Below, one piece after another: positions 1-64,000 of a stretch of 64,000 nt of DNA. The first letter of the stretch is position 1. Each line of letters opens with the position of its first letter. This DNA comes from Aeromicrobium flavum (lineage in GTDB: Bacteria; Actinomycetota; Actinomycetes; Propionibacteriales; Nocardioidaceae): assembly GCF_007992115.1 (NCBI RefSeq), contig NZ_BJZQ01000001.1, forward strand, positions 434,001 through 498,000, given 5' to 3'. A program made the translations under genes and the position numbers. Below the pieces are notes generated by a model that did not search any database, was not told the origin of the DNA, and saw only the letters and a list, made by a program, of their open reading frames with translations.

Positions 1-400
1 CGTCGTCGACGTCGTCGACCACATCGAGGACGGCGACATCGGGGCGGTCACCCAGCCCGAGGACGGCGTCTCCTACGCCCACAAGCTCACCACCGAGGAC
101 GCCCGCATCGACTGGCGCCGCCCGGCGTTCGCGATCGACCGCCACGTCCGCGGCTGCACGCCGGCGCCCGGCGCCTGGACCGAGATCGACGGCGCCCGGC
201 TCAAGGTCGGGCCGCTCACGATCGCGGAGGAGTCGACCCTGAAGCCCGGGGTCGCGTCCATCGGCAAGCGCGAGGTGCGCGTCGGCACCACCACGACCGA
301 CGTCGTCCTGGGCGAGGTGCAGGCGCACGGCAAGAAGGCGATGCCCGCCCCCGACTGGGGCCGGGGCCTCGGCGGAGGCACGGAGGTGGTCTTCGGATGA
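1..400 (+). CDS. fmt: Methionyl-tRNA formyltransferase, C-terminal part
   Basis: The gene enters from the left edge and only about 132 C-terminal residues are present. Fmt transfers a formyl group from 10-formyl-tetrahydrofolate to initiator Met-tRNA. The visible part holds the conserved YAHKLTTEDARIDW stretch and VRGCTPAPGAW, which belong to the C-terminal OB-like domain of the family that grips the tRNA. The stop codon overlaps the start of the next gene (ATGA), so the two are translationally coupled. The fmt-rsmB-rpe order is usual in actinobacteria. Confidence 0.93.
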   Translation, partial: VVDVVDHIEDGDIGAVTQPEDGVSYAHKLTTEDARIDWRRPAFAIDRHVRGCTPAPGAWTEIDGARLKVGPLTIAEESTLKPGVASIGKREVRVGTTTTDVVLGEVQAHGKKAMPAPDWGRGLGGGTEVVFG

Positions 401-1668
401 GCGCCCCCGTCACCGACCCCCGTGAGGTCGCCTTCGACGTCATGTCGGCCGTCCGCACCCGCGAGGTCTACGTCAACCTGCTGCTGCCGACGCTGCTGGA
501 CGGGCTGACCGACCGCGACGCCGCGCTGGCCACCGAGCTGACGCACAACACGATCCGCCACCAGGGCACCTACGACGCGATCATCGACAAGGTCGCCACC
601 GGCACGGTGCACCCGGCGGTGCGCGACGCGCTGCGGCTCGGCGCCCACCAGCTGCTCGCGATGCGCGTGCCCCCGCACGCGGCCGTCGACACCACCGTGA
701 ACCTCGTGCGTCGGCGGATCGGGCACAAGCCGGTCGGCTTCACGAACGCCGTGCTGCGCAAGATCGGCCAGAAGGACCTCGGGATGTGGATCAACGAGGT
801 GACCACGGGCCTGAGCCGCCTCGACGCGCTGGCCGTGCGGTACTCGCACCCGAAGTGGGTCGTCGAGGCGCTCGAGCAGGCCGTCGGCGCGGACCAGCTC
901 GAGGACCTCCTCGAGGCCGACAACATCCCGCCGTACGTCACCCTCGTCGCCCGCCCGGGCCTCGTCGACCCGCGGTCGCTGCCCGGTGAGTCGGGCCGGC
1001 TCAGCCCGTACGCCCGCGTGATGACCGGCGGGGGAGACCCCGGCTTCGTCCCGGCCGTCCGCGACGGCCGCGCCGGCGTGCAGGACGAGGGCTCGCAGAT
1101 GGTCGCGATCACCACCGCCGAGGCACCGATCGAGGGCTACGACACGCACTGGCTCGACCTCGCCGCGGGGCCGGGTGGCAAGGCCGCGCTGTTGGGCGCC
1201 CTCGCCGCGCAGCGCGGTGCCACCCTCGTCGCCAACGAGATGCAGCCGCACCGCGCCGACCTGGTGCGCCAGTCGGTGAAGGCGCTGAAGAACGTCGAGG
1301 TCACGGTGCACGACGGCCGGAACGGGCCGTGGGAGGAGGAGTCCTTCGACCGCGTCCTGCTCGACGCCCCCTGCACCGGGCTGGGCGCGCTGCGTCGCCG
1401 CCCGGAGGCGCGCTGGCGCCGCAAGCCCGGCGACGTCCCGGCCCTGGCCGCCCTCCAGCGCGAGCTGCTCAGCCGCGCGCTCGAGCTCGTCCGCCCCGGT
1501 GGCGTCGTGGGGTATGCGACCTGCTCGCCGCTGCCCGCCGAGACCCGCGCCGTCGTCGACGCCGTCCTGGCCGACCGCACGGACGTCACCCTCGAGTCCG
1601 AGCACCACTGGTGGCCCCACACCGACGGCACCGACGCGATGTACCTCGCGCTGCTGCGTCGCGCCTGA
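397..1668 (+). CDS. rsmB: RsmB-like 16S rRNA m5C methyltransferase
   Basis: This 423-residue protein is a SAM-dependent RNA cytosine-5 methyltransferase of the RsmB/Sun type, expected to methylate C967 of 16S rRNA. An N-terminal NusB-like RNA-binding domain (about 1-130) precedes a Rossmann methyltransferase domain. Motif I reads LDLAAGPGGKAALL near residue 252. The two family cysteines are present in DAPCTGLG (near 323) and YATCSPLP (near 374). The ATG overlaps the fmt stop by four bases, which supports this start. The length is slightly below the usual 430-480. Substrate identity is inferred from family membership. Confidence 0.9.
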   Translation: MSAPVTDPREVAFDVMSAVRTREVYVNLLLPTLLDGLTDRDAALATELTHNTIRHQGTYDAIIDKVATGTVHPAVRDALRLGAHQLLAMRVPPHAAVDTTVNLVRRRIGHKPVGFTNAVLRKIGQKDLGMWINEVTTGLSRLDALAVRYSHPKWVVEALEQAVGADQLEDLLEADNIPPYVTLVARPGLVDPRSLPGESGRLSPYARVMTGGGDPGFVPAVRDGRAGVQDEGSQMVAITTAEAPIEGYDTHWLDLAAGPGGKAALLGALAAQRGATLVANEMQPHRADLVRQSVKALKNVEVTVHDGRNGPWEEESFDRVLLDAPCTGLGALRRRPEARWRRKPGDVPALAALQRELLSRALELVRPGGVVGYATCSPLPAETRAVVDAVLADRTDVTLESEHHWWPHTDGTDAMYLALLRRA

Positions 1669-1674
1669 CGCCGA

Positions 1675-1680
1675 TACCCT
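1675..1680 (+). promoter_or_regulatory. Leaderless-type -10 element of rpe
   Basis: TACCCT lies 6 bases before the rpe ATG. This spacing puts the transcription start at or next to the A of the start codon. No Shine-Dalgarno sequence is visible. Confidence 0.55.
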
Positions 1681-1686
1681 CGCCCC

Positions 1687-2343
1687 ATGCGCATCACGCC
1701 GAGCCTGCTGAACGCCGACTTCGCGAACCTGGCGGGGGAGGCGGCCCGGATCCCGACGGCCGACTACCTGCACATGGACGTGATGGACAACCACTTCGTC
1801 CCGAACCTGACCCTGGGCGTCCCGGTGATCGAGGCGCTCGCGAAGGCGGCCCCGCAGCCGATCGACGCCCACCTGATGATCGAGGAGCCCGATCGTTGGG
1901 CCCCGCAGTTCGTCGAGGCCGGGGCGTCCAGCGTGACGTTCCACGTCGAGGCCGCGCAGGCGCCCGTCCGCCTCGCGCGCGAGATCCGCGCCCAGGGCGC
2001 CCGCGCGTCGATGGCGCTCAAGCCGGCGACGCCGATCGAGCCCTACGAGGACCTGCTGCCCGAGCTCGACATGGTGCTGATCATGACCGTCGAGCCCGGA
2101 TTCGGCGGTCAGAGGTTCCTCGACCTGTGCCTGCCGAAGATCCGGCGCACCCGCGCGCTCCTCGACAAGGTCGGTGGCGACATCTGGCTCCAGGTCGACG
2201 GAGGCGTGTCGCTCGAGACGATCGAGCGCTGCGCCGAGGCCGGTGCGGACACGTTCGTGGCGGGCTCGGCGGTCTTCGGCGCCGACGATCCGGGTGCCAT
2301 GGTCGAGCGACTGCGTGAGACGGCCGTCGGCGCCTGTCACTGA
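1687..2343 (+). CDS. rpe: Ribulose-phosphate 3-epimerase
   Basis: This 218-residue TIM-barrel enzyme interconverts ribulose 5-phosphate and xylulose 5-phosphate in the pentose phosphate pathway. Diagnostic motifs are present in order: [13 protein letters not shown] at the N-terminus, [14 protein letters not shown] with the metal ligands, [24 protein letters not shown] and QVDGGVS followed by [11 protein letters not shown] for phosphate binding. The length is normal. Its product pool feeds ribulose 5-phosphate to the riboflavin operon just downstream. The last 33 bases of the gene are repeated exactly 232 bases further on (see repeat entries). Confidence 0.96.
2311..2343 (+). repeat. 33-bp direct repeat, left copy (rpe 3' end)
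   Basis: The last 33 bases of rpe, including its stop codon, recur without mismatch at 2576-2608. The left copy is coding, so the right copy is the duplicate. Confidence 0.9.
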
Positions 2344-2345
2344 CG

Positions 2346-2575
2346 CGCCGGTGCCCGGGGATGGGTCGACAGCTCACCGCCCCGGGTGTGGCGGTGCGTG
2401 TGGTCCCACGGGGGTCGCTGCGGTGGGACCTGGCTCACCGGGCCGCCACGCGGACAGGACTCAGCTCACCGCCTCCCGGGGGCCTGAGTGAGCGGTGACT
2501 GGTGAACCGAATGGCATCCGGATTCGGTTGACATCTGACCGCCGGTCCCGGGGATGGGTTGACAGCTCACCGCCC
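2346..2575. repeat. Insert between the rpe-end repeats, bounded by an imperfect 36/37-bp direct repeat
   Basis: The segment begins (2346-2382) and ends (2540-2575) with nearly the same sequence, differing by one substitution and one single-base indel. Both copies contain GACAGCTCACCGCCC. Between them are further copies of the core CTCACCGCC in both orientations (near 2466 and, inverted, near 2493). There is also a short hairpin made of AACCGAAT and ATTCGGTT (about 2506-2528). No reading frame is convincing. The layout suggests a small non-autonomous mobile element or IS remnant, but no transposase is present. Confidence 0.5.
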
Positions 2576-2608
2576 CTGCGTGAGACGGCCGTCGGCGCCT
2601 GTCACTGA
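2576..2608 (+). repeat. 33-bp direct repeat, right copy
   Basis: Exact non-coding copy of bases 2311-2343. It lies immediately upstream of the FMN riboswitch. Confidence 0.9.
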
Positions 2609-2644
2609 GCCGGTAGACTTCCGACAGAACGAGCTAACGCTCGC

Positions 2645-2775
2645 GTGCTCCGGGGTCGGTGCAAGTCCGAACCGGCGGTGACAGTCCGCGACCCGAGGTC
2701 CAGCTGGATCGGACCGAGGTTGAACCGGTGGAACTCCGGTACCGACGGTGAAAGTCCGGATGGAAGGCGCACGCT
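2645..2775 (+). ncRNA. FMN riboswitch (RFN element)
   Basis: The leader carries the conserved RFN blocks in order: GGTCGGTGCAAGTCCGAACC, then CGGCGGTGACAGTCCGCGAC, then GGTGGAACTCCGGTACCGAC and GGTGAAAGTCCGGATGGAAG. These form the multibranch FMN-binding aptamer. It lies about 60 bases before ribD. FMN binding is expected to lower expression of the riboflavin operon. No U-run terminator is obvious between aptamer and ribD, so control of translation initiation is the more likely mechanism (inference). Confidence 0.95.
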
Positions 2776-2837
2776 GCTCGGACGCGACGCGTCCGAGCCG
2801 TCCCCGGTGTGTCGTGAGCCCGACTTCAGGGAGACCG

Positions 2838-3887
2838 GTGGCCAGCCAGACCGAGACCGACGCGATGCGTCGCGCGATCGACGCTGCCCGCACCGTGGGT
2901 CGCACGCTCCCCAACCCGCCGGTCGGCTGCGTGCTCCTGAGCCCGGACGGCACCGAGCTGGCCGTCGGCGTCCACCGCGGTGCCGGCACCGACCACGCCG
3001 AGGTCGACGCGCTCAAGCAGGCCGGTGAGCGGGCCCGCGGCGCGACCGCCGTGGTCACCCTCGAGCCCTGCCACCACACCGGCCGCACCGGCCCGTGCAC
3101 GCAGGCGCTGCTGGAGGCCGGTGTCGCCCGCGTCGTGTTCGGCACGTCCGACCCGGCCGAGGGCGCCGGGGGAGCGAAGGCCCTCCTCGACGCCGGCATC
3201 GACGTCGAGAGCGGCGTCCTGGCCGACGAGACCGACGACCTCGTGCGCTTCTGGGCCCACCGCCACCTGCACGGCCGCCCGTTCGTGACGTGGAAGTACG
3301 CCGCCACGCTGGACGGCCTCAGCGCGGCGCCCGACGGCACCAGCAAGTGGATCACCAGCGAGACGGCCCGCCGCGACGTGCAGCGCTTCCGCGCCGAGTG
3401 CGACGCGATCATGGCCGGCACCTACTCCGTGCTGGCCGACGACCCCCGCCTCACCGTCCGCGACGAGGCCGACCTGCCGCTGCCCTACGACCGCCAGCCG
3501 CTGCGCGTCGTCGTGGGGGAGTCGAAGATCCCGTCCTACTACCGCGTGTTCGACCGGGTCGCCCCCACGCGCCAGATCCCGTCGCGCGACCCCCACGAGG
3601 TGCTGAAGCAGCTGTTCGAGGCGGGCATCCACCACGTGTGGCTGGAGGGCGGACCCCGCCTGGCCGGGGCGTTCTGGGGCGAGGGCCTGATCGACCGCGT
3701 CATCGGGTACATGGCCCCCGCGATGCTCGGCTCCGGCCGGGCCGCGCTCGAGGGCGAGGCGACCACGTTGGCCGACATCCGGCCCATCGACATCTCGGAC
3801 CTGACCATGGTCGGGCCAGACATCCGCATCATCGGCACCCCGGGGCGCGCGCCCCGCGAGGACATGGACGAGGAGGTCCAGGACTGA
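2838..3887 (+). CDS. ribD: Bifunctional riboflavin deaminase/reductase RibD
   Basis: The 349-residue product deaminates and then reduces the pyrimidine intermediate made from GTP, two steps of riboflavin synthesis. The N-terminal deaminase domain has the zinc site HAE and [11 protein letters not shown]. The C-terminal reductase begins near [14 protein letters not shown], followed by [14 protein letters not shown] and a nucleotide-binding region. The GTG start is chosen because AGGGAG sits 4 bases upstream; an in-frame ATG at 2748 lies inside the riboswitch and is rejected. An ATG at 2865 is an alternative. The stop overlaps ribE. Confidence 0.94.
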
Positions 3888-4486
3888 TGTTCACCGGACT
3901 GGTGGAGGAGAAGGGCACCGTCGTGGCCCTGGACGATCTCGGCGACTCGGTACGGATCACGATTCGCGGCCCCGTCGTCACGTCCGACGCGGCGCACGGC
4001 GACTCGATCGCCGTCAACGGCTGCTGCCTGACCGTCGTCGACCCCACGGCCGACACGTTCAGCGCCGACGTCATGCGCGAGTCGCTCGACCGCACGAGCC
4101 TGGGCGACCTGGCCCCCGGCGCCGAGGTCAACCTCGAGCGCGCGATGCAGGCCGGGGCCCGGATGGGCGGCCACATCGTGCAGGGCCACGTCGACGGCAC
4201 CGCCACGCTGCTCGACCGCACCCCCAGCGAGCACTGGGAGGTCGTCCGCTTCAGCCTCCCCGACCACCTCGCCCGCTACGTCGTGGAGAAGGGCTCGATC
4301 ACGGTCGACGGCACGTCGCTGACCGTGGTCGAGGCCGCCGACGACTGGTTCAGCGTCTCGCTGATCCCCACCACCTTGGCCGACACCGTGCTCGGCACCC
4401 GCCAACCCGGCGACCGCGTCAACCTCGAGGTGGACGTCATCGCCAAGTACGTCGAGCGACTGCTCGAGAAGGGAGCTCCCAGATGA
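3887..4486 (+). CDS. ribE: Riboflavin synthase, alpha subunit
   Basis: The 199-residue protein dismutates two molecules of 6,7-dimethyl-8-ribityllumazine into riboflavin and the pyrimidine precursor. It starts with the family hallmark [10 protein letters not shown]. It contains two homologous lumazine-binding barrels (about 1-95 and 96-195); NGCCLTVV marks the first and [10 protein letters not shown] the start of the second. The ATG shares one base with the ribD stop codon, and its own stop overlaps the ribBA start. This shows a tightly coupled operon. Confidence 0.95.
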
Positions 4487-5724
4487 CCGAGCAGTACTCC
4501 GGGGTCCGCCTCGACAGCATCGAGCGCGCGATCGCCGACATCCGTGACGGCAAGGCCATCGTCGTCGTCGACGACGAGGGCCGCGAGAACGAGGGCGACA
4601 TCATCTTCGCCGCGTCGAAGGCGACGCCCGAGCTGATGGCGTTCCTGGTCCGCTACTCCAGCGGCCTGGTCTGCGCGCCGGTCACGGGCGAGATCCTCGA
4701 CCGGCTGGCGATCCCGCTGATGACGCCGCACAACCGCGACCGGCTGCGCACGGCGTACACCGTCTCGATCGACGCCCGCGACGGCGTCACCACCGGCATC
4801 TCGGCGTCCGACCGCGCCCGCACCTGCCGGGTGCTGGCCGACTCGGCGACCGAGCCGTTCGAGATCACCCAACCCGGCCACATCGTGCCGCTGCGCGCCA
4901 AGCCGGGCGGCGTCCTGGAGCGTCCCGGCCACACCGAGGCCGCGGTCGACTTCGCGCGGCTGGCGGGCCTGACCCCGGCCGGCGTGATCGGCGAGGTCAT
5001 GAACGACGACGGCACGCTCAAGCGCGCGTCCGAGCTGCGGGAGTTCGCCGACGAGCACGACCTCGCGCTGGTCTCGATCGCCGACCTGCAGGTGCACCTG
5101 CGCCTGCACGAGACGCAGATCGCGCGCCTCGCCGAGACGAAGCTGCCCACCGAGTTCGGCTCGTTCCGGGCGATGGGCTTCCGCGACCGCATCGAGGGCT
5201 CCGAGCACGTCGCGCTGATCCACGGCGAGCCGGGCACCGAGGGCGTCCTGGTGCGGCTGCACTCCGAGTGCCTGACCGGCGACGTGTTCGGCTCGCGCCG
5301 CTGCGACTGCGGCCCCCAACTGGAGGCGGCCATGGCGGCCGTCGTCGCCGAGGGCGCGGGCATCGTCGTCTACCTGCGCGGCCACGAGGGCCGGGGGATC
5401 GGACTGCTGCACAAGCTGCGCGCCTACGAGCTGCAGGACCAGGGCCAGGACACGGTCGACGCCAACCTCTCGCTGGGCTTCGGCGAGGACGAGCGCGACT
5501 ACGCCGCGGGCGCGCAGATCCTGCGCGACCTGGGCGTCACCTCGGTGCGGCTCATGACGAACAACCCCGACAAGTCGACCCAGCTGGAGCAGTACGGAGT
5601 CAAGGTGGCCGAGCGCCTGCCGGTCGTCATCGCGCCCACGCCCGACAACCTGCGGTACCTGCAGACGAAGGCCGCGCGCATGGGCCACGACCTGCCCGAC
5701 CTGCACATCGACGAGGAGAGCTGA
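4483..5724 (+). CDS. ribBA: Bifunctional DHBP synthase / GTP cyclohydrolase II
   Basis: This 413-residue fusion supplies both riboflavin precursors. The N-terminal half (about 1-205) is 3,4-dihydroxy-2-butanone 4-phosphate synthase, with [11 protein letters not shown] and [17 protein letters not shown] and the [12 protein letters not shown] and [10 protein letters not shown] stretches. The C-terminal half is GTP cyclohydrolase II. Its zinc cysteines lie in [17 protein letters not shown] and its catalytic region in [11 protein letters not shown], and it ends with a conserved MTNNPDK motif. The start overlaps the ribE stop by four bases. Both halves look complete. Confidence 0.96.
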
Positions 5725-5725
5725 C

Positions 5726-6205
5726 ATGGCCGGACACGGAGCCCCCGAACTGAGCGTCGACGGCGCCGGCGCCAAGGTCGCCGTCGTCGCGTCCAGCTGG
5801 CACACCGAGGTCATGGACGGCCTCGTCGCGGGCGCCGAGCGCGCCCTCAAGGAGGCCGGCGTCAGCGACGTCACCCTCGTGCGCGCCGCCGGCTCGTTCG
5901 AGCTGCCGATCATCGCGCAGGGCTGCGCGAAGGCCGGCTTCGACGTGGTCGTGGCGCTCGGCGTCATCATCCGCGGCGGCACGCCGCACTTCGAGTACGT
6001 CTCCGCCGCGACCACCGACGGCCTGTCCCGCGTCGCGCTCGACACCGGCGTGCCCGTGGGCTTCGGGCTGCTGACGTGCGACGACGAGCAGCAGGCGCTC
6101 CACCGCGCCGGCCTGCCCGGATCCGGCGAGGACAAGGGCCGTGAGGCCGCCGAGGCGGCGCTCGCCGCATGGGTGACCCTCCGGGGTCTGGCACCCCGCC
6201 GATAG
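5726..6205 (+). CDS. ribH: 6,7-Dimethyl-8-ribityllumazine synthase
   Basis: The 159-residue protein condenses dihydroxybutanone phosphate with the pyrimidine intermediate to give lumazine, the step before RibE. Family motifs include [40 protein letters not shown] with the active-site region, and [13 protein letters not shown]. It starts two bases after the ribBA stop, so it belongs to the same operon. Family members assemble into icosahedral or pentameric shells. Confidence 0.95.
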
Positions 6206-6208
6206 GAT
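6203..6208 (+). promoter_or_regulatory. Leaderless-type -10 element of hisE
   Basis: TAGGAT lies 7 bases before the hisE ATG; its first three bases are the ribH stop codon. It would let hisEG be transcribed independently of the riboswitch. Confidence 0.5.
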
Positions 6209-6215
6209 CGACCTG

Positions 6216-6479
6216 ATGAAGACGTTCGATGGCCTGTTCGCGGAACTGTCCGAGAAGGCCGCCACCCGCCCCGAGGGCTCCCGCACGGTCGCGGAGCTCG
6301 ACGGTGGCGTGCACGCGATCGGCAAGAAGCTCGTCGAGGAGGCCGCCGAGTCGTGGATGGCCGCCGAGCATGAGGGACCTGCGCGTGCGGCCGAGGAGAT
6401 CAGCCAGCTGCTGTACCACGCGCAGGTGATGATGATCGCCGCCGGCATCTCCCTCGAAGACGTCTACTCCCACCTCTAG
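6216..6479 (+). CDS. hisE: Phosphoribosyl-ATP pyrophosphohydrolase
   Basis: The 87-residue all-alpha MazG-like enzyme hydrolyses phosphoribosyl-ATP to phosphoribosyl-AMP, step two of histidine synthesis. The conserved [15 protein letters not shown] and [18 protein letters not shown] helices carry the acidic Mg-binding residues. It is a stand-alone HisE, as in most actinobacteria. It is followed after 8 bases by hisG, which catalyses the preceding step. Confidence 0.95.
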
Positions 6480-6487
6480 GAACCCAC

Positions 6488-7333
6488 ATGCTCAAGGTCG
6501 CCGTCCCCAACAAGGGCGCCCTCGCCGAAGCCGCTGCCGAGATGCTGGCCGAGGCCGGCTACCGCCAGCGCCGCAACGCCAAGGACCTCGTCTGCGTCGA
6601 CGCCGAGAACGACGTCGAGTTCTTCTACCTCCGCCCGCGTGACATCGCGATCTACGTGGGGGAGGGCACGCTCGACGCCGGCGTCACCGGCCGCGACCTG
6701 CTGCTCGACTCCGGCGCCAAGGCCGACGAGACGATGGACCTCGGGTTCGCGTCCTCCACCTTCCGCTTCGCCGCCCCCGCCGGCGCGATGTCGAGCGAGG
6801 CCGACCTCGCCGGTCGCCGCATCGCCACCTCGTACCCGGGCATCGTCCGGGCCCACCTGGAGAAGCTGGGCCTGGAGGCGTCGGTCGTGCGCCTCGACGG
6901 TGCCGTCGAGACCTCGATCCGCCTCGGCGTCGCCGACGCGATCGCCGACGTCGTCGAGACGGGCACCACGCTGCGGCAGGCCGGCCTGGAGGTCTTCGGC
7001 GACCCGATCCTCGAGTCCGAGGCGCTGCTCATCACGCGCTCGGGCGCGCAGGGCCCCGAGGGGCTCGGCGTGTTCCGCCGCCGTCTGGAGAGCGTCATCG
7101 TCGCCCGCACCTACGTGATGATGGACTACGACATCCGCGTCGAGAACGTCGAGCGCGCCGTCAGCCTCACGCCCGGCATCGAGTCGCCGACCGTGTCGCC
7201 GCTGCATCGTGAGGGCTGGGTCGCGGTGCGGGCGATGGTCCCGCGCGACGCCAGCCAGCGGATCATGGACGACCTCTACGCCCTCGGCGGCCGCGGCATC
7301 CTCGTCACCGACATCCTGTCGTGCCGGATCTGA
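6488..7333 (+). CDS. hisG: ATP phosphoribosyltransferase, long form
   Basis: The 281-residue enzyme joins ATP and PRPP, the committed step of histidine synthesis. The catalytic domains run from KVAVPNKGALAE to about residue 205, with the PRPP-binding loop DVVETGTTLRQAGL. A C-terminal regulatory ACT-like domain (about 210-281, starting near PGIESPTVSPLH) identifies the hexameric long form that is feedback inhibited by histidine without HisZ. It is probably co-transcribed with hisE. Confidence 0.96.
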   Translation: MLKVAVPNKGALAEAAAEMLAEAGYRQRRNAKDLVCVDAENDVEFFYLRPRDIAIYVGEGTLDAGVTGRDLLLDSGAKADETMDLGFASSTFRFAAPAGAMSSEADLAGRRIATSYPGIVRAHLEKLGLEASVVRLDGAVETSIRLGVADAIADVVETGTTLRQAGLEVFGDPILESEALLITRSGAQGPEGLGVFRRRLESVIVARTYVMMDYDIRVENVERAVSLTPGIESPTVSPLHREGWVAVRAMVPRDASQRIMDDLYALGGRGILVTDILSCRI

Positions 7334-7335
7334 CG

Positions 7336-7755
7336 ATGACCCAGCCCACGCGCCGCACCTTCCGTCCCACCGGCGTCATCGTCGTCATGTGGGCCGCCGT
7401 CGTGGTGCTCGCCGTCCTGGCCCTGGTGATCGGCCTGCGCCTGCCGCAGGAGTACCGCTTCACGACGTCGCAGACCGTGACGATCTGGGTGCTCATCGGC
7501 TTCGTCGCCCTGTTCGCCGCGATGATCTCGCGCAGCCGCGTCACCGCCGACGAGGAGTCGCTGACGTTCGTCAACGGCTGGCGTCGTCGCACGCTGCGCT
7601 GGGACCAGATCGCTGTGATCTCGATGCGACCGGGCACCCCGTGGCCGACCCTCGAGACCCGGGACCAGCAGCGGTACGCGCTGTTCGCGATCCAGGGCAG
7701 CGAGGGCGATCCCGCCCGATCGGCCGTGGCGTGGCTGTCGGGTCACCTGCGGTGA
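7336..7755 (+). CDS. PH-domain membrane protein
   Basis: About 139 residues. Two hydrophobic segments lie near the N-terminus (about 10-32 and 42-60). They are followed by a soluble bacterial PH-like (bPH6-type) domain with LTFVNGWRRRTLRWDQI. Function unknown; such proteins are common next to hisG in this group. The ATG at 7336, three bases after the hisG stop, is preferred over an in-frame GTG at 7321 inside hisG. Its stop overlaps the next start (GTGA), which points to co-expression. Confidence 0.75.
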   Translation: MTQPTRRTFRPTGVIVVMWAAVVVLAVLALVIGLRLPQEYRFTTSQTVTIWVLIGFVALFAAMISRSRVTADEESLTFVNGWRRRTLRWDQIAVISMRPGTPWPTLETRDQQRYALFAIQGSEGDPARSAVAWLSGHLR

Positions 7756-8225
7756 ACGACGTCCATGGCGGCGGTCGCTCGCTGGCCGAACCGGCGTTCC
7801 CCGACGACGACGGCCTGGTCGACCCCGCCCTCGACCTCGCCGACGACGCCACCGTGCTGGCCACGATCGGCACGGCGCGCGTCTTCGTGCCGGTGGTCGC
7901 GGTGCTGGGGGAGCGGGCCACCGACGGCAGCGACAAGAACTCCGACATGGCCGCCGTGCTGATGACCGGCGCCGACGGCCGCACCGCGCTGCTGGCCTTC
8001 AGCTCGCTCGAGACGATGAGCCGCTGGAACCCCACGTCGCGGCCGGTGCCGGTCTACGGTCGCGACGCCGCGCGCGCCGCCCTCGCCGACGGTGCCTCGG
8101 CGCTGTTGCTCGACCTGGGCCAGCCGTCGTTCAGCGTCATCGAGACCGCCGACCTCGAGCACGTCGCCGCCGAGCACGTCCTGGTGCGCACGCCCGGCGG
8201 CACCGCCTGGGTCGAGCCCGCCTGA
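7752..8225 (+). CDS. SseB-family protein
   Basis: The 157-residue protein starts with GTG overlapping the previous stop by four bases. It matches the SseB N-terminal-domain family in outline: a repeated beta pattern with [32 protein letters not shown], a W in [12 protein letters not shown], and [15 protein letters not shown]. The molecular role of these actinobacterial homologues is not established. It is convergent with the next gene, with one base between them. Confidence 0.75.
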
Positions 8226-8226
8226 C

Positions 8227-9228
8227 TCAGCCCTCGATGGGCGTCACCGTCGCCAGGCCGACGGTGATGTGGACGGCGCCGTCGTGGCGCTCGACGCGGG
8301 CCGCGAAGCCCGCACCGCCCACGGCGCGCAGCAGCCGGTCGTTCGAGCCGGCCGTGACGAAGGTGAGTCGCTCGGCGCCGAGCGCCCGCGCGCGACCGGC
8401 TCCCTGCCGCACGAGGAGCGAGCCCACACCGCGACCCTGCCACGCGTCCTCGACGAGGACGTGGAAGCGCCAGTCGTCGCCCGACCGCTCGAGGACACCG
8501 TGACCCACCACGTCCAGCCCGGACTGCACGACCACGGCCACCCCGGACTCGGGCAGCACGAGGCGGCGGGTGAAACGCGTGGTCATCGGCATCCGCAGCG
8601 GCACCTGGTAGCGGTGGTACAGCGTCTCGGCGCTGCACCGCTGGTGCAGCGCGGCGACGGCGTCGATGTCGGCGAGCGTGGCAGGACGGACGAGGGGGAG
8701 CCGCTGGACCGTCGTGGGCTGCATGGGCGGGAGGTCGGCGCCGGCGTCGCTCACCAGCGACAGGAGGGCCTGCGCCCGCGCCCGCTCGATCGAGGTGAAC
8801 GGGACGGCGCGGCTGATCCGCAGGCTCGTGCCGTTGCGGCGCCGCAGGTCGAGGACGTCGTGCCCGGCGTAGTCGGCGACGTCGGGCGGCGTCGTCTCGA
8901 GGAGCTCGCGCAGGACCTCCTCGACGTCCCGTCCGCCCTCGAGCACCTCGTGGACGCCGTTCAGGTAGCGGGTCGGCTCGTCCACCACGTCGCGCGGGTC
9001 GGTGCGCGTGACCGCGACGCCGCTGCCTCCGGCGTCGTCGAAGACCTCGGCCACCTGGACGTCGGTGAACCCCTCGGGCGCGGTGACGACGAACTCGTCG
9101 ACCACGGTCGGATCGCCCGGGAAGACCTGCATGCTCTCGATGTTGAGTCCAGCCTTGCCGCAGGCCAGGGCGATCTCCGCCAAGACACCCGGCCGGTCCT
9201 CCAATGTCGTCCGCACGCGCCACATCAT
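8227..9228 (-). CDS. ACT domain fused to GNAT acetyltransferase
   Basis: The 333-residue protein has an N-terminal ACT ligand-binding domain (about 1-75, [24 protein letters not shown]). A middle linker follows, then a C-terminal GNAT acetyltransferase domain (about 180-330). The acetyl-CoA loop is visible as [22 protein letters not shown] fusions in actinobacteria are known as protein lysine acetyltransferases controlled by amino acids. That role is likely here, but the effector and targets cannot be read from the sequence. Two adjacent ATGs (MM) make the exact start uncertain by one codon. Confidence 0.8.
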
Positions 9229-9267
9229 GCGGCCAGTCTGGACAACCGAGGTTTCGGGCAGATTTCG

Positions 9268-9987
9268 TCAGCCGAACAGGTCGCCGATGATCCCGCCGCC
9301 CCCGCCGGACGAGCCACCCGAGGACCCGCTCGCGCCGCTGGCCCACTCGCTCGGCTGGACGACCACGAAGCCCGCCCCGTGGTAGCGGTACTGGAACGCC
9401 TCGCCCGAGCCGCCCCGCAGCATCGACTTCATGTTCATCGAGTTCACGACCTGCGGCTGGAGCGCCGCCGACCAGGCGACCGCGGCGTTCACGTCGACGT
9501 GCGTGGGCTGCTGGGCGCAGTCCAGGACGACGGGCTGGCCCACGGCGTGCAGGGCGACCGTGCCGGTGCCCGACAGCTCCATGTTGAACAGGCCGCCGGC
9601 CATCATGTTGGCGCCCTTGAGTCGCTTGATGTCCCAGCGGAGGGAGGCGTCGAACGCCAGCAGGTTCTGGCCGCTGACGCTGAGGGCGTCGCCGTCGAGG
9701 TGCACGAGGAACACGAAGCCCGCGGTGTCGGCGAAGAACACCTCGCCCTGCCCGGAGACCCGCATGAGCGGCACGTCGTCCCCGCTGACCGCCTTCTTCA
9801 GCAGGCGGCCCACGGAGCCGGCGCTCTCGTGGTGGAAGGTCACGCCGCCCTGGTAGGCGACCATCGCGCCCTTGACGGCGAGGACGTCCTCGCCGAGGGA
9901 CACCCGCAGCATCTGCGGGTTCTGGACGACGAAGCGCTCGTCGGTCTGCTTCTCGAGGTTGGCCTGGGCGAAGAGGTCGCTACGCAT
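9268..9987 (-). CDS. AIM24-family protein
   Basis: The 239-residue protein has the all-beta AIM24 (formerly DUF124) fold. Signs are [52 protein letters not shown] and [18 protein letters not shown] low-complexity Gly/Ser tail ends in GIIGDLFG. Its function is unknown in bacteria; the yeast namesake is a mitochondrial inner-membrane protein. A -10 element TACGCT stands 7 bases upstream of the ATG. Confidence 0.8.
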
Positions 9988-9994
9988 GCGCGCC

Positions 9995-10000
9995 AGCGTA
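9995..10000 (-). promoter_or_regulatory. Leaderless-type -10 element of the AIM24 gene
   Basis: On the minus strand TACGCT lies 7 bases before the ATG at 9987. Confidence 0.5.
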
Positions 10001-10012
10001 ACGGCGGCCGAT

Positions 10013-10042
10013 TTCGTCCGGGAAGGAATCGGCTGCTAGCAT
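10013..10042 (+). promoter_or_regulatory. Candidate promoter of the infC operon
   Basis: TTCGTC and TAGCAT are separated by 18 bases and stand about 175 bases upstream of infC. This placement is suitable for producing the leader RNA. The -35 match is weak. Confidence 0.35.
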
Positions 10043-10153
10043 GGTTGATCGAAGTGGAGGTCACTCCCACCTGCCGGGTTTCTGATCCGGGGGTCACCCG
10101 CTGCGGGCCGTTCTCGGACGACCACGCGGCGTGCGGCACCGTACGGTGCGTGT

Positions 10154-10186
10154 GGTGGCTTTCGCTTCGACGGAGGCCACCTTTTT
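10154..10186 (+). terminator. Intrinsic terminator / attenuator in the infC leader
   Basis: GGTGGC pairs with GCCACC across a 16-base loop, and five T residues follow at once. The structure stands 33 bases before the infC start codon, inside its 5' leader, and has no gene ending just before it. It is therefore more likely a regulated attenuator than a simple terminator. Confidence 0.6.
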
Positions 10187-10218
10187 CGTGTCCTCCAAAC
10201 CCGATCTCAGGAGGATCC

Positions 10219-10908
10219 ATCAGCACAGATCTGCGCGTCAACGAGCGCATTCGCGTCCCCGAGGTCCGTCTTGTCGGACCCAGCGGTGAACAGGTCGGCA
10301 TCGTTCGTATCGAAGATGCCATGCGCCTGGCTGCCGAAGCCGATCTCGACCTCGTCGAGATCGCGCCCCAGGAGCGGCCTCCCGTGTGCCGTCTCATGGA
10401 CTTCGGCAAGTTCAAGTACGAAACGGCGCAGAAGGCTCGCGAGTCCCGACGCAACCAGACGAACACGGTCATCAAGGAGATGAAGCTCCGCCCGAAGATC
10501 GACCAGCACGACTACGCCACCAAGAAGGGCCACGTCGTGCGGTTCCTCCAGGCAGGCGACAAGGTCAAGATCACGATCATGTTCCGTGGTCGTGAGCAGC
10601 ACCGTCCCGAGCTCGGGTACCGGCTGCTGCAGAAGCTGGCCGCCGACGTCGAGGAGCTGGGCTTCATCGAGTCCAATGCGCGCCAGGACGGCCGCAACAT
10701 GACGATGGTGCTGGCTCCGCACAAGAAGAAGTCCGAGGCGCAGGCCGAGGTCAAGGCCGCCAAGGCCGTGACCACCGCCGCGCGCGAGGCAGAACGCGAG
10801 GCCGAGGCCGAGGCCGAGAAGGCGCATCGCGAAGAACACAAGAAGACAGCGACGGCGAAGAAGCCTCGTCGGCGCTCCGAGAACCTCGACCCAGACATGG
10901 AGGCATAA
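10219..10908 (+). CDS. infC: Translation initiation factor IF-3
   Basis: The 229-residue factor binds the 30S subunit and proofreads start-codon selection. The N-terminal domain begins [17 protein letters not shown] and the C-terminal domain follows a lysine-rich linker after FGKFKYE. The reading frame has no ATG, GTG or TTG near the conserved N-terminus. The start is taken as ATC at 10219, four bases after AGGAGG (10209-10214). Rare AUU/AUC starts on infC are known to allow IF-3 to repress its own synthesis. A charged Ala/Glu/Lys-rich tail of about 50 residues is typical of actinobacterial IF-3. Confidence 0.93.
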
Positions 10909-10910
10909 CC

Positions 10911-11105
10911 GTGCCGAAGTTCAAGCCCCACTCGGGCATGAAGAAGCGCATCAAGATCACCGGCAAGGGCAAGCTCCGCCGCGAGCAGACCAACCGCCGC
11001 CACCTCTTGGAGGTCAAGTCCTCGACCCGCAAGCGCCGTCTCGCCGGCACGACCGAGGTGTCGAAGGCCGACACGAAGGCCGTCAAGAAGCTGCTCGGTC
11101 TCTGA
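10911..11105 (+). CDS. rpmI: 50S ribosomal protein L35
   Basis: This 64-residue basic protein starts with GTG two bases after the infC stop and begins MPKFKPHSGMKKRIKITGKG, the L35 hallmark. It belongs to the infC-rpmI-rplT operon conserved in most bacteria. Confidence 0.97.
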   Translation: MPKFKPHSGMKKRIKITGKGKLRREQTNRRHLLEVKSSTRKRRLAGTTEVSKADTKAVKKLLGL

Positions 11106-11140
11106 GCCTCCCTACCCCCAAGATTTGAAGGAGTAACACT

Positions 11141-11533
11141 GTGGCACGCGTCAAGCGTTCAGTGAACGCGCAGAAGAAGCGCCGCGAAGTCCTCGAGCGG
11201 GCCTCCGGCTACCGGGGTCAGCGCTCGCGCCTGTACCGCAAGGCCAAGGAGCAGGTCACCCACTCGCTGGTCTACTCGTACAACGACCGCAAGGCTCGCA
11301 AGGGCGACTTCCGTCGTCTCTGGATCCAGCGGATCAATGCCGCGGCTCGCGCCCAGGGCATGACGTACAACCGCTTCATCCAGGGCCTCAAGGCCGCCGA
11401 GGTCGAGGTCGACCGCAAGATCCTCGCGGATCTGGCCGTCAACGACATCGCCGCGTTCAACGCTCTCGTCGAGGTCGCCAAGGCGAACCTGCCCGAGGAC
11501 GTCAACGCCCCCAAGGCCGACCAGGCCGTCTGA
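11141..11533 (+). CDS. rplT: 50S ribosomal protein L20
   Basis: The 130-residue rRNA-binding protein begins with [20 protein letters not shown] and contains the conserved [15 protein letters not shown] and [13 protein letters not shown] helices. It uses a GTG start preceded by GAAGGAG. L20 nucleates early 50S assembly and in several bacteria also represses this operon. No L20-type pseudoknot was identified here. Confidence 0.97.
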
Positions 11534-11569
11534 GCACTCCGCTCAGATCAGCATCAGCTCAGTTCACTC

Positions 11570-12373
11570 GTGGCGAGCCCCGGCGATCTGACCGTCCGTT
11601 CCGGACGGGTCAAGACCGCTCGGCGGCTCGCCACGCGTGCGTTCCGGGCCAGGACCGGTGAGTTCCTGGCCGAGGGACCCCAAGCGGTGCGCGAGGCGCT
11701 CGCCGCAGTGTCCGACTCAGGGCAGGACGTCGTCATCGAGGTGTTCGCCACCGTCGAGGCGACCGAGCGGTACCCCGAGCTCGAGCAGTCGGCCGAGGTC
11801 TGGCACGTCGTCACCGACGACGTGGTGGCCGACATCGCCGACTCCGTCACACCGCAGGGCCTCGTCGCCCGCTGCCGGTCGGTCCTGACCACGATCGAGG
11901 ACGTCCCGCAGGACGCCCGGCTGGTCGTGGTGTGCGCCGAGATCCGCGACCCGGGCAACCTTGGCGCGGTCATCCGGTGCGCCGACGCGGCCGGGGCGGC
12001 CGGTGTCGTCGTCGCCGGCGAGAGCGTCGACCCGCTCAACCCCAAGGTCGTCCGCGCCACCGCGGGCTCGCTGTTCCACCTGCCGATCGCGGTCGAGGAC
12101 GATGTCGAGGCGGTCATCGCCGAGCTGCAGTCGCGTGGTGTGCAGGTGCTGGCCGCCGACGGCGCGGGGGAGACGGGCCTGTTCGACGCCGATCTCGACC
12201 TCGCCGCGCCCACCGCGTGGCTGATGGGCAACGAGGCGCACGGGCTGCCCGACGCGTGGTCCGCCCTCGCCGACCGGGTCGTGCACGTGCCCATCCTGGG
12301 CCGCGCCGAGAGCCTGAACCTCGCCACCGCGGCCGCCGTCTGTTTGTACGCCTCGGCGCGCGAGCAGGGTTAG
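11570..12373 (+). CDS. TrmH/SpoU-family rRNA 2'-O-methyltransferase
   Basis: The 267-residue protein has an N-terminal substrate-binding domain (RTGEFLAEGPQAVREAL) and a C-terminal SPOUT domain. The three SpoU motifs are seen: DPGNLGAVIRCADAAG, LMGNEAHGLP and GRAESLNLATAAAVCLY. It probably methylates a 23S rRNA ribose; the exact site is unknown, and TsnR/RlmB-like labels are both possible. It uses a GTG start. Placement between rplT and pheS is common in actinobacteria. Confidence 0.88.
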   Translation: MASPGDLTVRSGRVKTARRLATRAFRARTGEFLAEGPQAVREALAAVSDSGQDVVIEVFATVEATERYPELEQSAEVWHVVTDDVVADIADSVTPQGLVARCRSVLTTIEDVPQDARLVVVCAEIRDPGNLGAVIRCADAAGAAGVVVAGESVDPLNPKVVRATAGSLFHLPIAVEDDVEAVIAELQSRGVQVLAADGAGETGLFDADLDLAAPTAWLMGNEAHGLPDAWSALADRVVHVPILGRAESLNLATAAAVCLYASAREQG

Positions 12374-12376
12374 GCT
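12371..12376 (+). promoter_or_regulatory. Leaderless-type -10 element of the histidine kinase gene
   Basis: TAGGCT lies 7 bases before the GTG; the TAG is also the stop codon of the upstream methyltransferase gene. Confidence 0.45.
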
Positions 12377-12383
12377 CGGGCTC

Positions 12384-13421
12384 GTGCCCTTCGAACACTT
12401 CCCCGACGGCGTCATCGTCGCCGATGCGGATGGTCGGGTGACGTTCGTCAACCGCTGGGTCAAGTACTGGGCCCGTGCCGAGGGCGACGAGATGCTCGGC
12501 ATGCACCTCGACGACGCCGTCCCGTTCGACGACCTGTCGGGCAACAGCTGGTTCGACTCCGTGCGGCCCTACGACGGGCTGGCCATCCGCACCCGGATCA
12601 GCGAATCGTCCTGGTACTCCCCGCGCGGCAGCGAGTACCTCATCACCGCGTCGCTCGTGCGCGACCAGCCGGCGGGCAAGGTCGTGAAGGTCATCGTCAG
12701 CATGCGCAACGCGCGCGTGCGCCTCCAGCGCGACCGCGAGAAGTCCGACATGGTCGCCACCGTCGCCCACGAGCTGCGCTCGCCGCTCACCGGCATCAAG
12801 GGCTTCAGCGCCACCCTGCTGAGCCGGTGGGACGCGTTCACCGAGGAGCAGCGCCTCTTCATGCTGCAGACGATCGACGCCGACGCCGACCGGCTGAGCC
12901 GCCTCATCACCGAGCTGCTCGACGCGGCGCGCATCGACGCGGGCCGACTGTCGCTGCGCACCGAGCCGGTGCGACTCGACGACCTCGCCGCCCGCGTGCT
13001 GGCGTCGGTGTTCTCGGCCAACGAGGTGCCGCCGATGCCCCGCGTCACCGGTGAGATCCCCGTGGTGTGGGGCGACGCCGACCGCGTCACCCAGGTGCTG
13101 ACCAACCTCGTCGAGAACGCGATCCGGCACGGCGAGGGACTGCGCGAGGTGGTCGTCTCGCCCGAGCGGCGCGGCGACCAGGACGGGGTCGCGGTCCGGA
13201 TCGTCGATAGCGGGCCCGGCATCCCCGAGGAGTCGCGCGTCCGCATCTTCAGCCGGTTCTGGCGCTCGGGCCCGGGCGCCGGCAGCGGCCTGGGCATGTT
13301 CATCGTCCGGGGCGTCGTCGACCAGCACGGCGGCTCGATCTCCATCGAGGACACCGAGGGCGGGGGAGCGACGATCTGCGTGTGGTTCCCCGTCAACGAG
13401 CCGGACTCCTTGACGTCCTGA
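12384..13421 (+). CDS. PAS-domain sensor histidine kinase (orphan)
   Basis: The 345-residue cytoplasmic kinase has no membrane segment. An N-terminal PAS domain (about 1-110) begins FPDGVIVADADGRVTFVNRW. The HisKA domain has the phospho-acceptor His129 in VAHELRSPLTGIKG. The HATPase domain shows NLVENAIRHG (N box), DSGPGIP (G1) and GSGLGMFIVRGVVDQHGG (G2). No response regulator is adjacent, so its partner is unknown. It sits 10 bases after the SpoU gene and before pheS, and the PAS ligand cannot be deduced. Confidence 0.88.
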   Translation: MPFEHFPDGVIVADADGRVTFVNRWVKYWARAEGDEMLGMHLDDAVPFDDLSGNSWFDSVRPYDGLAIRTRISESSWYSPRGSEYLITASLVRDQPAGKVVKVIVSMRNARVRLQRDREKSDMVATVAHELRSPLTGIKGFSATLLSRWDAFTEEQRLFMLQTIDADADRLSRLITELLDAARIDAGRLSLRTEPVRLDDLAARVLASVFSANEVPPMPRVTGEIPVVWGDADRVTQVLTNLVENAIRHGEGLREVVVSPERRGDQDGVAVRIVDSGPGIPEESRVRIFSRFWRSGPGAGSGLGMFIVRGVVDQHGGSISIEDTEGGGATICVWFPVNEPDSLTS

Positions 13422-13429
13422 CCCGCCGA

Positions 13430-13435
13430 TAGACT
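13430..13435 (+). promoter_or_regulatory. Leaderless-type -10 element of pheS
   Basis: TAGACT lies 7 bases before the GTG start of pheS. Confidence 0.5.
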
Positions 13436-13442
13436 CGGCCGC

Positions 13443-14546
13443 GTGTCTGCGCCCAATTCCGACTACGACCCGGTCGAGGTGACGCCCCTGCGCGCCGACG
13501 AGGTCGAACGCATGCGTGACGAGGCCCTCGCGGCCATCGCCGCGGCCGACTCCCTCGACGCCATCAAGCAGGTGCGCATCGACCACACCGGCGATCGCTC
13601 GCCGCTGGCGCTGGCCAACCGCGAGATCGGCGCGCTGCCGCCCGCCGCCCGCAAGGACGCCGGGCAGCGCGTCGGCCAGGCCCGGGGCGCCGTGAACCGG
13701 GCCCTCGCCGCCCGCACGGCCGAGGTCGAGGCTGCGGAGTTCGAGCGCCGGCTGGCCGCCGAGACGGTCGACGTCACGCTGCCCACCGACGTCGAGCCCG
13801 TGGGTGCCCGTCACCCGATCACCACGATCCAGGAGCACGTCGCCGACATCTTCGTCGCGATGGGCTGGGAGGTGGCCGAGGGTCCCGAGGTCGAGGCCGA
13901 GTGGCTCAACTTCGATGCCTTGAACCTGGGCCCCGACCACCCCGCCCGCACGATGCAGGACACGTTCTGGCTCGACCCGGAGTCGGCCGCGATGGTGCTG
14001 CGCACCCACACCTCGCCGGTGCAGGCGCGCACGATGCTCACGACCGAGCCGCCGATCTACATCGTGTGCCCCGGGCGGGTCTACCGCACCGACGAAGCCG
14101 ACGCGACGCACATGCCCGTCTTCCACCAGGTCGAGGGCCTGGCGATCGACAAGGGCCTGTCGATGGCACACCTGAAGGGCACGCTCGACCACTTCGCGCG
14201 TGCCATCTACGGCACCGAGATCGCCACCCGCTTCCGTCCGTCGTACTTCCCGTTCACCGAGCCCAGCGCCGAGGTCGACCTGCTCTGCTACGTCTGCCAC
14301 AACGACCCGGCCGAGGTCGCCTCGTGCCGCACGTGCGGCGGCGAGGGCTGGGTCGAGTGGGGTGGCTGCGGCGTCGTCAACCCGCGCGTCCTGATCGCCT
14401 GCGGCGTCGATCCCGAGGAGTACTCGGGCTTCGCGTTCGGCATGGGCCTCGACCGCACCATCACCAGTCGCTACGACATCGCCGACCTGCGCGACCTGTG
14501 GGACGGCGACGTTCGCTTCACCGAGCCCTTCGGAGTTGGTCTCTGA
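13443..14546 (+). CDS. pheS: Phenylalanyl-tRNA synthetase, alpha subunit
   Basis: The 367-residue catalytic subunit charges tRNA-Phe. An N-terminal coiled coil (about 20-105) precedes the class II core. HPITTIQEHVADIFVAMGWEV opens the core. Motif 2 lies in YRTDEADATHMPVFHQVEGL and motif 3 in FAFGMGLDRTITSRYDI. It starts with GTG. The stop is followed after one base by pheT, and the two form the usual alpha2-beta2 enzyme. No T-box or phenylalanine leader peptide was seen upstream. Confidence 0.96.
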   Translation: MSAPNSDYDPVEVTPLRADEVERMRDEALAAIAAADSLDAIKQVRIDHTGDRSPLALANREIGALPPAARKDAGQRVGQARGAVNRALAARTAEVEAAEFERRLAAETVDVTLPTDVEPVGARHPITTIQEHVADIFVAMGWEVAEGPEVEAEWLNFDALNLGPDHPARTMQDTFWLDPESAAMVLRTHTSPVQARTMLTTEPPIYIVCPGRVYRTDEADATHMPVFHQVEGLAIDKGLSMAHLKGTLDHFARAIYGTEIATRFRPSYFPFTEPSAEVDLLCYVCHNDPAEVASCRTCGGEGWVEWGGCGVVNPRVLIACGVDPEEYSGFAFGMGLDRTITSRYDIADLRDLWDGDVRFTEPFGVGL

Positions 14547-14547
14547 C

Positions 14548-17058
14548 ATGCGTGTCCCCGTGGAGTGGCTGCGGTCACTCGTCGAACTGCCTGACGCCGT
14601 CACGACGGAGCAGCTGGCCGATCGCCTGACGATGTACGACCTCAAGCTCGAGGAGATCGTCGGCGGCGGCCTGTCCGGTCCGCTGACGGTCGGCCGCGTC
14701 CTCGCGATCTCGCCCGAGGAGCAGAAGAACGGCAAGACCATCAACTGGTGCCGGGTCGACGTCGGCGCGCAGAACGAGCCGTCCGTCCCCGACGCGCCGG
14801 GCGAGGACGTGCCCTCGCGCGGCATCATCTGCGGCGCCCACAACTTCGGCGTGGGCGACCTCGTCGTCGTCTCGCTGCCGGGCACCTTCCTGCCGGCGCT
14901 GGGCTTCGAGATCGGCTCGCGCAAGACGTACGGCCACGTCTCCGACGGCATGATCTGCTCCACCACGGAGCTGGGCCTGGCCGAGGACGCGTCCACCGCG
15001 AACGGCATCGTCGTGCTCGAGCCCGGCTCCGCCGAGCCCGGCGACGACGCGATCGATCTGCTGGGGCTGGGCGACCAGACCCTCGACCTCGAGGTCAACC
15101 CCGACCGCGCGTACGCCCTCAGCCTCCGTGGCGTGGCGCGCGACGCGGCCCTGGCGTTCGGCGTGCCGTTCACCGACCCGGCCGATCGCCCCGTGCCGTC
15201 GACGGACGCCGGGGCCTACCCGGTGCGCGTCGACGACCCCGACGGCTGCCCCGTGTTCACGACGCTCGTGGTCGAGGGCATCGACCCGGCCGCGACGACA
15301 CCGGCCTGGATGGCCAAGCGGATCTCCGACGCGGGGATGCGCCCCATCAGTCTGACCGTCGACATCAGCAACTACGTCATGCTCGAGCTCGGTCAGCCGA
15401 ACCACTGCTACGACCGCGCCAAGCTGAACGGCGACATCGTCGTGCGCCGCGCCACCGAGGGCGAGAAGCTGCGCACCCTCGACGACGTCGATCGCACCCT
15501 CAGCGCCGACGACCTGCTGATCACCGACGACCTCGGCCCGATCGGCATCGCCGGCGTCATGGGCGGCGACCGCGTCGAGATCGACGGCACCAGCACCGAC
15601 GTCGTCATCGAGGCGGCGCACTTCGACCCGGTCACGATCTTCCGCACGCAGAAGCGCCACAAGCTGCCCACCGAGGCGGCCAAGCGCTTCGAGCGCGGCG
15701 TCGACCCCGAGCTGCCGCTGCGTGCCGCCGCGCGCGTCGCCGAGCTGCTCGTCGAGCTCGCCGGGGGCACCCTCGTCGCCGGCGCCACCGTCGTGGGCAC
15801 CGCCCCGGCGCGCGAGGCGGTCACGTTCTCGTCCGACCTGCCGGCGCGGATCAGCGGGCTGCCGATCACCGCCGACCAGGCGCGCGACACGTATGAGCGC
15901 AACGGCTGCACGGTCGAGCTCGCGGGCGACCGCTTCACCGTGACGCCGCCGTCGTGGCGCTTCGACCTGAACGACCCGTACGACTTCGTCGAGGAGGCGC
16001 TGCGCACGGCCGGGTACGAGAACGTCCCGTCGGTGCTGCCCACGCCCACCGGCGGTCGCGGCCTCACCCGCGAGCAGGAGCTGCGCCGCCGCGTCGGCCA
16101 CGTGCTGGCCGGTGCGGGCCTGGTCGAGGTCACCACGCTGCCGTTCGTCGGCGACGCCGACCTCGACAGGCTCGGGCTGCCGCAGGACGATCCGCGCCGC
16201 GACCTCGTCCGCCTGGCGAACCCGCTCTCGGCCGAGGAGCCGGGCCTCACGCCCACGCTGCTCATCGGGCTGCTCAAGGCCGCCTCGCTGAACATCGGGC
16301 GTGGCCACGAGTCGGTCCAGATCAGCGAGATCGGCCGTGTCTTCCGCCCCCGCGCGGGTCACCCGACCGCGCCGATCTACGGCGTCGACCGCCGCCCCAC
16401 GGCCGACGAGCTCGCCGCCCTCGACGCCGCCCTGCCCGAGCAGCCCCGCCACACCGGCTTCGTGCTGGTGGGCGAGCGGCACCGCTCCGGCTGGTCCGGT
16501 GCCGGACGCCCGGTCGAGTGGAGCGACGCCCTGGCCGTTGCCCGTCGCGTGGCCGAGAACCTCCACGTCGAGCTGGAGGTCGGCGCGACGACCCTCGCCC
16601 CGTTCCACCCCGGCCGCTGCGCGCAGCTGCGCGTGGGCGACCGCGTCGTCGGCCACGTCGGCGAGCTGCACCCGAAGGTCGCGGAGGCCTTCGGCCTGCC
16701 CGGCCGGGTCGCGGTGGGCGAGCTCGACCTCGACGCGCTGATCGAGGCGGCGCCGCTGATCGGCCCGAAGCCCGACTTCTCGGCCTTCCCGGTCGCGAAG
16801 GAGGACTTCGCGTTCATCGTCGAGGACTCGCTGCCCGCGGGCGAGCTGCAGGCGGTCGTCGCCGGGGCCAGCCCGCTGCTGGAGTCGGTGCGCCTGTTCG
16901 ACGTGTACACCGGCGACCAGGTGGGCGAGGGACGCAAGTCGCTGGCCTTCAAGGTGCGCCTGCGCGCCGAGGACCGAACGCTCACGGACGCCGACATCAA
17001 GGCCGCCCGCGACCAGATCGTGGCCGCCGCCGCGACACTCGGAGCACAACTGCGCTGA
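14548..17058 (+). CDS. pheT: Phenylalanyl-tRNA synthetase, beta subunit
   Basis: The 836-residue partner of PheS begins MRVPVEWLRSLVELPD. Domains in order are a tRNA-binding OB fold (about 40-155), the B3/B4 editing domain that hydrolyses Tyr-tRNA-Phe, B5, and a C-terminal FDX-ACB anticodon-binding domain ending in AEDRTLTDADIKAARD. The ATG one base after the pheS stop is preferred over a TTG four codons upstream inside pheS. The length is normal. Confidence 0.96.
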   Translation: MRVPVEWLRSLVELPDAVTTEQLADRLTMYDLKLEEIVGGGLSGPLTVGRVLAISPEEQKNGKTINWCRVDVGAQNEPSVPDAPGEDVPSRGIICGAHNFGVGDLVVVSLPGTFLPALGFEIGSRKTYGHVSDGMICSTTELGLAEDASTANGIVVLEPGSAEPGDDAIDLLGLGDQTLDLEVNPDRAYALSLRGVARDAALAFGVPFTDPADRPVPSTDAGAYPVRVDDPDGCPVFTTLVVEGIDPAATTPAWMAKRISDAGMRPISLTVDISNYVMLELGQPNHCYDRAKLNGDIVVRRATEGEKLRTLDDVDRTLSADDLLITDDLGPIGIAGVMGGDRVEIDGTSTDVVIEAAHFDPVTIFRTQKRHKLPTEAAKRFERGVDPELPLRAAARVAELLVELAGGTLVAGATVVGTAPAREAVTFSSDLPARISGLPITADQARDTYERNGCTVELAGDRFTVTPPSWRFDLNDPYDFVEEALRTAGYENVPSVLPTPTGGRGLTREQELRRRVGHVLAGAGLVEVTTLPFVGDADLDRLGLPQDDPRRDLVRLANPLSAEEPGLTPTLLIGLLKAASLNIGRGHESVQISEIGRVFRPRAGHPTAPIYGVDRRPTADELAALDAALPEQPRHTGFVLVGERHRSGWSGAGRPVEWSDALAVARRVAENLHVELEVGATTLAPFHPGRCAQLRVGDRVVGHVGELHPKVAEAFGLPGRVAVGELDLDALIEAAPLIGPKPDFSAFPVAKEDFAFIVEDSLPAGELQAVVAGASPLLESVRLFDVYTGDQVGEGRKSLAFKVRLRAEDRTLTDADIKAARDQIVAAAATLGAQLR

Positions 17059-17094
17059 CCGGCAACGGGTCCGTCCGAGTGGTTACATGGCTGC

Positions 17095-18528
17095 ATGACC
17101 GACCAGAAGCGCGTTCGGATCGAGCATGACCTGCTGGGCGAGCGCGAGGTGCCGGCGGAGGTCTACTGGGGCGTGCACACCCTGCGCGCCCTGGAGAACT
17201 TCCCGATCACCGACGTGCCCATCGCGATCAGTCCGTACCTGCCGCAGGCGCTCGCCGCGGTGAAGGAGGCGGCGGCCGAGACCAACCACGACCTCGGCCT
17301 GCTGGACGACAAGCAGCACGCCGCGATTGTCCAGGCCTGCCAGGAGATCCGCCGGGGCGAGCTGCACGACCAGTTCGTCGTCGACGTCATCCAGGGCGGC
17401 GCGGGCACCTCGACGAACATGAACGCCAACGAGGTCATCGCCAACCGGGCGCTGGAGATCCTCGGGTACGCGTTCGGCGACTACGAGCACCTGCACCCGA
17501 ACGAGCAGGTCAACCTCAGCCAGTCGACCAACGACGTCTACCCGACGGCGGTCAAGATCGCCTGCATCAAGGCCACCCACGACCTCATCGACGCGATGGG
17601 GGCGCTGGAGGAGGCGTTCGCCGAGAAGGCGGTCGAGTTCCACGACGTGCTGAAGATGGGCCGCACCCAGCTGCAGGACGCCGTCCCGATGACCCTGGGC
17701 CAGGAGTTCGGCACCTACGCGCTGATGATCGCCGAGGACCGCACCCGGCTGCGTGAGGCCGTGATGCTGCTGCACGAGATCAACCTCGGCGCCACGGCGA
17801 TCGGCACCCAGCTCAACGCGCCCGACGGCTACGTCCCCCTGGCGCGCGAGCACCTCGAGCGCATCACGGGCCTGCCGCTGGTGACGGCGGTGGACCTGAT
17901 CGAGGCCACGCAGGACTGCGGCTCGTTCGTGCAGATGTCGGGCGTGCTCAAGCGGGTCGCCGTGAAGCTGTCGAAGATCTGCAACGACCTGCGGCTGCTG
18001 TCGTCGGGCCCGCGCGCGGGACTGGGCGAGATCAACCTGCCGGCGCGTCAGGCGGGCTCGAGCATCATGCCGGGCAAGGTCAATCCGGTGATCCCCGAGG
18101 TCGTCAACCAGGTGGCGTTCCAGATCATCGGGCACGACGTCACGGTGTCGATGGCGGCGGAGTCGGGCCAGCTGCAGCTCAACGCGTTCGAGCCGGTCAT
18201 CTGCTACTCGCTGTCGGCGGGCCTGTTCCGGCTGCGGACCGCGGTGCAGACGCTGACCGAGAACTGCGTCCGGGGCATCACCGCGAACCGCGAGCACCTG
18301 GCCCTCGAGGTCGCGAACTCCATCGGGCTGGTCACGGCGCTGAACCCGTACCTCGGCTACCAGACCGCGACCGAGCTGGCGAAGGAGGCACTCGTCACCG
18401 GACGCGGGGTGGCCGAGCTGGTGCTGGAGAAGGGCCTGCTGCCGCAGGACGAGCTGGAGCGGATCCTGCGCCCCGAGACCCTGGCCCATCTCGGGCCGAA
18501 GCCGGCCGACCGTTCCGGCGGTGTCTGA
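17095..18528 (+). CDS. aspA: Aspartate ammonia-lyase
   Basis: The 477-residue fumarase/aspartase-superfamily enzyme reversibly deaminates aspartate to fumarate and ammonia. The mobile-loop signature GSSIMPGKVNP is present, along with GGAGTSTNMNANEV and NLSQSTNDVYPT. RIEHDLLGEREVP at the start and TNMNANEVIANRALE favour aspartase over fumarase, but the paralogues are close. It stands alone, 36 bases after pheT, with its own ATG. Confidence 0.88.
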   Translation: MTDQKRVRIEHDLLGEREVPAEVYWGVHTLRALENFPITDVPIAISPYLPQALAAVKEAAAETNHDLGLLDDKQHAAIVQACQEIRRGELHDQFVVDVIQGGAGTSTNMNANEVIANRALEILGYAFGDYEHLHPNEQVNLSQSTNDVYPTAVKIACIKATHDLIDAMGALEEAFAEKAVEFHDVLKMGRTQLQDAVPMTLGQEFGTYALMIAEDRTRLREAVMLLHEINLGATAIGTQLNAPDGYVPLAREHLERITGLPLVTAVDLIEATQDCGSFVQMSGVLKRVAVKLSKICNDLRLLSSGPRAGLGEINLPARQAGSSIMPGKVNPVIPEVVNQVAFQIIGHDVTVSMAAESGQLQLNAFEPVICYSLSAGLFRLRTAVQTLTENCVRGITANREHLALEVANSIGLVTALNPYLGYQTATELAKEALVTGRGVAELVLEKGLLPQDELERILRPETLAHLGPKPADRSGGV

Positions 18529-18557
18529 CGGGCGGCGAGGGCTCCCGGGCGCGGGTG

Positions 18558-18563
18558 TACGCT
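18558..18563 (+). promoter_or_regulatory. -10 element of the cimA leader
   Basis: TACGCT lies 6 bases before the leader-peptide ATG. The leader transcript would therefore begin at, or one base from, the start codon of the leader peptide. Confidence 0.55.
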
Positions 18564-18569
18564 GTGCCC

Positions 18570-18608
18570 ATGAACACGTCGGTGATCATCATTGGAAAGC
18601 GCGTCTGA
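18570..18608 (+). CDS. Isoleucine-rich leader peptide of cimA
   Basis: Twelve codons encode MNTSVIIIGKRV. Three consecutive isoleucine codons (ATC ATC ATT) follow a valine codon. The frame ends inside the first of two mutually close RNA hairpins that precede cimA, an isoleucine-pathway gene. This is the layout of a transcription attenuator: ribosomes stalled at the Ile codons for want of charged tRNA-Ile would favour read-through. It is too short to be found by normal gene calling. Confidence 0.72.
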   Translation: MNTSVIIIGKRV

Positions 18609-18655
18609 ATCTTCATCCCAGACGCGCCGCCTCCCGTACCCGGGGGGCTTTTTTT
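18601..18655 (+). terminator. cimA attenuator: hairpin plus intrinsic terminator
   Basis: A first stem pairs GCGTCTG (18601-18607, overlapping the leader stop codon) with CAGACGC (18620-18626). A second stem pairs GCCTCCC (18629-18635) with GGGGGGC (18642-18648), including one G-T pair. Seven T residues follow. The second stem is a strong intrinsic terminator 41 bases before cimA. An alternative antiterminator fold is expected but was not worked out in full. Confidence 0.78.
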
Positions 18656-18696
18656 GTGACTCGACCACAGGTATCGAACGACAGAGCGGGACGACC

Positions 18697-20298
18697 ATGA
18701 GCACCACCTTCGGGAAGCACGACCCGGCGGACTTCCACGTCTACGACACGACGATGCGCGACGGCGCCCAGCAGGAGGGCCTCAACCTCTCCGTGCAGGA
18801 CAAGCTGGCGATCGCGAAGCACCTCGACGACCTCGGCGTGGGCTACATCGAGGGCGGCTGGCCGGGCTCGAACCCCAAGGACACCGAGTTCTTCGCCCTG
18901 GCCGCCAAGGAGCTCGACCTGCGCCATGCGACGCTGGCCGCGTTCGGCTCGACGCGGCGTGCCGGCGTGGCCGCCGCGGACGACCCGCTGGTGGCGGCGC
19001 TGCGCGACTCGGGCGCCTCGGTCGTGACGGTCGTGGCCAAGAGCCACGACCAGCACGTGACGAAGGCCCTGCGCACCACGCTCGAGGAGAACCTCGCGAT
19101 GGTGCGCGACACCGTGACGCACCTGCGGGCCGAGGGTCAGCGGGTGTTCCTGGACTGCGAGCACTTCTTCAACGGCTTCCTCGACAACCGCGACTACGCC
19201 CTCGAGGTGGTTCGTACGGCGGCCGAGGCCGGCGCCGAGGTGGCGGTGCTGTGCGACACGAACGGCGGGATGCTGCCGCACTGGGTGGGTGACATCGTGG
19301 CCGACGTGCTGGCCTCGACCGGCGCCCGCCTGGGCATCCACGCCCACAACGACACCGGCTGCGCGGTGGCCAACTCGCTGGCGGCGGTGCAGGCTGGCGC
19401 GACCCACGTGCAGGGCTGCATCAACGGGTACGGCGAGCGCACCGGCAACGCCGACCTCGTCACGTGCGTCGCCAACCTGGAGTTCAAGCTGGGCATGAGC
19501 GTGATGCCCGAGGGCGTGCTGGCCGACGCCACGCGCATCTCGCACGCGATCAGCGAGATCACGAACTACCCGCCGGTGGCACGCCAGCCGTACACGGGCG
19601 TCTCGGCGTTCGCGCACAAGGCCGGCCTGCACGCCAGCGCGATCCGCGTGGATCCCGACCTGTACCAGCACATGGACCCGGCGCTGGTCGGCAACGACAT
19701 GCGCCTGCTGGTGTCGGAGATGGCCGGTCGCGCGACGATCGAGCTCAAGGGTCGCGAGCTGGGCTTCGACCTCTCGGGCGACAACGACCTGCTGACGAAG
19801 ATCACCGACCAGGTCAAGAAGATGGAGCAGGACGGCTACACGTTCGAGGCGGCCGACGCCTCGTTCGAGCTGCTGCTGACCGAGTCCGTGACGGGCGAGC
19901 GCCCGGCGTACTTCGACGTGGAGTCGTGGCGCGTCATCGCCGGGTCGGCCGGCGACGGCGGGGCCGAGGCGATCGTCAAGGTCGTCGCCGGCGGCACGCG
20001 CACCGCGGTGGTGGGGGAGGGCAACGGCCCGGTCAACGCCCTCGACCACGCGCTGCGCCAGGCGATCGAGCGGATCTACCCCGACGTGGCGCAGTTCCAC
20101 CTCATCGACTTCCGCGTGCGGATCCTCGACCAGGGTCACGGCACGGACGCCGTGACGCGCGTGCTGATCGAGACGACCGACGGCAAGGACTCGTGGGTGA
20201 CGGTGGGCGTGGGCGCGAACATGATCGAGGCGTCGTTCGAGGCCCTCGTGGACGCGCTGACGTACGGCCTGCGCCTTCACGGGGTGGCGACGCCGTAG
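18697..20298 (+). CDS. cimA: Citramalate synthase
   Basis: The 533-residue enzyme condenses pyruvate with acetyl-CoA to citramalate, the entry to the threonine-independent isoleucine route. The TIM-barrel domain opens with VYDTTMRDGAQQEG, holding the metal Asp and catalytic Arg, and includes EGGWPGSNPKD, GIHAHNDTGCAVAN and the conserved HKAGLHASAI. A C-terminal LeuA-type regulatory domain (about 390-530) is the usual site of isoleucine feedback. EGGWPGSNPKD and the length separate it from LeuA (2-isopropylmalate synthase). Its 3' end overlaps the convergent HNH gene by 22 bases. Confidence 0.92.
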   Translation: MSTTFGKHDPADFHVYDTTMRDGAQQEGLNLSVQDKLAIAKHLDDLGVGYIEGGWPGSNPKDTEFFALAAKELDLRHATLAAFGSTRRAGVAAADDPLVAALRDSGASVVTVVAKSHDQHVTKALRTTLEENLAMVRDTVTHLRAEGQRVFLDCEHFFNGFLDNRDYALEVVRTAAEAGAEVAVLCDTNGGMLPHWVGDIVADVLASTGARLGIHAHNDTGCAVANSLAAVQAGATHVQGCINGYGERTGNADLVTCVANLEFKLGMSVMPEGVLADATRISHAISEITNYPPVARQPYTGVSAFAHKAGLHASAIRVDPDLYQHMDPALVGNDMRLLVSEMAGRATIELKGRELGFDLSGDNDLLTKITDQVKKMEQDGYTFEAADASFELLLTESVTGERPAYFDVESWRVIAGSAGDGGAEAIVKVVAGGTRTAVVGEGNGPVNALDHALRQAIERIYPDVAQFHLIDFRVRILDQGHGTDAVTRVLIETTDGKDSWVTVGVGANMIEASFEALVDALTYGLRLHGVATP

Positions 20299-21425
20299 CT
20301 CATGGGCGCGTCGAGGTGCCGGTCGTCGAGGTGACCGTGCGACTTCATGTTGTGGTGCTTCCGGCAGAGGCACCTGAGGTTGTGAGCGGAGGTTTCGCCG
20401 CCTGACTCGTAGTCCCGGGCGTGGTCGAGATCGGTCTCGGATACCGGGGCCCGGCAGCCGGCCACCCGACAGGTGCCGTCCCTCCAGTGCAGCGCCTGTC
20501 GCAGCGACTCCGTGGGCCGGTAGGCGAGGATCGTGGTGTCCAGGACCTGCCCGACCGGGTCGAGCACGAGTCGCCTGAACACGGTGTGCTCGCTGGCCGC
20601 CAGTTCGCGCACCCACGCCTGGCCGAGCGGCTCACCGTCGCGGGTGACGCCGGGGCCCTCGGTGTAGCCGATGAGGTCGGTGGCGGCGATGCTGATGGCG
20701 ATCTCGGCGCGGATGTCGGTCTCGGTGCCGGTGCACGACGTGAGCCAGTGGGCGAGCAGGTCGGCCTGCTTCTGCTCGCGGGTGCGCCGGTCCTTCTCGC
20801 CGGTCTCGGGATCGACGGCGGGCAGTGCTCGGGCTGCCTTGCGCAGTCGCTCGGCTGCGGCGATCGCGACGCCGGTGGGCAGCAGTGCCGCGAGCCAGCT
20901 GGTGCCGTCGCTGAGGTGCGTGACGGTCACCCGGCGCTGTTCGACGGCCCCGGCGGTCTCCTCTGCGGTCTTCTCAGGCTCGACCCGGGCCCGGAACCGG
21001 CGCAGCCAGGCGCGCAGCTCGGCCACGGTGTGCGCTGCGGCGTACTCGACCACGGACTGCTCGAGCTTGGCCCAGCTGGCGCGCTCGACGAGGCGCTCGG
21101 CGGTGTCGGCGATGGCGCTCGCACGGGCGGCATCGATGTCGCCGACTCCGAACGCGTCCCACACCATCGGGGTGCGCTCGCGCAGGGTCTCAGTCTCGAA
21201 CACGATCGCCCAGACCCGGCGCTCGGTCACCTTGAGGACCTGCGCGACCTCGAGGGTCACCTCGCGCCGGGCCAGTTCCTTGCCCAGGACGATCTCGTCC
21301 GAGCGGTCGATCTCGGCGACCCTCCGCCGATGGTGCGCGGCGACGAACTTCCACTCCTCGAACTCCGCGACGGCACGCGTGCGACGGACGCCGTCGAGCA
21401 TGCGGGCCGTGAGTTCCGAGGTCAT
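20277..21425 (-). CDS. DUF222 / HNH endonuclease-like protein (13E12 family)
   Basis: The 382-residue protein has an N-terminal DUF222 region (about 1-270) and a C-terminal HNH domain. The HNH residues are seen in CRVAGCRAPVSETDLDHARDYESGG and NLRCLCRKHHNMKSHG, with CxxxxC-type metal cysteines. This family exists in many copies in actinobacterial genomes and resembles the mycobacterial 13E12 repeat proteins. Its role, mobile or otherwise, is not settled. Its 3' end lies inside the end of cimA. Confidence 0.88.
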   Translation of the reverse strand: MTSELTARMLDGVRRTRAVAEFEEWKFVAAHHRRRVAEIDRSDEIVLGKELARREVTLEVAQVLKVTERRVWAIVFETETLRERTPMVWDAFGVGDIDAARASAIADTAERLVERASWAKLEQSVVEYAAAHTVAELRAWLRRFRARVEPEKTAEETAGAVEQRRVTVTHLSDGTSWLAALLPTGVAIAAAERLRKAARALPAVDPETGEKDRRTREQKQADLLAHWLTSCTGTETDIRAEIAISIAATDLIGYTEGPGVTRDGEPLGQAWVRELAASEHTVFRRLVLDPVGQVLDTTILAYRPTESLRQALHWRDGTCRVAGCRAPVSETDLDHARDYESGGETSAHNLRCLCRKHHNMKSHGHLDDRHLDAPMSYGVATP

Positions 21426-21431
21426 GTTCCC

Positions 21432-21437
21432 AACCTA
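21432..21437 (-). promoter_or_regulatory. Leaderless-type -10 element of the DUF222/HNH gene
   Basis: On the minus strand TAGGTT lies 6 bases before the ATG at 21425. Confidence 0.5.
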
Positions 21438-21501
21438 GGGACCCCCTCCGACACCCGTTCAGGTCGCGGGATGGAGGACGTTTCTGCCTCGAACGGCTGA
21501 G

Positions 21502-21654
21502 TCAACCGAGGAAAGAGAGAGGGACGACGCCGATGATGACGAGGGCGATCACGACCGCCACCACGAGGAGGAGCGAATTGTCCTGGGGAGACGACCCGGG
21601 GCGCCACAGGTACCCGGGAAAGTCCCGTTCCTTGTCCTCGTCACGGTCGCTCAC
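21502..21654 (-). CDS. Small single-span membrane protein
   Basis: A 50-residue protein starts with GTG, which overlaps the stop of the upstream VOC gene by four bases (GTGA). A charged N-terminal half (SDRDEDKERDFPGYLWRPG) is followed by one hydrophobic span, LLLVVAVVIALVIIGVVPL. No function is recognised. Translational coupling supports that it is real. Confidence 0.6.
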   Translation of the reverse strand: MSDRDEDKERDFPGYLWRPGSSPQDNSLLLVVAVVIALVIIGVVPLSFLG

Positions 21655-22250
21655 ACGCCCTCCCAGGCGAACCCATCCGGATCGCTGAAGGACCCGTCGT
21701 CGCTGGTGACGACCAGTCGCGCGGGCCCTGATCCCGTCGCGGAGACTCCGGCGGCCTTGGCCAGGGCCTCGCGCTTGAGCAGCGTGAGCTGGATCGGTGC
21801 CGTGCCGAACTCGACGTACTTGCGGCCGTAGCTCTTGGTCACCGTGAAGCCGCGCTCGGCGTAGAACTCCCGGCTTGCGGCCACGTCGGTCACACCGAGC
21901 TGGAGCACGACGTCCTCGATCCGCCCCGTGGGAGGTCCGACGTCCTTCTTCGTGGACGAGGCGATCGTGCAGATCGTCCCGTCCGGGGCCCGGACGACTC
22001 CTCCGTAGCCCCACAGCGACTTCTTCGCGGGCTTGAGAGCCTCTCCGCCCGCCGCGACGCCCTTCGCGACGACGTCGTCCACGTCGCTCGGGCGGGGCAC
22101 GACCAGGGACAGGGTGAACCCCTCGAAGCCGGACGATGAGCTCTCCGAGGCACGGACACGCACGTGGTCGTGCACGCCGAGCGCGGCGTAGAAGCGCTCC
22201 GCGGTCACCACGTCGGTCGCGCCGATCGTGACATGGTCGATGCTCGCCAT
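21651..22250 (-). CDS. VOC (glyoxalase/bleomycin-resistance fold) protein
   Basis: The 199-residue protein has two vicinal-oxygen-chelate modules, about 1-110 (SIDHVTIGATDVVTAERFYAAL) and 120-199 (EDVVLQLGVTDVAASREFYAE, ending DPDGFAWEGV). The substrate is unknown. The ATG at 22250 is chosen over one 12 codons upstream because the family N-terminus starts there and a TATCGT element stands 6 bases before it. Confidence 0.75.
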   Translation of the reverse strand: MASIDHVTIGATDVVTAERFYAALGVHDHVRVRASESSSSGFEGFTLSLVVPRPSDVDDVVAKGVAAGGEALKPAKKSLWGYGGVVRAPDGTICTIASSTKKDVGPPTGRIEDVVLQLGVTDVAASREFYAERGFTVTKSYGRKYVEFGTAPIQLTLLKREALAKAAGVSATGSGPARLVVTSDDGSFSDPDGFAWEGV

Positions 22251-22256
22251 GCCCCC

Positions 22257-22262
22257 ACGATA
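22257..22262 (-). promoter_or_regulatory. Leaderless-type -10 element of the VOC gene
   Basis: On the minus strand TATCGT lies 6 bases before the ATG at 22250. Confidence 0.5.
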
Positions 22263-22313
22263 AGTCGCTCCGCCGGTCTCCGGCACCCCCCGGACGGCGG
22301 CCCGTCGTGCGCC

Positions 22314-23126
22314 TCAGCCGTAGTAGGTGGCGATCAGCTGGTCGTCGATCTCGTGCACGCGGACGGGCAGTCCGTAGATGTCCTCGAGGAGGTCGGGCTG
22401 CATGATCTGGGCGGGGGAGCCGCACGCGGCGACCCTGCCGTCGCGCATGGCGACGATGGTGTCGGCGTAGCAGGAGGCGACGTTGATGTCGTGCACGACG
22501 ACCACGATGGTCCGGCCCAGCTCGCGGGCGGCGTCGCGCAGCCGGCCCATCATCGCGACAGCATGGCGCAGGTCGAGGTTGTTGAGCGGCTCGTCGAGGA
22601 GCACCACGTCGGTGTCCTGGCACAGCACCATCGCGACGAACGCACGCTGGCGCTGACCGCCCGAGAGCTGGTCGAGGAAGCGGTCGGCGAGCCCGGTCAG
22701 GTCGAGGTACTCCAGGGCCTTCTCGACGTGCACCAGGTCGTCGCCGGTCGGCCGTCCCTTGGAGTGCGGGTAGCGGCCGAAGGTGACGAGCTCGCGCACG
22801 GTGAGCCGGATGTCGAGGTGGTTCTCCTGACGCAGGACGGCCATCGCCTTCGCGAGCTCGTCGCTGCGACTGGTGGCCACGTCGAGTCCGGCCACGGTGA
22901 CCCGTCCGCCGTCGGCGGCGAGGAGTCGGCCGACGATCGACAGCAGGGTCGACTTGCCGGCGCCGTTCGGGCCGATGAGGGCCGTCACGCCACCCAGCGG
23001 GAGGTCGAGGTGGACGTCGTCGACCACCACGGTGCGGCCGTACCGCTTGGTGACGCCCTCGGCGCGGATCCCGGGCCGGTCGATGCCGACGCACGCGCGC
23101 AGGTCGGTGGAAGCGGTGACGGTCAT
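22314..23126 (-). CDS. Siderophore ABC transporter, ATP-binding protein
   Basis: The 270-residue ATPase of the FecE/YclP type has Walker A GPNGAGKST, Q-loop LRQEN, signature LSGGQRQRAFVA, Walker B VVLLDEP and the switch His in VVVHDINVA. It drives the two permeases encoded upstream. The start overlaps the preceding permease stop by four bases. It is the last gene of a four-gene minus-strand iron-uptake operon. Confidence 0.92.
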   Translation of the reverse strand: MTVTASTDLRACVGIDRPGIRAEGVTKRYGRTVVVDDVHLDLPLGGVTALIGPNGAGKSTLLSIVGRLLAADGGRVTVAGLDVATSRSDELAKAMAVLRQENHLDIRLTVRELVTFGRYPHSKGRPTGDDLVHVEKALEYLDLTGLADRFLDQLSGGQRQRAFVAMVLCQDTDVVLLDEPLNNLDLRHAVAMMGRLRDAARELGRTIVVVVHDINVASCYADTIVAMRDGRVAACGSPAQIMQPDLLEDIYGLPVRVHEIDDQLIATYYG

Positions 23127-24124
23127 GCGAGGTTCCTCCTGGCGCGGTGGATCAGCAGGGCGATGAAGGTGAGGCCGCCGACGAGCTCGATGACGACCGA
23201 CAAGGTGGTGGTGACCTCGAGCAGGCGCTCGAGCACGAACTGTCCGCCGACGAGGCAGATGACGGCGGACAGGCCGGCCATCGGCAGCACGACGGCGTGC
23301 CGGTGGGTGCCGGCCAGCTGGTAGGCGAGGTGGGCCACGAGCAGCCCGAAGAACGTGATCGGCCCGACCAGGGCGGTCGACACCGACACCAGGACTGCGA
23401 CGAGGGCGAGCACGCGGGTGGTCTCGCGGCGGTGGTCGACGCCGAGGCTCGTGGCCGGTCCGGCACCGAGGGCCAGGACGTCGTAGACGCGCAGCCGGCG
23501 CACGACCAGGGCGGTGGCGACCGCGACGACGACGGCGGTGGCCCAGACGAGGTCCTCGTCGACGGTGGTGAACGACGCGAACATCAGGTTCTGCAGCACC
23601 TGGAACTCGCTGGGGTCGATCAGCCGTTGCAGGAACGCGGCGATGCTGCGGAACAGCGTGGCGAAGACCATGCCGACGAGGATCAGCACGTGCAGCTCGT
23701 ATCGGCCCGAGGAGAAGAGCCAGCGGAACAGGGTCAGGGCGAACACCAGCATCAGCAGCGTCTCGAGCGCGAACTGCAGCCGCGGGTCGGTGCCGTTCAG
23801 CAGCGAGGCGGAGAACGCGAAGACGACGACCGTCTGGACGAGCACGTAGAGGGCGTCGAACCCCATCAGCGCCGGGGTGAGGATGCGGTTGCCGGTCACG
23901 GTCTGGAACAGCACCGTCGACATCGCGATCGCCCAGCCGACCAGGACCAGGGCGACGAGGCGGCGCACCCGCAGCGGCACCACGAAGTCGGCGTAGCCGT
24001 GGGTGTCGGCGAGCAGGAAGCCGGCGACCACGGCGAGGGCGATCACGGCGGTGATCGCGACGCGGGTCGACGGGGCCAGGCGGCGCGCCGGGAGGGTGGC
24101 GGTCTCAGGAGGCACGGGGCGCAC
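23123..24124 (-). CDS. Siderophore ABC transporter, FecCD-family permease 2
   Basis: The 333-residue integral membrane protein has about nine to ten hydrophobic spans. It shows the FecCD coupling region GPITFFGLLVAHLAYQLAG, which faces the ATPase. It overlaps the preceding permease gene by 20 bases, and the two probably form a heterodimeric channel. Confidence 0.9.
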   Translation of the reverse strand: MRPVPPETATLPARRLAPSTRVAITAVIALAVVAGFLLADTHGYADFVVPLRVRRLVALVLVGWAIAMSTVLFQTVTGNRILTPALMGFDALYVLVQTVVVFAFSASLLNGTDPRLQFALETLLMLVFALTLFRWLFSSGRYELHVLILVGMVFATLFRSIAAFLQRLIDPSEFQVLQNLMFASFTTVDEDLVWATAVVVAVATALVVRRLRVYDVLALGAGPATSLGVDHRRETTRVLALVAVLVSVSTALVGPITFFGLLVAHLAYQLAGTHRHAVVLPMAGLSAVICLVGGQFVLERLLEVTTTLSVVIELVGGLTFIALLIHRARRNLA

Positions 24125-25064
24125 TCCTCAGCAGCAGCACCAGGAAGAACGCCGCGCCGAGCACGCCCATCACGGTGCCGACCGGGATCTCGTAGGGGTA
24201 GCGCACGAGCCGGCCGACGATGTCGCACGCGAGCACGAGTCCGGAGCCCAGGACGGCCACCCACGGCAGGCCGCGCCGGGCGTTGTCGCCGACGAGCGTG
24301 CTGACGACGTTGGGGACGACGAGGCCGAGGAACGGGATGACGCCGACGGTCACGACGACCACCGCACTGACCACCGAGACGATGGTCAGGCCGACCGCGA
24401 CGACGGCGCGGTGGTCGAGGCCGGCGTTCGTCGAGAAGGTCTCGCCCATGCCGGCGACGGTGAAGCGGTCGGCGGCGAGGAAGGCCACCACGACGAGGCC
24501 GGCCACCAGCCAGAGCAGCTCGTAGCGGCCGATCAGGATGCCGGAGAAGTCGCCGGTCATCCAGCTGTTGAGGGTCTGCAGCAGGTCGCGGTGGAACGCC
24601 AGGAAGGTGGTCACCGCGGCGATGACACCGCCCAGCATCAGGCCGATCAGCGGCACGAGGATCGTCTCGCGCACGGGCATCAGCCGGACCACGCGCAGGA
24701 AGAGCCAGGTGCCGGCCAGCGCGAAGAGCGCCGCGGTGCCCATCTTGGCCATCAGCGGCGCGCCGGGAGCCAGCAGCGTGATGACCACGAGCCCCAGCCC
24801 GGCGGCCTCGGTGGTGCCCACGGTCGACGGCTCGACGAAGCGGTTGCGCACCAGCAGCTGCATCAGCAGGCCGCAGACCGCGAGGGCGGCGCCGGCGAGG
24901 ACGAGGGCCACGGTGCGGGGGAGGCGGGAGACCCACAGCACCTCCCAGGAGAGGTCGGCGACGCCCACCATCGTGCTGGCGGCGGCCAGCACGAGGAGCC
25001 CGACGACCCCGCCGACCAGTGCGGCCGGCGGGGTCGTGCGAGTGGGGTGACTGGTGACCGTCAT
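24105..25064 (-). CDS. Siderophore ABC transporter, FecCD-family permease 1
   Basis: The 319-residue polytopic protein is typical of FecCD/BtuC permeases: LSWEVLWVSRLPRTVALVLAG near the N-terminus, GTTEAAGLGL, and GVIPFLGLVVPNVVSTLVGD as the ATPase-contact loop. The ATG at 25064 is chosen because the family begins there; the longer frame upstream reads through the binding-protein gene. It lies two bases after the binding-protein stop. Confidence 0.9.
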   Translation of the reverse strand: MTVTSHPTRTTPPAALVGGVVGLLVLAAASTMVGVADLSWEVLWVSRLPRTVALVLAGAALAVCGLLMQLLVRNRFVEPSTVGTTEAAGLGLVVITLLAPGAPLMAKMGTAALFALAGTWLFLRVVRLMPVRETILVPLIGLMLGGVIAAVTTFLAFHRDLLQTLNSWMTGDFSGILIGRYELLWLVAGLVVVAFLAADRFTVAGMGETFSTNAGLDHRAVVAVGLTIVSVVSAVVVVTVGVIPFLGLVVPNVVSTLVGDNARRGLPWVAVLGSGLVLACDIVGRLVRYPYEIPVGTVMGVLGAAFFLVLLLRSAPRAS

Positions 25065-25066
25065 GG

Positions 25067-26029
25067 TCAGGCCAGGCTCTTCTCGATGTCGTCGATCAGG
25101 GTGCCCAGGCTGGTCAGGCCGCCGACGACGATGTACCAGGCCTCGGCGTCGACGTAGGTGACCTTCTCGTTCTTCCACGCGGAGGTCTTCTTGACGAGGG
25201 CGTTGTCGAGGATCTCCTCGGCGGACTTGCCCTCCTCGCCGATCGCGGCGTCGCGGTCGACGACGTAGAGCAGGTCGGGGTTCGCCTTGCGGATGTACTC
25301 GAACGAGACGGCCTCGCCGTGGCGCGACTCGGTGTCGCCCAGCTCACCGGTGACGGGGGTGACGCCGAAGACGTCGTGCACGAAGCCGAAGCGTGAGTTG
25401 AGGGAGTAGGCCGTGACCTCGCCACCGCTGGTCAGCAGGACGAGGCCCTTGCCGGCGCCGCCGGCCTGCTTCTTCACCGCGGCGATGCGGTCGTCGTAGC
25501 CGGCGAGGATCTTCTCGGCCTGCTGCTCCTCCTCGAAGATGCTGGCCAGCGTCAGGATGTTCTTCCGCGAGCTCTCGAGGTAGGCGTTCTCGTCGACCGA
25601 CATGTCGAGCACCGGGACGCCGTCGAAGTTCTTCTCGAGAGTGTCGTGCATGGCCGCGGAGCGGCCGCCGACGATGATCAGGTCGGGCTTCGCGCGCGGG
25701 ATCGCCTCGAGGTCGGGCTCGAAGAGGTCGCCCACCGCGAGGTAGTCGTCGCCGGCGTACTTCTTCAGGTAGGACGGCGTGGCGCCGCCCTTGGCGACGC
25801 CGGTGACGGCGTCGACGCCGAGCGTGTCGAGGGTGTCGAGGACGCCCATGTCGAAGACCACGACGCTCTTCGGGTTCAGCGGCACCTCCTCCTCGCCGAG
25901 GGCGTCGGTGACGGTGATCGTCTTCGTGTCACCGCCGGAGGCGGCCTCGTTCTCGTTGGCGCACGCGCTGAGTGCGAGGCCGAGCAGGGGAAGGGCGAGA
26001 ACAGCGGTGAGGTGACGGTGCAAGGTCAT
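25067..26029 (-). CDS. Siderophore-binding lipoprotein
   Basis: The 320-residue periplasmic-binding-type protein has a lipoprotein signal peptide (lipobox LSAC, Cys near residue 23) and a TroA/FepB-like fold. Conserved stretches are PLNPKSVVVFDMGVLDTLDTLG, RAKPDLIIVGGRSA and KNEKVTYVDAEAWYI. Overall similarity is to YclQ/CeuA-type receptors for catecholate siderophores; the exact ligand is inferred. It heads the operon, and a DtxR/IdeR-like box stands 25 bases upstream of the start. Confidence 0.9.
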   Translation of the reverse strand: MTLHRHLTAVLALPLLGLALSACANENEAASGGDTKTITVTDALGEEEVPLNPKSVVVFDMGVLDTLDTLGVDAVTGVAKGGATPSYLKKYAGDDYLAVGDLFEPDLEAIPRAKPDLIIVGGRSAAMHDTLEKNFDGVPVLDMSVDENAYLESSRKNILTLASIFEEEQQAEKILAGYDDRIAAVKKQAGGAGKGLVLLTSGGEVTAYSLNSRFGFVHDVFGVTPVTGELGDTESRHGEAVSFEYIRKANPDLLYVVDRDAAIGEEGKSAEEILDNALVKKTSAWKNEKVTYVDAEAWYIVVGGLTSLGTLIDDIEKSLA

Positions 26030-26053
26030 ACAGGGTCCGTTCGAGCTAGTCAG

Positions 26054-26072
26054 TGAGGTAAGGCGACACTAA
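26054..26072 (-). promoter_or_regulatory. DtxR/IdeR-like iron box
   Basis: The 19-base site fits the actinobacterial iron-repressor consensus TWAGGTWAGSCTWACCTWA at 15 of 19 positions (counted by eye). It stands just upstream of the siderophore-binding lipoprotein gene, where iron-bound DtxR/IdeR would block transcription of the importer. Confidence 0.6.
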
Positions 26073-26119
26073 CTTAGCCTGCCCTTCGGAGGGCCTCGCC
26101 CCGGGGCCGCCGGCCGAGC

Positions 26120-26635
26120 TCACCTGACCGTCGCGACGTCCTCGATCGTGTCCTGCTCGGGGTCCCACCAGCGCAGGCGGTCGGCGACCAGCTCGCGCGG
26201 CGCGTCGGTGGCATCCAGGACCTCGAGGGCCGCCGTGAGCAGTCGGCTGGGAACGCGTCGCGCCAGCGTGACGTGAGGGGTCCAGACGGGGTGTCGCAGG
26301 GCGGGGACGAGCGCCCGCACGCGGGCGACCGCGGCAGCCAGCGTGGGGTCGGGCTCGACGAGGTGCGCGATGGTCATGCGAGGTCCGTGGCCGAAGAGGA
26401 CGAGGCCGCGCACCTCCACGCGCGCCGGCAGGAGCGGTCCGATCTCGTCACGGGCGACCGACACCACCGAGGGGTCGATCTCGGCGGCTGCCACCAGGGT
26501 CAGGTGCGGCGCGTTGGTCATCGAGCGGTGGTCAGCCTGCGAGGGGAGCCCGGCGGCCCGGAGCGCCTCCCACTGCGCCACGACGGCGCTGTCGGACGAG
26601 GGCTCGAAGCTGATCTCGAGGGCTTGGTCGGGCAT
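26120..26635 (-). CDS. 2'-5' RNA ligase-like (2H phosphoesterase) protein
   Basis: The 171-residue protein carries two HxTx motifs, PHLTL and PHVTLAR, about 85 residues apart. These are the catalytic histidine pairs of the 2H phosphoesterase superfamily. Family members act on cyclic phosphates or 2'-5' linked RNA; the substrate here is unknown. The ATG at 26635 is chosen over an upstream one because it has TATCCT 6 bases before it. It is divergent from the RBBP9-like gene. Confidence 0.75.
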   Translation of the reverse strand: MPDQALEISFEPSSDSAVVAQWEALRAAGLPSQADHRSMTNAPHLTLVAAAEIDPSVVSVARDEIGPLLPARVEVRGLVLFGHGPRMTIAHLVEPDPTLAAAVARVRALVPALRHPVWTPHVTLARRVPSRLLTAALEVLDATDAPRELVADRLRWWDPEQDTIEDVATVR

Positions 26636-26641
26636 GGGTGG

Positions 26642-26647
26642 AGGATA
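26642..26647 (-). promoter_or_regulatory. Leaderless-type -10 element of the 2H phosphoesterase gene
   Basis: On the minus strand TATCCT lies 6 bases before the ATG at 26635. Confidence 0.5.
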
Positions 26648-26705
26648 GGTCAGCGGCGCCCGAGGCGGCGCGACGAATCGGTGGGTCACGACGAGAGGAC
26701 GGCGA

Positions 26706-27242
26706 GTGAGCCGCAGGGCGATCATCTTCCACGGGACCGGCGCACATCCCGACGTGGTGTGGCTGCCGTGGCTGCGCGGGCGACTGGCCGAGCGCGGGTA
26801 CGAGGTCGAGGTACCCCACTACCCCGACCTCAACGTCGAATCGATCACCACGTTCCTGCCGAAGGTGCTGGCCCACCACACCTTCGACGCGGACACGGTC
26901 CTGGTCGGGCACTCGGGAGGGGCGGCCCTGCTGCTCGCGATCCTCGAGAGCATCGACGCGACCGTCGATCAGGCCATCCTCGTCGCGGGCTACTGCACCC
27001 GGCCCGGTGCCGAGGCCGAGCCCGTCCTGCAGGACTCCTACGACTGGGCGGCGATCCGTTCCCATGTCCGCGACCTCTACGTCATCAACTCCCGGGAGGA
27101 CCCGTACGGATGCGACGCCACCCAGGGTCGCGCGATGCACGAACGACTCGGCGGCACCCAGATCATCCGAGACGACGGCCACTTCGGAGACGTCGACCAG
27201 CCGTACGAGTCGTTCGAGCTCCTCGACCGGCTCATCGACTGA
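26706..27242 (+). CDS. RBBP9/YdeN-family serine hydrolase
   Basis: The 178-residue alpha/beta hydrolase begins AIIFHGTGAHPDVVWLPWL. The nucleophile Ser is in VLVGHSGGAALL, a candidate Asp in NSREDPYG and the His in DDGHFGD. It lacks a lid domain, as usual for this family, and the natural substrate is unknown. The GTG start follows GAGAGGA. Confidence 0.8.
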   Translation: MSRRAIIFHGTGAHPDVVWLPWLRGRLAERGYEVEVPHYPDLNVESITTFLPKVLAHHTFDADTVLVGHSGGAALLLAILESIDATVDQAILVAGYCTRPGAEAEPVLQDSYDWAAIRSHVRDLYVINSREDPYGCDATQGRAMHERLGGTQIIRDDGHFGDVDQPYESFELLDRLID

Positions 27243-27271
27243 GAGGTCGTGGACCGTCCCTCGCCGCTCCG

Positions 27272-27277
27272 TATGCT
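27272..27277 (+). promoter_or_regulatory. Leaderless-type -10 element of the ABM-domain gene
   Basis: TATGCT lies 7 bases before the ATG at 27285 and favours that start over an upstream GTG. Confidence 0.5.
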
Positions 27278-27284
27278 GCGGGGC

Positions 27285-27581
27285 ATGATCCTCGAGCACG
27301 CGCTCCTGCCCGTGAAGCCCGGAACCGAACCGCAGTTCGTCGAGGCGTTCGAGGAGGCGAAGCAGATCATCTCCGCCGTGCCCGGGTTCAGGAGTCTGAG
27401 CCTGTCCCGCTGCCTGGAGCGCCCGGGAACGTACCTGCTGCTCGTGGAGTGGGAGACCCTCGAGGACCACACGGAGGGCTTCCGGGGCTCACCGGAGTAC
27501 CAGCAGTGGCGGCGCCTTCTCCACCACTTCTACGAGCCGTTCCCGACCGTCGAGCACTTCGAGCCCGTGCTCGGCGTCTGA
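27285..27581 (+). CDS. Antibiotic-biosynthesis-monooxygenase (ABM) domain protein
   Basis: The 98-residue ferredoxin-like protein begins MILEHALLPVKPGTEPQFVEAF and contains FRSLSLSRCLERPGTYLLLVEWETLEDH, the usual ABM pattern. Such small dimeric proteins include heme-degrading and quinone monooxygenases, but most are uncharacterised. An in-frame GTG at 27249 would add 12 residues and is not preferred. Confidence 0.75.
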   Translation: MILEHALLPVKPGTEPQFVEAFEEAKQIISAVPGFRSLSLSRCLERPGTYLLLVEWETLEDHTEGFRGSPEYQQWRRLLHHFYEPFPTVEHFEPVLGV

Positions 27582-27582
27582 C

Positions 27583-28089
27583 TCAGGCGAAGAGCTGCCG
27601 GTAGTGGTCGCTCTGCGCGGGGTGGTAGTCGTTGAAGTCGATCGCCGCCACGTCGTCCCCGGCCTCGGCGGCCATCAGGCGGTCGAGGTAGTACTCCCAG
27701 CCGGGGCCGACGTCGGCTGCCAGCTCGGGGTCGCTCATGGGTTGGCTGAACGTCAGCGTGGTGGTGCCGTCCGCCTCGGTGAGCTCCAGCAACAGCTCGA
27801 AGGCCGGTTCCCCGTCGGCCGCCCGGGAGGACACCGCGAGGACGTGCGGCGGCTCGCAGCGGTGGATGGTGAACGGCTCGGCCTGGACGTCCTCGCCCTC
27901 GGCGTTCATGCGGAACTGCACGGTGCCGGCGGCCGGATCCCCGGTCCAGGTGCCGATCCACCGCTCGAGCCGTTCGCTCACGGTGATGGCGGCCCACACG
28001 TCCTCGACCGGCACGTCGAAGGTGCGGGTGAGCACGACGACGGCGCGACCATCACGGGTCTCACGGCGGCCGGTGGGATCGGGAGTCAT
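27583..28089 (-). CDS. SRPBCC/AHSA1-family protein
   Basis: The 168-residue START-like protein has VLTRTFDVPVEDVWAAITVSERLERWIGTW at the N-terminus and the C-terminal helix GPGWEYYLDRLMAAEAG. These are typical of AHSA1-type proteins that bind hydrophobic ligands. The ligand is not deducible. It converges with the ABM gene with almost no gap. Confidence 0.8.
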   Translation of the reverse strand: MTPDPTGRRETRDGRAVVVLTRTFDVPVEDVWAAITVSERLERWIGTWTGDPAAGTVQFRMNAEGEDVQAEPFTIHRCEPPHVLAVSSRAADGEPAFELLLELTEADGTTTLTFSQPMSDPELAADVGPGWEYYLDRLMAAEAGDDVAAIDFNDYHPAQSDHYRQLFA

Positions 28090-28116
28090 GCGGTCTCCTC
28101 TGCGGATGGGATCGGC

Positions 28117-28488
28117 TCAGTCAGGGCAGTCGACGCGGTGGAACTCCGTCTCGTAGCCGTCCGGCACCGTGAACTCGTAGCAGACGTCCTCGGTGTCGGC
28201 GGCGAAGCCGGATCCCTCCGCGCCGGGGTAGAGGAGCACGATCTCCAGGGGCTCCTCGGTGTCGTCGGCGGGCACACCGCGCCGCACCGTGCCGACAGCG
28301 GAGACGACGTTCTCCGGCTCCGACATGCCCTCGGCCAGGTCGGTCGCGTCCTCGACGCCGCGGTAGATCGCGAGGTTGAGCCAGTTCCGGTCGAGGTCGG
28401 CGACCTTCCACTCCGACGACAGGCGGTCCGGGGCGCAACCGGTGAGCGCGGCGACACAGGCGGCGAGCAGGATGAGCTGTCGGGTCAT
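28117..28488 (-). CDS. Small putative lipoprotein
   Basis: The 123-residue protein has a lipoprotein signal, MTRQLILLAACVAALTGCAP, with lipobox LTGC. The mature part is acidic and without a recognised domain. Its start overlaps the stop of the upstream decarboxylase gene by four bases, so it is co-translated with it. Confidence 0.7.
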   Translation of the reverse strand: MTRQLILLAACVAALTGCAPDRLSSEWKVADLDRNWLNLAIYRGVEDATDLAEGMSEPENVVSAVGTVRRGVPADDTEEPLEIVLLYPGAEGSGFAADTEDVCYEFTVPDGYETEFHRVDCPD

Positions 28489-29864
28489 GCAGCACCCACG
28501 GCACGCCGGAGGGCCTCGAGGGTGCGCTCGACGTCGGCGTCGGTCGTCGACCAGTTGCTCACCGAGATGCGCAGGACCGCACGGTCGTGCCACACGGAGC
28601 CGGTGGTCCAGGCGGTGCCGTCCTCGAGCATGCGGCGGACGATCTCTCGCGTGCGGGCGTCGTCGCCGAAGGCGGCGCACACCTGGGTGAAGACCACGTC
28701 GTTGAGCACGTCGGCGCCCTCGATGACGGCGATGCCGTCGGCGAACGATCGGGCGTGCCGGCAGAGACGCTCGACGAGCTCGGCGACCCCGGTGCGGCCG
28801 AGCGACCGCAGCACCGCCCACACCGGGACGGCGCGAGCGCGACGGGACAGCTCGGGAACCTTCTCGAACGGGTCGCCGGCGGCGTCCTGGATCAGGTAGT
28901 CGCCGTGCATCGACATCGCCGCGCGCAAGGCGCCCGGGTCGCGCACGATCGCCAGTCCGGAGTCGTAGGGAACGTTCAGCGTCTTGTGGGCGTCCGTCGC
29001 CCAGGAGTCCGCCGCCTCGTAGCCGTCGACGAGGTGCCTGAACGCAGGGCTGGCGCCCGCGAAGAGCCCGAAGGCGCCGTCGATGTGCACCCACGCGCCG
29101 TGCTCGTGCGCCACCGCGATCACCTCGCCGAACGGGTCGAACGCACCGGAGTGGATGTTGCCCGCCTGCAGCACCACGATCGTGGGGCGCTGGTCGTCAC
29201 CACCCTCGAGCAGCGCACGGAGCCCGGCCGGCTCGAGCCGTCCCTCGTCGTCCACCGGGACGTGCTCGGGCGCTCCGAGACCGAGGTACCGCAGCGCCAG
29301 ATCCACCGATCCGTGAGTCTCTGCACCGGCCAGCACCCGCACGCCCGGCGAGCCCGCCAGGCCGCGCGCCGCGACGTCCCATCCGGCCCGGGTGAGGACG
29401 GCATCGCGGCCGGCGGCCAGGCAGGTGAAGTTGGCCATCGTGCCGCCGGTCACGAAACCGACCGCACCGTCGGCCGGCAGGCCCAGCAGGTCCAGGATCC
29501 AGCGCTCGGCGATGTCGTCCACGGCCGTGGTGGCCGGCGTGACCGTGCGCATGCCTGCGTTCTGGTCCCACGCTGAGGTCAGCCAGTCCGCCGCCATGGC
29601 CGCTGGGTGGGTCCCGCCGATCACGAAGCCGAAGAACCGACCCGACGGCATCGCTGTCAGGCCGGGCTCCGCCGCCTCGGCGAGCAGGTCGACGACGGTA
29701 GCGGGGTCGGTCGGGCCGTCCGGGAGCTCGGTGCCGAGTGCCGCCACCACCTCGGCCACCGAGGCGCTCGGAGGCACGGCACGGTCCGGCAGGGTCGCCA
29801 GCCACCGCAGCGCATGCTCGTGAGCGCGGGCGAGTGCCGCTGACGCATCGGGCGACGGGTCCAT
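28485..29864 (-). CDS. PLP-dependent group II decarboxylase-like protein
   Basis: A protein of about 459 residues with the type I PLP fold of aromatic-amino-acid/glutamate decarboxylases. Signs are GGTMANFTCLAAGRDAVL, a His stacking on PLP in AETHGSVDLALR, HIDGAFGLFAG, and the Schiff-base lysine in WATDAHKTLNVPYDSG. The reaction may be amino-acid decarboxylation, or an aldolase-like reaction as in some relatives. An in-frame ATG at 29900 would add 12 residues, and neither start has a clear Shine-Dalgarno. Confidence 0.82.
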   Translation of the reverse strand: MDPSPDASAALARAHEHALRWLATLPDRAVPPSASVAEVVAALGTELPDGPTDPATVVDLLAEAAEPGLTAMPSGRFFGFVIGGTHPAAMAADWLTSAWDQNAGMRTVTPATTAVDDIAERWILDLLGLPADGAVGFVTGGTMANFTCLAAGRDAVLTRAGWDVAARGLAGSPGVRVLAGAETHGSVDLALRYLGLGAPEHVPVDDEGRLEPAGLRALLEGGDDQRPTIVVLQAGNIHSGAFDPFGEVIAVAHEHGAWVHIDGAFGLFAGASPAFRHLVDGYEAADSWATDAHKTLNVPYDSGLAIVRDPGALRAAMSMHGDYLIQDAAGDPFEKVPELSRRARAVPVWAVLRSLGRTGVAELVERLCRHARSFADGIAVIEGADVLNDVVFTQVCAAFGDDARTREIVRRMLEDGTAWTTGSVWHDRAVLRISVSNWSTTDADVERTLEALRRAVGAA

Positions 29865-29961
29865 CTCGTCAGCATGGCCCACGGCCGGAAGCGAGTCCAT
29901 CCCTTGACGGGACCCCCTCGCCGGGCGGTCACTGGGAGGAGACCCGGAGGCGGAGGCGGCG

Positions 29962-30807
29962 ATGGAATCGGTCCACGAGACGAACCTGACGCAGGCGCAG
30001 TCCTGGGACGGCGCGGGCGGCGAGTACTGGGCCGCGCACGCGGAGCGCTTCGACCGTGCCGTGGCCGGCTATCAGGACCGCCTCGAGGAGGCGGCCGCGG
30101 TGCGCCGAGGGGACCACGTCCTCGACGTCGGCTGCGGGGGAGGCCTGACGGCGCTCCGGGCCGCCCGCGCGTCCGTCGACGGCGAGGTGCTCGGCGTGGA
30201 CCTGTCCCGTCAGCTGCTGGACGTCGCCCGGCGTCGCGCCGAGGCCGAGCGACTCCGCAACGTGCGCTTCGTCCACGCCGACGCCCAGGTGCACGCGTTC
30301 GAGCCGGACCGCCACGACGTCGTCGTCTCGCGGACCGGAGCGATGTTCTTCGGTGACCCGGTCGCCGCGTTCGCCAACCTGCTCGGCACCACCCGGCCCG
30401 GTGGTCGGTTGACGCTGCTGACCTGGCAGTCGCCGGACCGCAACGAGTGGATCGGCGGCACCCTGGGCGTCCTCGGCGGGGCTCCCGGTCCGGCCGTGGA
30501 CCTCGATGCTCCCGGGATGTTCTCGCTGTCGAGACCGGACCGGGTCCGGGAGGTGCTCGGCTCCGCGGGATGGGCGCAGGTGAGCCTCGACGGCGTCGAG
30601 GCCCAGGAGTGGTTCGGCGAGGACGTGGACGACGCCCTCGGCTTCCTGCGGGGACTCTTCGGCTGGCTCCTCGACGAGCTCGCCCCGCAGGAGCGTGATG
30701 CCGCCGTCGAGCGGCTCCGCGAGAGCCTCGCCGCGCACGCGGGTCCCGACGGCGTCCAGTTCGGGTCGGCCGCCTGGTTGGTCACGGCACGGAAGGAGTC
30801 GCCATGA
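29962..30807 (+). CDS. Class I SAM-dependent methyltransferase A
   Basis: The 281-residue protein has motif I VLDVGCGGGLTALRAA, the acidic ribose ligand in VLGVDLS and a UbiE/Methyltransf_25-like layout with TTRPGGRLTLLTW. The substrate is unknown. It is preceded by GGAGGAG and followed, with a four-base overlap, by a second methyltransferase gene. Confidence 0.82.
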   Translation: MESVHETNLTQAQSWDGAGGEYWAAHAERFDRAVAGYQDRLEEAAAVRRGDHVLDVGCGGGLTALRAARASVDGEVLGVDLSRQLLDVARRRAEAERLRNVRFVHADAQVHAFEPDRHDVVVSRTGAMFFGDPVAAFANLLGTTRPGGRLTLLTWQSPDRNEWIGGTLGVLGGAPGPAVDLDAPGMFSLSRPDRVREVLGSAGWAQVSLDGVEAQEWFGEDVDDALGFLRGLFGWLLDELAPQERDAAVERLRESLAAHAGPDGVQFGSAAWLVTARKESP

Positions 30808-31610
30808 GCGCTGACGCCCCGGGGTTCCACGACGTCGACGCGTCGTCCGACGAGGGACGGGCGGCGGCGCTGGCCGCCCTCGACATCCAGGCGCAGTTGC
30901 CGCCGATCCAACGGCTGCACGCCTGGCTGGTCGAGCAGCTGGACCCGCTGCCGGGACTGCACGTCCTCAACGTCGGCTGCGGCACAGGCGAGGACGTCCG
31001 TGGCCTCGCGGTGTCGGTCGGCCCGACCGGCTCGGCGACGGGTGTCGACCCGAGCGAGACGATGCTGGCCGAGGCCCGCCGCCGCGGCGAGGCCGCTCGC
31101 AACCCGGCACGGTACGTCCGCGGAACGGCCGAACGCCTCCCGTCCGACGACGGCTCGCTCGACCTGGTGCGCTGCGAGAGGGTGCTCCAGCACCTCACCG
31201 ACCCGGTGGTGGCGGTGACGGAGATGGCCCGTGTCCTGCGGCCCGGTGGCCGGGTCGGCCTGATCGACACCGACTGGCGGACGCTCGCGACGTGGCCCGG
31301 GCACCCGCACCTCGCCGCCGCCTGGCACGAGGGCTGGGGCGGCGGGCCGTCCCCGGCGGCGGGTGCCCAGCTGCTCGACCTCGTCCTGCGTCACGGGTTC
31401 ACCGGCGCCCGCATCACCACCGAGACGCTGATGCTGCGCCCGCGGACCCTCGACCAGCCGCCCGTCTCCTTCGTCCTGGAGGCAGCTTCCCGGCGAGCCG
31501 AGGCAGCGGGCGAGGACGCTGCGTGGCGTCAGGCCCTCGAGGACAGCGCGGCGCGCGGGTCGTTCGTCTTCGCCGTCACCCTGTACGCCGTCGTCGCGAC
31601 GCGCGTGTGA
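30804..31610 (+). CDS. Class I SAM-dependent methyltransferase B
   Basis: The 268-residue protein has LHVLNVGCGTGEDVRGLA as motif I, TGVDPSETML and RVLRPGGRVGLIDTDW. It resembles the small-molecule methyltransferases often found in natural-product or quinone pathways. It overlaps methyltransferase A by four bases. The two are related only at fold level, so this is a pair rather than a split gene. Confidence 0.82.
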   Translation: MSADAPGFHDVDASSDEGRAAALAALDIQAQLPPIQRLHAWLVEQLDPLPGLHVLNVGCGTGEDVRGLAVSVGPTGSATGVDPSETMLAEARRRGEAARNPARYVRGTAERLPSDDGSLDLVRCERVLQHLTDPVVAVTEMARVLRPGGRVGLIDTDWRTLATWPGHPHLAAAWHEGWGGGPSPAAGAQLLDLVLRHGFTGARITTETLMLRPRTLDQPPVSFVLEAASRRAEAAGEDAAWRQALEDSAARGSFVFAVTLYAVVATRV

Positions 31611-31613
31611 GGC

Positions 31614-33191
31614 TCACTCCGGGGGAGTGGCCCGCGAGAACCGGACCTCCTCGATGTCCAACCGGGCCTGCACCTGACGCAGGACGATGTCGTCGATCCG
31701 GCGTTCGTCGCGCAGCTGCACGAGCGCGTCCCTCCGGCGGGCGAGGAGTGCGAGCGTCAGGCTCGTGTACTCGCCGTGGTGCAGGACCAGCGGGTCGTCG
31801 TCGGACCCTGCGGCGTCCAGCAGCCGGCGCTGCTTGCCGAGCTCGTGCCGGACCCGCTCCGTCACGGGCTCACCGACGCCGAGCGCGGCAGCAGTGTCGT
31901 CGAGGGACTCGATCGCCGCGTCGAGCGTGAACACCTCGGCCAGGTGGATCTCCTCGGCCACCGACGTGTCCTGCGGCAACCGCGCGAACCGCACCACGGA
32001 CGGCAGCACCAGCGCCTGGAGCAGCGTCAGGATGATGACGCCGGAGGCGATGAGCACGATCAGGTCGCGGTCGGGGAACGGCGCACCGGACTCCACCGTG
32101 CGGGGCACCGCGAGGATCGCCGCGAGGGAGACTGCTCCGCGGAAGCCGGCGGTCGCGCTCACGGTGCGCTGGCGTGCGCTGACCCGACGCTCGCGCTGGA
32201 TCGGACGGCGATCGAGGACACGGATGACGTACGGCGTCGTGTAGGTCCACAGCCATCGGACGCCGATCACGACGACGGCCACCACGAGGGTGTCCAGCAG
32301 GGCTCGCTGGAGCGTGGTGCTCGACAGTCCGCGGAACGCCGACTGTGCCTCGAGTCCGACCAGGACGAACAGGGAGCTGCTCAGCACGGTCGTCGAGAGG
32401 GACCAGAACGGGCCGACGAGGTGGCGCGTGGCGGCGCCCGTGATGCGCGGTGCCACCTGGCTCATGAACAGTCCGCAGGCCACGACCGCCAGCACGCCCG
32501 AAGCCTCGATCGCCTCGGCCGCGAGGAACGCCGCGAACGGGGTCACGAGCATCGCGATGCCCTCGAGCATCGGGTCGTCCATGCGGCGGCGGATCTGCCA
32601 GCTGAGCAGTCCGACCAGCGCCCCGGCCAGGACGCCGCCGCCGTACGACACCACGAGGAGCCAACTGACGTGCCATCCGGTCAGCTGTTCCTCGCCGACG
32701 GTGACACCGACCGCGAGACCGTAGAGGACCAGCGCCGTGCCGTCGTTGATGAGGCTCTCGGCACGCAAGGTGGTGACCGTGCGGCGGGGCAGGTTGCGCG
32801 CCAGCACCCCGACCGCGGTGGCGTCCGTCGGCGCGAGCGCCGCTCCGAGCACCCAGGCAGGGCCCCAGGCCAGGCCCAGCGCATGCGCCGTCACGGCCAC
32901 CGCCGCGGCGGTGGCCAGCACCAGCACGGTGCTGGTCAGGACGACGACGCGCAGGTTGTTGCGGATCTCCCGCAGCGACGTCGTCAGGCTCTCCCAGTAG
33001 AGCAGTGCGGGCAGGAAGACGACGAGGATGATCTCGGGCGGCAGGTGCGAGTGCCGCAGGTGCGGCACGAAGCCGATGAGCACGCCGGCGAGCACCAGCA
33101 GGATCGCCGGTGCGATCGGGTAGCGGTTGGCGAGCGCGCCACACACCACGAGCGCGATTCCCAGCAGGACGACCATCTCGAGTCCGAGCAC
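31614..33191 (-). CDS. Na+/H+ antiporter, CPA1 (NhaP-like) family
   Basis: The 525-residue protein has about 12 membrane spans in the first 400 residues and a cytosolic tail of about 120. CPA1 features are APTDATAVGVLARNLP with the ion-site Asp, RAESLINDGTALVLYGLA with the ND pair, and GFRGAVSLAAILAVP. It should exchange cytosolic Na+ (or K+) for H+ in pH and salt homeostasis. The GTG start is the most upstream consistent with the first span. It is convergent with methyltransferase B. Confidence 0.9.
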   Translation of the reverse strand: MLGLEMVVLLGIALVVCGALANRYPIAPAILLVLAGVLIGFVPHLRHSHLPPEIILVVFLPALLYWESLTTSLREIRNNLRVVVLTSTVLVLATAAAVAVTAHALGLAWGPAWVLGAALAPTDATAVGVLARNLPRRTVTTLRAESLINDGTALVLYGLAVGVTVGEEQLTGWHVSWLLVVSYGGGVLAGALVGLLSWQIRRRMDDPMLEGIAMLVTPFAAFLAAEAIEASGVLAVVACGLFMSQVAPRITGAATRHLVGPFWSLSTTVLSSSLFVLVGLEAQSAFRGLSSTTLQRALLDTLVVAVVVIGVRWLWTYTTPYVIRVLDRRPIQRERRVSARQRTVSATAGFRGAVSLAAILAVPRTVESGAPFPDRDLIVLIASGVIILTLLQALVLPSVVRFARLPQDTSVAEEIHLAEVFTLDAAIESLDDTAAALGVGEPVTERVRHELGKQRRLLDAAGSDDDPLVLHHGEYTSLTLALLARRRDALVQLRDERRIDDIVLRQVQARLDIEEVRFSRATPPE

Positions 33192-33232
33192 GGGTCCATC
33201 CTGACCGCCGGGTCAAGCGACCCGGTCGCTGG

Positions 33233-34930
33233 TCACTCGATGAGGTTCTCGGCCAGATCCGGGAGCCAGTCGGCCCCGAGGAGTGCCGCGACGTCGGCGA
33301 GTCCGGTGGTGTCGCCTCCGACGGTGTCGGAGGCCGCGGCGATCCGCTCCACCATGACCTTGCCGACCTGCTCCTCGACCGTGCCCTCGGCGTACGCGAT
33401 GTGCCACGGCGACACCTGGTGGTCGCGGTGGGTGCGGCCGGTCACCTGCCGCCCGGCGATGCCCGAGAATCGTGCCTGGTGGAAGACGCCGACCCGCGGA
33501 TCGGTGCTCGCGTGGCGACCGTCGGCGAGGGTCTCGCCGGCGTGCAGGCTGATCGAGGCGACGGTCGTGAAGACACAGACCTTCGCGTCGCCGGTCTGGA
33601 ACCTCAGGCGCTCGGCCTCGACGTCGAACCGGTCGCGGCCGTAGATGGTGGCCACGTCGATGCCGGAGTCCCGCAGCCGGTCGACGATCGGGTCGGCGGC
33701 GGTCGCGACGAACTCGACCGAGCACGCCACCTGGCGCTCGGCCCCGACCTGCTGGGCGATCCAGTCGACGGTGGAGTCGACCCGGATCAGCCCGGCCTTC
33801 TGGCGGAAGCGCAGCAGCGCCGCCCGGCCCTTCGCCATGTTCCGGCCGCGTCGGGCGATGTCCATCTCACGACAGAACTCGCCCCACTCGGCCTCGTACG
33901 CCGACCGCTCCGCCGGGGTGAGCGTCACCGGCATGCCGGAGATCGGCACCGGTCCCCACGGCGCGGCGCGGTGCAGCATGGCCGGCGGGCGCTCGTCGGC
34001 CAGCCAGCCGCGCACGAGGGTGAGGTCCGCGGCCCGTCGCTGCGGGTCGGTGGTCCACGTCGCGCCGTAGCGGCCGTGCTCCACCTCCACGCCGTGGCGC
34101 TCGAGTGCGGCGGCGAAGGTCTGCGCGGGCTGCGTCGCCGAGGTCCACTGCTTCATCGGCTCGCCGAGCACCTGCGCGTAGGCCGGCGCGAGGTACGGGA
34201 GCTCGAGCGGCGTGTGCCCGGGCGTCGCGGTCGTCGCGATGACGAACGGCGCGGTGTCGTGCGGGCGCGCGTGTCCCGAGATCCGGGCCCAGAGCTTCCA
34301 TCGTTTCGTCGTCGTGCGTCGCAGCGCGTGGGCCTCGTCCGCGATGATGACGTCCCAGGTGTGGTCCTTGACCTTCTCGAGTCGGTCCCACGTGATGACC
34401 ACCCATTCCAGGCCTCCGTCGCCGAGGGCCGTGATCGTGCGGCACCAGTGCCTGATCGTGATCGCGGCGGGTCGGTCGGCCACGACGAGCACGCGCCGGG
34501 CGCCGCGGAGATCGCCCACCGCCGTCGCCCCGAGGACCGCGGAGATCGTCTTGCCGACCCCGGGCTCGTCGGCCAGCAGGAACTGGCGTCCGCCCGCGGC
34601 CGCGCGCGCCGCGATGGCATCGGCGGCCTCGAACTGGATCCTGCGGGGCTCGAGCTCCTCGGTCGGCGCGGGGACCGGAAGCGGGTCGTCGGGGTTGAGC
34701 GTGTTCTCGATGAACCGGCCGAGGGTGTGCGGCCCCGGAGCGTAGGGCGCGAGGTGCGCGGGCAGGGCCCGTCCGACGTGGAGATGGGCGTTGACCGCCG
34801 GGTGCCAGGCGGCGCCGTCGACCTGGGTGCCGTACGGGACGTCGAGCACGCGGACGCGCTCGCCCGGCCCGGCGGTCGGCAACGGCCGGGCGGGCGAGCT
34901 GCGTCGACGGGATCGGGGAGGACGGGCCAC
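33233..34930 (-). CDS. SNF2-like SF2 helicase/translocase
   Basis: The 565-residue protein has Walker A DEPGVGKT (Lys127), the DEAH box at 198-201 and motif III-like IATTATP. A motif VI-like GRQVTGRTHRDHQVSP near the C-terminus matches the SNF2 arginine-finger block. It lacks the accessory domains of chromatin-type or RapA proteins and stands alone between an antiporter and a peptidase. Similar compact helicases occur in actinophages and mobile elements, but base composition here matches the neighbours. A GTG start lies 6 bases after TAGCGT. Confidence 0.75.
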   Translation of the reverse strand: MARPPRSRRRSSPARPLPTAGPGERVRVLDVPYGTQVDGAAWHPAVNAHLHVGRALPAHLAPYAPGPHTLGRFIENTLNPDDPLPVPAPTEELEPRRIQFEAADAIAARAAAGGRQFLLADEPGVGKTISAVLGATAVGDLRGARRVLVVADRPAAITIRHWCRTITALGDGGLEWVVITWDRLEKVKDHTWDVIIADEAHALRRTTTKRWKLWARISGHARPHDTAPFVIATTATPGHTPLELPYLAPAYAQVLGEPMKQWTSATQPAQTFAAALERHGVEVEHGRYGATWTTDPQRRAADLTLVRGWLADERPPAMLHRAAPWGPVPISGMPVTLTPAERSAYEAEWGEFCREMDIARRGRNMAKGRAALLRFRQKAGLIRVDSTVDWIAQQVGAERQVACSVEFVATAADPIVDRLRDSGIDVATIYGRDRFDVEAERLRFQTGDAKVCVFTTVASISLHAGETLADGRHASTDPRVGVFHQARFSGIAGRQVTGRTHRDHQVSPWHIAYAEGTVEEQVGKVMVERIAAASDTVGGDTTGLADVAALLGADWLPDLAENLIE

Positions 34931-34936
34931 CCCCGG

Positions 34937-34942
34937 ACGCTA
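34937..34942 (-). promoter_or_regulatory. Leaderless-type -10 element of the SNF2-like gene
   Basis: On the minus strand TAGCGT lies 6 bases before the GTG at 34930. Confidence 0.5.
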
Positions 34943-34946
34943 CCCG

Positions 34947-37900
34947 TCAGTCGAACAGGTGCCGCATCGCCCTCTCCACGAACGCGGTCCGCTGCGCGGA
35001 GGTCTCGAGACCCTCGGCACCGAACCCGGTGAACACGGTGTCGTTCGTCACCGTCGCCGCGCCCTCCTCGAACGCCTTCTGCGACCGCGCCCAGGTGTTG
35101 GTCTGGCGCGAGCCGTCGGGCGCCGGGGGGGTGGTCCACCCGCCGAGGTCGGCCTCGAAGGAGGTGGCCGCCGACTCGGCACCGTCGACCACGACGCGGG
35201 CGTTGTCGACGAAGACGCCGAGCCCTTGGGTGCCCCAGTCGGTGATGTAGGTGATCGACACCTCGACCTGCTTGCCGGCGAACGCGGACAGGTCGACGTT
35301 CCACTCCTGCCAGCCGTTGCTGCTGCCGGTGGCGGCATGCCACTCGCCGGTCGAGCCCGTCGGCGTGCAGTCCGCACCCTGGTAGTGCGCGACCTGCGGG
35401 TGGATGTCGACCCAGCCCTCCGCACACGACTCGCCCGTGGATTGGGTGGTCTGACCGCCCGCCTCCGGGAGCGTCGTCCAGTCCTCGGTGCCCACCTCGC
35501 GGGCCTCGACCGCGACGAAGTCCCAGTCCGTCTCGGTGTCGTGCGAGATCTGGAACTGCAGTGAGCCCGACGTCGCCCCGGTCAGGTCGACCGTGCGGGC
35601 GAGCCGCTTCCAGCCCTGGTCCGCCAGCTGGCTGTACGCGTACCAATCGCCGTCGACCGGGTCGTACGGAGCGGCCCCGGGACGGTTCCACTGCAGCGGG
35701 GCGGAGCTCGCGAACTGCGGGAACTCCTCGACCGGCAGGAAGCTGGACGTTGCCAGCAACGAGGCCGTGTGCTCCTGGTTGTTGGGTGAGTCCCCGCCGT
35801 TCAGGGCACTGGCGAACCCGGCGAAGGGCCCTCCGTCCGCTCCGAGCACGCCGTAGGGTCCGTCCTCGCCGGTGGCTCCGTCGCTGACGTAGTTGTAGGC
35901 GCCGAGCCAGTACTGCTGGAAGTCGTTCTCCAGCGTCAGGCAGGGATGGGCGCGCACCGTGCACTCCGGGGGCGCGGTCGGGCTGTAGTAGTACGACGCC
36001 GCGGTCGCCTGACCGAACTGGTTGTACTGACCGGTGACGAGCGCCTTGCCGCCCTCGTTGAGGTAGTCGCGGACGGTCATCTCGAGGTCGTTGGCCAGCT
36101 TGGCCGCGGTGCCTCCGGGCTGCCCCTCGGCGCGGGTGATGATGTCGTCGCCGGACTCCCAGACGATCGCGTCGTAGTGGGACAGCACCCCGAGGTGGTG
36201 GGGAGCGGTCCGGGCGTTCACGTCCACGTCGTACACGTCCGAGGAGTAGCCGGCGGCGGTGAGCGCGGTGGCGTAGTCGTCGGCGTACTTGGCGCTGGTG
36301 ACGCCCTGCGCCGGGCTGATGCCTGTGACGTCCTCGGCGGCCAGGATGAGCACGTCACCGCCGATGTCGCGGGCGACCTTGTAGGTGAACGGCGTGCTGC
36401 TCACGCGCTTGTCGCGGCCGCCGCGACGGCGGTCCTTCGTGCGGTCGCGCGGCTCGGTGCCGGTGAACCAGACCTTGACCGAGTCGCCCGGCCTGGCCCG
36501 GCGCACCGTGCCCCGGAACTCCGCGTAGTAGTCGTCGTGGGTGTTGCCGTAGCGCTCGCCACCCTTCCACTCACGCACGCGAGTCGTCTGCGTGCGACCG
36601 CCGTTGATCCGGTACCGCATCCGCAGTCCCTTGAGGGCGCGCTTCGCGGTCACCGCGACCGGCTGCGTCCTGCCGTGCGAGACCGCGAAGGGGTCGGACA
36701 CCATCGCCGGGGTGTCGCGCCCGACGACCGAGACCGGGTCGTCCGGGTCGTGGGTCGAGGCCGCCGTGGCGAGCGCGAACGGGATGTTCTTCTCGAACTC
36801 GGCCTGGATCAGCCCCTCGTCGTCGGGGAAGTTGAAGCCGCTGAGGCAGTCGTCGCTGACCCACTCGTCGTCCGGGTCGGAGTCGGAGACGGTCTCGCAG
36901 GTCGTCATCTCGGGGGTGAAGCCGAGGGTCCCGTACTTCACGGTCGCGTGCGTGTCGGTGTCGCCGTTGGTGGTGTAGAGCTCTGCGGAGATGTCGGGGT
37001 CGTAGCCCGGGACCGCCGGCTCGGCGTCGTCGCCGGCCATGGCCACGTTGATCACGTCGTCCGGGGACGGGGTGGCCACCTGCCAGCCGATGCCGTAGAG
37101 CAGCAGCTCGGCGGCCGAGTGGTAGTTGATGTAGAACTCGAAGCCGATCCTGCGGAACAGGGAGTCGAGCGCCTTCGTCTCGGGCTCGGAGCCCGCGCTG
37201 GGGCCGCGGTACGTCTCGCTGGCCGGGTCGGGGGAGGAGCCCTCGTTGTCCCAGCCCCACTTGGTCCGGAAGTTGCGGTTGGGGTCCACGCCGTCGCCGG
37301 GCGTGATGGTGCCGTCGCCGTTGTTGTCGCGCAGGTTCTTGCGCCACAGGCGGTTGCCCTCGGTGAACGTGAAGTCGTAGCCGTCCGGGTTGGACACCGG
37401 TAGGAACCACAGCTCGGTGGTGTTCACCAGGCGGGTGATCTTCCGGTCGGTGCCGTAGCCGTCGAGGAAGTGGTGCATGAGCCGGCGCACCATCTCGGGG
37501 GTGATCCACTCGCGGGCGTGCTGGGCGCCGCCGTACAGCACCGCCTTGCGCTTGCCGTCCTTCACCTTGCGGGCGTCCTTGGTGACCTTGAGGGCGAGGA
37601 TCTCCTGGCCCTGGACGGTCCGCCCGATGGTGACCAGCTTGGCGATGCGGGGGTTCGCCTTCGCCGTGGCGCGCAGCTCGTCCTCGATGCCGCCGTCCTC
37701 GCTCCACGAGCGGTAGACGCTGTAGCCGGCACGCTGCTGGGCCCGGGCCGCCTGCGACGCCTTCTTGCCGTCGACGACCTTGACCTTGGCGCTGAAGCCG
37801 GCGTCCCGGACCTTGGCCGCCTGGCGGCCGGTGACGACGAGCTCGAGGCGGACCTTGCCGGCCCCGGCGCCTTCCTGCGTCACGTGGCTGGTGTCGAGGC

Positions 37901-38069
37901 CCAGCTCGGCCAGCTCGCCGAGGCCCGAGGTGGGGCCTTCGACGACATAGACCTCGAGGGTGTCGGCCTGGCGCGGGTCTGCGACGGGTTGGCTCGCGGC
38001 GAACGGGACGGACACGGTGAGTCCGGCCACCAGCACGACAGCTCCCAGCGGAATGGTCAGGGATTTCAT
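34947..38069 (-). CDS. Large secreted M14 zinc carboxypeptidase
   Basis: The 1040-residue exported protein has a Sec signal peptide (about 1-27, MKSLTIPLGAVVLVAG) and a propeptide to about 120. The M14 domain follows (about 120-460). Zinc ligands are His184 and Glu187 (AQHAREW) and His317 (NYHSAAE), and the likely catalytic Glu is Glu387 in GFTPEMT. The long C-terminal half contains a Rossmann-like stretch starting GDVLILAAEDVTG and a jelly-roll-like region as in immune-inhibitor-A-type secreted peptidases. The ATG at 38069 is supported by GGAGGA just upstream. Expected role: extracellular peptide degradation. Confidence 0.88.
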   Translation of the reverse strand: MKSLTIPLGAVVLVAGLTVSVPFAASQPVADPRQADTLEVYVVEGPTSGLGELAELGLDTSHVTQEGAGAGKVRLELVVTGRQAAKVRDAGFSAKVKVVDGKKASQAARAQQRAGYSVYRSWSEDGGIEDELRATAKANPRIAKLVTIGRTVQGQEILALKVTKDARKVKDGKRKAVLYGGAQHAREWITPEMVRRLMHHFLDGYGTDRKITRLVNTTELWFLPVSNPDGYDFTFTEGNRLWRKNLRDNNGDGTITPGDGVDPNRNFRTKWGWDNEGSSPDPASETYRGPSAGSEPETKALDSLFRRIGFEFYINYHSAAELLLYGIGWQVATPSPDDVINVAMAGDDAEPAVPGYDPDISAELYTTNGDTDTHATVKYGTLGFTPEMTTCETVSDSDPDDEWVSDDCLSGFNFPDDEGLIQAEFEKNIPFALATAASTHDPDDPVSVVGRDTPAMVSDPFAVSHGRTQPVAVTAKRALKGLRMRYRINGGRTQTTRVREWKGGERYGNTHDDYYAEFRGTVRRARPGDSVKVWFTGTEPRDRTKDRRRGGRDKRVSSTPFTYKVARDIGGDVLILAAEDVTGISPAQGVTSAKYADDYATALTAAGYSSDVYDVDVNARTAPHHLGVLSHYDAIVWESGDDIITRAEGQPGGTAAKLANDLEMTVRDYLNEGGKALVTGQYNQFGQATAASYYYSPTAPPECTVRAHPCLTLENDFQQYWLGAYNYVSDGATGEDGPYGVLGADGGPFAGFASALNGGDSPNNQEHTASLLATSSFLPVEEFPQFASSAPLQWNRPGAAPYDPVDGDWYAYSQLADQGWKRLARTVDLTGATSGSLQFQISHDTETDWDFVAVEAREVGTEDWTTLPEAGGQTTQSTGESCAEGWVDIHPQVAHYQGADCTPTGSTGEWHAATGSSNGWQEWNVDLSAFAGKQVEVSITYITDWGTQGLGVFVDNARVVVDGAESAATSFEADLGGWTTPPAPDGSRQTNTWARSQKAFEEGAATVTNDTVFTGFGAEGLETSAQRTAFVERAMRHLFD

Positions 38070-38156
38070 GGGGGTCCTCCGAAGAACGGCTACCCTCCAA
38101 CTTCGTGTGATGTAGGTCACACGTCAAGGGTTCCGGCGCTTTGTTACGGGTGGGAC

Positions 38157-40664
38157 TCAGCGCCGCGGCGTGTTGGTCCGCCGAGTGGCCGGCGCGCTGC
38201 GGGGATCGTCGGGCCAGGCGTGCTTGGGGTACCGACCGCGCAGGTCGGCGCGCACGCCGGGGTAGCCGTTGTCCCAGAACGAGTCCAGGTCCGCCGTGAC
38301 GGCCGCAGGGCGACGGGCGGGGGAGAGCAGGTGCAGCAGGAGGGGGACCCTGCCGTCGGCGAGAGCAGGCACCGCCGTCCAGCCGAAGACCTCCTGCAGC
38401 CTGACCGCGAGCACCGGCTGCTCCTGGGAGTAGTCGATCCGCACGTTCGAGCCGCTGGGGACCTCCACGCGCTCGGGGGCCAGCTCGTCGAGGCGGCCGG
38501 CCTGCGGCCACGGCAGGAGCGCCCGCAGCGCGGCGTGGACGTCGATGCGGCGCAGGTCCCGGTCCGAGCGGACCCGTGCCAGCTGGGGTCCCAGCCACGA
38601 CTGGAGGCCGAGCGTCAGCGCCTCGTCGCTGACGTCGGGCCATGGGTCGCCGAGGGCCCGGTGCAGGAAGTCGAGTCGCGCGCGCAGGGCGGTGGCGGCC
38701 TCCGACCAGGTGAGGAGTCCGATGCCCTCGCTCTCCAACGCCTCGCGGATCGCGTCGGTGACGGCCTCGACCGGCGGATCGGCGAGCGGCACGGAGCCGA
38801 GCTCGATCGCACCCAGCAGCGTGCGCCGGCGCGCGAGCACCCGACCTCCGGTCCAGGTGACCTGGTCCAGCTCGGTCCACAGCGAACCAGCGGCCTCCAG
38901 TGCGAGATCCTCGGTGAGCGGCGCCGCCGCCCGGATCCGGGCCTCGCGCTGCCCGGCTCGCCGCTCGGCATCGCCGACCGCGAGCCACTCCAGGCCGGCG
39001 AGCGGGCCCGGGTCGCGCGGGTCGAGTGCCGCGCCGGTCCCGCCGGTCATCAGGTAGCTCGAGGAGCCGGAGCGCTTGCGGGCGATGCGGTCGGGATGCG
39101 CGAGGGCCACCACCAGGCCGACGGCCACGTCGTCGGTGAGGGCCCGGGCCGGCGTGCCGGCTCCCTGGTCCTTCGCGATGGCCTCGAGCCGGGTGACCTG
39201 GCTGCGCCACGAGCCGGCCCGATGGCCGGCGCGCAGCGACCGGAGCGCTGCGACGAGGTCTCCACCCGGTGCGCGGACGTCCTCGCTGAGCATCGCGACC
39301 ACCTCCGCGGCGCGCCTGGTGCCGACGAGGGAAGCCCCGTCGATGAGGGCCCGAGCCAACCGGGGGTCGGTCGGCACCGCGGCGATCACGCGGCCACGCG
39401 GGGTGGCTCGTCCGTCCTCGGTCATCGCCCCCAGGTCGACGAGCACCTCGTGCGCGGCTGCCCATGCGTGCTCCGGTGGCTGGTCCAGCAGGGCCAGGTC
39501 GTGCACGTCGTCGCTTCCCCAGCAGGCGACCTCGAGGGCGAAGGCGGTGAGGTCGGCGGTGGCGATCTCGGGCTCCGGGTGAGCGGCCAGATGGGAGTGC
39601 TCGGCCTCGGACCAGCAGCGCAGCACCGCGCCCGGCCCCAGGCGTCCGGCCCGTCCGGCACGCTGCTCGGCGGCCGCCCGGCTCACGGCGACGGTGACGA
39701 GGGAGGCCAGCCCGCGACTGTGGTCGGTGCGGGGCTCGCGCGAGAACCCGGCGTCCACGACGACGCGGACGCCCGGCACCGTCAGCGACGACTCGGCGAC
39801 GGCGGTCGAGACGATCACGCGACGGCGCGGGCCTTCGTTGAGCGCTCGGTCCTGCTCGGCGCCGGACAGGCGACCGTGCAGGGGATGGACGTCAGCGGCC
39901 ACGCCGCCGAGCCGACGTGTGGTCGCATCGATCTCGGCCACGCCCGGCACGAAGACCAGGACGTCGCCCTCGTGCTCGGCGAGCGCGCGTCGGACGGTCG
40001 CGGCGACGTGGTCGTGGAAGACCGGGGTGATCCCTCGGTCGTCGGTGCGTCGTGACCCGGGCGGCACCGGGCACCAGACCGTCTCGACCGGGTGCAGTGC
40101 CCCGGGGACGTGGATGACCGGGGCGTCGGCGCCGAGCAGCGCGGCGGTCCGCTCTGCCTCGATGGTGGCCGACATCGCCACCAGCGCGAGGTCCTCGCGC
40201 AGGTTGGCGCGGATGTCGACGAGCAGCGCCAGGGTCAGGTCGGCATCGAGGTGGCGCTCGTGCACCTCGTCGAGGACGACGGCACCGACGCCGGCCAGTT
40301 CGGGGTCGTGCTGGATCCGCCGCAGCAGCAGGCCGGTGGTGACCACTTCGACGCGCGTCCGTCGGCTGGTGCGGCGCTCCCCGCGGACCGAGAACCCGAC
40401 GGTCTCGCCGACCGGCTCGCCCAGGAGGTGCGCCAACCGGCGAGCGGCAGCGCGCGCGGCGATGCGACTGGGCTGGGTGACGACGACGCGACCCTCGACG
40501 ACGTCGGCCACGGCGGGCGGGACCAACGTCGTCTTGCCGGTGCCGGGCGGTGCGTGGACCACTGCGACGCCGCGGGTGCGGAGTGCCTCGTCGAGCGCGG
40601 CCAGTCCGGCGGCGACCGGCAGGTCGGGCGGTGCGTCGAGCAGGCGGCGCAGCGGGTCGGACAC
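38157..40664 (-). CDS. hrpB: ATP-dependent helicase HrpB
   Basis: The 835-residue DEAH-type RNA helicase has Walker A APPGTGKTTL, the DEVH box in VVLDEVHERHLD, SATI as motif III, and VSTAVAESSLTVPGV plus QRAGRAGRLGPG as motif VI. The HA2/winged-helix region and the HrpB-specific C-terminal domain (from about 650, ending YPGVRADLRGRYPKHAWPDD) are complete. The GTG at 40664 begins the conserved N-terminus VSDPLRRLLDAPPDLPVA. The biological role of HrpB is poorly defined. Confidence 0.92.
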   Translation of the reverse strand: MSDPLRRLLDAPPDLPVAAGLAALDEALRTRGVAVVHAPPGTGKTTLVPPAVADVVEGRVVVTQPSRIAARAAARRLAHLLGEPVGETVGFSVRGERRTSRRTRVEVVTTGLLLRRIQHDPELAGVGAVVLDEVHERHLDADLTLALLVDIRANLREDLALVAMSATIEAERTAALLGADAPVIHVPGALHPVETVWCPVPPGSRRTDDRGITPVFHDHVAATVRRALAEHEGDVLVFVPGVAEIDATTRRLGGVAADVHPLHGRLSGAEQDRALNEGPRRRVIVSTAVAESSLTVPGVRVVVDAGFSREPRTDHSRGLASLVTVAVSRAAAEQRAGRAGRLGPGAVLRCWSEAEHSHLAAHPEPEIATADLTAFALEVACWGSDDVHDLALLDQPPEHAWAAAHEVLVDLGAMTEDGRATPRGRVIAAVPTDPRLARALIDGASLVGTRRAAEVVAMLSEDVRAPGGDLVAALRSLRAGHRAGSWRSQVTRLEAIAKDQGAGTPARALTDDVAVGLVVALAHPDRIARKRSGSSSYLMTGGTGAALDPRDPGPLAGLEWLAVGDAERRAGQREARIRAAAPLTEDLALEAAGSLWTELDQVTWTGGRVLARRRTLLGAIELGSVPLADPPVEAVTDAIREALESEGIGLLTWSEAATALRARLDFLHRALGDPWPDVSDEALTLGLQSWLGPQLARVRSDRDLRRIDVHAALRALLPWPQAGRLDELAPERVEVPSGSNVRIDYSQEQPVLAVRLQEVFGWTAVPALADGRVPLLLHLLSPARRPAAVTADLDSFWDNGYPGVRADLRGRYPKHAWPDDPRSAPATRRTNTPRR

Positions 40665-40687
40665 CCCTGCAGTGTGCCCGACGTGCT

Positions 40688-41038
40688 CTACGGCTCGATC
40701 GTCATGCGTCGCACCTGGGGTCCGTCGAACGCGTAGACGTGGGTCACCTCGGAGCGCTCCAGGACGGTCCCGGCCGGGTCGCGCACGACGAGGCGGACGC
40801 GTGCCTCGACGGTTCCGTCGGGGCGGTCCACGAGACCTCGCACGAGGGTGTTCGGGCGGATCTCGCGCCACTGCCGCTCCCAGTACTCCCGCACCGCGTC
40901 GCGCCCGACCAACCGCCCGCCCTCCCAGCCGTTGGGCCAGTCGACGTCCGGCGCCATCGCGGCGAGGACGGCGTCGAGGTCGCGGTCGTTGAACGACTCG
41001 TACAGGGCGCGCACGCTGTCCGCCCGCTCACTGGTCAT
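40688..41038 (-). CDS. SnoaL/NTF2-like protein
   Basis: The 116-residue protein has the NTF2-like cone fold pattern SVRALYESFNDRDLDAVLAAMAPDVDW, GRDAVREYWERQW and a VTHVYAFDGPQVRRMTI ending. Function is unknown; relatives include small isomerases and stress-related proteins. The ATG at 41038 is divergent from the LLM gene, with 40 bases between the starts. Confidence 0.78.
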   Translation of the reverse strand: MTSERADSVRALYESFNDRDLDAVLAAMAPDVDWPNGWEGGRLVGRDAVREYWERQWREIRPNTLVRGLVDRPDGTVEARVRLVVRDPAGTVLERSEVTHVYAFDGPQVRRMTIEP

Positions 41039-41078
41039 GCGTTGATTATGGTCGTGCCGTCCCGGGTACACGAGCACC

Positions 41079-42059
41079 ATGAGCCTTTCCATCGGATGCA
41101 CCCTCATGTGCGAGCAGTCCTCTCCCTCGGATCTGGTGAGGTACGCCCAGGCGGCCGAGCAGGCGGGGTTCCCGTTCGCCGTCATGAGCGACCACTTCAA
41201 CCCCTGGCTCGACGAGCAGGGCCACAGCCCGAACGCGTGGGTGACGCTCGGCGCGGTCGCCCAGGCGACGCAGGCGCTGGAGTTGATGACGTACGTGACG
41301 TGCCCGATCGGTCGCTATCACCCGACGGTCGTGGCGCAGCAGGCCGCGACGCTCGGCGTGCTCAGCGAGGGGCGCTTCTCGCTGGGCCTCGGCGCGGGGG
41401 AGAACCTCAACGAGCACGTCATCGGCGAGGGCTGGGACCCGGTCAACGTCCGTCACGAGCGGTTCACCGAGGCGCTGCAGATCATCAGCGAGCTGCTCGA
41501 CGGCGGGTACGTGAACTTCGTCGGCGACCACTATCGCGTCGACTCCGCGAAGCTGTGGGACCTGCCGGACGTGCGGGTGCCGATCGGTGTGGCCGTCAGC
41601 GGCCCCCAGTCGATCAGGGTGGCCGCCCCGTTCGCCGACTTCATGATCGCGGTCGAGCCCGACGGTGACGCGGTCAAGGCCTTCGACGAGGCGGTCAGCG
41701 CGAAGTCGCCGGCACGCAAGGTCGGCCAGCTGCCGATCTCGTGGGACTCCGACCGGGACCGGGCCGTGGCTCGAGCCCATGAGCAGTTCCGCTGGTTCGC
41801 CGGCGGCTGGAAGGTCAACGCCGAGCTGCCCGGCCCGTCCGCGTTCGACGCGGCCACCCAGTTCGTGCGCCCCGAGGACGTCGCCGACCAGATCCCGTGC
41901 GGCAACGACATCGACGCGGTCATCGAGGCGGTCCGGCCGTTCGCCGACGCCGGCTTCACCGACCTCGCACTCATCCAGATCGGCGACGAGGGGCAGGACC
42001 AGTACTTCGAGGCGGCGCCCGACCTCCTGGCGGCGCTGGGCGAGGAGTTCGGCGCCTGA
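41079..42059 (+). CDS. F420-dependent LLM-class oxidoreductase
   Basis: The 326-residue TIM-barrel protein resembles F420-dependent glucose-6-phosphate dehydrogenase-like enzymes. Features are IGCTLMCEQSSPSDLVRYAQAAEQAGF, VMSDHFNPWLDEQGHSPNAW, VTCPIGRYHPTVVAQQAATL and RFSLGLGAGENLNEHV. These match the family annotated as F420-dependent (TIGR03557-like). The substrate is unknown. Its presence implies that the host makes coenzyme F420. Confidence 0.88.
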   Translation: MSLSIGCTLMCEQSSPSDLVRYAQAAEQAGFPFAVMSDHFNPWLDEQGHSPNAWVTLGAVAQATQALELMTYVTCPIGRYHPTVVAQQAATLGVLSEGRFSLGLGAGENLNEHVIGEGWDPVNVRHERFTEALQIISELLDGGYVNFVGDHYRVDSAKLWDLPDVRVPIGVAVSGPQSIRVAAPFADFMIAVEPDGDAVKAFDEAVSAKSPARKVGQLPISWDSDRDRAVARAHEQFRWFAGGWKVNAELPGPSAFDAATQFVRPEDVADQIPCGNDIDAVIEAVRPFADAGFTDLALIQIGDEGQDQYFEAAPDLLAALGEEFGA

Positions 42060-42072
42060 CTCTCCCGAGACG

Positions 42073-42078
42073 TACGCT
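42073..42078 (+). promoter_or_regulatory. Leaderless-type -10 element of the single-module VOC gene
   Basis: TACGCT lies 6 bases before the ATG at 42085. Confidence 0.5.
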
Positions 42079-42084
42079 GACCGC

Positions 42085-42489
42085 ATGACCGTCCGGGTCA
42101 GCGGAGTGCCGCAACGAAGCGTCTGGGCGAGTGTCGTCAGCGACGACGCCCCGGCTCTTCGCGAGTGGCTGCTGCGCCTCGGTTTCACCGAGGATCTCCT
42201 GATTCCCGGCGAGCGCGCGGGGGCGATCCACCACTGCCAGCTGGACTGGCCCGAGGGCGGCCGCATCCTGCTCTCGAGCACCGGCGAGCGGCCCACGCCG
42301 TGCCGGCCGGGTACGGCGTCGCTGCACGTCGTGACCGCTGATCCGGACGCGGTGATGGCCCGGGCGACCGCGATGGATGCGACCGTCGTCCACGAGATCG
42401 TCGAGCAGACCGACTACCCATCCCGCGAGATGGCCGTGGCGGACCCTGACGGCAACCACTGGACGTTCGCGACGTTCGCCGGAACATGA
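42085..42489 (+). CDS. Single-module VOC-family protein
   Basis: The 134-residue protein has one vicinal-oxygen-chelate module: SVVSDDAPALREWLLRLGF at the N-terminus and REMAVADPDGNHWTFATF at the C-terminus, the typical end of glyoxalase-like/bleomycin-resistance folds. The ligand is unknown. Its stop overlaps the next start by four bases. Confidence 0.75.
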   Translation: MTVRVSGVPQRSVWASVVSDDAPALREWLLRLGFTEDLLIPGERAGAIHHCQLDWPEGGRILLSSTGERPTPCRPGTASLHVVTADPDAVMARATAMDATVVHEIVEQTDYPSREMAVADPDGNHWTFATFAGT

Positions 42490-43154
42490 CGACGGACCCC
42501 GGTCAGGGTGATCCGGGCCCGAGGCCCACCCTGTACTCGCCCGACTGGTTCGTGGACAAGCTGATCACGCCGGTGGTGACGGGCATCGTGCTGACGGTCT
42601 TCGGATTCCTGGCCCCGGGGTGGCTCGAGTCCCGGCTCCGTGCTCCCACCTGCGACGACCCTCGAGGGCTGGTGCAGGTCGACCCGAAGGGCGCGGAGGG
42701 ACGGGCGCTGCCGGGGGAGACCTTCCCGATCAGGGGGAAGGTCACCTACGAGCCCGAGAACCTCATCGACGGGAACACGAGCACCGCGTGGGCAGAGAAC
42801 GAGGATGACCTGGGTGACGGAGCGAGCGTGAGTCTGTCGTTCGCGAAGCCCGAGGACCTGCAGCTCGTGTGCGTGGTGAGCGGGTACGCCGAGTCGTGGG
42901 CGCTGTACAAGCGCAACTCGCGGCCCCGGCTGCTCGAGGTGACCACGGAGCAGGGCCGCCGCGTCGCGATGCTGGCCGACGCCGGCAGTCCCGACCGGCC
43001 TGCGGTCTACCAGGAGGTGGCCGCTCCGGACGGACGGACCTCGAAGATCACGCTGACGATCCGGAGTGCGTACGCCGCCCAGAAGGACGACTCGCGCACC
43101 AGGGCCTACCTGGACACCTCCATCAGCGAGGTCGAGACGTGGGTCGACCCGTGA
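42486..43154 (+). CDS. Membrane-anchored discoidin-like domain protein
   Basis: The 222-residue protein has one hydrophobic span (about 28-45, ITPVVTGIVLTVFGFLAPGW) and an outward-facing domain. That domain resembles the NADase-type glycan-binding/F5-8 type C fold: YEPENLIDGNTSTAWAENEDD, VCVVSGYAESWALYKRNSRP and a final SISEVETWV. It probably binds a glycan or protein at the cell surface (inference). It is the last intact core gene before the accessory island. Confidence 0.65.
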   Translation: MTTDPGQGDPGPRPTLYSPDWFVDKLITPVVTGIVLTVFGFLAPGWLESRLRAPTCDDPRGLVQVDPKGAEGRALPGETFPIRGKVTYEPENLIDGNTSTAWAENEDDLGDGASVSLSFAKPEDLQLVCVVSGYAESWALYKRNSRPRLLEVTTEQGRRVAMLADAGSPDRPAVYQEVAAPDGRTSKITLTIRSAYAAQKDDSRTRAYLDTSISEVETWVDP

Positions 43155-43175
43155 GGCACGGTGACCGGCGGACGC

Positions 43176-43440
43176 TCAGCCGACGTGGGCGTAGCGGGCG
43201 ACCATCGTCCGGACGGCCTCATCGACGACCTCCTCGGCTAGGGAAGTTCGAGATCATCCCGAGGAACTGGGTGGCGGCCAGCTCAGGATCGGCGATCCGG
43301 GCCGTGCCGGCCTCCGTCTCGTCGAGCAGGTAGCGGCGGACTCGAAGTACGGCATCTTCCCGTGCGTGAACTGGGGCCTCGGCCAGCTCGGGGAACCGCG
43401 GCAGTTCGGCGATGACGATGCGGAACAGGTCGGTCATCTT
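43176..43440 (-). pseudogene. Remnant of a TetR-family regulator gene
   Basis: Only C-terminal ligand-domain sequence is left. One frame reads MTDLFRIVIAELPRFPELAE to ATQFLGMISNF. A second frame, after a frame change near 43245, reads AEEVVDEAVRTMVARYAHVG and stops at 43176. The segment normally joining the two is missing, so an internal deletion has occurred. The DNA-binding half is absent, and unrelated lower-GC sequence starts at about 43440. This marks the left edge of the island. Confidence 0.7.
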
Positions 43441-43450
43441 CGCCATCGAT

Positions 43451-43924
43451 GTGACCGTGGAGTTGCCCCACACGCGACGGTTCGAGTCGATCGCGCCGAT
43501 CTGGGACAGCGAGGCCGAGGCAGCTGGAGAATGCTTCCATGGACACGCATGGCGGGTTGAGCAGATCCAGATCGATCTCATGAACGAGTACTGCGTCGAC
43601 ATGCCTCTGTGGGATCGCGAGGGCTCGGCCGACGATGGGTGGTGGGGTCCGTTGCTCAGCGTCGAGCTGAAGTCCGATCTCAGATCATTCCAGGAACGCT
43701 GGGAGGCTGCGGTCCCTGAGGAGGTGTTCGACGACCGCTTCGACGATCTGCCCTTTGTGCAGATGGTCGTGGACGCTGGTCGCGCCGTGCGCCGGTTCTT
43801 CCATCCCGCTGAGCGCCGGGCAGTCGCCCGAGAGGCGGCCGCGATCGAGGCCCAGGGCGAACTCCTGCGTGATCGGCTGCAACAGGAACTGGGGAATCGT
43901 TACCGAGTGACGTACGTTCGCTGA
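43451..43924 (+). CDS. Hypothetical protein at the island edge
   Basis: A reading frame of about 157 residues with protein-like composition (TRRFESIAPIWDSEAEAAGE, FVQMVVDAGRAVRRFF, RDRLQQELGNRYRVTYVR). No domain is recognised. The frame continues upstream into the TetR remnant, so the natural N-terminus may have been lost at the junction. GTG 43451 and ATG 43580 are possible starts, neither with a clear ribosome-binding site. Confidence 0.45.
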   Translation: MTVELPHTRRFESIAPIWDSEAEAAGECFHGHAWRVEQIQIDLMNEYCVDMPLWDREGSADDGWWGPLLSVELKSDLRSFQERWEAAVPEEVFDDRFDDLPFVQMVVDAGRAVRRFFHPAERRAVAREAAAIEAQGELLRDRLQQELGNRYRVTYVR

Positions 43925-43971
43925 CGCCACGTCGGCGCGCGAGGGCGTCATTTGCGGTGGAGTGACGCAAC

Positions 43972-44610
43972 TTATCCTCGCTGCGTCCGGTCCGTGAGTG
44001 GCCGGCTGGTTGCTTCGCGCTGGACGGAGGCAGTGGCTTCGTCGGTAAGGCGGCCTTCCCGTGCCGCCACTAGGACTACGGTCCGGAGCCGCCGAATGTA
44101 GTACTCGGCGTCTTCGGAGAACATCCAAAGGGCAAGGTCAACGCTGGCTTGCCATCGACTGGTGGTTCGTTTCCATCGATCCAGGTCGCCGTGAAGATAC
44201 GAGCCGTAGATCAGGTCTTCGAGGACTTCGGTCAAACTGCTCCGCGCGTCGGCGCCCTCATCGATCTGCACCTTGGCCCCGATAGATCTGAAGTCATCGG
44301 ACCACCGCTCGAGGACAACGGCATCCGCCGGGTCCCTCAGGCAGTTCCGAAGTGCGGACAGCACCTTGTCGGCGCGGACGTGATCTTGGTGTCCTAGGAC
44401 GAACTTGCGGAGCGCCATCGCTCGGACGACGCGGTGCCATCGCTCGGTGTCGTCCAAGTAGTTTTCAGGCGTCAGCTCGAAGGATGTGACCGAGATTGGG
44501 AACGCTGCTCCCAGACGGTCGTACTCCTCGACGAGCTGACAGAACAAACCAAGGAGCTCGGGATCTGACGGCGCGGGCCGGCGAGCACTGACAGTGTTTC
44601 GATCAACCAC
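43972..44610 (-). CDS. Hypothetical protein
   Basis: The 212-residue, mostly alpha-helical predicted protein has no recognised family. It contains PELLGLFCQLVEEYDRLGAA, ERWHRVVRAMALRKFVLGHQD and a long C-terminal helix region. The GTG start has GGGGAG seven bases upstream, a good Shine-Dalgarno, which supports that it is expressed. It lies in lower-GC island DNA. Confidence 0.6.
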   Translation of the reverse strand: MVDRNTVSARRPAPSDPELLGLFCQLVEEYDRLGAAFPISVTSFELTPENYLDDTERWHRVVRAMALRKFVLGHQDHVRADKVLSALRNCLRDPADAVVLERWSDDFRSIGAKVQIDEGADARSSLTEVLEDLIYGSYLHGDLDRWKRTTSRWQASVDLALWMFSEDAEYYIRRLRTVVLVAAREGRLTDEATASVQREATSRPLTDRTQRG

Positions 44611-44676
44611 GGCTGTCTCCCCTTTTCAACTTCGACGAGCGACGTCGGCTTCTGTCAACGGTCAAAGAATGTCACC

Positions 44677-44717
44677 CCTGCCGGCGTATCGAGATCAATT
44701 CGGCGTACGCCGGCAGG
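44677..44717. terminator. Long perfect inverted repeat
   Basis: CCTGCCGGCGTA (44677-44688) pairs perfectly with TACGCCGGCAGG (44706-44717) across a 17-base loop. It lies about 90 bases beyond the stop of the minus-strand gene ending at 44804. No T-run follows. It may be a terminator or a protein-binding palindrome. Confidence 0.4.
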
Positions 44718-44803
44718 CGGTGGAAGGACGCGGGTAGTCGCCTCTTGGTTCCCAGTGTGAGACTTGGAAACCGTGGCACAAAAGACAAACGGAGACCATG
44801 TGC

Positions 44804-45421
44804 CTAGAGATCGTCGACGTGGGTCCGAACCCACGGGGGGAACGACCGGAGCGTCTCGCTCCAGAAGTGGTGCAGTTCGTCTTCCGTTGCGCGGTCAGGC
44901 CACGTCCCATCCTGCGGATCGCGCAGAATGATTGCGCCTGGGCGGTCAGCGGGGCCGAAAACGGGAACATAGACATTGTGGCGAAGTTCTGGCATCAGGC
45001 CACAGTGAATATCGGAGCCCTCCAGGAGTAAGGCCTTCAACTGAGAAGCCAAGGCTTCGGCGCGTTCTCCGACGGACCCGGTTACCTGTCCTGTCCGAAG
45101 ATGGATCGAAACCGTCTCCCAACCTTCTTCGTCAGCCCGCCTCGCTAAGACCGCGTGCATCAGGGTGTTTCGTTCCCGAGTTCTTGTCGAAACGCGGTCT
45201 AACCAAATCTCAAGTTGAGCAGTCTCGATCCGGGCGTACGAGGGGAGACCATCAACTCTCACGCGGCGCCGGACGAGTTTGGACAGTTGGTCAAGTTGGT
45301 GCGACCTGGGATCCAGATCGAGTGCATGCGCGATGCTGTGCAGAGTCTGCTCAACGCCACCCGAAAGCACGCCCATTCTCCCGAGCGCTAGGTAGACGCG
45401 CTCCCTGTCTTCCGTTGCCAT
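44804..45421 (-). CDS. Hypothetical protein
   Basis: The 205-residue soluble protein begins ATEDRERVYLALGRMGVLSGGVEQTLHSIAHAL. A central helix (IETAQLEIWLDRVSTRTRERNTLMHAVL) is followed by a beta-rich C-terminal part. The arrangement RxRERNTLMHA after a long helix is reminiscent of HEPN-like helical domains, but the match is weak. The ATG at 45421 is fixed by TATCGT 6 bases upstream. Confidence 0.55.
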   Translation of the reverse strand: MATEDRERVYLALGRMGVLSGGVEQTLHSIAHALDLDPRSHQLDQLSKLVRRRVRVDGLPSYARIETAQLEIWLDRVSTRTRERNTLMHAVLARRADEEGWETVSIHLRTGQVTGSVGERAEALASQLKALLLEGSDIHCGLMPELRHNVYVPVFGPADRPGAIILRDPQDGTWPDRATEDELHHFWSETLRSFPPWVRTHVDDL

Positions 45422-45427
45422 GACCGG

Positions 45428-45433
45428 ACGATA
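45428..45433 (-). promoter_or_regulatory. Leaderless-type -10 element (gene ending at 44804)
   Basis: On the minus strand TATCGT lies 6 bases before the ATG at 45421. Confidence 0.5.
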
Positions 45434-45759
45434 CCGGCGACGCGTGCAGGTCCTGCCTCGGGCGTTCAAACTACGCGAGCGTTCGCGAGTATCTGTGGGA
45501 GAACGGTTTGAGTCTGCACGAGCTGCGACAAGCTTGCGAACTGAGCGGCCCGGGGATGGAGGCACTACTCTCGCTTGCTCCGCGCCTCTCAATCTGTCCG
45601 GACGATGTCTAGGGCGTGCGCTCGCACGCGGTGGTATGACGCTGGATCGGCAGGACTGTTATCGGGCTGCATGGAGACTGGGGGCCGAGCGCGACCGCCG
45701 CGGTACGGTGAGCAACCGCTCGTGCACTGGTTCCTCTGCTGGCACAGCCCCGCGCTAAT
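45434..45759. other. Gap without a convincing gene
   Basis: Both strands contain open frames here, but their composition is Arg/Ser-rich and none has a start signal. The two flanking genes diverge from this gap. I see no repeat or RNA gene in it. Confidence 0.5.
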
Positions 45760-45765
45760 TACACT
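45760..45765 (+). promoter_or_regulatory. Leaderless-type -10 element (gene at 45772)
   Basis: TACACT lies 6 bases before the ATG at 45772. Confidence 0.5.
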
Positions 45766-45771
45766 TCTTCG

Positions 45772-46101
45772 ATGGCCGAGATGCACCGTTTCGTCCCCTT
45801 CCCATACGAAGGGAACCGGTTCCCAAGCACCCTTGGTGCAGTGGTGCAGAGGACCGTTCTCGATGGGGAGCACCCCGCCCGGGAGGTCATACACACGCCC
45901 GAAGGCGACTGGTGCATCGGTGACGGCGTCAACGATCCGAACCTTCCTGGCGCATCCATCGCCACACACATCTCTCACGCAGTCGAGCAGAACACCTCGC
46001 TCGCGTCACTGGCGTCCATGCCGCACGGGCATATCGCGTCCCGTTCAAACCCCGGTTGGGAGTGGCAGGTCCAAGCGTTAACGGAATGGGACGACCATTA
46101 G
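45772..46101 (+). CDS. Hypothetical protein
   Basis: The 109-residue protein begins MAEMHRFVPFPYEGNRFPS and ends in SNPGWEWQVQALTEWDDH. It is soluble and Trp/His-rich, with no recognised domain. The frame overlaps an antisense frame (45589-45978), but this strand has the -10 element and the more protein-like composition. A region rich in His and Pro (THISHAVEQNTSL, SMPHGHIASRS) is notable but not a known motif. Confidence 0.5.
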   Translation: MAEMHRFVPFPYEGNRFPSTLGAVVQRTVLDGEHPAREVIHTPEGDWCIGDGVNDPNLPGASIATHISHAVEQNTSLASLASMPHGHIASRSNPGWEWQVQALTEWDDH

Positions 46102-46297
46102 CTGTGATCGGACCCATAGCGACTCAACAGAAACGGTCAGAGTTGTTTCCAGGACACAAGGTCGTCTGTCCAGAGTTCGTTGCATCTCGACATTTGTCGG
46201 GATGCAACGAAGAATGCACGGAATCAGGCGGCGTACTCCTGCACGGATCCTCGCCTCGAAACCTTCTGTGCGATGTCCGTTGGCGCTGACGCTGGCG

Positions 46298-46933
46298 TCA
46301 CATAAGGCGTTGGTGAGCCCAGATCGCGTGGTCGAGTTGGTGGGCGGAGAGATGTAGCTCGTCAGCCACCTTTACTACGAGACGCTCCGCCTCCTTTGAA
46401 TTCGTCGTGCGGCCCAGCGCGTCGGCGACGAATCGGTTGACCATGGTGTCGGCCTTGACGCCGTCCGTTCCCAGGAGGATGCAGAAGTAGCTCCACGTGA
46501 CAGGACCGCAGCCGCGGACGCTCAAGTACGCGCTCCGAGCTGTTCTCATTGAGTTGGGTTCGCCGGTGAGGTCTTCGGATTTACGGATGCCGTTCTCGGT
46601 GAGACGCTTCGCGGCTTCGATGACCACGAGTGCCTTGGTTCGTCCGGACTGCTTGCCGCCGTTGTTGAGGAGCTCGAGGAGCGTGGCTTCATCCATGGCG
46701 GCGAGTTCCTGAAGGTCGTTGGGCGCGCTGCGAGTCGCGCGCCAGCGTGTCACGACAGCGAAAACGCCTGTCTCATGGCCTGGTCTGCGCGACCCGTAGT
46801 GTGCTTGAACCGAGAAGATCGCATCAATTAAGGCCGCATCGATCTCATTAGGCCATCCGCCAGGCCATCCGGTGGGAGTGTCTCCGATCTCGCGGAGGAC
46901 GTGGTTGTAGACGGCGTCTTCGTCTGGGGTCAT
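46298..46933 (-). CDS. HhH (DNA-glycosylase-like) protein
   Basis: The 211-residue protein has a helix-hairpin-helix-like element, YLSVRGCGPVTWSYFCILLG, followed by KADTMVNRFVADALG, an arrangement resembling HhH-GPD base-excision glycosylases. No catalytic Lys or Asp assignment is safe, and there is no 4Fe-4S cysteine cluster. It may bind DNA without glycosylase activity. The ATG at 46933 has TATGGT 6 bases upstream. Confidence 0.6.
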   Translation of the reverse strand: MTPDEDAVYNHVLREIGDTPTGWPGGWPNEIDAALIDAIFSVQAHYGSRRPGHETGVFAVVTRWRATRSAPNDLQELAAMDEATLLELLNNGGKQSGRTKALVVIEAAKRLTENGIRKSEDLTGEPNSMRTARSAYLSVRGCGPVTWSYFCILLGTDGVKADTMVNRFVADALGRTTNSKEAERLVVKVADELHLSAHQLDHAIWAHQRLM

Positions 46934-46939
46934 GGCCCG

Positions 46940-46945
46940 ACCATA
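46940..46945 (-). promoter_or_regulatory. Leaderless-type -10 element of the HhH-like gene
   Basis: On the minus strand TATGGT lies 6 bases before the ATG at 46933. Confidence 0.5.
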
Positions 46946-47072
46946 GGCGCATCGAGTCGAGGCCGGACCCGTCTTGCGAACACCTAAGGTCGTGAAGGGT
47001 CTGGACTGTCGCCGCCTCACTAACCTGCCCCTGCAGCGGCAGCCTGCGCTGATTCTGTCGGATGCGGCGGCG

Positions 47073-47828
47073 ATGCTCCTTGGAATGATCCCTGCCCGAC
47101 AAGCGCTTGGCGTTGTCAACGACTGGAAGAGGGACCTGGCACCCGTCGCGTCGACGGGTTTCCCGCTCCTTGACCGTTGCACAGGCGGTTTCGAGCTCGG
47201 GCAGGTTTGGGTACTTACCAGCCGGCCCGGACATGGGCGGAGCTCGTTTGCGTTGGGTCTCGCACTGAAGGCCGCGTCTGGCGCGCGATGGTCCACCGAC
47301 TTCGTGAGTGCACGCGACCGGCTTGATGTCGTGAGCGCGAGGCTGCTCGCTACGACCGCCAGGGTTCCTCTACATCGGCTCCGACACGAAGACACCTCCA
47401 ACGAAGAGGCTTCGCGGATTGCCGCCGCCGTGCGGGAGCTCGCGAACGTGGACCTGAACCTTGAGGGACCCCGCGAAGGAGCGAGTCCTGAACCAACCGA
47501 AGGCCACGCCGACGTCACGGTGATCGACGACTTCCACCTGACGGGCTACGAAAGTTTGCGCATGGTTCGCGATCACGCCACCCGGGGTCGCCTGTTCATC
47601 GTGACCGTCCCGAGGCATCTGGTATTGATCGACGGAGAGCTCGATCCTGGCTGGACCGAGATCTCCGACATCACCGTCGATATCGAACGGCCCGACGCCA
47701 CCGGGGCAGGCGAGTCGCCGCGTCCGGGCGAAGCGGACCTACGCATCCTCCACAACCGGCTGGGCCCGCAAACAACTGTCCCTTTGGCCTTCCAAGGACA
47801 ATGGTCACGTTTCACTCCGATCCATTGA
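47073..47828 (+). CDS. DnaB-helicase-like ATPase with altered P-loop
   Basis: A protein of about 251 residues. It follows the C-terminal RecA-like domain of DnaB: STGFPLLDRCTGGFELGQ, the P-loop position SRPGHGRSSFALGLAL, a Walker B-like VTVIDDFHL, and the terminal ILHNRLGPQTTVPLAF...SRFTPI that corresponds to the DnaB end. The catalytic P-loop Lys-Thr is Arg-Ser, so ATP hydrolysis is doubtful. The DnaB N-terminal primase-binding domain is absent. The start is uncertain (ATG 47073 or 47085, or TTG 46974). It may be a regulatory derivative or a decaying mobile-element helicase. Confidence 0.6.
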   Translation: MLLGMIPARQALGVVNDWKRDLAPVASTGFPLLDRCTGGFELGQVWVLTSRPGHGRSSFALGLALKAASGARWSTDFVSARDRLDVVSARLLATTARVPLHRLRHEDTSNEEASRIAAAVRELANVDLNLEGPREGASPEPTEGHADVTVIDDFHLTGYESLRMVRDHATRGRLFIVTVPRHLVLIDGELDPGWTEISDITVDIERPDATGAGESPRPGEADLRILHNRLGPQTTVPLAFQGQWSRFTPIH

Positions 47829-48247
47829 CTGGGACTCCTACGCGTAGCTGCGGAAGAACCGCGGAGTCATCACTCCGACGGACCTTGAACGCAAGGAGTG
47901 GGAGCCCGGAAATCTCAGAGTTTCGTTCCCTCCTCCGAAGTGCTCCCCTCAAGAGCCGCCACTGGACAGGCACAACTCCTTGCGGAAACGCCGAGCGAGG
48001 CTCACGCCGCCGCGGGCAACTACGAGGCGATCAGGGCAGCAGAAGAAACCGTCAGATCTGTTTTCATTACGTCTTTGCGTTGTACAAAGTTCGCTGCAGT
48101 CGTGATAGCGGAACAGCCGAAGAATGACTCTTCAGGCGTCACCCCAGCGCTCCCAAACGGCTCAGACGTGTGAACGGGAAAGACCCGGGTGCCGGTAGTC
48201 CTCGAGCTAGTTGTCTTGCCCGTTCACAACCCCCGGGAGCGAAGCCG
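47829..48247. other. Gap without a convincing gene
   Basis: A plus-strand frame of 91 codons (47898-48173, Ala/Glu-rich in the middle) is possible but has no start signal or recognised family. Nothing else is visible. Confidence 0.4.
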
Positions 48248-48817
48248 TTAGACCGCTGGGCCAGCCACAACGACGGCCTCATCGTGGTCCATTGACCAGG
48301 GTCCTGCGTCGTAACTGAGTTCTGTCGCACCGGATTCTTCTATCCCGGTCATGGCCGTGATGATTGCGCGAACCCGGGAGTACTGCGCGACGAGATGAGT
48401 CTTCCCCGTGCCGGAAACTTCACCGAGGGAGGTCCCAAGCGCTTCCTTAATGAGTGGCACAGTGGGATTTTCCATCTCCATTCCACGGCACCAGAGCGCC
48501 AGGTCACCATGCCAACCGGCTTCGAGGTGGTGCCCGAGGAAAGCCTCTTCGGCCACCTTGCCCGCGATGATCATCTCGAAGGCGGCGATCGGTTCCGGTT
48601 GGATCCACTCGGAGATCGGCTCGGGAACGGACAACCCGCCAGCAAGCTCAAATCCCTGACTAACCGGATCGAAGCTCTCGGGGGTGCCAACTGTGATCCG
48701 GACGAATGGGAGGCCCCGGTCGATCGCCACAATGGCGTGCGCGGCTTCGTGAATGAACGCGTGGCTCAGGTAGCCGCCGTGATCTGGGCACACGAGGGCA
48801 GCCTCTTCGGGCGTCAT
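48248..48817 (-). CDS. FtsH/M41-like zincin without AAA domain
   Basis: The 189-residue protein has HEAAH at residues 23-27 in FIHEAAHAIVAIDRG, matching the HEAGHA zinc motif of FtsH-type M41 peptidases. Further on, FEMIIAGKVAEEAFLGHHLEAGWHGDL matches the FtsH segment AGxxAEE...xxDL, where the Asp is the third zinc ligand. There is no ATPase domain and no membrane span, so it is a stand-alone metallopeptidase or a derivative. Substrate unknown. The start has no clear ribosome-binding site. Confidence 0.65.
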   Translation of the reverse strand: MTPEEAALVCPDHGGYLSHAFIHEAAHAIVAIDRGLPFVRITVGTPESFDPVSQGFELAGGLSVPEPISEWIQPEPIAAFEMIIAGKVAEEAFLGHHLEAGWHGDLALWCRGMEMENPTVPLIKEALGTSLGEVSGTGKTHLVAQYSRVRAIITAMTGIEESGATELSYDAGPWSMDHDEAVVVAGPAV

Positions 48818-49008
48818 ACCGGTTCAGGGAAGGTCGGCGTCAGGACGATCGCGTTGGTCACCCGCCAATGATGCACTGCGAGGTGTCGATCCGTCCGGCG
48901 ATGAACTGCAGCGATGAATCGCCGAATCAGTGATTCCATCTACTAGGTTGAACGGTGTTTACGCCAACCGGAAGGACGCGCGGTGGCGCTCATCAAACGA
49001 GGTGAACT

Positions 49009-49599
49009 GTGTCGCCTGAGATAGTGGCCATTGCTTCGGTCCTTTCTTCCGCCGCGATCGCAGGCTGCGGGTTGGTTCTCAATTTCATGAACGGCGCGAA
49101 GCAGCGGGACCACGAGGCTCGCCAGTCCTACGAGCAGCGGGCTTGGGAACAGAAGTCGGGGGCTCTGTTCGGCCTAATCCGACACGCGAACTACTTGGAC
49201 GACACGGTGACCGCTGCCTCCAACGGCGATCCCCACGCGTGGGAAGAACTAGCCATCTCAATTCCCGAAACTCACGACGAGCTCCTCGGGATTCGGCCGG
49301 AGATTGTCGCCTTCGCATCGCACCAATGTCAGGTCGCCCTGAACGAGCTTCTCGAGTGCCTTCGGTCGCCAGCACGCCTGTATGACCCGGTTCTAATGGT
49401 GCGCGTAGGCGATGCCCGTCACGCCAAAGAAGCGGGCATCGACAGCCTCAACTTCGAGCTTGCAGCCAACCAACGGGCGGAGGAGCGGCGATTGCTGCAG
49501 GAGGCAATGGACGGCGCCGGAGTGGACCTCGTCGAACTCAAGGCCCGCGCTGTGAGCGCTGTCAATGCATCTCGTGCCAGCGTCCGGGGTGAGGAATAG
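49009..49599 (+). CDS. Membrane-anchored helical protein 1
   Basis: The 196-residue protein has an N-terminal hydrophobic span (about 4-25, IVAIASVLSSAAIAGCGLVLNF) followed by a charged, helical cytosolic domain (SYEQRAWEQKSGALFGLIRHANYLDD to a C-terminal coiled coil). No family is recognised. It uses a GTG start with AGGTGA a few bases upstream. Its layout matches the proteins at 49825 and 52529. Confidence 0.6.
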   Translation: MSPEIVAIASVLSSAAIAGCGLVLNFMNGAKQRDHEARQSYEQRAWEQKSGALFGLIRHANYLDDTVTAASNGDPHAWEELAISIPETHDELLGIRPEIVAFASHQCQVALNELLECLRSPARLYDPVLMVRVGDARHAKEAGIDSLNFELAANQRAEERRLLQEAMDGAGVDLVELKARAVSAVNASRASVRGEE

Positions 49600-49812
49600 A
49601 GAGACGAATGTCGAGACGCAGCGAACACTGCAGGGGACCGCCCAGCCGACTCTGCACAGATCACGCCGCCACCTGACCTTGTGCGACCTTCGCGGCGATA
49701 AGACGCATCTCAAGCATCTGTTCGGCGAATTGAGTTGCAAAGGAGAGACATCCCGTCGCCAAGTCGCGGGTCTCCGGCGGCAGCGGCCGAGCTCGTCGAG
49801 GGATGCCGCCGC

Positions 49813-49818
49813 TACGAT
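49813..49818 (+). promoter_or_regulatory. Leaderless-type -10 element (gene at 49825)
   Basis: TACGAT lies 6 bases before the ATG at 49825. Confidence 0.5.
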
Positions 49819-49824
49819 CCGGTC

Positions 49825-50430
49825 ATGTTGCTTCCTGCTGCAAAGACTGCTGCCGACGCAGGCGCGTCGGATTCTGCTATCTCTCTCATCGGTCTCGGCG
49901 GCGTTGTTGTTGGTGCCGTGATTGGCCTCGCAGGTGTTTGGCTTCAGACTCGGCACAGCAGGCGCCTAGATGAGCGCGACCAGCGCCGCACGCTCTACGC
50001 GAAGATTCTCGAGCAGGTTGGCAAACTCGATACGCAGGATCTATGGCTGGAGGAAATCGAACTACAACTCAGGCCTTACGTCGAGAATCTTGGAACGGAA
50101 AGACCGTCTGACGCACAACTCCAGTCGTTGGACCCTGAGAACCGGCGCGGTTGGCAATCGCTCGTCGACAAGCAAGCGGAACACAGCCAAGTCGCGAGTT
50201 CACTCGTTACAGAGATCGAACACTTGGTCTTCCAACTCGAGCTAATCGCTCCGGAAGACACCTCCCGAATTGGACGGGCATACGCGACGAGCCAGAGAGA
50301 TGAATCGGTCCGGGACGATCTGAAAGACGCATACCTTGCCTATGGTCGCCGTGACCTTGCCTCGGGATGGCTCGAGCGCCGGAAGCTCGACAAGCGAGCA
50401 AGAGAGAAATCTTCACATCTTCAGACGTGA
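49825..50430 (+). CDS. Membrane-anchored helical protein 2
   Basis: The 201-residue protein has one membrane span (about 18-40, ISLIGLGGVVVGAVIGLAGVWL) directly followed by QTRHSRRLDERDQRRTLYAKILEQV, the pattern of small 'one span plus long helix' proteins common in actinobacterial islands. The rest is charged and helical and ends KLDKRAREKSSHLQT. The ATG at 49825 is set by the -10 element 6 bases upstream. Function unknown. Confidence 0.62.
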   Translation: MLLPAAKTAADAGASDSAISLIGLGGVVVGAVIGLAGVWLQTRHSRRLDERDQRRTLYAKILEQVGKLDTQDLWLEEIELQLRPYVENLGTERPSDAQLQSLDPENRRGWQSLVDKQAEHSQVASSLVTEIEHLVFQLELIAPEDTSRIGRAYATSQRDESVRDDLKDAYLAYGRRDLASGWLERRKLDKRAREKSSHLQT

Positions 50431-50691
50431 TCGGCGCCAAACGGGCGTCGCACTTCAAGCCAATCGGTTGTCGGACAGCGCCAAGAACGAGACCGTGTGA
50501 TGCGGCACGATGACACTGCCGATTGCTTAAAGCTACGCGGCGCTAAGACTCAGCTTCGAAGCCGCACGGATCGCGGGAAGACCGGAAGACCACAGCGTCG
50601 CACGCTGTCTGCGGCATCGCCGGAACGTCGCAGGATGCTAAGGAACCCGGATCCTTGACAACAAGCGGCCAGACACCGATCTCAGGCTCGT

Positions 50692-50832
50692 CTACTCCTG
50701 TCCCGTCTCGACGATGTTCCTTGTCCCGCAGTGCCGACATACGCAGTAAGCCTCAGAGTTGCTGCCGTCCGCCCACGCTGGGGTGAAATCGCTCCCAGCC
50801 AGGTCCTGCTGACAATTGATGCACTCTCCCAT
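50692..50832 (-). CDS. Zinc-ribbon microprotein
   Basis: The 46-residue protein begins MGECINCQQDLAG and ends with YCVCRHCGTRNIVETGQE. Two CxxC pairs (CINC and CRHC) 30 residues apart form a likely zinc ribbon. A strong Shine-Dalgarno, AGGAGGA, stands four bases before the ATG, which makes this tiny gene believable. The role is unknown; such ribbons often bind nucleic acid or protein partners. Confidence 0.6.
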   Translation of the reverse strand: MGECINCQQDLAGSDFTPAWADGSNSEAYCVCRHCGTRNIVETGQE

Positions 50833-51002
50833 GGTTCCTCCTGGCGTTCGGCATCCGTCCCGAGTGGCCTTCTGACGGTACATGGCTGTGAGATTTCGGG
50901 CGTGCCGAAGCGTCGCGTGCTATCGCTGCGCCATGAGCGGGACGCTTGCCATGAGGCGGCAGTCGCGAGGTGGTGGGGTGGCTGAGGCAGTGAGGAGCGA
51001 CG

Positions 51003-51287
51003 TCAGTCGTCGTCCTCGTCGACATCCTCGTTCCAGTATTTCATCTCGTTCTGGAAGTTCGATTCGGCGTTGTCCCGCTCTTCCTGAGCGGCTTCGGCTT
51101 CTCGTTCTGCGGCTTCGACCGCGGCCTCCCAATCGGCGTCGGAGGTATAGGATCCGCGATCGTCCTCGACGTCGCTCAGCCGGTCCAGCATCTCCATGAC
51201 CTTGCGGTCGGCCGTGTTGGCTTCTTCCATGGCCTTGTTAATTTCTGCCTCCGCCAGTGCTGGCGAGAGGGCCTGTCTGGTCACCAT
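51003..51287 (-). CDS. Acidic coiled-coil protein
   Basis: The 94-residue, strongly acidic protein is almost all helix: EAEINKAMEEANTADRKVMEML and a second Glu/Ala-rich helix, ending WNEDVDEDDD. No family is recognised. The acidic tail could be a nucleic-acid mimic or simply disordered. Start assigned at ATG 51287; a GACAGT element 6 bases upstream is only a partial -10. Confidence 0.5.
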   Translation of the reverse strand: MVTRQALSPALAEAEINKAMEEANTADRKVMEMLDRLSDVEDDRGSYTSDADWEAAVEAAEREAEAAQEERDNAESNFQNEMKYWNEDVDEDDD

Positions 51288-51436
51288 GACGGAACTGTCG
51301 CGACGACAAGCAACAGAGCGCAGAAGGCTCGCCGAGCGACCCCGCGAAATTCAGCTTGGACCTGCGCGCTCATCGACATGAGAGTGCGCCCGCAGCCGGG
51401 CGTTATGAGGCTAGCTTCTTCCGAGCCCAGTCCTGG

Positions 51437-51931
51437 TTAGTCCAAATACTCCATCACTGCTCGGATCCGAGAGGTCACGTCGATGGCGCCGGTAACATCG
51501 GCGAAACGGGTTTTGGTGTGCACCCGAGCAGCGGTTGCTCCGACGTGAGGCACTGGCGTCGCCAGCGCCTGAACGCCAGCTGATGGGACTTCCCACGCTT
51601 GCATCACGTCGTACGAGTAGGCATCGAACGTTACAAAGACGCAAACGTCGAAGTCCCAACTGCGAAACGGCGAGAACTGCTGCGTGCGCGTCGAGCCCGT
51701 GCTGACCAGCCTGCACTTCACTTGAATCCTCCGCCCGTCGTTCGCGCGCACGTCCCAGCTCTTCTCAGAAGGGGGAGCCAGCTCACCGTCGTAGGCGACG
51801 CCCACAAGGAACTCCGCGATGTCGCCCACTGGTGCATTCCTGGATCGGGTGACTCCTCGCTCGACGAGTTCCGTGAGAATGGACGCGTATGTCTGGAGTA
51901 GGGCGCGGGAGCTCATGTCGGCCAAGTTCAT
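51437..51931 (-). CDS. PD-(D/E)xK-like (DUF6998-type) protein
   Basis: The 164-residue protein shows the core of a restriction-endonuclease-like fold. Features are GDIAEFLVGVAYDGEL (Glu40), KSWDVRANDGRRIQVK (Asp60, then Gln70-Val-Lys72) and SWDFDVCVFVTFDAY. The spacing E-D-QxK fits a PD-(D/E)xK nuclease in which Q replaces the second acid. Relatives of this kind are found near restriction or defence genes. No methyltransferase partner is adjacent. A second ATG five codons downstream is possible. Confidence 0.6.
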   Translation of the reverse strand: MNLADMSSRALLQTYASILTELVERGVTRSRNAPVGDIAEFLVGVAYDGELAPPSEKSWDVRANDGRRIQVKCRLVSTGSTRTQQFSPFRSWDFDVCVFVTFDAYSYDVMQAWEVPSAGVQALATPVPHVGATAARVHTKTRFADVTGAIDVTSRIRAVMEYLD

Positions 51932-52036
51932 GTCGCAAGTCTGCGTTCAAGAGGCCCTGGATCCGCGGAGATGGCGCGGATGCGTCGCACGCGGCTGTGG
52001 GACGCATGGTCCGAGCGCGAATCCGTCCGGGCTGCG

Positions 52037-52042
52037 TAGCCT
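52037..52042 (+). promoter_or_regulatory. Leaderless-type -10 element (gene at 52049)
   Basis: TAGCCT lies 6 bases before the GTG at 52049. Confidence 0.5.
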
Positions 52043-52048
52043 AAGGTT

Positions 52049-52252
52049 GTGTTCTTTGCTAGGCCTCCAGAAGAGCCGTACGACTACTCCGCAGTGACCG
52101 ATCCGTGTCCCCGATGCGCCCACGAACGTTCAGCGCATCCGAAGCTAGGACAGAGGAACCTCACGCGGCGCGCCTTCTGCATCTGGGAAGAGGACACGGA
52201 CCAACGCGAGCCCACCGACGTGTGCGCTCTCCGATTCACTCCCTCGGCGTAG
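52049..52252 (+). CDS. Small Cys-containing hypothetical protein
   Basis: The 67-residue protein has a CPRCAHERSAHPK stretch plus later Cys residues (FCIWEED, VCALRF), which suggests a small metal-binding fold. GTG start with -10 TAGCCT 6 bases upstream. It is divergent from the PD-(D/E)xK-like gene, with 117 bases between the starts. Confidence 0.5.
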   Translation: MFFARPPEEPYDYSAVTDPCPRCAHERSAHPKLGQRNLTRRAFCIWEEDTDQREPTDVCALRFTPSA

Positions 52253-52528
52253 CGGTCGGATGAGCCATGCCGCGGCGTCCGCGCACCCACGAGTTCCGCT
52301 CGCGGCGAAAAGACCCGACCATGGGGAATGTGTTCGGATGCTTCGTTGGAGGTCGCTCCTCTACGCTCGAACAGTGAAGTGACAGCCCCGATTTGGCCAA
52401 GTGGCCAGCCTGCACACCTCTGAAGAACGCCTGCTGGGAAGATTCCTCGTGCAAGCGAGTCGCAATTATCCAGAGTGGCCACTGAGCCGCGCCTTCCGAG
52501 AGTGTGTAGAGATAGGGAACGAAGTTCC

Positions 52529-53410
52529 GTGACGAGAGCGCAGTACGCCATCGACCTCCCGAGCATTAGTCGTTCGCAGATCCAGGGGTTCCTTGGAGTG
52601 ATTCCCGAAGTTGTTCAGACTGGCTTCTGGATTGTCGTTGCGACGGTGACAATTCTGACCTACAAGCATGCGAGGTCGACGCTTCTTCAGCCGCTGAATA
52701 CCGAGGTGTTCAAACTCCAACTCGAATCGATGTCGCGAGTGCTCGGGGAGTTCGTCGGAAAAGACGAGATTGGGCTGCGCCATGAGTTCGCGTTCGACGA
52801 GCTTTTCACCGCGAACATTTTCCTGATGCTGGACAACTATGCCAAGACTCACTTGGGCCTCCGCCGTAAACCGGGGAGTGATACCGAACGCCCATACGAG
52901 AAGTGTCGAACGTGGCTGATGGATCCGGCCGACCTCGAGATCGCGAACGAGTATGTGCGTTTGGATACGGAGTCCGAGCCGAGCGAAGAGATTTTGGTGA
53001 AAAGTTGGGCTGACTACGGTCACAGCGCCATGCCGATACCTGACGTGATGGTTGAGCGCAAAGCAGCGCTTCAGGCCTACTTACAGGACCCACTGCTGCC
53101 GACATCGTGCGTGAAGTTGATCGACGAGTTCCTTGAAGTAGTCGATCGCCGCGTCACATCCCTCGGAGAAGTTCTCTCGCGGCTGGCGCCAACCCTGCCG
53201 GAGCTGTATCCCAATAGGGACGCGCTAGACCGAGCGAGTTTTGATGGGTTTCGGAACGAGTGGAATAGCGTGGCACCGAATCTTGAGCCCCAAGCCCAAG
53301 CAATCACTGATTTTGCGCGTTCATATTTTCGCTCGGACGACTTCACCGTTCCTGGGGTTGCGAAGTCGAAGCGGCGTAGGCAAGCAGTCAGAAGATCCGC
53401 CCGGGGTTAG
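52529..53410 (+). CDS. Membrane-anchored helical protein 3
   Basis: A protein of about 293 residues. A short N-terminus leads to one membrane span (about 27-48, TGFWIVVATVTILTYKHA) and then a large cytosolic, mostly helical domain (FKLQLESMSRVLGEFVGKDEI, LLPTSCVKLIDEFLEVVDRRV), ending in a basic tail KSKRRRQAVRRSARG. No family is recognised. GTG 52529 is preferred; GTG 52475 would add 18 residues. It is the longest of the island's three single-span proteins. Confidence 0.55.
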   Translation: MTRAQYAIDLPSISRSQIQGFLGVIPEVVQTGFWIVVATVTILTYKHARSTLLQPLNTEVFKLQLESMSRVLGEFVGKDEIGLRHEFAFDELFTANIFLMLDNYAKTHLGLRRKPGSDTERPYEKCRTWLMDPADLEIANEYVRLDTESEPSEEILVKSWADYGHSAMPIPDVMVERKAALQAYLQDPLLPTSCVKLIDEFLEVVDRRVTSLGEVLSRLAPTLPELYPNRDALDRASFDGFRNEWNSVAPNLEPQAQAITDFARSYFRSDDFTVPGVAKSKRRRQAVRRSARG

Positions 53411-53566
53411 GTGGTCCGAGCGACGGACGCGCAACAGAGTTGGGAGGTCGGTCGTCCGCCTTCTGGGGTCGTTCGTCCGGCTCGCAGCGGAAGGGCTACC
53501 AACGCCGCTTGCAATGGTGCATTCGGATACCGGTCGTCCGGTCGACTGTCGCTAGCTTAGACCCGC

Positions 53567-54139
53567 GTGAATGACGTCGGAGTCCGGTTGCTCCGGGGCG
53601 CGGTTCGCGACGCACCCGTGGTTGCGACGCGACTCCGGTACCCCAATAATCCGAACATGAATCACGCTCAGCGCCCCGACTTCGTTCTCAAGCCCAACCC
53701 GCTCATCGGCGTTGACGACATCCGTCTTGAGGTCCATCCGGATCTTCTTGCAGAGCTGAAGCAGGAGTTGGAGGCTGCTGACATTGAGCACGGCGAAGCC
53801 CTCGAACGCTCGGCCACGGTCACCTTCGGGATCGTCATTCTCTTTGGGATCTTCCAGACCAACGCCGTTGGGCAATTGGCGACGCTATTCGAGAAGATCG
53901 CCCATCGACACGACGGCAAGTCGATGCGCGTGAAGGTCGGCGACGTCGAGATCGACCTCGCGGGTGAGTCGTTCGACACGATGGCCAAGAAGCTGGATGA
54001 GCAACTGCCGAAGTTGCAGGAGCAGAATGTCGAGATGAAGAAGCACTGGGACGAATCGGTCGCGCGGATCGACGCGGAGATGGACGAACTCGGATACAGC
54101 GACCTGCCTAAGAAGGGGGGTGCACTAGATAACGACTAG
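53567..54139 (+). CDS. Hypothetical protein, possible effector-associated component
   Basis: Up to 190 residues from GTG 53567 (TAGCTT 8 bases upstream); ATG 53657 is the alternative and would give 160. The middle has a hydrophobic stretch, ATVTFGIVILFGIFQTNAVG, followed by MRVKVGDVEIDLAGESFDTMAKKLDEQL and a coiled coil. The hydrophobic segment followed by a small VxVxxxxIxL strand pattern is faintly like EACC1-type constant components of conflict systems, but I cannot confirm it. Confidence 0.45.
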   Translation: MNDVGVRLLRGAVRDAPVVATRLRYPNNPNMNHAQRPDFVLKPNPLIGVDDIRLEVHPDLLAELKQELEAADIEHGEALERSATVTFGIVILFGIFQTNAVGQLATLFEKIAHRHDGKSMRVKVGDVEIDLAGESFDTMAKKLDEQLPKLQEQNVEMKKHWDESVARIDAEMDELGYSDLPKKGGALDND

Positions 54140-54584
54140 TCCAGCACTTGAACGGCCCTGCACGTCGCCAGCACGTGGTAATCGCGGATTGGATAATGCA
54201 ACGATCACAGTTCGCTTGAACGTTGTCCCGAGGCCTCAGCACGTCCATTAGGGAGTATTCTCCAGCGAGGAATTCGCATTGCCAATCGTGACCTGTTGGA
54301 GATTGCCGAGACCCAGGAATCTGCTGTGGTGGATCGGTAACTCGGCTCATCTCGCCCGAAGTAGGAGTGCATCCGCGTGCCGGCCGATGGACTCAAGGGC
54401 CCTCGCCGACTTGAGATCGACCCTGTCCCACCTGACGCCGCGGAGCAGGGGGCGGCTTTCGTGGCGGAACGAGCGGTCCCTCTTCTCGGGGTCTGCGTTC
54501 GTTTGCCAAGAAAAGCCCCCCGAGCGCACTGTCACGCGCGTTCTGCCTTCACTCTTGGGAGCAAGGGGCGGATGCCGAGTGCAT
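54140..54584. other. Gap without a convincing gene
   Basis: Short frames occur on both strands, but none has a start signal, recognisable motif or balanced composition. This gap precedes the HEPN gene. Confidence 0.5.
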
Positions 54585-54590
54585 TAACCT
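54585..54590 (+). promoter_or_regulatory. Leaderless-type -10 element of the HEPN gene
   Basis: TAACCT lies 6 bases before the ATG at 54597. Confidence 0.55.
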
Positions 54591-54596
54591 CGCGTC

Positions 54597-56240
54597 ATGG
54601 ACGAGCCTTCAGATGAGTATCGACAGCTGTTCAAGGCCCTGTCCCAAAAGACGAGCAACGCGGATAGCGATCCCACGTCGGTTTTTCGCGAATCCATCGA
54701 GTTCGTTCGGGAGATCGAATCGATGTCGCAACTTGATCCGCTCGAACGTAGTTACCTCACGTTCTCAGCGTCTTCGATTGCCATCAATGCTGCCTCCGAT
54801 CTTCAAGATCAGGATCTCTTGACGATAGGCCTGGACTTGGCCGAGAGAGCCTTGGAACTGGCGGACGCGGACACTGCCTTCCAAAAGCAGTGTCAATACA
54901 ACGTGGCCAATGCAATCGTTGAGAGAGCGTCGCTCTCGCTTCCCCGCGGCCCAGGCGCACGAGAGGATTGGGAACCGCAACTCATACTGAGTCGAAGGTC
55001 GCAAGCTGCACTGCTTCGTCGTGCGCGAAGGTTGTTGTACCTCATTGCGATCTCCGATCGATCCGATCCACATACGAAGTCCGCCGCGGCCTTCAATCCT
55101 GCGAACGAGCTCGATCACAGCGGGCGCTGGTCTGAGGCTTTCGACTTCTACCTGCGCTCGCTCGAGGCTGATCCGACGAACGGCAACGCCGCGGGGAATC
55201 TCGCCTCGATGCTGCAGCACCGACTCGGGCGTGGGGTCGGACAGCTCGGGCACCTCGGTGCGGTGTATGACAAGTACGTTCGAATGGCTAAGCAGCTCAG
55301 TTCGGGAACCATTGAGTTTGCCTCTGCTGATGTGGCGGATCGGTGGGCGTCGCTTCAAGAGACGGGCAGCTTGGGTCATACCGATCATGGAATGCACCTA
55401 GACGACCCATACCGCGAATGGGTTGCTCAACATCGGCTAGCGTTGTCACCTGCCGTGGAGGGTCTCGGAACGGAGGCCGACCAGTGGGACACTGCCGTAG
55501 TTGATCGCCTGTTCACGACCGATCCAAGCCCCGACGTTCCAGAGATTCTTCGACAGTTGAACGTTCTAAAAGCGGACTTCATCGTCGCCCGTGAACTCGC
55601 CTATTCTTCGATCTCAGAGATTGCGGACGTCTTCATCGAGCAACTCCCGTCCGACTCCGGTCACTACGTCGACACACTCGACATGTCGCTTTTCGGTACG
55701 AAGTACTCGCGGCTGCTACTTGCGCACCGAGCGGCTCTCGACGTCCTCGACAAGACAGCGGTCGTCGCTAACGAACATTTCGGGGTCGACGATAAACCTT
55801 CGGCAGTGACCTTCAGATCGTTCTGGCACGAGAAATCAGGCGATCTTCGAACGAGCCTCGTTAAGAGCGACGGATACGCGTTCCCCGTACACGCACTCGA
55901 CGAGTTGGCGTCAGATATCAGCAAGGACGGCATGTACGCGGAAGCACAAAGCCTCCGCAATGCCGGTACTCACCGAATAGTGCATGCAACGCTCGGCACC
56001 GCTTCAGGCGCGACGCAGAGGTCAACGAGTTCGATGGACCTCCTCGATCTGATCGAATCTTCGGTACAAGCACTCCAACTGACTCGAGCTGCCTACCTGT
56101 ACCTTGTCGACCTCGTGGACGAATGGAATCGAGAAGAAGACCATCCGGGACTGCATGGCCGCCTGGACACTGCGACCTACTCGCCTCCCTCGTTCAGGAA
56201 CGATGAGGCGACTCCCTCCGCGGATGACGGTCCCGTCTGA
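54597..56240 (+). CDS. LA2681-type HEPN protein (predicted RNase)
   Basis: The 547-residue protein has an N-terminal alpha-solenoid (TPR-like) region (about 1-250), including ANELDHSGRWSEAFDFYLRSLEADPTNGNAAGNLA. A C-terminal LA2681-like HEPN domain follows (about 350-520). SLFGTKYSRLLLAHRAALDVLDKTAVVANEHF is characteristic of that family. The catalytic RxxxxH motif is intact at 454-459 (RNAGTH, followed by RIVH). HEPN domains of this kind are metal-independent RNases used in toxin-antitoxin and abortive-infection systems. No adjacent antitoxin is recognised, so the trigger is unknown. Confidence 0.72.
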   Translation: MDEPSDEYRQLFKALSQKTSNADSDPTSVFRESIEFVREIESMSQLDPLERSYLTFSASSIAINAASDLQDQDLLTIGLDLAERALELADADTAFQKQCQYNVANAIVERASLSLPRGPGAREDWEPQLILSRRSQAALLRRARRLLYLIAISDRSDPHTKSAAAFNPANELDHSGRWSEAFDFYLRSLEADPTNGNAAGNLASMLQHRLGRGVGQLGHLGAVYDKYVRMAKQLSSGTIEFASADVADRWASLQETGSLGHTDHGMHLDDPYREWVAQHRLALSPAVEGLGTEADQWDTAVVDRLFTTDPSPDVPEILRQLNVLKADFIVARELAYSSISEIADVFIEQLPSDSGHYVDTLDMSLFGTKYSRLLLAHRAALDVLDKTAVVANEHFGVDDKPSAVTFRSFWHEKSGDLRTSLVKSDGYAFPVHALDELASDISKDGMYAEAQSLRNAGTHRIVHATLGTASGATQRSTSSMDLLDLIESSVQALQLTRAAYLYLVDLVDEWNREEDHPGLHGRLDTATYSPPSFRNDEATPSADDGPV

Positions 56241-56381
56241 TTCAGAGTCCTGGTCCGGGCAGACATGCGGCGGTGAGGTGACAAGGGTCGCGGAGGCCTG
56301 ATAGCTGGACTCTGTCGCGCACGTTCATCCGGTACCTGCAGGCCGACCGCGGCCGGCGTCAATCTGGGCGGAATGACGCAT

Positions 56382-57290
56382 TCAGTGCGGGAGGAACTCG
56401 CCGTGCCATGGCGGGTCCGCACCGGGTCGCGACACCGTGATCGCTGCGGCACTGACGGCTGCCTGGCCGAGCCTACGTAGGTCGTCGGCGCTGAACGAGC
56501 TTCGGTTCACCCAGTCGTGGCGGAGCAACTCGGCAAGGAGCGTGCCCATCCAGGTGTCGCCGGCGCCGATGGTGTCGGCGACCTTGACCTGCGGCACCCG
56601 CACCTCGACGTGCTGGTCGGTGGACGTCAGGAGAGCCGACTCGCCGCCGCGCGTGAGGGCGGTGATCGCGGGGCCAGAGCCCGCAAGCTCACGAAGCACC
56701 GAGAACACGTCGCTGTCTTCGTCCGCGAGCACCTCGGCGTCCTCGTCGCTCAGCTTCACGAAACGGCTCACGGACGCCAGGTCGAAGACCTGCCGGCGCA
56801 GGACGTCCGCCGATGGGGCGAGTGCAGGACGGATGTTTGGGTCGAAGCCGACCGGTACGCCCTGTGCATGAGCACGTCGCACGAACTCGGCGACCGTGTC
56901 CGCGCCGGGCGCCATCCAGGCGCCGATCGAGCCCACGTGGACGAGGTCGAATCCGGACGGGTCGGGAAGCTGCTCGGGGTCCCACCGGAGATCGAACTCG
57001 TAGGTGGCTGCACCGCGGGCGTCGAGCGCCGCGGTGGCAGACGCGGTCGGCGCCGGCGGCCCGACGTTCACCAGCGTCACGCCGCTCGCATCGAGGTGGG
57101 CGCGGATCAGGTCACCGAAGCGGTCGTCGCCCACCTGGGTGGCCAGCGTCGTGTCGATGCCCTGACGGGCCATGGTCACCGCGACGTTGAGGGGCGAGCC
57201 GCCGGGGTGCTCGGCGACGGTGCCGTCGGGCTTGCGGGTGACGTCCACGAGCGCCTCGCCGACGACGAGTGCGCGCGGAATGACGTTCAT
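56382..57290 (-). CDS. PfkB-family carbohydrate kinase
   Basis: The 302-residue ribokinase-fold enzyme has ALVVGEALVDVTRKPDG at the N-terminus, the sugar-binding GGSPLNVAVTMARQG and the C-terminal signature VADTIGAGDTWMGTLLAELL with the catalytic Asp. It resembles fructokinases, but the sugar is not certain. GGAGGAGGA lies close upstream of the ATG. It is the first high-GC core gene right of the island. Confidence 0.88.
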   Translation of the reverse strand: MNVIPRALVVGEALVDVTRKPDGTVAEHPGGSPLNVAVTMARQGIDTTLATQVGDDRFGDLIRAHLDASGVTLVNVGPPAPTASATAALDARGAATYEFDLRWDPEQLPDPSGFDLVHVGSIGAWMAPGADTVAEFVRRAHAQGVPVGFDPNIRPALAPSADVLRRQVFDLASVSRFVKLSDEDAEVLADEDSDVFSVLRELAGSGPAITALTRGGESALLTSTDQHVEVRVPQVKVADTIGAGDTWMGTLLAELLRHDWVNRSSFSADDLRRLGQAAVSAAAITVSRPGADPPWHGEFLPH

Positions 57291-57315
57291 GGGACACCAT
57301 CCTCCTCCACGCCGC

Positions 57316-57321
57316 TAGCCT
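57316..57321 (+). promoter_or_regulatory. Leaderless-type -10 element (gene at 57328)
   Basis: TAGCCT lies 6 bases before the ATG at 57328. Confidence 0.5.
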
Positions 57322-57327
57322 CCTGCC

Positions 57328-58269
57328 ATGACTGAGGCGCTCCAGGGGCTGACGGAACTCGCACGACTCGAGACCGAGCGTGACGGCCTGCAGCTGCAAC
57401 TGGCGGCAGCCAACGATCAACTGGCCGACGCGGAGCGCCGCCATCAGGACGCGGTGGCCAAGCTCGAGACCGAGACGGCAGACGTCGAGAAGCTCGAGTC
57501 GTACTCGATGACCCGCATCCTGGCCGGATTGCGCGGAACGCGGGACGTGGACCTCTCCCGCGAGCGAGCCGAGCAGCTGGCGGCCCAGTACGCCGTTGCC
57601 GAAGCAGACGGCCGGCGCCAAGCCGCGCAGCGGGAGGTCGACAACCGCACGGAGCGTCTCGCCGCCATCGGAGATCTCGAGGATCGACGCACGCGGTTGC
57701 TCGCCCAGCGTGAGCGGGAGATCGCGGCCGACCCGGCCTCGGCCACCACGCATGCTCGGCTCACGGAGATCGCCAGCCGGCAAGGCGCCCTGGCGGCGGA
57801 AACCGTGCAGTTGCAGGAGGCGGTGGAGGCTGCCGCACACGCGCGGGTGGCGCTCGCCGAGGCGTCGGCGCACCTCAGCAGCGCCGGCACCTGGGCGACC
57901 TACGACACCTTCTTCGGCGGTGGTCTCGTGGGCGACCTGGTCAAGCACAACAAGCTCGACAAGGCCGGCGAGTTGATGCGCCGAGCCGACGCGGCGCTGG
58001 CCCACCTGGGTGCCGAGCTGGCTGACGTGAACGTCGACGCCGTGGGAGAAGTCGGCATCACCGAGCTCGCTCGGGTCTTCGACATCTGGTTCGACAACAT
58101 CTTCAGCGACTACCAGGTGCGGCAACGGATCCGCGAGGCCGCCACTCGGATCGATGGTCTCCTCAGGGACGTCGACACGGTGGCGGGGGAGCTCGCCACC
58201 CGGGCGGCCGGGGTCACTGCGACGTTGGGTGGACTCGAAGCCTCACGCCGGGAGCTGCTGCTCGCGTGA
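57328..58269 (+). CDS. Conserved coiled-coil protein
   Basis: The 313-residue protein is almost entirely coiled coil (about 5-185 and 265-310). A central conserved block, TWATYDTFFGGGLVGDLVKHNKLDKA, occurs in a widespread uncharacterised bacterial family. No membrane span or catalytic motif. Function unknown; the invariant GGG-L-KH segment suggests a specific partner. It is divergent from the PfkB gene. Confidence 0.75.
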   Translation: MTEALQGLTELARLETERDGLQLQLAAANDQLADAERRHQDAVAKLETETADVEKLESYSMTRILAGLRGTRDVDLSRERAEQLAAQYAVAEADGRRQAAQREVDNRTERLAAIGDLEDRRTRLLAQREREIAADPASATTHARLTEIASRQGALAAETVQLQEAVEAAAHARVALAEASAHLSSAGTWATYDTFFGGGLVGDLVKHNKLDKAGELMRRADAALAHLGAELADVNVDAVGEVGITELARVFDIWFDNIFSDYQVRQRIREAATRIDGLLRDVDTVAGELATRAAGVTATLGGLEASRRELLLA

Positions 58270-58276
58270 CGAGGCG

Positions 58277-58711
58277 TCAGTTTCCTTCGCGCGTCATCGG
58301 CACGTGGTCGATGCCGGCCTCCATGAAGTGCGGGCCGGTGGTGACGAAGCCGAACGACGCGTACCAGTCCTCGAGGTAGGCCTGGGCGCCGAGGCGGATC
58401 TTCTGGTCGCCCCAGCGGGCGATCACCTCGCGGATCAGTTGGCCGGAGAGGCCCTTCCCGCGAGCGTCCTCGAGCGTCGCGACGCGGCCGATCTTGCGGA
58501 CGCCGTCGGAGAGGTACGTGCGCAGGTACGACTGCACGATGCCGTCGTCGTCGGTGATCCAGAGGTGGGTGCAGTCGTCGCGCAGGTCGACGCCGTCCAC
58601 GTCCGGCTCGTCGCACTTCTGCTCGACGGCGAACACGACGTCGCGGATGCGCCAGATCTCGTAGACCTCGCGGGCGCTGAGCTCGGGACCGGTGCGGGCG
58701 GTGATCGTCAC
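58277..58711 (-). CDS. ElaA-like GNAT acetyltransferase
   Basis: The 144-residue protein matches the ElaA subfamily: EVYEIWRIRDVVFAVEQKCDEPDVDGVD, the acetyl-CoA region RVATLEDARGKGLSGQLI, and AQAYLEDWYASFGFVTTG. The substrate is unknown. GTG start with TAAAGT 6 bases upstream. Convergent with the coiled-coil gene. Confidence 0.85.
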   Translation of the reverse strand: MTITARTGPELSAREVYEIWRIRDVVFAVEQKCDEPDVDGVDLRDDCTHLWITDDDGIVQSYLRTYLSDGVRKIGRVATLEDARGKGLSGQLIREVIARWGDQKIRLGAQAYLEDWYASFGFVTTGPHFMEAGIDHVPMTREGN

Positions 58712-58717
58712 GGGTCG

Positions 58718-58723
58718 ACTTTA
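58718..58723 (-). promoter_or_regulatory. Leaderless-type -10 element of the ElaA-like gene
   Basis: On the minus strand TAAAGT lies 6 bases before the GTG at 58711. Confidence 0.5.
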
Positions 58724-58745
58724 GTGAGCCATTCAACGAGCCGCT

Positions 58746-59015
58746 TCACTCGACGTCCCAGCCGGTCGCGATGGCTTCCTTGCTCAGTGAGTCACGGAGG
58801 CGGCGCAGTTCGCGGGTGACGGCCTTCAGGTCATCATTCTGTGCGCGGTTCAGACGGGAGAGGCGGCGGCCGAGGTCTGCCTGGTCATTCAGAAGTTGGT
58901 AGCCACCGAGGCGGTCGACCTCGCGGATGAGCGAGTCAGTGGGCTCACCGAAGACCGCTGCGTCGTGGTGCAGCACGTCGCTGAGCCAGTGGTCGCCTCG
59001 TGCTCCGGAAGCCAT
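58746..59015 (-). CDS. Hypothetical small protein
   Basis: The 89-residue soluble protein has an N-terminal stretch HWLSDVLHHDAAVFGEPTDSLIREVDRLGG and a C-terminal coiled coil (DLKAVTRELRRLRDSLSKEAI). No family is recognised; composition and GC match core genes. It stands between the ElaA-like gene and the repeat cluster. Confidence 0.55.
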   Translation of the reverse strand: MASGARGDHWLSDVLHHDAAVFGEPTDSLIREVDRLGGYQLLNDQADLGRRLSRLNRAQNDDLKAVTRELRRLRDSLSKEAIATGWDVE

Positions 59016-59040
59016 GGCTCAGGGTTTCATGGATGTGGAT

Positions 59041-59226
59041 GTGGTCTCGATACGCCGCTCGCTGCGCTCGCAAGCTACTCGACCAGCGGGTGCAAGTGTG
59101 GTCTCGATACGCCGCTACTCGACCAGCGGGTACACGCGTGGTCTCGATACGCTGCTATTTGACCAGCGGGTACACGCGTGGTCTCGATACGCCGCTCGCT
59201 TCGCTCGCGAGCTACTCGACCACCGG
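59041..59226. repeat. Cluster of four REP-like repeats
   Basis: Four copies begin with GTGGTCTCGATACGC. Copies 1 (59041-59090) and 4 (59178-59226) are long and carry an inner palindrome CGCTCGC...GCTCGCRAGC. Copies 2 (59098-59130) and 3 (59138-59170) lack it and read GCCGCTACTCGACCAGCGGG or a variant. All but the fourth end in GACCAGCGGG. Long copies can fold into a hairpin. The fourth copy overlaps the end of the next gene. Spacers are short and similar (7 bases), so the middle looks like tandem duplication. Confidence 0.85.
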
Positions 59227-60075
59227 AACTGCGAGCAGGTGCTCGATCGACTCGAGCAGCTTCGCGCGCAGGGGAGCGGCAGCCTCCGTGAAGCCGCGCT
59301 GTCGGCGGACGTACTCGGCCTTGCCGTCGGCGGTCTCGATGGCGATGGGCTCGTAGCCGAGGTCGCTCAGGTCGTAGGGCGAGGCCATCATGTCGACCTC
59401 ACGCACGGCGAGCGCCAGCTCGAACGTGTCCAGCACGATCGTCGACTCCACGAACGGCAGCAGCCGGAACGCGATCCGGTACAGGTCCATCGTGGCGTGG
59501 AGGCAGCCCGGCTGCTCCCACTCGAGCTGGTGCTCGCGGCCCAGCTCCTCGATGTTCAGCGGGCGCGCCTCGTCGGTGAAGAAGCGGAACGCGTCGACGT
59601 GCGTGCACGCGAGCTTGTGCGACTCGACGACCTCGTCGGTGCCGGCGGCGCCCAGGCGCAGGGGAGCAGGGTGGCGGCGGTCGTCGGCATCGCGGTAGAC
59701 CATCGCCCACTCGTGCAGGCCGAAGCAACCGGTCCGCGCCGGACGCGAGGCCGTGTTGGCGAGGAGGTCGCGCGTCCACCGCAGGCCGGGCAGGCGCTTC
59801 TCGAGTCGGCTCGGATCCGCGGTCACCGCACCGTCGACCTCGACGTACGCACCGAGCGCCGCGTGCTCCGGCGCGTCCAGCAGGCCCACGCCCAACCCCG
59901 GATGCCAGCGCTCCAGCGCACCGGGGGAGAGGTTGTAGTACTCGAACAGGAAGTCCGCGACCGGGTGCTTCTCGCCGTTCGCCCGCCTCGCGAGGTGCGG
60001 CACCGTGTACTGCTGGGCGCGCTCACGGTGCGCCTCGGCGCGAGGCAGCCAGTCGGAGCGACTCAGGGTCGGCAT
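59212..60075 (-). CDS. Conserved protein (annotated in relatives as 3-methyladenine DNA glycosylase)
   Basis: The 287-residue protein begins MPTLSRSDWLPRAEAHRERA and contains HPVADFLFEYYNLSPGALERWHPG, GCFGLHEWAMVY and QPGCLHATMDLYRIAFRLLPF. Actinobacterial homologues often carry a DNA glycosylase label, but I see no HhH or AlkA/Tag/Mpg motif, so the function is unproven. The last codons and the stop are supplied by the REP-like repeat. It overlaps the zur-like gene by 13 bases at the 5' end. Confidence 0.72.
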   Translation of the reverse strand: MPTLSRSDWLPRAEAHRERAQQYTVPHLARRANGEKHPVADFLFEYYNLSPGALERWHPGLGVGLLDAPEHAALGAYVEVDGAVTADPSRLEKRLPGLRWTRDLLANTASRPARTGCFGLHEWAMVYRDADDRRHPAPLRLGAAGTDEVVESHKLACTHVDAFRFFTDEARPLNIEELGREHQLEWEQPGCLHATMDLYRIAFRLLPFVESTIVLDTFELALAVREVDMMASPYDLSDLGYEPIAIETADGKAEYVRRQRGFTEAAAPLRAKLLESIEHLLAVPVVE

Positions 60076-60452
60076 GACGCGCAGGTGCCGAAGATCTCGA
60101 GCGTGTGCGAGATGTCGGCGAAGCCGTTCTCCTCGGCCACCCGGTCGGCCCAGCGCTCGACCGTGGGGCCCTCGACCTCGACCGTGCGCCCGCAGTCGCG
60201 GCACACCAGGTGATGGTGGTGCCCTCGGCTGCACCGCCGGTACAGCGTCTCGCCGTCGTCGGAGCGCAGCGCGTCGACCTCGTCGGCGTCCGCGAGCGCC
60301 TGCAGCGTGCGGTACACCGTCGACAGCCCCACGTTCTGGTCGCGGCTCTCCAGCAGCGCGTGGATCTGCTGGGCCGAGCGGAACCCGTCGAGGTCCTCCA
60401 TGAGCTCGGCGACGGCCCGCCGCTGCCGGGTGTTGCGGGGTGCCTCAACCAT
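60063..60452 (-). CDS. zur: Fur-family zinc regulator (Zur-like)
   Basis: The 129-residue Fur-family repressor has a winged-helix N-terminus (NTRQRRAVAELMEDLDGFRSAQQIHALL, NVGLSTVYRTLQALADADEVD) and the metal-binding dimerisation domain with RRCSRGHHHHLVCRDCGRTVEVEG and a CASC structural zinc site at the C-terminus. Its place directly after a zinc ABC importer operon, and the two boxes at that operon, make it the zinc sensor. Its start overlaps the permease stop. Confidence 0.9.
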   Translation of the reverse strand: MVEAPRNTRQRRAVAELMEDLDGFRSAQQIHALLESRDQNVGLSTVYRTLQALADADEVDALRSDDGETLYRRCSRGHHHHLVCRDCGRTVEVEGPTVERWADRVAEENGFADISHTLEIFGTCASCRP

Positions 60453-61275
60453 GGGGTGCCTCCTGACGGGTGCGCATGTGCAGGACGCCGTTCGTCACGG
60501 ATGAGACGACGAACACGGCGATGGCGATCATGACGATCGTCGGACCGGGCTGGGTGTCGATCTGGTAGCTGACCAGCAGTCCGCTGACCGCCGAGAACAA
60601 CCCGATCCCCATCGCGGCCAGGTGCGTCGACCGGAAGCTGCGGGTCAGCTGCTGCGACGCCGCCACCGGCACGACCATCAACGCCGAGACGAGCAGCAGG
60701 CCGACGGTCCGCATGGCGACGGTGACCGTCACCGCCGCGAGCACGGCGATGAGGATGCCGTAGAGGCGTACCGGGATGCCCATGACGCGCGCCTGCGCCT
60801 CGTCCTGGCACAACGCGAACAGCTGCGGGCGCAGGGCGATCGTCGCGGCCACCACCACCAGGCCCAGGACGACGACGATCGCCAGGTCGGTGCGGCTCAT
60901 CGTGATGATCGAGCCGAAGAGGAACCGGTTCAGGGTGGCCGCGTTCTCGCCGGCGAGGTTCGTCAGCAGGACACCGCCCGCGATGCCGCCGTAGAACAGC
61001 ATCGCGAGCGCCAGGTCGCCGCTGGTGCGACCGACGCTGCGCAGCACCTCGAGCAGCACCGCCCCCGCGACCGCGACGATGAGCGCGGTGGTCAGCGGCG
61101 CGACGTTGGTCAGCAGGCCGAGCGCGACACCCGTCAGGGCGACGTGGCCGAGTCCGTCACCGAGCAACGCCAGCCGACGCTGGACGACGAACGTGCCCAC
61201 TGCGGGTGCGGAGAGGCCGGTGATGATCGCGGCGATCAGCGCGTACTGCATGAAGGCGTGCGACAGGATGCTCAT
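60445..61275 (-). CDS. znuB: Zinc ABC transporter permease
   Basis: The 276-residue ABC-3 family permease has about eight spans. Conserved parts are APAVGTFVVQRRLALLGDGLGHVALTGVALGLL near the N-terminus and VGLLLVSALMVVPVAASQQLTRSF near the C-terminus. It forms the channel for zinc (or manganese) delivered by the lipoprotein below. It overlaps the ATPase gene by four bases. Confidence 0.9.
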   Translation of the reverse strand: MSILSHAFMQYALIAAIITGLSAPAVGTFVVQRRLALLGDGLGHVALTGVALGLLTNVAPLTTALIVAVAGAVLLEVLRSVGRTSGDLALAMLFYGGIAGGVLLTNLAGENAATLNRFLFGSIITMSRTDLAIVVVLGLVVVAATIALRPQLFALCQDEAQARVMGIPVRLYGILIAVLAAVTVTVAMRTVGLLLVSALMVVPVAASQQLTRSFRSTHLAAMGIGLFSAVSGLLVSYQIDTQPGPTIVMIAIAVFVVSSVTNGVLHMRTRQEAPHG

Positions 61276-62048
61276 GACTGACCTCCGAGGGGACCCTCGG
61301 CGGGCACCGGACGCGTGGTGGCCGGCTCGCTGCTGTGGGCGTGGTCGTGTGCATGGTCGTGGGTGCCCGGGCCGTGGGCCGGTCCCTCGTACTCGACGAG
61401 TCCGCCTTCCAGGTGCACGGCGCGGTCGACCAGCGGCGCCAGCGGGCCCAGCTCGTGCGCGACCATGACGATCGCCGTGCCCCGCTCCTCGAGCTCGCCC
61501 AGCAACCGGGCGAACACCTCGGCGCTGTGCGCGTCGATGCCGGCCATCGGCTCGTCCATGACGACCAGGTCGGGATTGGCGACCAGCGCGCGGGCGATGT
61601 GCGCGCGCTGCTGCTGGCCGCCGGAGAGGTGGGTGATCGGACGCTTCGCGAGGCGGGACAGGCCGACCCGGTCGATCAGCTCGGCCGCGGCGGCGCGGTC
61701 GGATCGCGTGGGCCAGCCGAACCGCGGCCGGCGCGACAGGGCGCCGCTGAGCACGACCTCGGTGACGGTGGCCGGGACGCCCGAGAACATGTCGGGACGC
61801 TGGGCCATGTAGCCGATACGGCGGCGGTCGCCGAACTGAGCCAGGGGAGTGCCGAACAGCTCGATCGATCCGCGGTGCGGGATCAACCCGACGAGCGCGC
61901 GCACGAGCGTGGACTTGCCCGAGCCGTTGGCGCCGAGGATCGTGACGAACTCGCCGGGCAGCACCCGCAGGTCGACCCCGCGTAGCACCGGAGTGCCGCC
62001 GAGGTCGACGGTGACGCCCGTGGCGTCGATGACAGGAGTGGTGGTCAC
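61272..62048 (-). CDS. znuC: Zinc ABC transporter ATP-binding protein
   Basis: The 258-residue ATPase has Walker A GANGSGKST, signature LSGGQQQRAHIARAL, Walker B LVVMDEP and switch VAHELGPL. A C-terminal His-rich tail, THDHAHDHAHSS, may bind zinc. The GTG start overlaps the binding-protein stop by four bases (GTGA). Confidence 0.9.
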   Translation of the reverse strand: MTTTPVIDATGVTVDLGGTPVLRGVDLRVLPGEFVTILGANGSGKSTLVRALVGLIPHRGSIELFGTPLAQFGDRRRIGYMAQRPDMFSGVPATVTEVVLSGALSRRPRFGWPTRSDRAAAAELIDRVGLSRLAKRPITHLSGGQQQRAHIARALVANPDLVVMDEPMAGIDAHSAEVFARLLGELEERGTAIVMVAHELGPLAPLVDRAVHLEGGLVEYEGPAHGPGTHDHAHDHAHSSEPATTRPVPAEGPLGGQS

Positions 62049-62944
62049 GAGCAGCCGTTCGCCTTCTGCAGGGCGGCGAGGTTCTGGCGCATGAGGGAAA
62101 CGTAGTCCTCGTCGGCCGTCTCGTCCGAGAGGCCCTCGATCGGGTCGAGCACGTCCGTCGTCGCGCCGGTCTCCCGGGCGACGGTCTCGGCGAGCGCCGA
62201 GGACGCGAGCTGCTCGGTGAAGACGGTCGTGATGCCCTCGCGCTTCACCAGGTCGGTGATCTCGGCCAGGGCGGCCGTGCTGGGCTCGGACTGCGGGTCG
62301 ACGCCGCTGATCGGGAGCTGGTCGAGGTCGTAGGCCGCGGCCAGGTGGCCGAACGCGGCATGCGACGTGACGAAGTCGTTGCGGTCGCACTGGGCGAGTC
62401 CGGACGTGAAGTCGGCGTCGAGCGACTCGAGCTCGGCCACGAGCTCGGCGGCGTTGGCCTCGAACACCTCGCGGAGCTCGGGGTCGGCCGTGATCAGCGC
62501 GTCGCGGACGTGGCCGGCGGCGGTCACCATGTTGGCCGGGTCGAGCCACACGTGCGGGTCCTCCTCGCCGTGGTCGTGGCCCTCGTGGTCGCCGGCCTCG
62601 ACCTCGGCAACGTCCTGTGCGAGATCGACGGTGGAGTCGTCCTCGCGGTCGGCGTCCTCGAGCGCGGCGTCGATCGCGGTCTGGAAGTCGGAGAGGTAGA
62701 CCATGACGTCGGCCTCGTTGACCTTCACGACCTGCTTGGCGGTGAGCTCGAGGTCGTGGGCCTCGGCGCCGGGGGACGTCAGCGTCGTGACGGCCACGTC
62801 GCCGCCGCCGATCCGCTCGGCCAGGAACTGCGCCGGGTAGAAGGACGCCACCACCTGGACGCGCCCGTCGTCCTCGGCATCCGCGCCGCACGCGGCCAGG
62901 GACAAGGACAGGGCGGCAGCGGTCAGCGCGGGAAGGAGCCTCAT
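62045..62944 (-). CDS. znuA: Zinc-binding lipoprotein (ZnuA-like)
   Basis: The 299-residue cluster A-I solute-binding protein has a lipoprotein signal MRLLPALTAAALSLSLAACG. It has the metal-ligand regions PGAEAHDLELTAKQV, ATSHAAFGHLAAAYDL-like SHAAFGHL and the final acidic loop. A mobile His-rich loop, DHEGHDHGEEDPHVW, is typical of zinc rather than manganese receptors. It heads the znuA-znuC-znuB-zur operon. The ATG at 62944 is preferred over one three codons upstream; one Zur box overlaps it. Confidence 0.92.
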   Translation of the reverse strand: MRLLPALTAAALSLSLAACGADAEDDGRVQVVASFYPAQFLAERIGGGDVAVTTLTSPGAEAHDLELTAKQVVKVNEADVMVYLSDFQTAIDAALEDADREDDSTVDLAQDVAEVEAGDHEGHDHGEEDPHVWLDPANMVTAAGHVRDALITADPELREVFEANAAELVAELESLDADFTSGLAQCDRNDFVTSHAAFGHLAAAYDLDQLPISGVDPQSEPSTAALAEITDLVKREGITTVFTEQLASSALAETVARETGATTDVLDPIEGLSDETADEDYVSLMRQNLAALQKANGCS

Positions 62945-62958
62945 GACAACCATTGTCA
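62944..62958. promoter_or_regulatory. Zur box 1
   Basis: TGACAACCATTGTCA is a perfect 6-3-6 inverted repeat of the Fur/Zur type, and it overlaps the znuA start codon. It should block transcription when zinc is replete. Confidence 0.75.
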
Positions 62959-62965
62959 GGAAGAG

Positions 62966-62980
62966 TGAGAACCGTTGTCA
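62966..62980. promoter_or_regulatory. Zur box 2
   Basis: TGAGAACCGTTGTCA matches box 1 with one imperfect arm position. Its centre is 22 bases from that of box 1, two helix turns, which allows two dimers on one face. Confidence 0.7.
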
Positions 62981-63078
62981 AATCGTGCTGAGGTATCGTG
63001 AGCGGTTGACCTCGGGCGCGTCTCGTCACGACGACACGCATCGGCCCGCCGACATCCAGCCGGACAGGATTTCCCCCC

Positions 63079-64000
63079 ATGGCCTCAGTCACCGACACCG
63101 TCATCAGCCTCGCCAAGCGCCGCGGCTTCGTCTACCAGTGCGGCGAGATCTACGGCGGCACCCGCTCCGCCTGGGACTACGGGCCCCTGGGCGTCGAGCT
63201 CAAGGAGAACGTCAAGCGCCAGTGGTGGCGCTCGATGGTGCAGAGCCGCGACGACGTCGTCGGCCTCGACTCCTCGGTGATCCTTCCCACCCGCGTGTGG
63301 GAGGCCTCCGGCCACCTCGCCGCCTTCGTCGACCCGCTCGTCGAGTGCCTGCAGTGCCACAAGCGCTACCGCCAGGACCACCTGCAGGAGGCGTACGCCG
63401 AGAAGCACGGCCTCGACGACCCCGACGCGGTCGAGATGTCGATCCTGGTCTGCGCCAACTGCGGCACCCGCGGCGAGTGGACCGAGCCGCGCATGTTCAA
63501 CGGCCTGCTCAAGACGTTCCTCGGCCCGGTCGAGTCCGAGGAGGGCATGCACTACCTGCGTCCCGAGACGGCGCAGGGCATCTTCGTCAACTTCAGCCAG
63601 GTCATGACCTCGTCGCGCAAGAAGCCCCCGTTCGGCATCGGCCAGATCGGCAAGAGCTTCCGCAACGAGATCACGCCCGGCAACTTCATCTTCCGCACGC
63701 GCGAGTTCGAGCAGATGGAGATGGAGTTCTTCGTCAAGCCCGGCGAGGACGAGGAGTGGCACCAGTACTGGATCGACACGCGCCTGAAGTGGTACACCGA
63801 CCTCGGCGTCAACCCCGACAACCTGCGCCTCTACGAGCACCCGGCCGAGAAGCTCTCGCACTACTCCAAGCGCACGGTCGACATCGAGTACCGCTTCGGC
63901 TTCGCCGGCTCGGAGTTCGGTGAGCTCGAGGGCGTCGCCAACCGCACCGACTTCGACCTGTCGACGCACGCCAAGCACTCGGGCCAGGACCTGTCGTACT
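63079..64000 (+). CDS. glyS: Glycyl-tRNA synthetase, N-terminal part
   Basis: The first 307 residues of the dimeric (alpha2) bacterial/eukaryotic-type glycyl-tRNA synthetase; the gene runs off the right edge. Seen are the N-terminal [33 protein letters not shown], a zinc-like C..C pair in CLQCHKRYR with [23 protein letters not shown], and class II motif 2 [21 protein letters not shown]. It charges tRNA-Gly. The ATG at 63079 begins the conserved N-terminus. It is divergent from znuA across the Zur boxes. Confidence 0.95.

Follow-up and report, generated by a model that had tools for sequence, protein, structure and literature searches.

A predicted isoleucine-responsive leader-peptide attenuator upstream of cimA in Aeromicrobium flavum and related Actinomycetes

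Described leader-peptide attenuators and the cimA locus

In Actinobacteria, leader peptides upstream of ilvB and leuS have been known since 2005 (Seliverstov et al., PMC1262725); this and the other published systems are presented here and below from the available parts of the cited papers. In Streptomyces lividans 17% of the transcripts are leaderless, with a -10 hexamer TAnnnT at a mean distance of 6.3 nt from the start, and ilvL (MRTRILVLGKRVG), leuL1, leuL2 and trpL1 were reported as leaderless transcripts (PMC8079986). The leuS attenuators of Streptomyces consist of a leucine run, a hairpin and a terminator (leuL2 MRAVRLLLSEPR; PMC1262725, PMC8079986). For ilvBNC of Corynebacterium glutamicum, the start site lies 1 nt from the leader start codon, a Val-to-Ala change abolishes Val-dependent expression, removal of the start codon cuts expression by 80%, and CUU and GUA were named as control codons by the authors (PMC11857589). 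The leader of Mycobacterium tuberculosis ilvB1 holds an upstream frame rich in branched-chain amino acids (BCAA) with ribosome footprints, followed by a terminator and giving abundant short terminated RNA (PMC13236596).

The locus analysed here lies upstream of cimA in a stretch of 64,000 nucleotides of Aeromicrobium flavum (the window). Citramalate synthase, encoded by cimA, opens a threonine-independent route to 2-ketobutyrate and hence to isoleucine. The best reading of the element in front of this gene is that it joins the known actinobacterial ilvB and leuS leader-peptide attenuators, with cimA as a new gene among them. We put the probability that it is an isoleucine-responsive (Ile-tRNA-sensing) transcription attenuator at about 0.8, and it would very probably switch cimA on under isoleucine shortage; the start site, the translation of the leader, the stalling of the ribosome and the effect on cimA are parts of this reading that we infer. 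With the trp, ilv and leu attenuators of Escherichia coli the element would have the general logic in common, namely sensing by ribosome position, but those have a Shine-Dalgarno-led leader and a clear 2:3 antiterminator, unlike the cimA element.

The likeness to the actinobacterial systems is closer in some features than in others. As in S. lividans ilvL, a short BCAA-rich leader runs over a hairpin and is followed by a terminator, and the GKRV ending is common to ilvL and the window peptide (PMC8079986). Compared with the actinobacterial ilvB leaders (PMC8079986, PMC1262725), the window differs in having Ile only, and in standing before cimA. The Streptomyces leuS attenuators have a similar layout (PMC1262725, PMC8079986) but combine Leu codons with a tRNA-synthetase gene, whereas here Ile codons precede a biosynthetic gene. 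C. glutamicum ilvBNC resembles the cimA element in the adjacency of antiterminator and terminator bases and in the position of its start site, which at cimA is a predicted one (PMC11857589). In that system and in the ilvB-II motif, however, hairpins compete for a shared GCC and an anti-antiterminator was proposed (PMC11857589, PMC10272879), whereas at cimA no conserved shared bases were found. The M. tuberculosis ilvB1 leader can be likened to the cimA element, known here from sequence, yet it differs in its LVVI codons, in its gene and in its predicted antiterminator (PMC13236596).

A leader before cimA is not described among the matches listed in the open-licence PubMed Central literature. 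The available text of PMC8079986 contains no occurrence of ‘cima’ or ‘citramalate’, that of PMC1262725 none of ‘citramalate synthase’ or ‘cima’, and that of a term-seq paper on S. griseus (PMC8914203) none of ‘attenuat’, ‘citramalate’ or ‘ilv’.

Anatomy and conservation of the element

The features of the element are collected in Table 1. A previous sequence-only reading had pointed to a 12-codon frame with three Ile codons and a hairpin over its stop, to a seven-T terminator 41 bases before cimA and to a -10 hexamer 6 bases before the leader ATG, and these assignments are exact to the base. The 41 bases between the T run and the cimA ATG are 18656-18696, and the 127 nt from the leader start to cimA are largely occupied by the leader and two simple hairpins. 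CimA itself scores 637.7 bits against the TIGR00977 cut-off of 450 (NCBIfam). The cimA frame is convergent with a DUF222 gene on the minus strand (20277-21425), and the ends of the two frames overlap by 22 bases. The fold energy of the window leader does not differ significantly from that of shuffled sequences (z -1.63; 11 of 200 shuffles as good), and a sigma-70 promoter scan of the leader, which demands the TTGACA/TATAAT consensus, returned no match. It is by conservation that the element stands above chance.

Table 1. Coordinates of the element and its flanking genes in the window.
Feature	Position	Strand	Basis or remark
aspA	17095-18528	+	gene upstream of the element; ends 100 bases before the terminator stem
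-10 hexamer TACGCT	18558-18563	+	read from the sequence; 6 nt 5' of the leader ATG (18570)
Leader peptide MNTSVIIIGKRV, 12 codons, stop TGA 18606-18608	18570-18608	+	sequence; equivalent frames in relatives
Regulatory codons ATC ATC ATT	18585-18593	+	positions -14/-11/-8, counted from the 5' end of H1
Hairpin H1, 9 bp	18599-18627	+	RNA folding, covariation; runs over the K-R-V codons as well as the stop
Intrinsic terminator: 8-bp stem 18629-18648, T7 18649-18655	18629-18655	+	folding, covariation
cimA, citramalate synthase, gene proposed as regulated (ATG at 18697)	18697-20298	+	TIGR00977 equivalog, LeuA_dimer domain

A search with the CimA protein yielded 80 named loci, most of them with Aeromicrobium or Nocardioides in the title; Mumia, Pimelobacter, Marmoricola and a few relatives from the Intrasporangiaceae/Dermatophilaceae are also represented. 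In most of them the region 5' of cimA contains a short frame with a run of Ile codons towards its end. A -10-like hexamer directly precedes the start codon of this frame, H1 lies near its stop, and a CCTC-type terminator follows. An alignment of 46 sequences, the window included, folds into both hairpins: 11 of the 18 pairs are changed on both sides, consensus pairs are formed in 96.4% of the cells, and none of 500 shuffles reaches any of the five measures. The covariance model built from this alignment (R1) detects the element in 76 of the 80 cimA loci; 45 of the 80 were used in building it, and among the 35 outside the building set the element is found in 31. Conservation of Ile frames and a terminator upstream of cimA, which the sequence-only reading had proposed as a check, thus extends over both close and more distant relatives. 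The four loci in which R1 finds no element (L033, L053, L054 and L061) lack leader, H1 and terminator and have, by eye, a -10-like hexamer 9-10 nt 5' of the cimA ATG; they look as if the attenuator had been naturally deleted.

Across the class, R1 matches 226 of 394 genomes (E <= 0.01), and TIGR00977 is above its cut-off in 304 of the 394. The element is present in 25 of 30 class-wide cimA loci and not found by R1 in the other five; these 30 were picked by cimA score only and are therefore the best-scoring loci, not a random draw. R1 includes the Ile codons, and its class-wide matches therefore favour leaders that have Ile, although its matches at ilvB and leuS show that other codons are tolerated. 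All distinct cimA leaders, with identical sequences counted once, the window included and a 25-nt partial match on the minus strand (L039) dropped, number 123. A T run of at least four follows the terminator stem in 118 of these 123, and the H1 base GCGCG (window 18599-18603) is nearly invariant, with 117 to 123 of the 123 agreeing at each position, in contrast to the covarying upper stem. One genome (G256) has two cimA starts (L148 and L149) with the near-identical Ile leaders MLSTRIIIN and MLSTSIIIN; the first copy is truncated at a contig end, which makes an assembly duplicate possible.

The start codon of the cimA leader is predicted to lie at the 5' end of the mRNA. In 117 of the 123 leaders a.A...T hexamer stands 5-8 nt ahead of the start codon, partly by construction, as start codons were chosen by the best -10 score. 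A leaderless leader peptide had been regarded as an unusual combination in the sequence-only reading. This part does not hold: in the available text of PMC8079986 it is the norm for the S. lividans ilvL, leuL1, leuL2 and trpL1 transcripts, and C. glutamicum ilvBNC is similar (PMC11857589); thus the combination is common in the class.

Register and identity of the regulatory codons

The Ile codons of the cimA leaders are held at a fixed register, 14, 11 and 8 nt before H1. With a tolerance of one base, Ile occupies slot -11 in 113, slot -8 in 114 and slot -14 in 71 of the 123 distinct leaders, and at least two of the three slots are Ile in 114, against an expectation of about 0.003 per leader derived from the Ile frequency of cimA genes. 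The same slot count in the two other frames gives 0 and 2 of 123. A single Ile in the slots is found in nine leaders (e.g. L156 and L147), and 110 of the 123 contain II. The frame from codon to H1 is kept in 119 of the 123 (L155, L133, L130 and L147 lie outside it), while the position of the stop codon relative to H1 varies: 84 leaders have it at -2, 35 from +7 to +23, and 4 at -3 or -5. The window belongs to the second group, with its stop at +7, and yet its Ile codons are exactly at -14, -11 and -8. As the register is constant while the stop moves, the distance between codon and H1 is what is kept.

A rare codon recurs within the slots. ATT makes up 119 of the 335 Ile codons of the cimA leaders, versus 10 of 1295 within cimA genes (first 1500 nt of the cimA matches at the 80 loci), and 103 of the 123 leaders have exactly one ATT within the three slots. 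ATT and ATC are decoded by one and the same tRNA, so that slow wobble decoding or an RNA/DNA constraint may be considered as possible reasons for the single kept ATT. It was suggested early on that leaders might employ rare codons for sensitivity; this view was subsequently judged oversimplified, and selective charging of tRNAs was put forward in its place (available text of PMC1183508). Comparable codons occur in front of the other two genes: by hand count, GTA is at most 2 nt from slot -11 in 17 of 19 ilvB leaders, and CTT is at -8 or -9, the last regulatory slot, in 25 of 26 leuS leaders. In the cimA genes of the 80 loci GTA is 1.0% of the Val and CTT 0.85% of the Leu codons; these are also the two control codons named for C. 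glutamicum ilvBNC (PMC11857589).

These ilvB and leuS leaders were found with R1. Among 150 class-wide R1 matches listed, the downstream gene was resolved for 98 and is cimA in 94 cases, ilvB in three and leuS in one. At 71 of the 150 a cimA place was also listed, and all of these matches are on the same strand, 28-171 nt 5' of the cimA match; of the other 79, 27 were resolved, giving 23 cimA, the three ilvB and the one leuS, the last two genes being identified from open frames and then confirmed by NCBIfam. The leaders of the exceptions read MRIPRLVVG, MHLTRDLVIP and MTSRRDRVVP before ilvB and MRRPLLLT before leuS. The leuS case (L154) is the single listed R1 match of its genome (G380), which is of the same family and has no strong cimA match (best E 9.1e-17).

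The dependence of the codons on the gene was examined at 30 ilvB and 30 leuS loci, in which the element was located by R1 (E <= 0.07) and the frames by the -10 box only. Although made from cimA leaders, R1 finds elements at 45 of these 60 loci (19 of 30 ilvB, 26 of 30 leuS), and at these 26 of the leuS loci (L197-L226) the leaders share the architecture of the cimA element. II is absent from all 19 ilvB and all 26 leuS leaders; LV, VV or VL occurs in 19 of 19 ilvB leaders and LL in 23 of 26 leuS leaders. The ilvB gene of the window's own genome (L084:140-240, C21) is preceded by a second attenuator-like leader, MHHLLLVVH, with a -10 CACACT 6 nt before the ATG, a hairpin and a T run, and R1 scores it at only 20.4 bits. 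The leader codons thus follow the gene, with Ile before cimA, Leu/Val before ilvB and Leu before leuS.

Possible switching mechanism and alternatives

For the attenuator the following course of events may be envisaged. RNA polymerase would begin at the leader ATG or within a few bases of it, and a ribosome would load on the 5'-terminal start codon and translate the leader while H1 and the terminator are being made. With ample Ile-tRNA the ribosome would reach the stop and cover the 5' arm of H1, and transcription would end at the T run. With scarce Ile-tRNA it would pause on the Ile codons. Their constant spacing from H1 would leave most of this hairpin's bases accessible for folding to a large extent; the folded H1, abutting the terminator stem, would then block completion of the terminator, so that cimA is transcribed and isoleucine synthesis rises.

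The leading edge of a ribosome lies about 15 nt from the P-site codon. When the 5' side is masked progressively, the mean energy of the H1 region over the 123 leaders goes from -20.8 kcal/mol (edge at 0) to -15.5 (+2), -6.7 (+5) and -2.0 kcal/mol (+11). In this folding model a ribosome at -14 or -11 would leave H1 intact or nearly so, one at -8 would weaken it and one at the stop would abolish it. Slot -8 is among the two most conserved Ile slots, and pausing there would itself weaken H1 (-6.7 kcal/mol), which speaks against the scheme. The cimA loci that lack the element, the nine leaders with a single Ile in the slots and the S. coelicolor ilvB codon changes that left regulation unaltered (PMC1262725) likewise count against the attenuator reading, whereas the loss of Val-dependent expression in C. 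glutamicum ilvBNC (PMC11857589) is a precedent in its favour.

The element had been supposed to work as amino-acid leader peptides of ilv/leu-type operons do, which would call for a competing antiterminator. Masked folding reveals no such helix: in the window no antiterminator appears and the terminator keeps a probability of 0.99 at all edges from -29 to +25. The 76 named relatives, folded apart from the window, likewise show no conserved antiterminator by this method, with a mean terminator probability of at least 0.90 at edges from -12 to +24. Shared bases between H1 and the terminator are not conserved either: outward extension of H1 adds 0 pairs in 104, 1 in 17 and 2 in 2 of the 123 cimA elements, and 0 in two, 1 in one and 2 in one of the ilvB elements and 3 in one leuS element (n=5). 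A third conserved hairpin was not found in the cimA element. The two hairpins nevertheless abut, the spacing in free energy folding being 0 nt in 65, 1 in 52, 2 in 5 and 3 in 1 of the 123, and it is therefore proposed that H1 hinders the terminator by its position. That H1 acts as such a steric antiterminator is a guess, which we hold tentatively. Without an anti-antiterminator, this model predicts read-through on an untranslated leader, unlike the 80% loss in C. glutamicum (PMC11857589). The complete scheme would be a class-wide switch that relies on the adjacency of hairpins and not on competition for base pairs: one rare codon at a fixed 8-11 nt from H1 slows the ribosome on the leaderless message, the ribosome thereby determines whether H1 folds, and a folded H1 next to the terminator stem obstructs termination by steric means where the RNA leaves the polymerase. 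This single module would be reused before cimA, ilvB and leuS by two to three codon swaps. As a whole, the scheme is possible but somewhat doubtful.

Alternatively, the element could be an Ile-sensing attenuator of the classical kind whose antiterminator was missed because it is long-range, pseudoknotted or lineage-specific. This would oppose only the steric step of the preferred explanation, and we regard it as a real possibility, short of an even chance. The energy model used here is blind to pseudoknots, so that a missed antiterminator is conceivable, and in Corynebacterium the antiterminator has been proposed to form from the terminator and the region of the P1 loop (PMC10272879) or, alternatively, as a hairpin sharing GCC with the terminator base (PMC11857589). 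In one family of leaders (f18, with L121, L141 and relatives) the loops of H1 and of the terminator carry, by eye, GGAC and GTCC respectively, which makes a loop-loop contact possible there, and the leuS element of L154 could lengthen H1 by three pairs. Against this, just 4 of the 76 relatives (L008, L042, L055 and L059) have a terminator probability under 0.5 at any edge, and in these the drop is confined to edges from +9 onwards, where a terminating and not an Ile-stalled ribosome would stand; in the window the probability is never below 0.99. In the relatives, as long as the 3' arm of the terminator has yet to be transcribed, its 5' arm pairs with upstream sequence at a mean probability no higher than 0.32. 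Of the earlier claim that cimA is attenuated by the supply of charged tRNA-Ile, the sensing part is thus supported by the conserved Ile codons and terminator and by the gene-matched codons, while the classical antiterminator is not.

A switch acting at the RNA level and blind to codon identity seems improbable. Leader translation might still play a part in such a device, with termination set, for instance, by a protein or simply by a ribosome being there. It would agree with the codon changes in the S. coelicolor ilvB leader that had no effect on regulation (as told in the available text of PMC1262725), with the H1 base being more constrained than the upper stem at all five positions, and with the failure to find a base-paired antiterminator in the relatives. 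However, the identity of the codons tracks the gene in nearly the same slots, and a codon-blind device would have no need of that.

It is very improbable that the terminator merely ends transcription of aspA and that the short frame is incidental. The gene does lie on the same strand and ends shortly ahead of the terminator stem, but a same-strand upstream relative of aspA (tblastn, E <= 1e-10; 78 of the 80 loci extend 1 kb or more upstream) is present at just 17 of the 80 cimA loci, all 17 titled Aeromicrobium, versus 76 for the element. The element accompanies cimA, and also ilvB and leuS, whatever the upstream gene, and its codons are conserved; the role as aspA end was rejected, as upstream genes change while the element stays.

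That the element is a T-box, a riboswitch or an LEU-type device responding to branched-chain amino acids, of the sort reported ahead of ileS and leuA in Actinobacteria (PMC1262725), is hardly credible and was rejected, as no Rfam covariance model matches the element at gathering score: at that score the window has a single match, to an FMN riboswitch (2642-2775), a permissive search of the region gives weak matches far below gathering (e.g. Phe_leader, 19.1 bits versus 55), four related loci match no Rfam family, and the leader and its hairpins leave little room. The FMN riboswitch, on the plus strand, scores 90.3 bits.

Implications for isoleucine synthesis in the class

If the attenuator reading is right, the set of genes described as controlled by leader peptides, ilvB and leuS, would gain cimA, the gene for the committing step towards isoleucine by way of citramalate. 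Branches of the pathway would then carry their own codon sensors within one genome, Ile at cimA and Leu/Val at ilvB. The combination of a fixed register, a single rare codon and no paired antiterminator may also make the puzzle of the S. coelicolor ilvB codons testable by small mutations.
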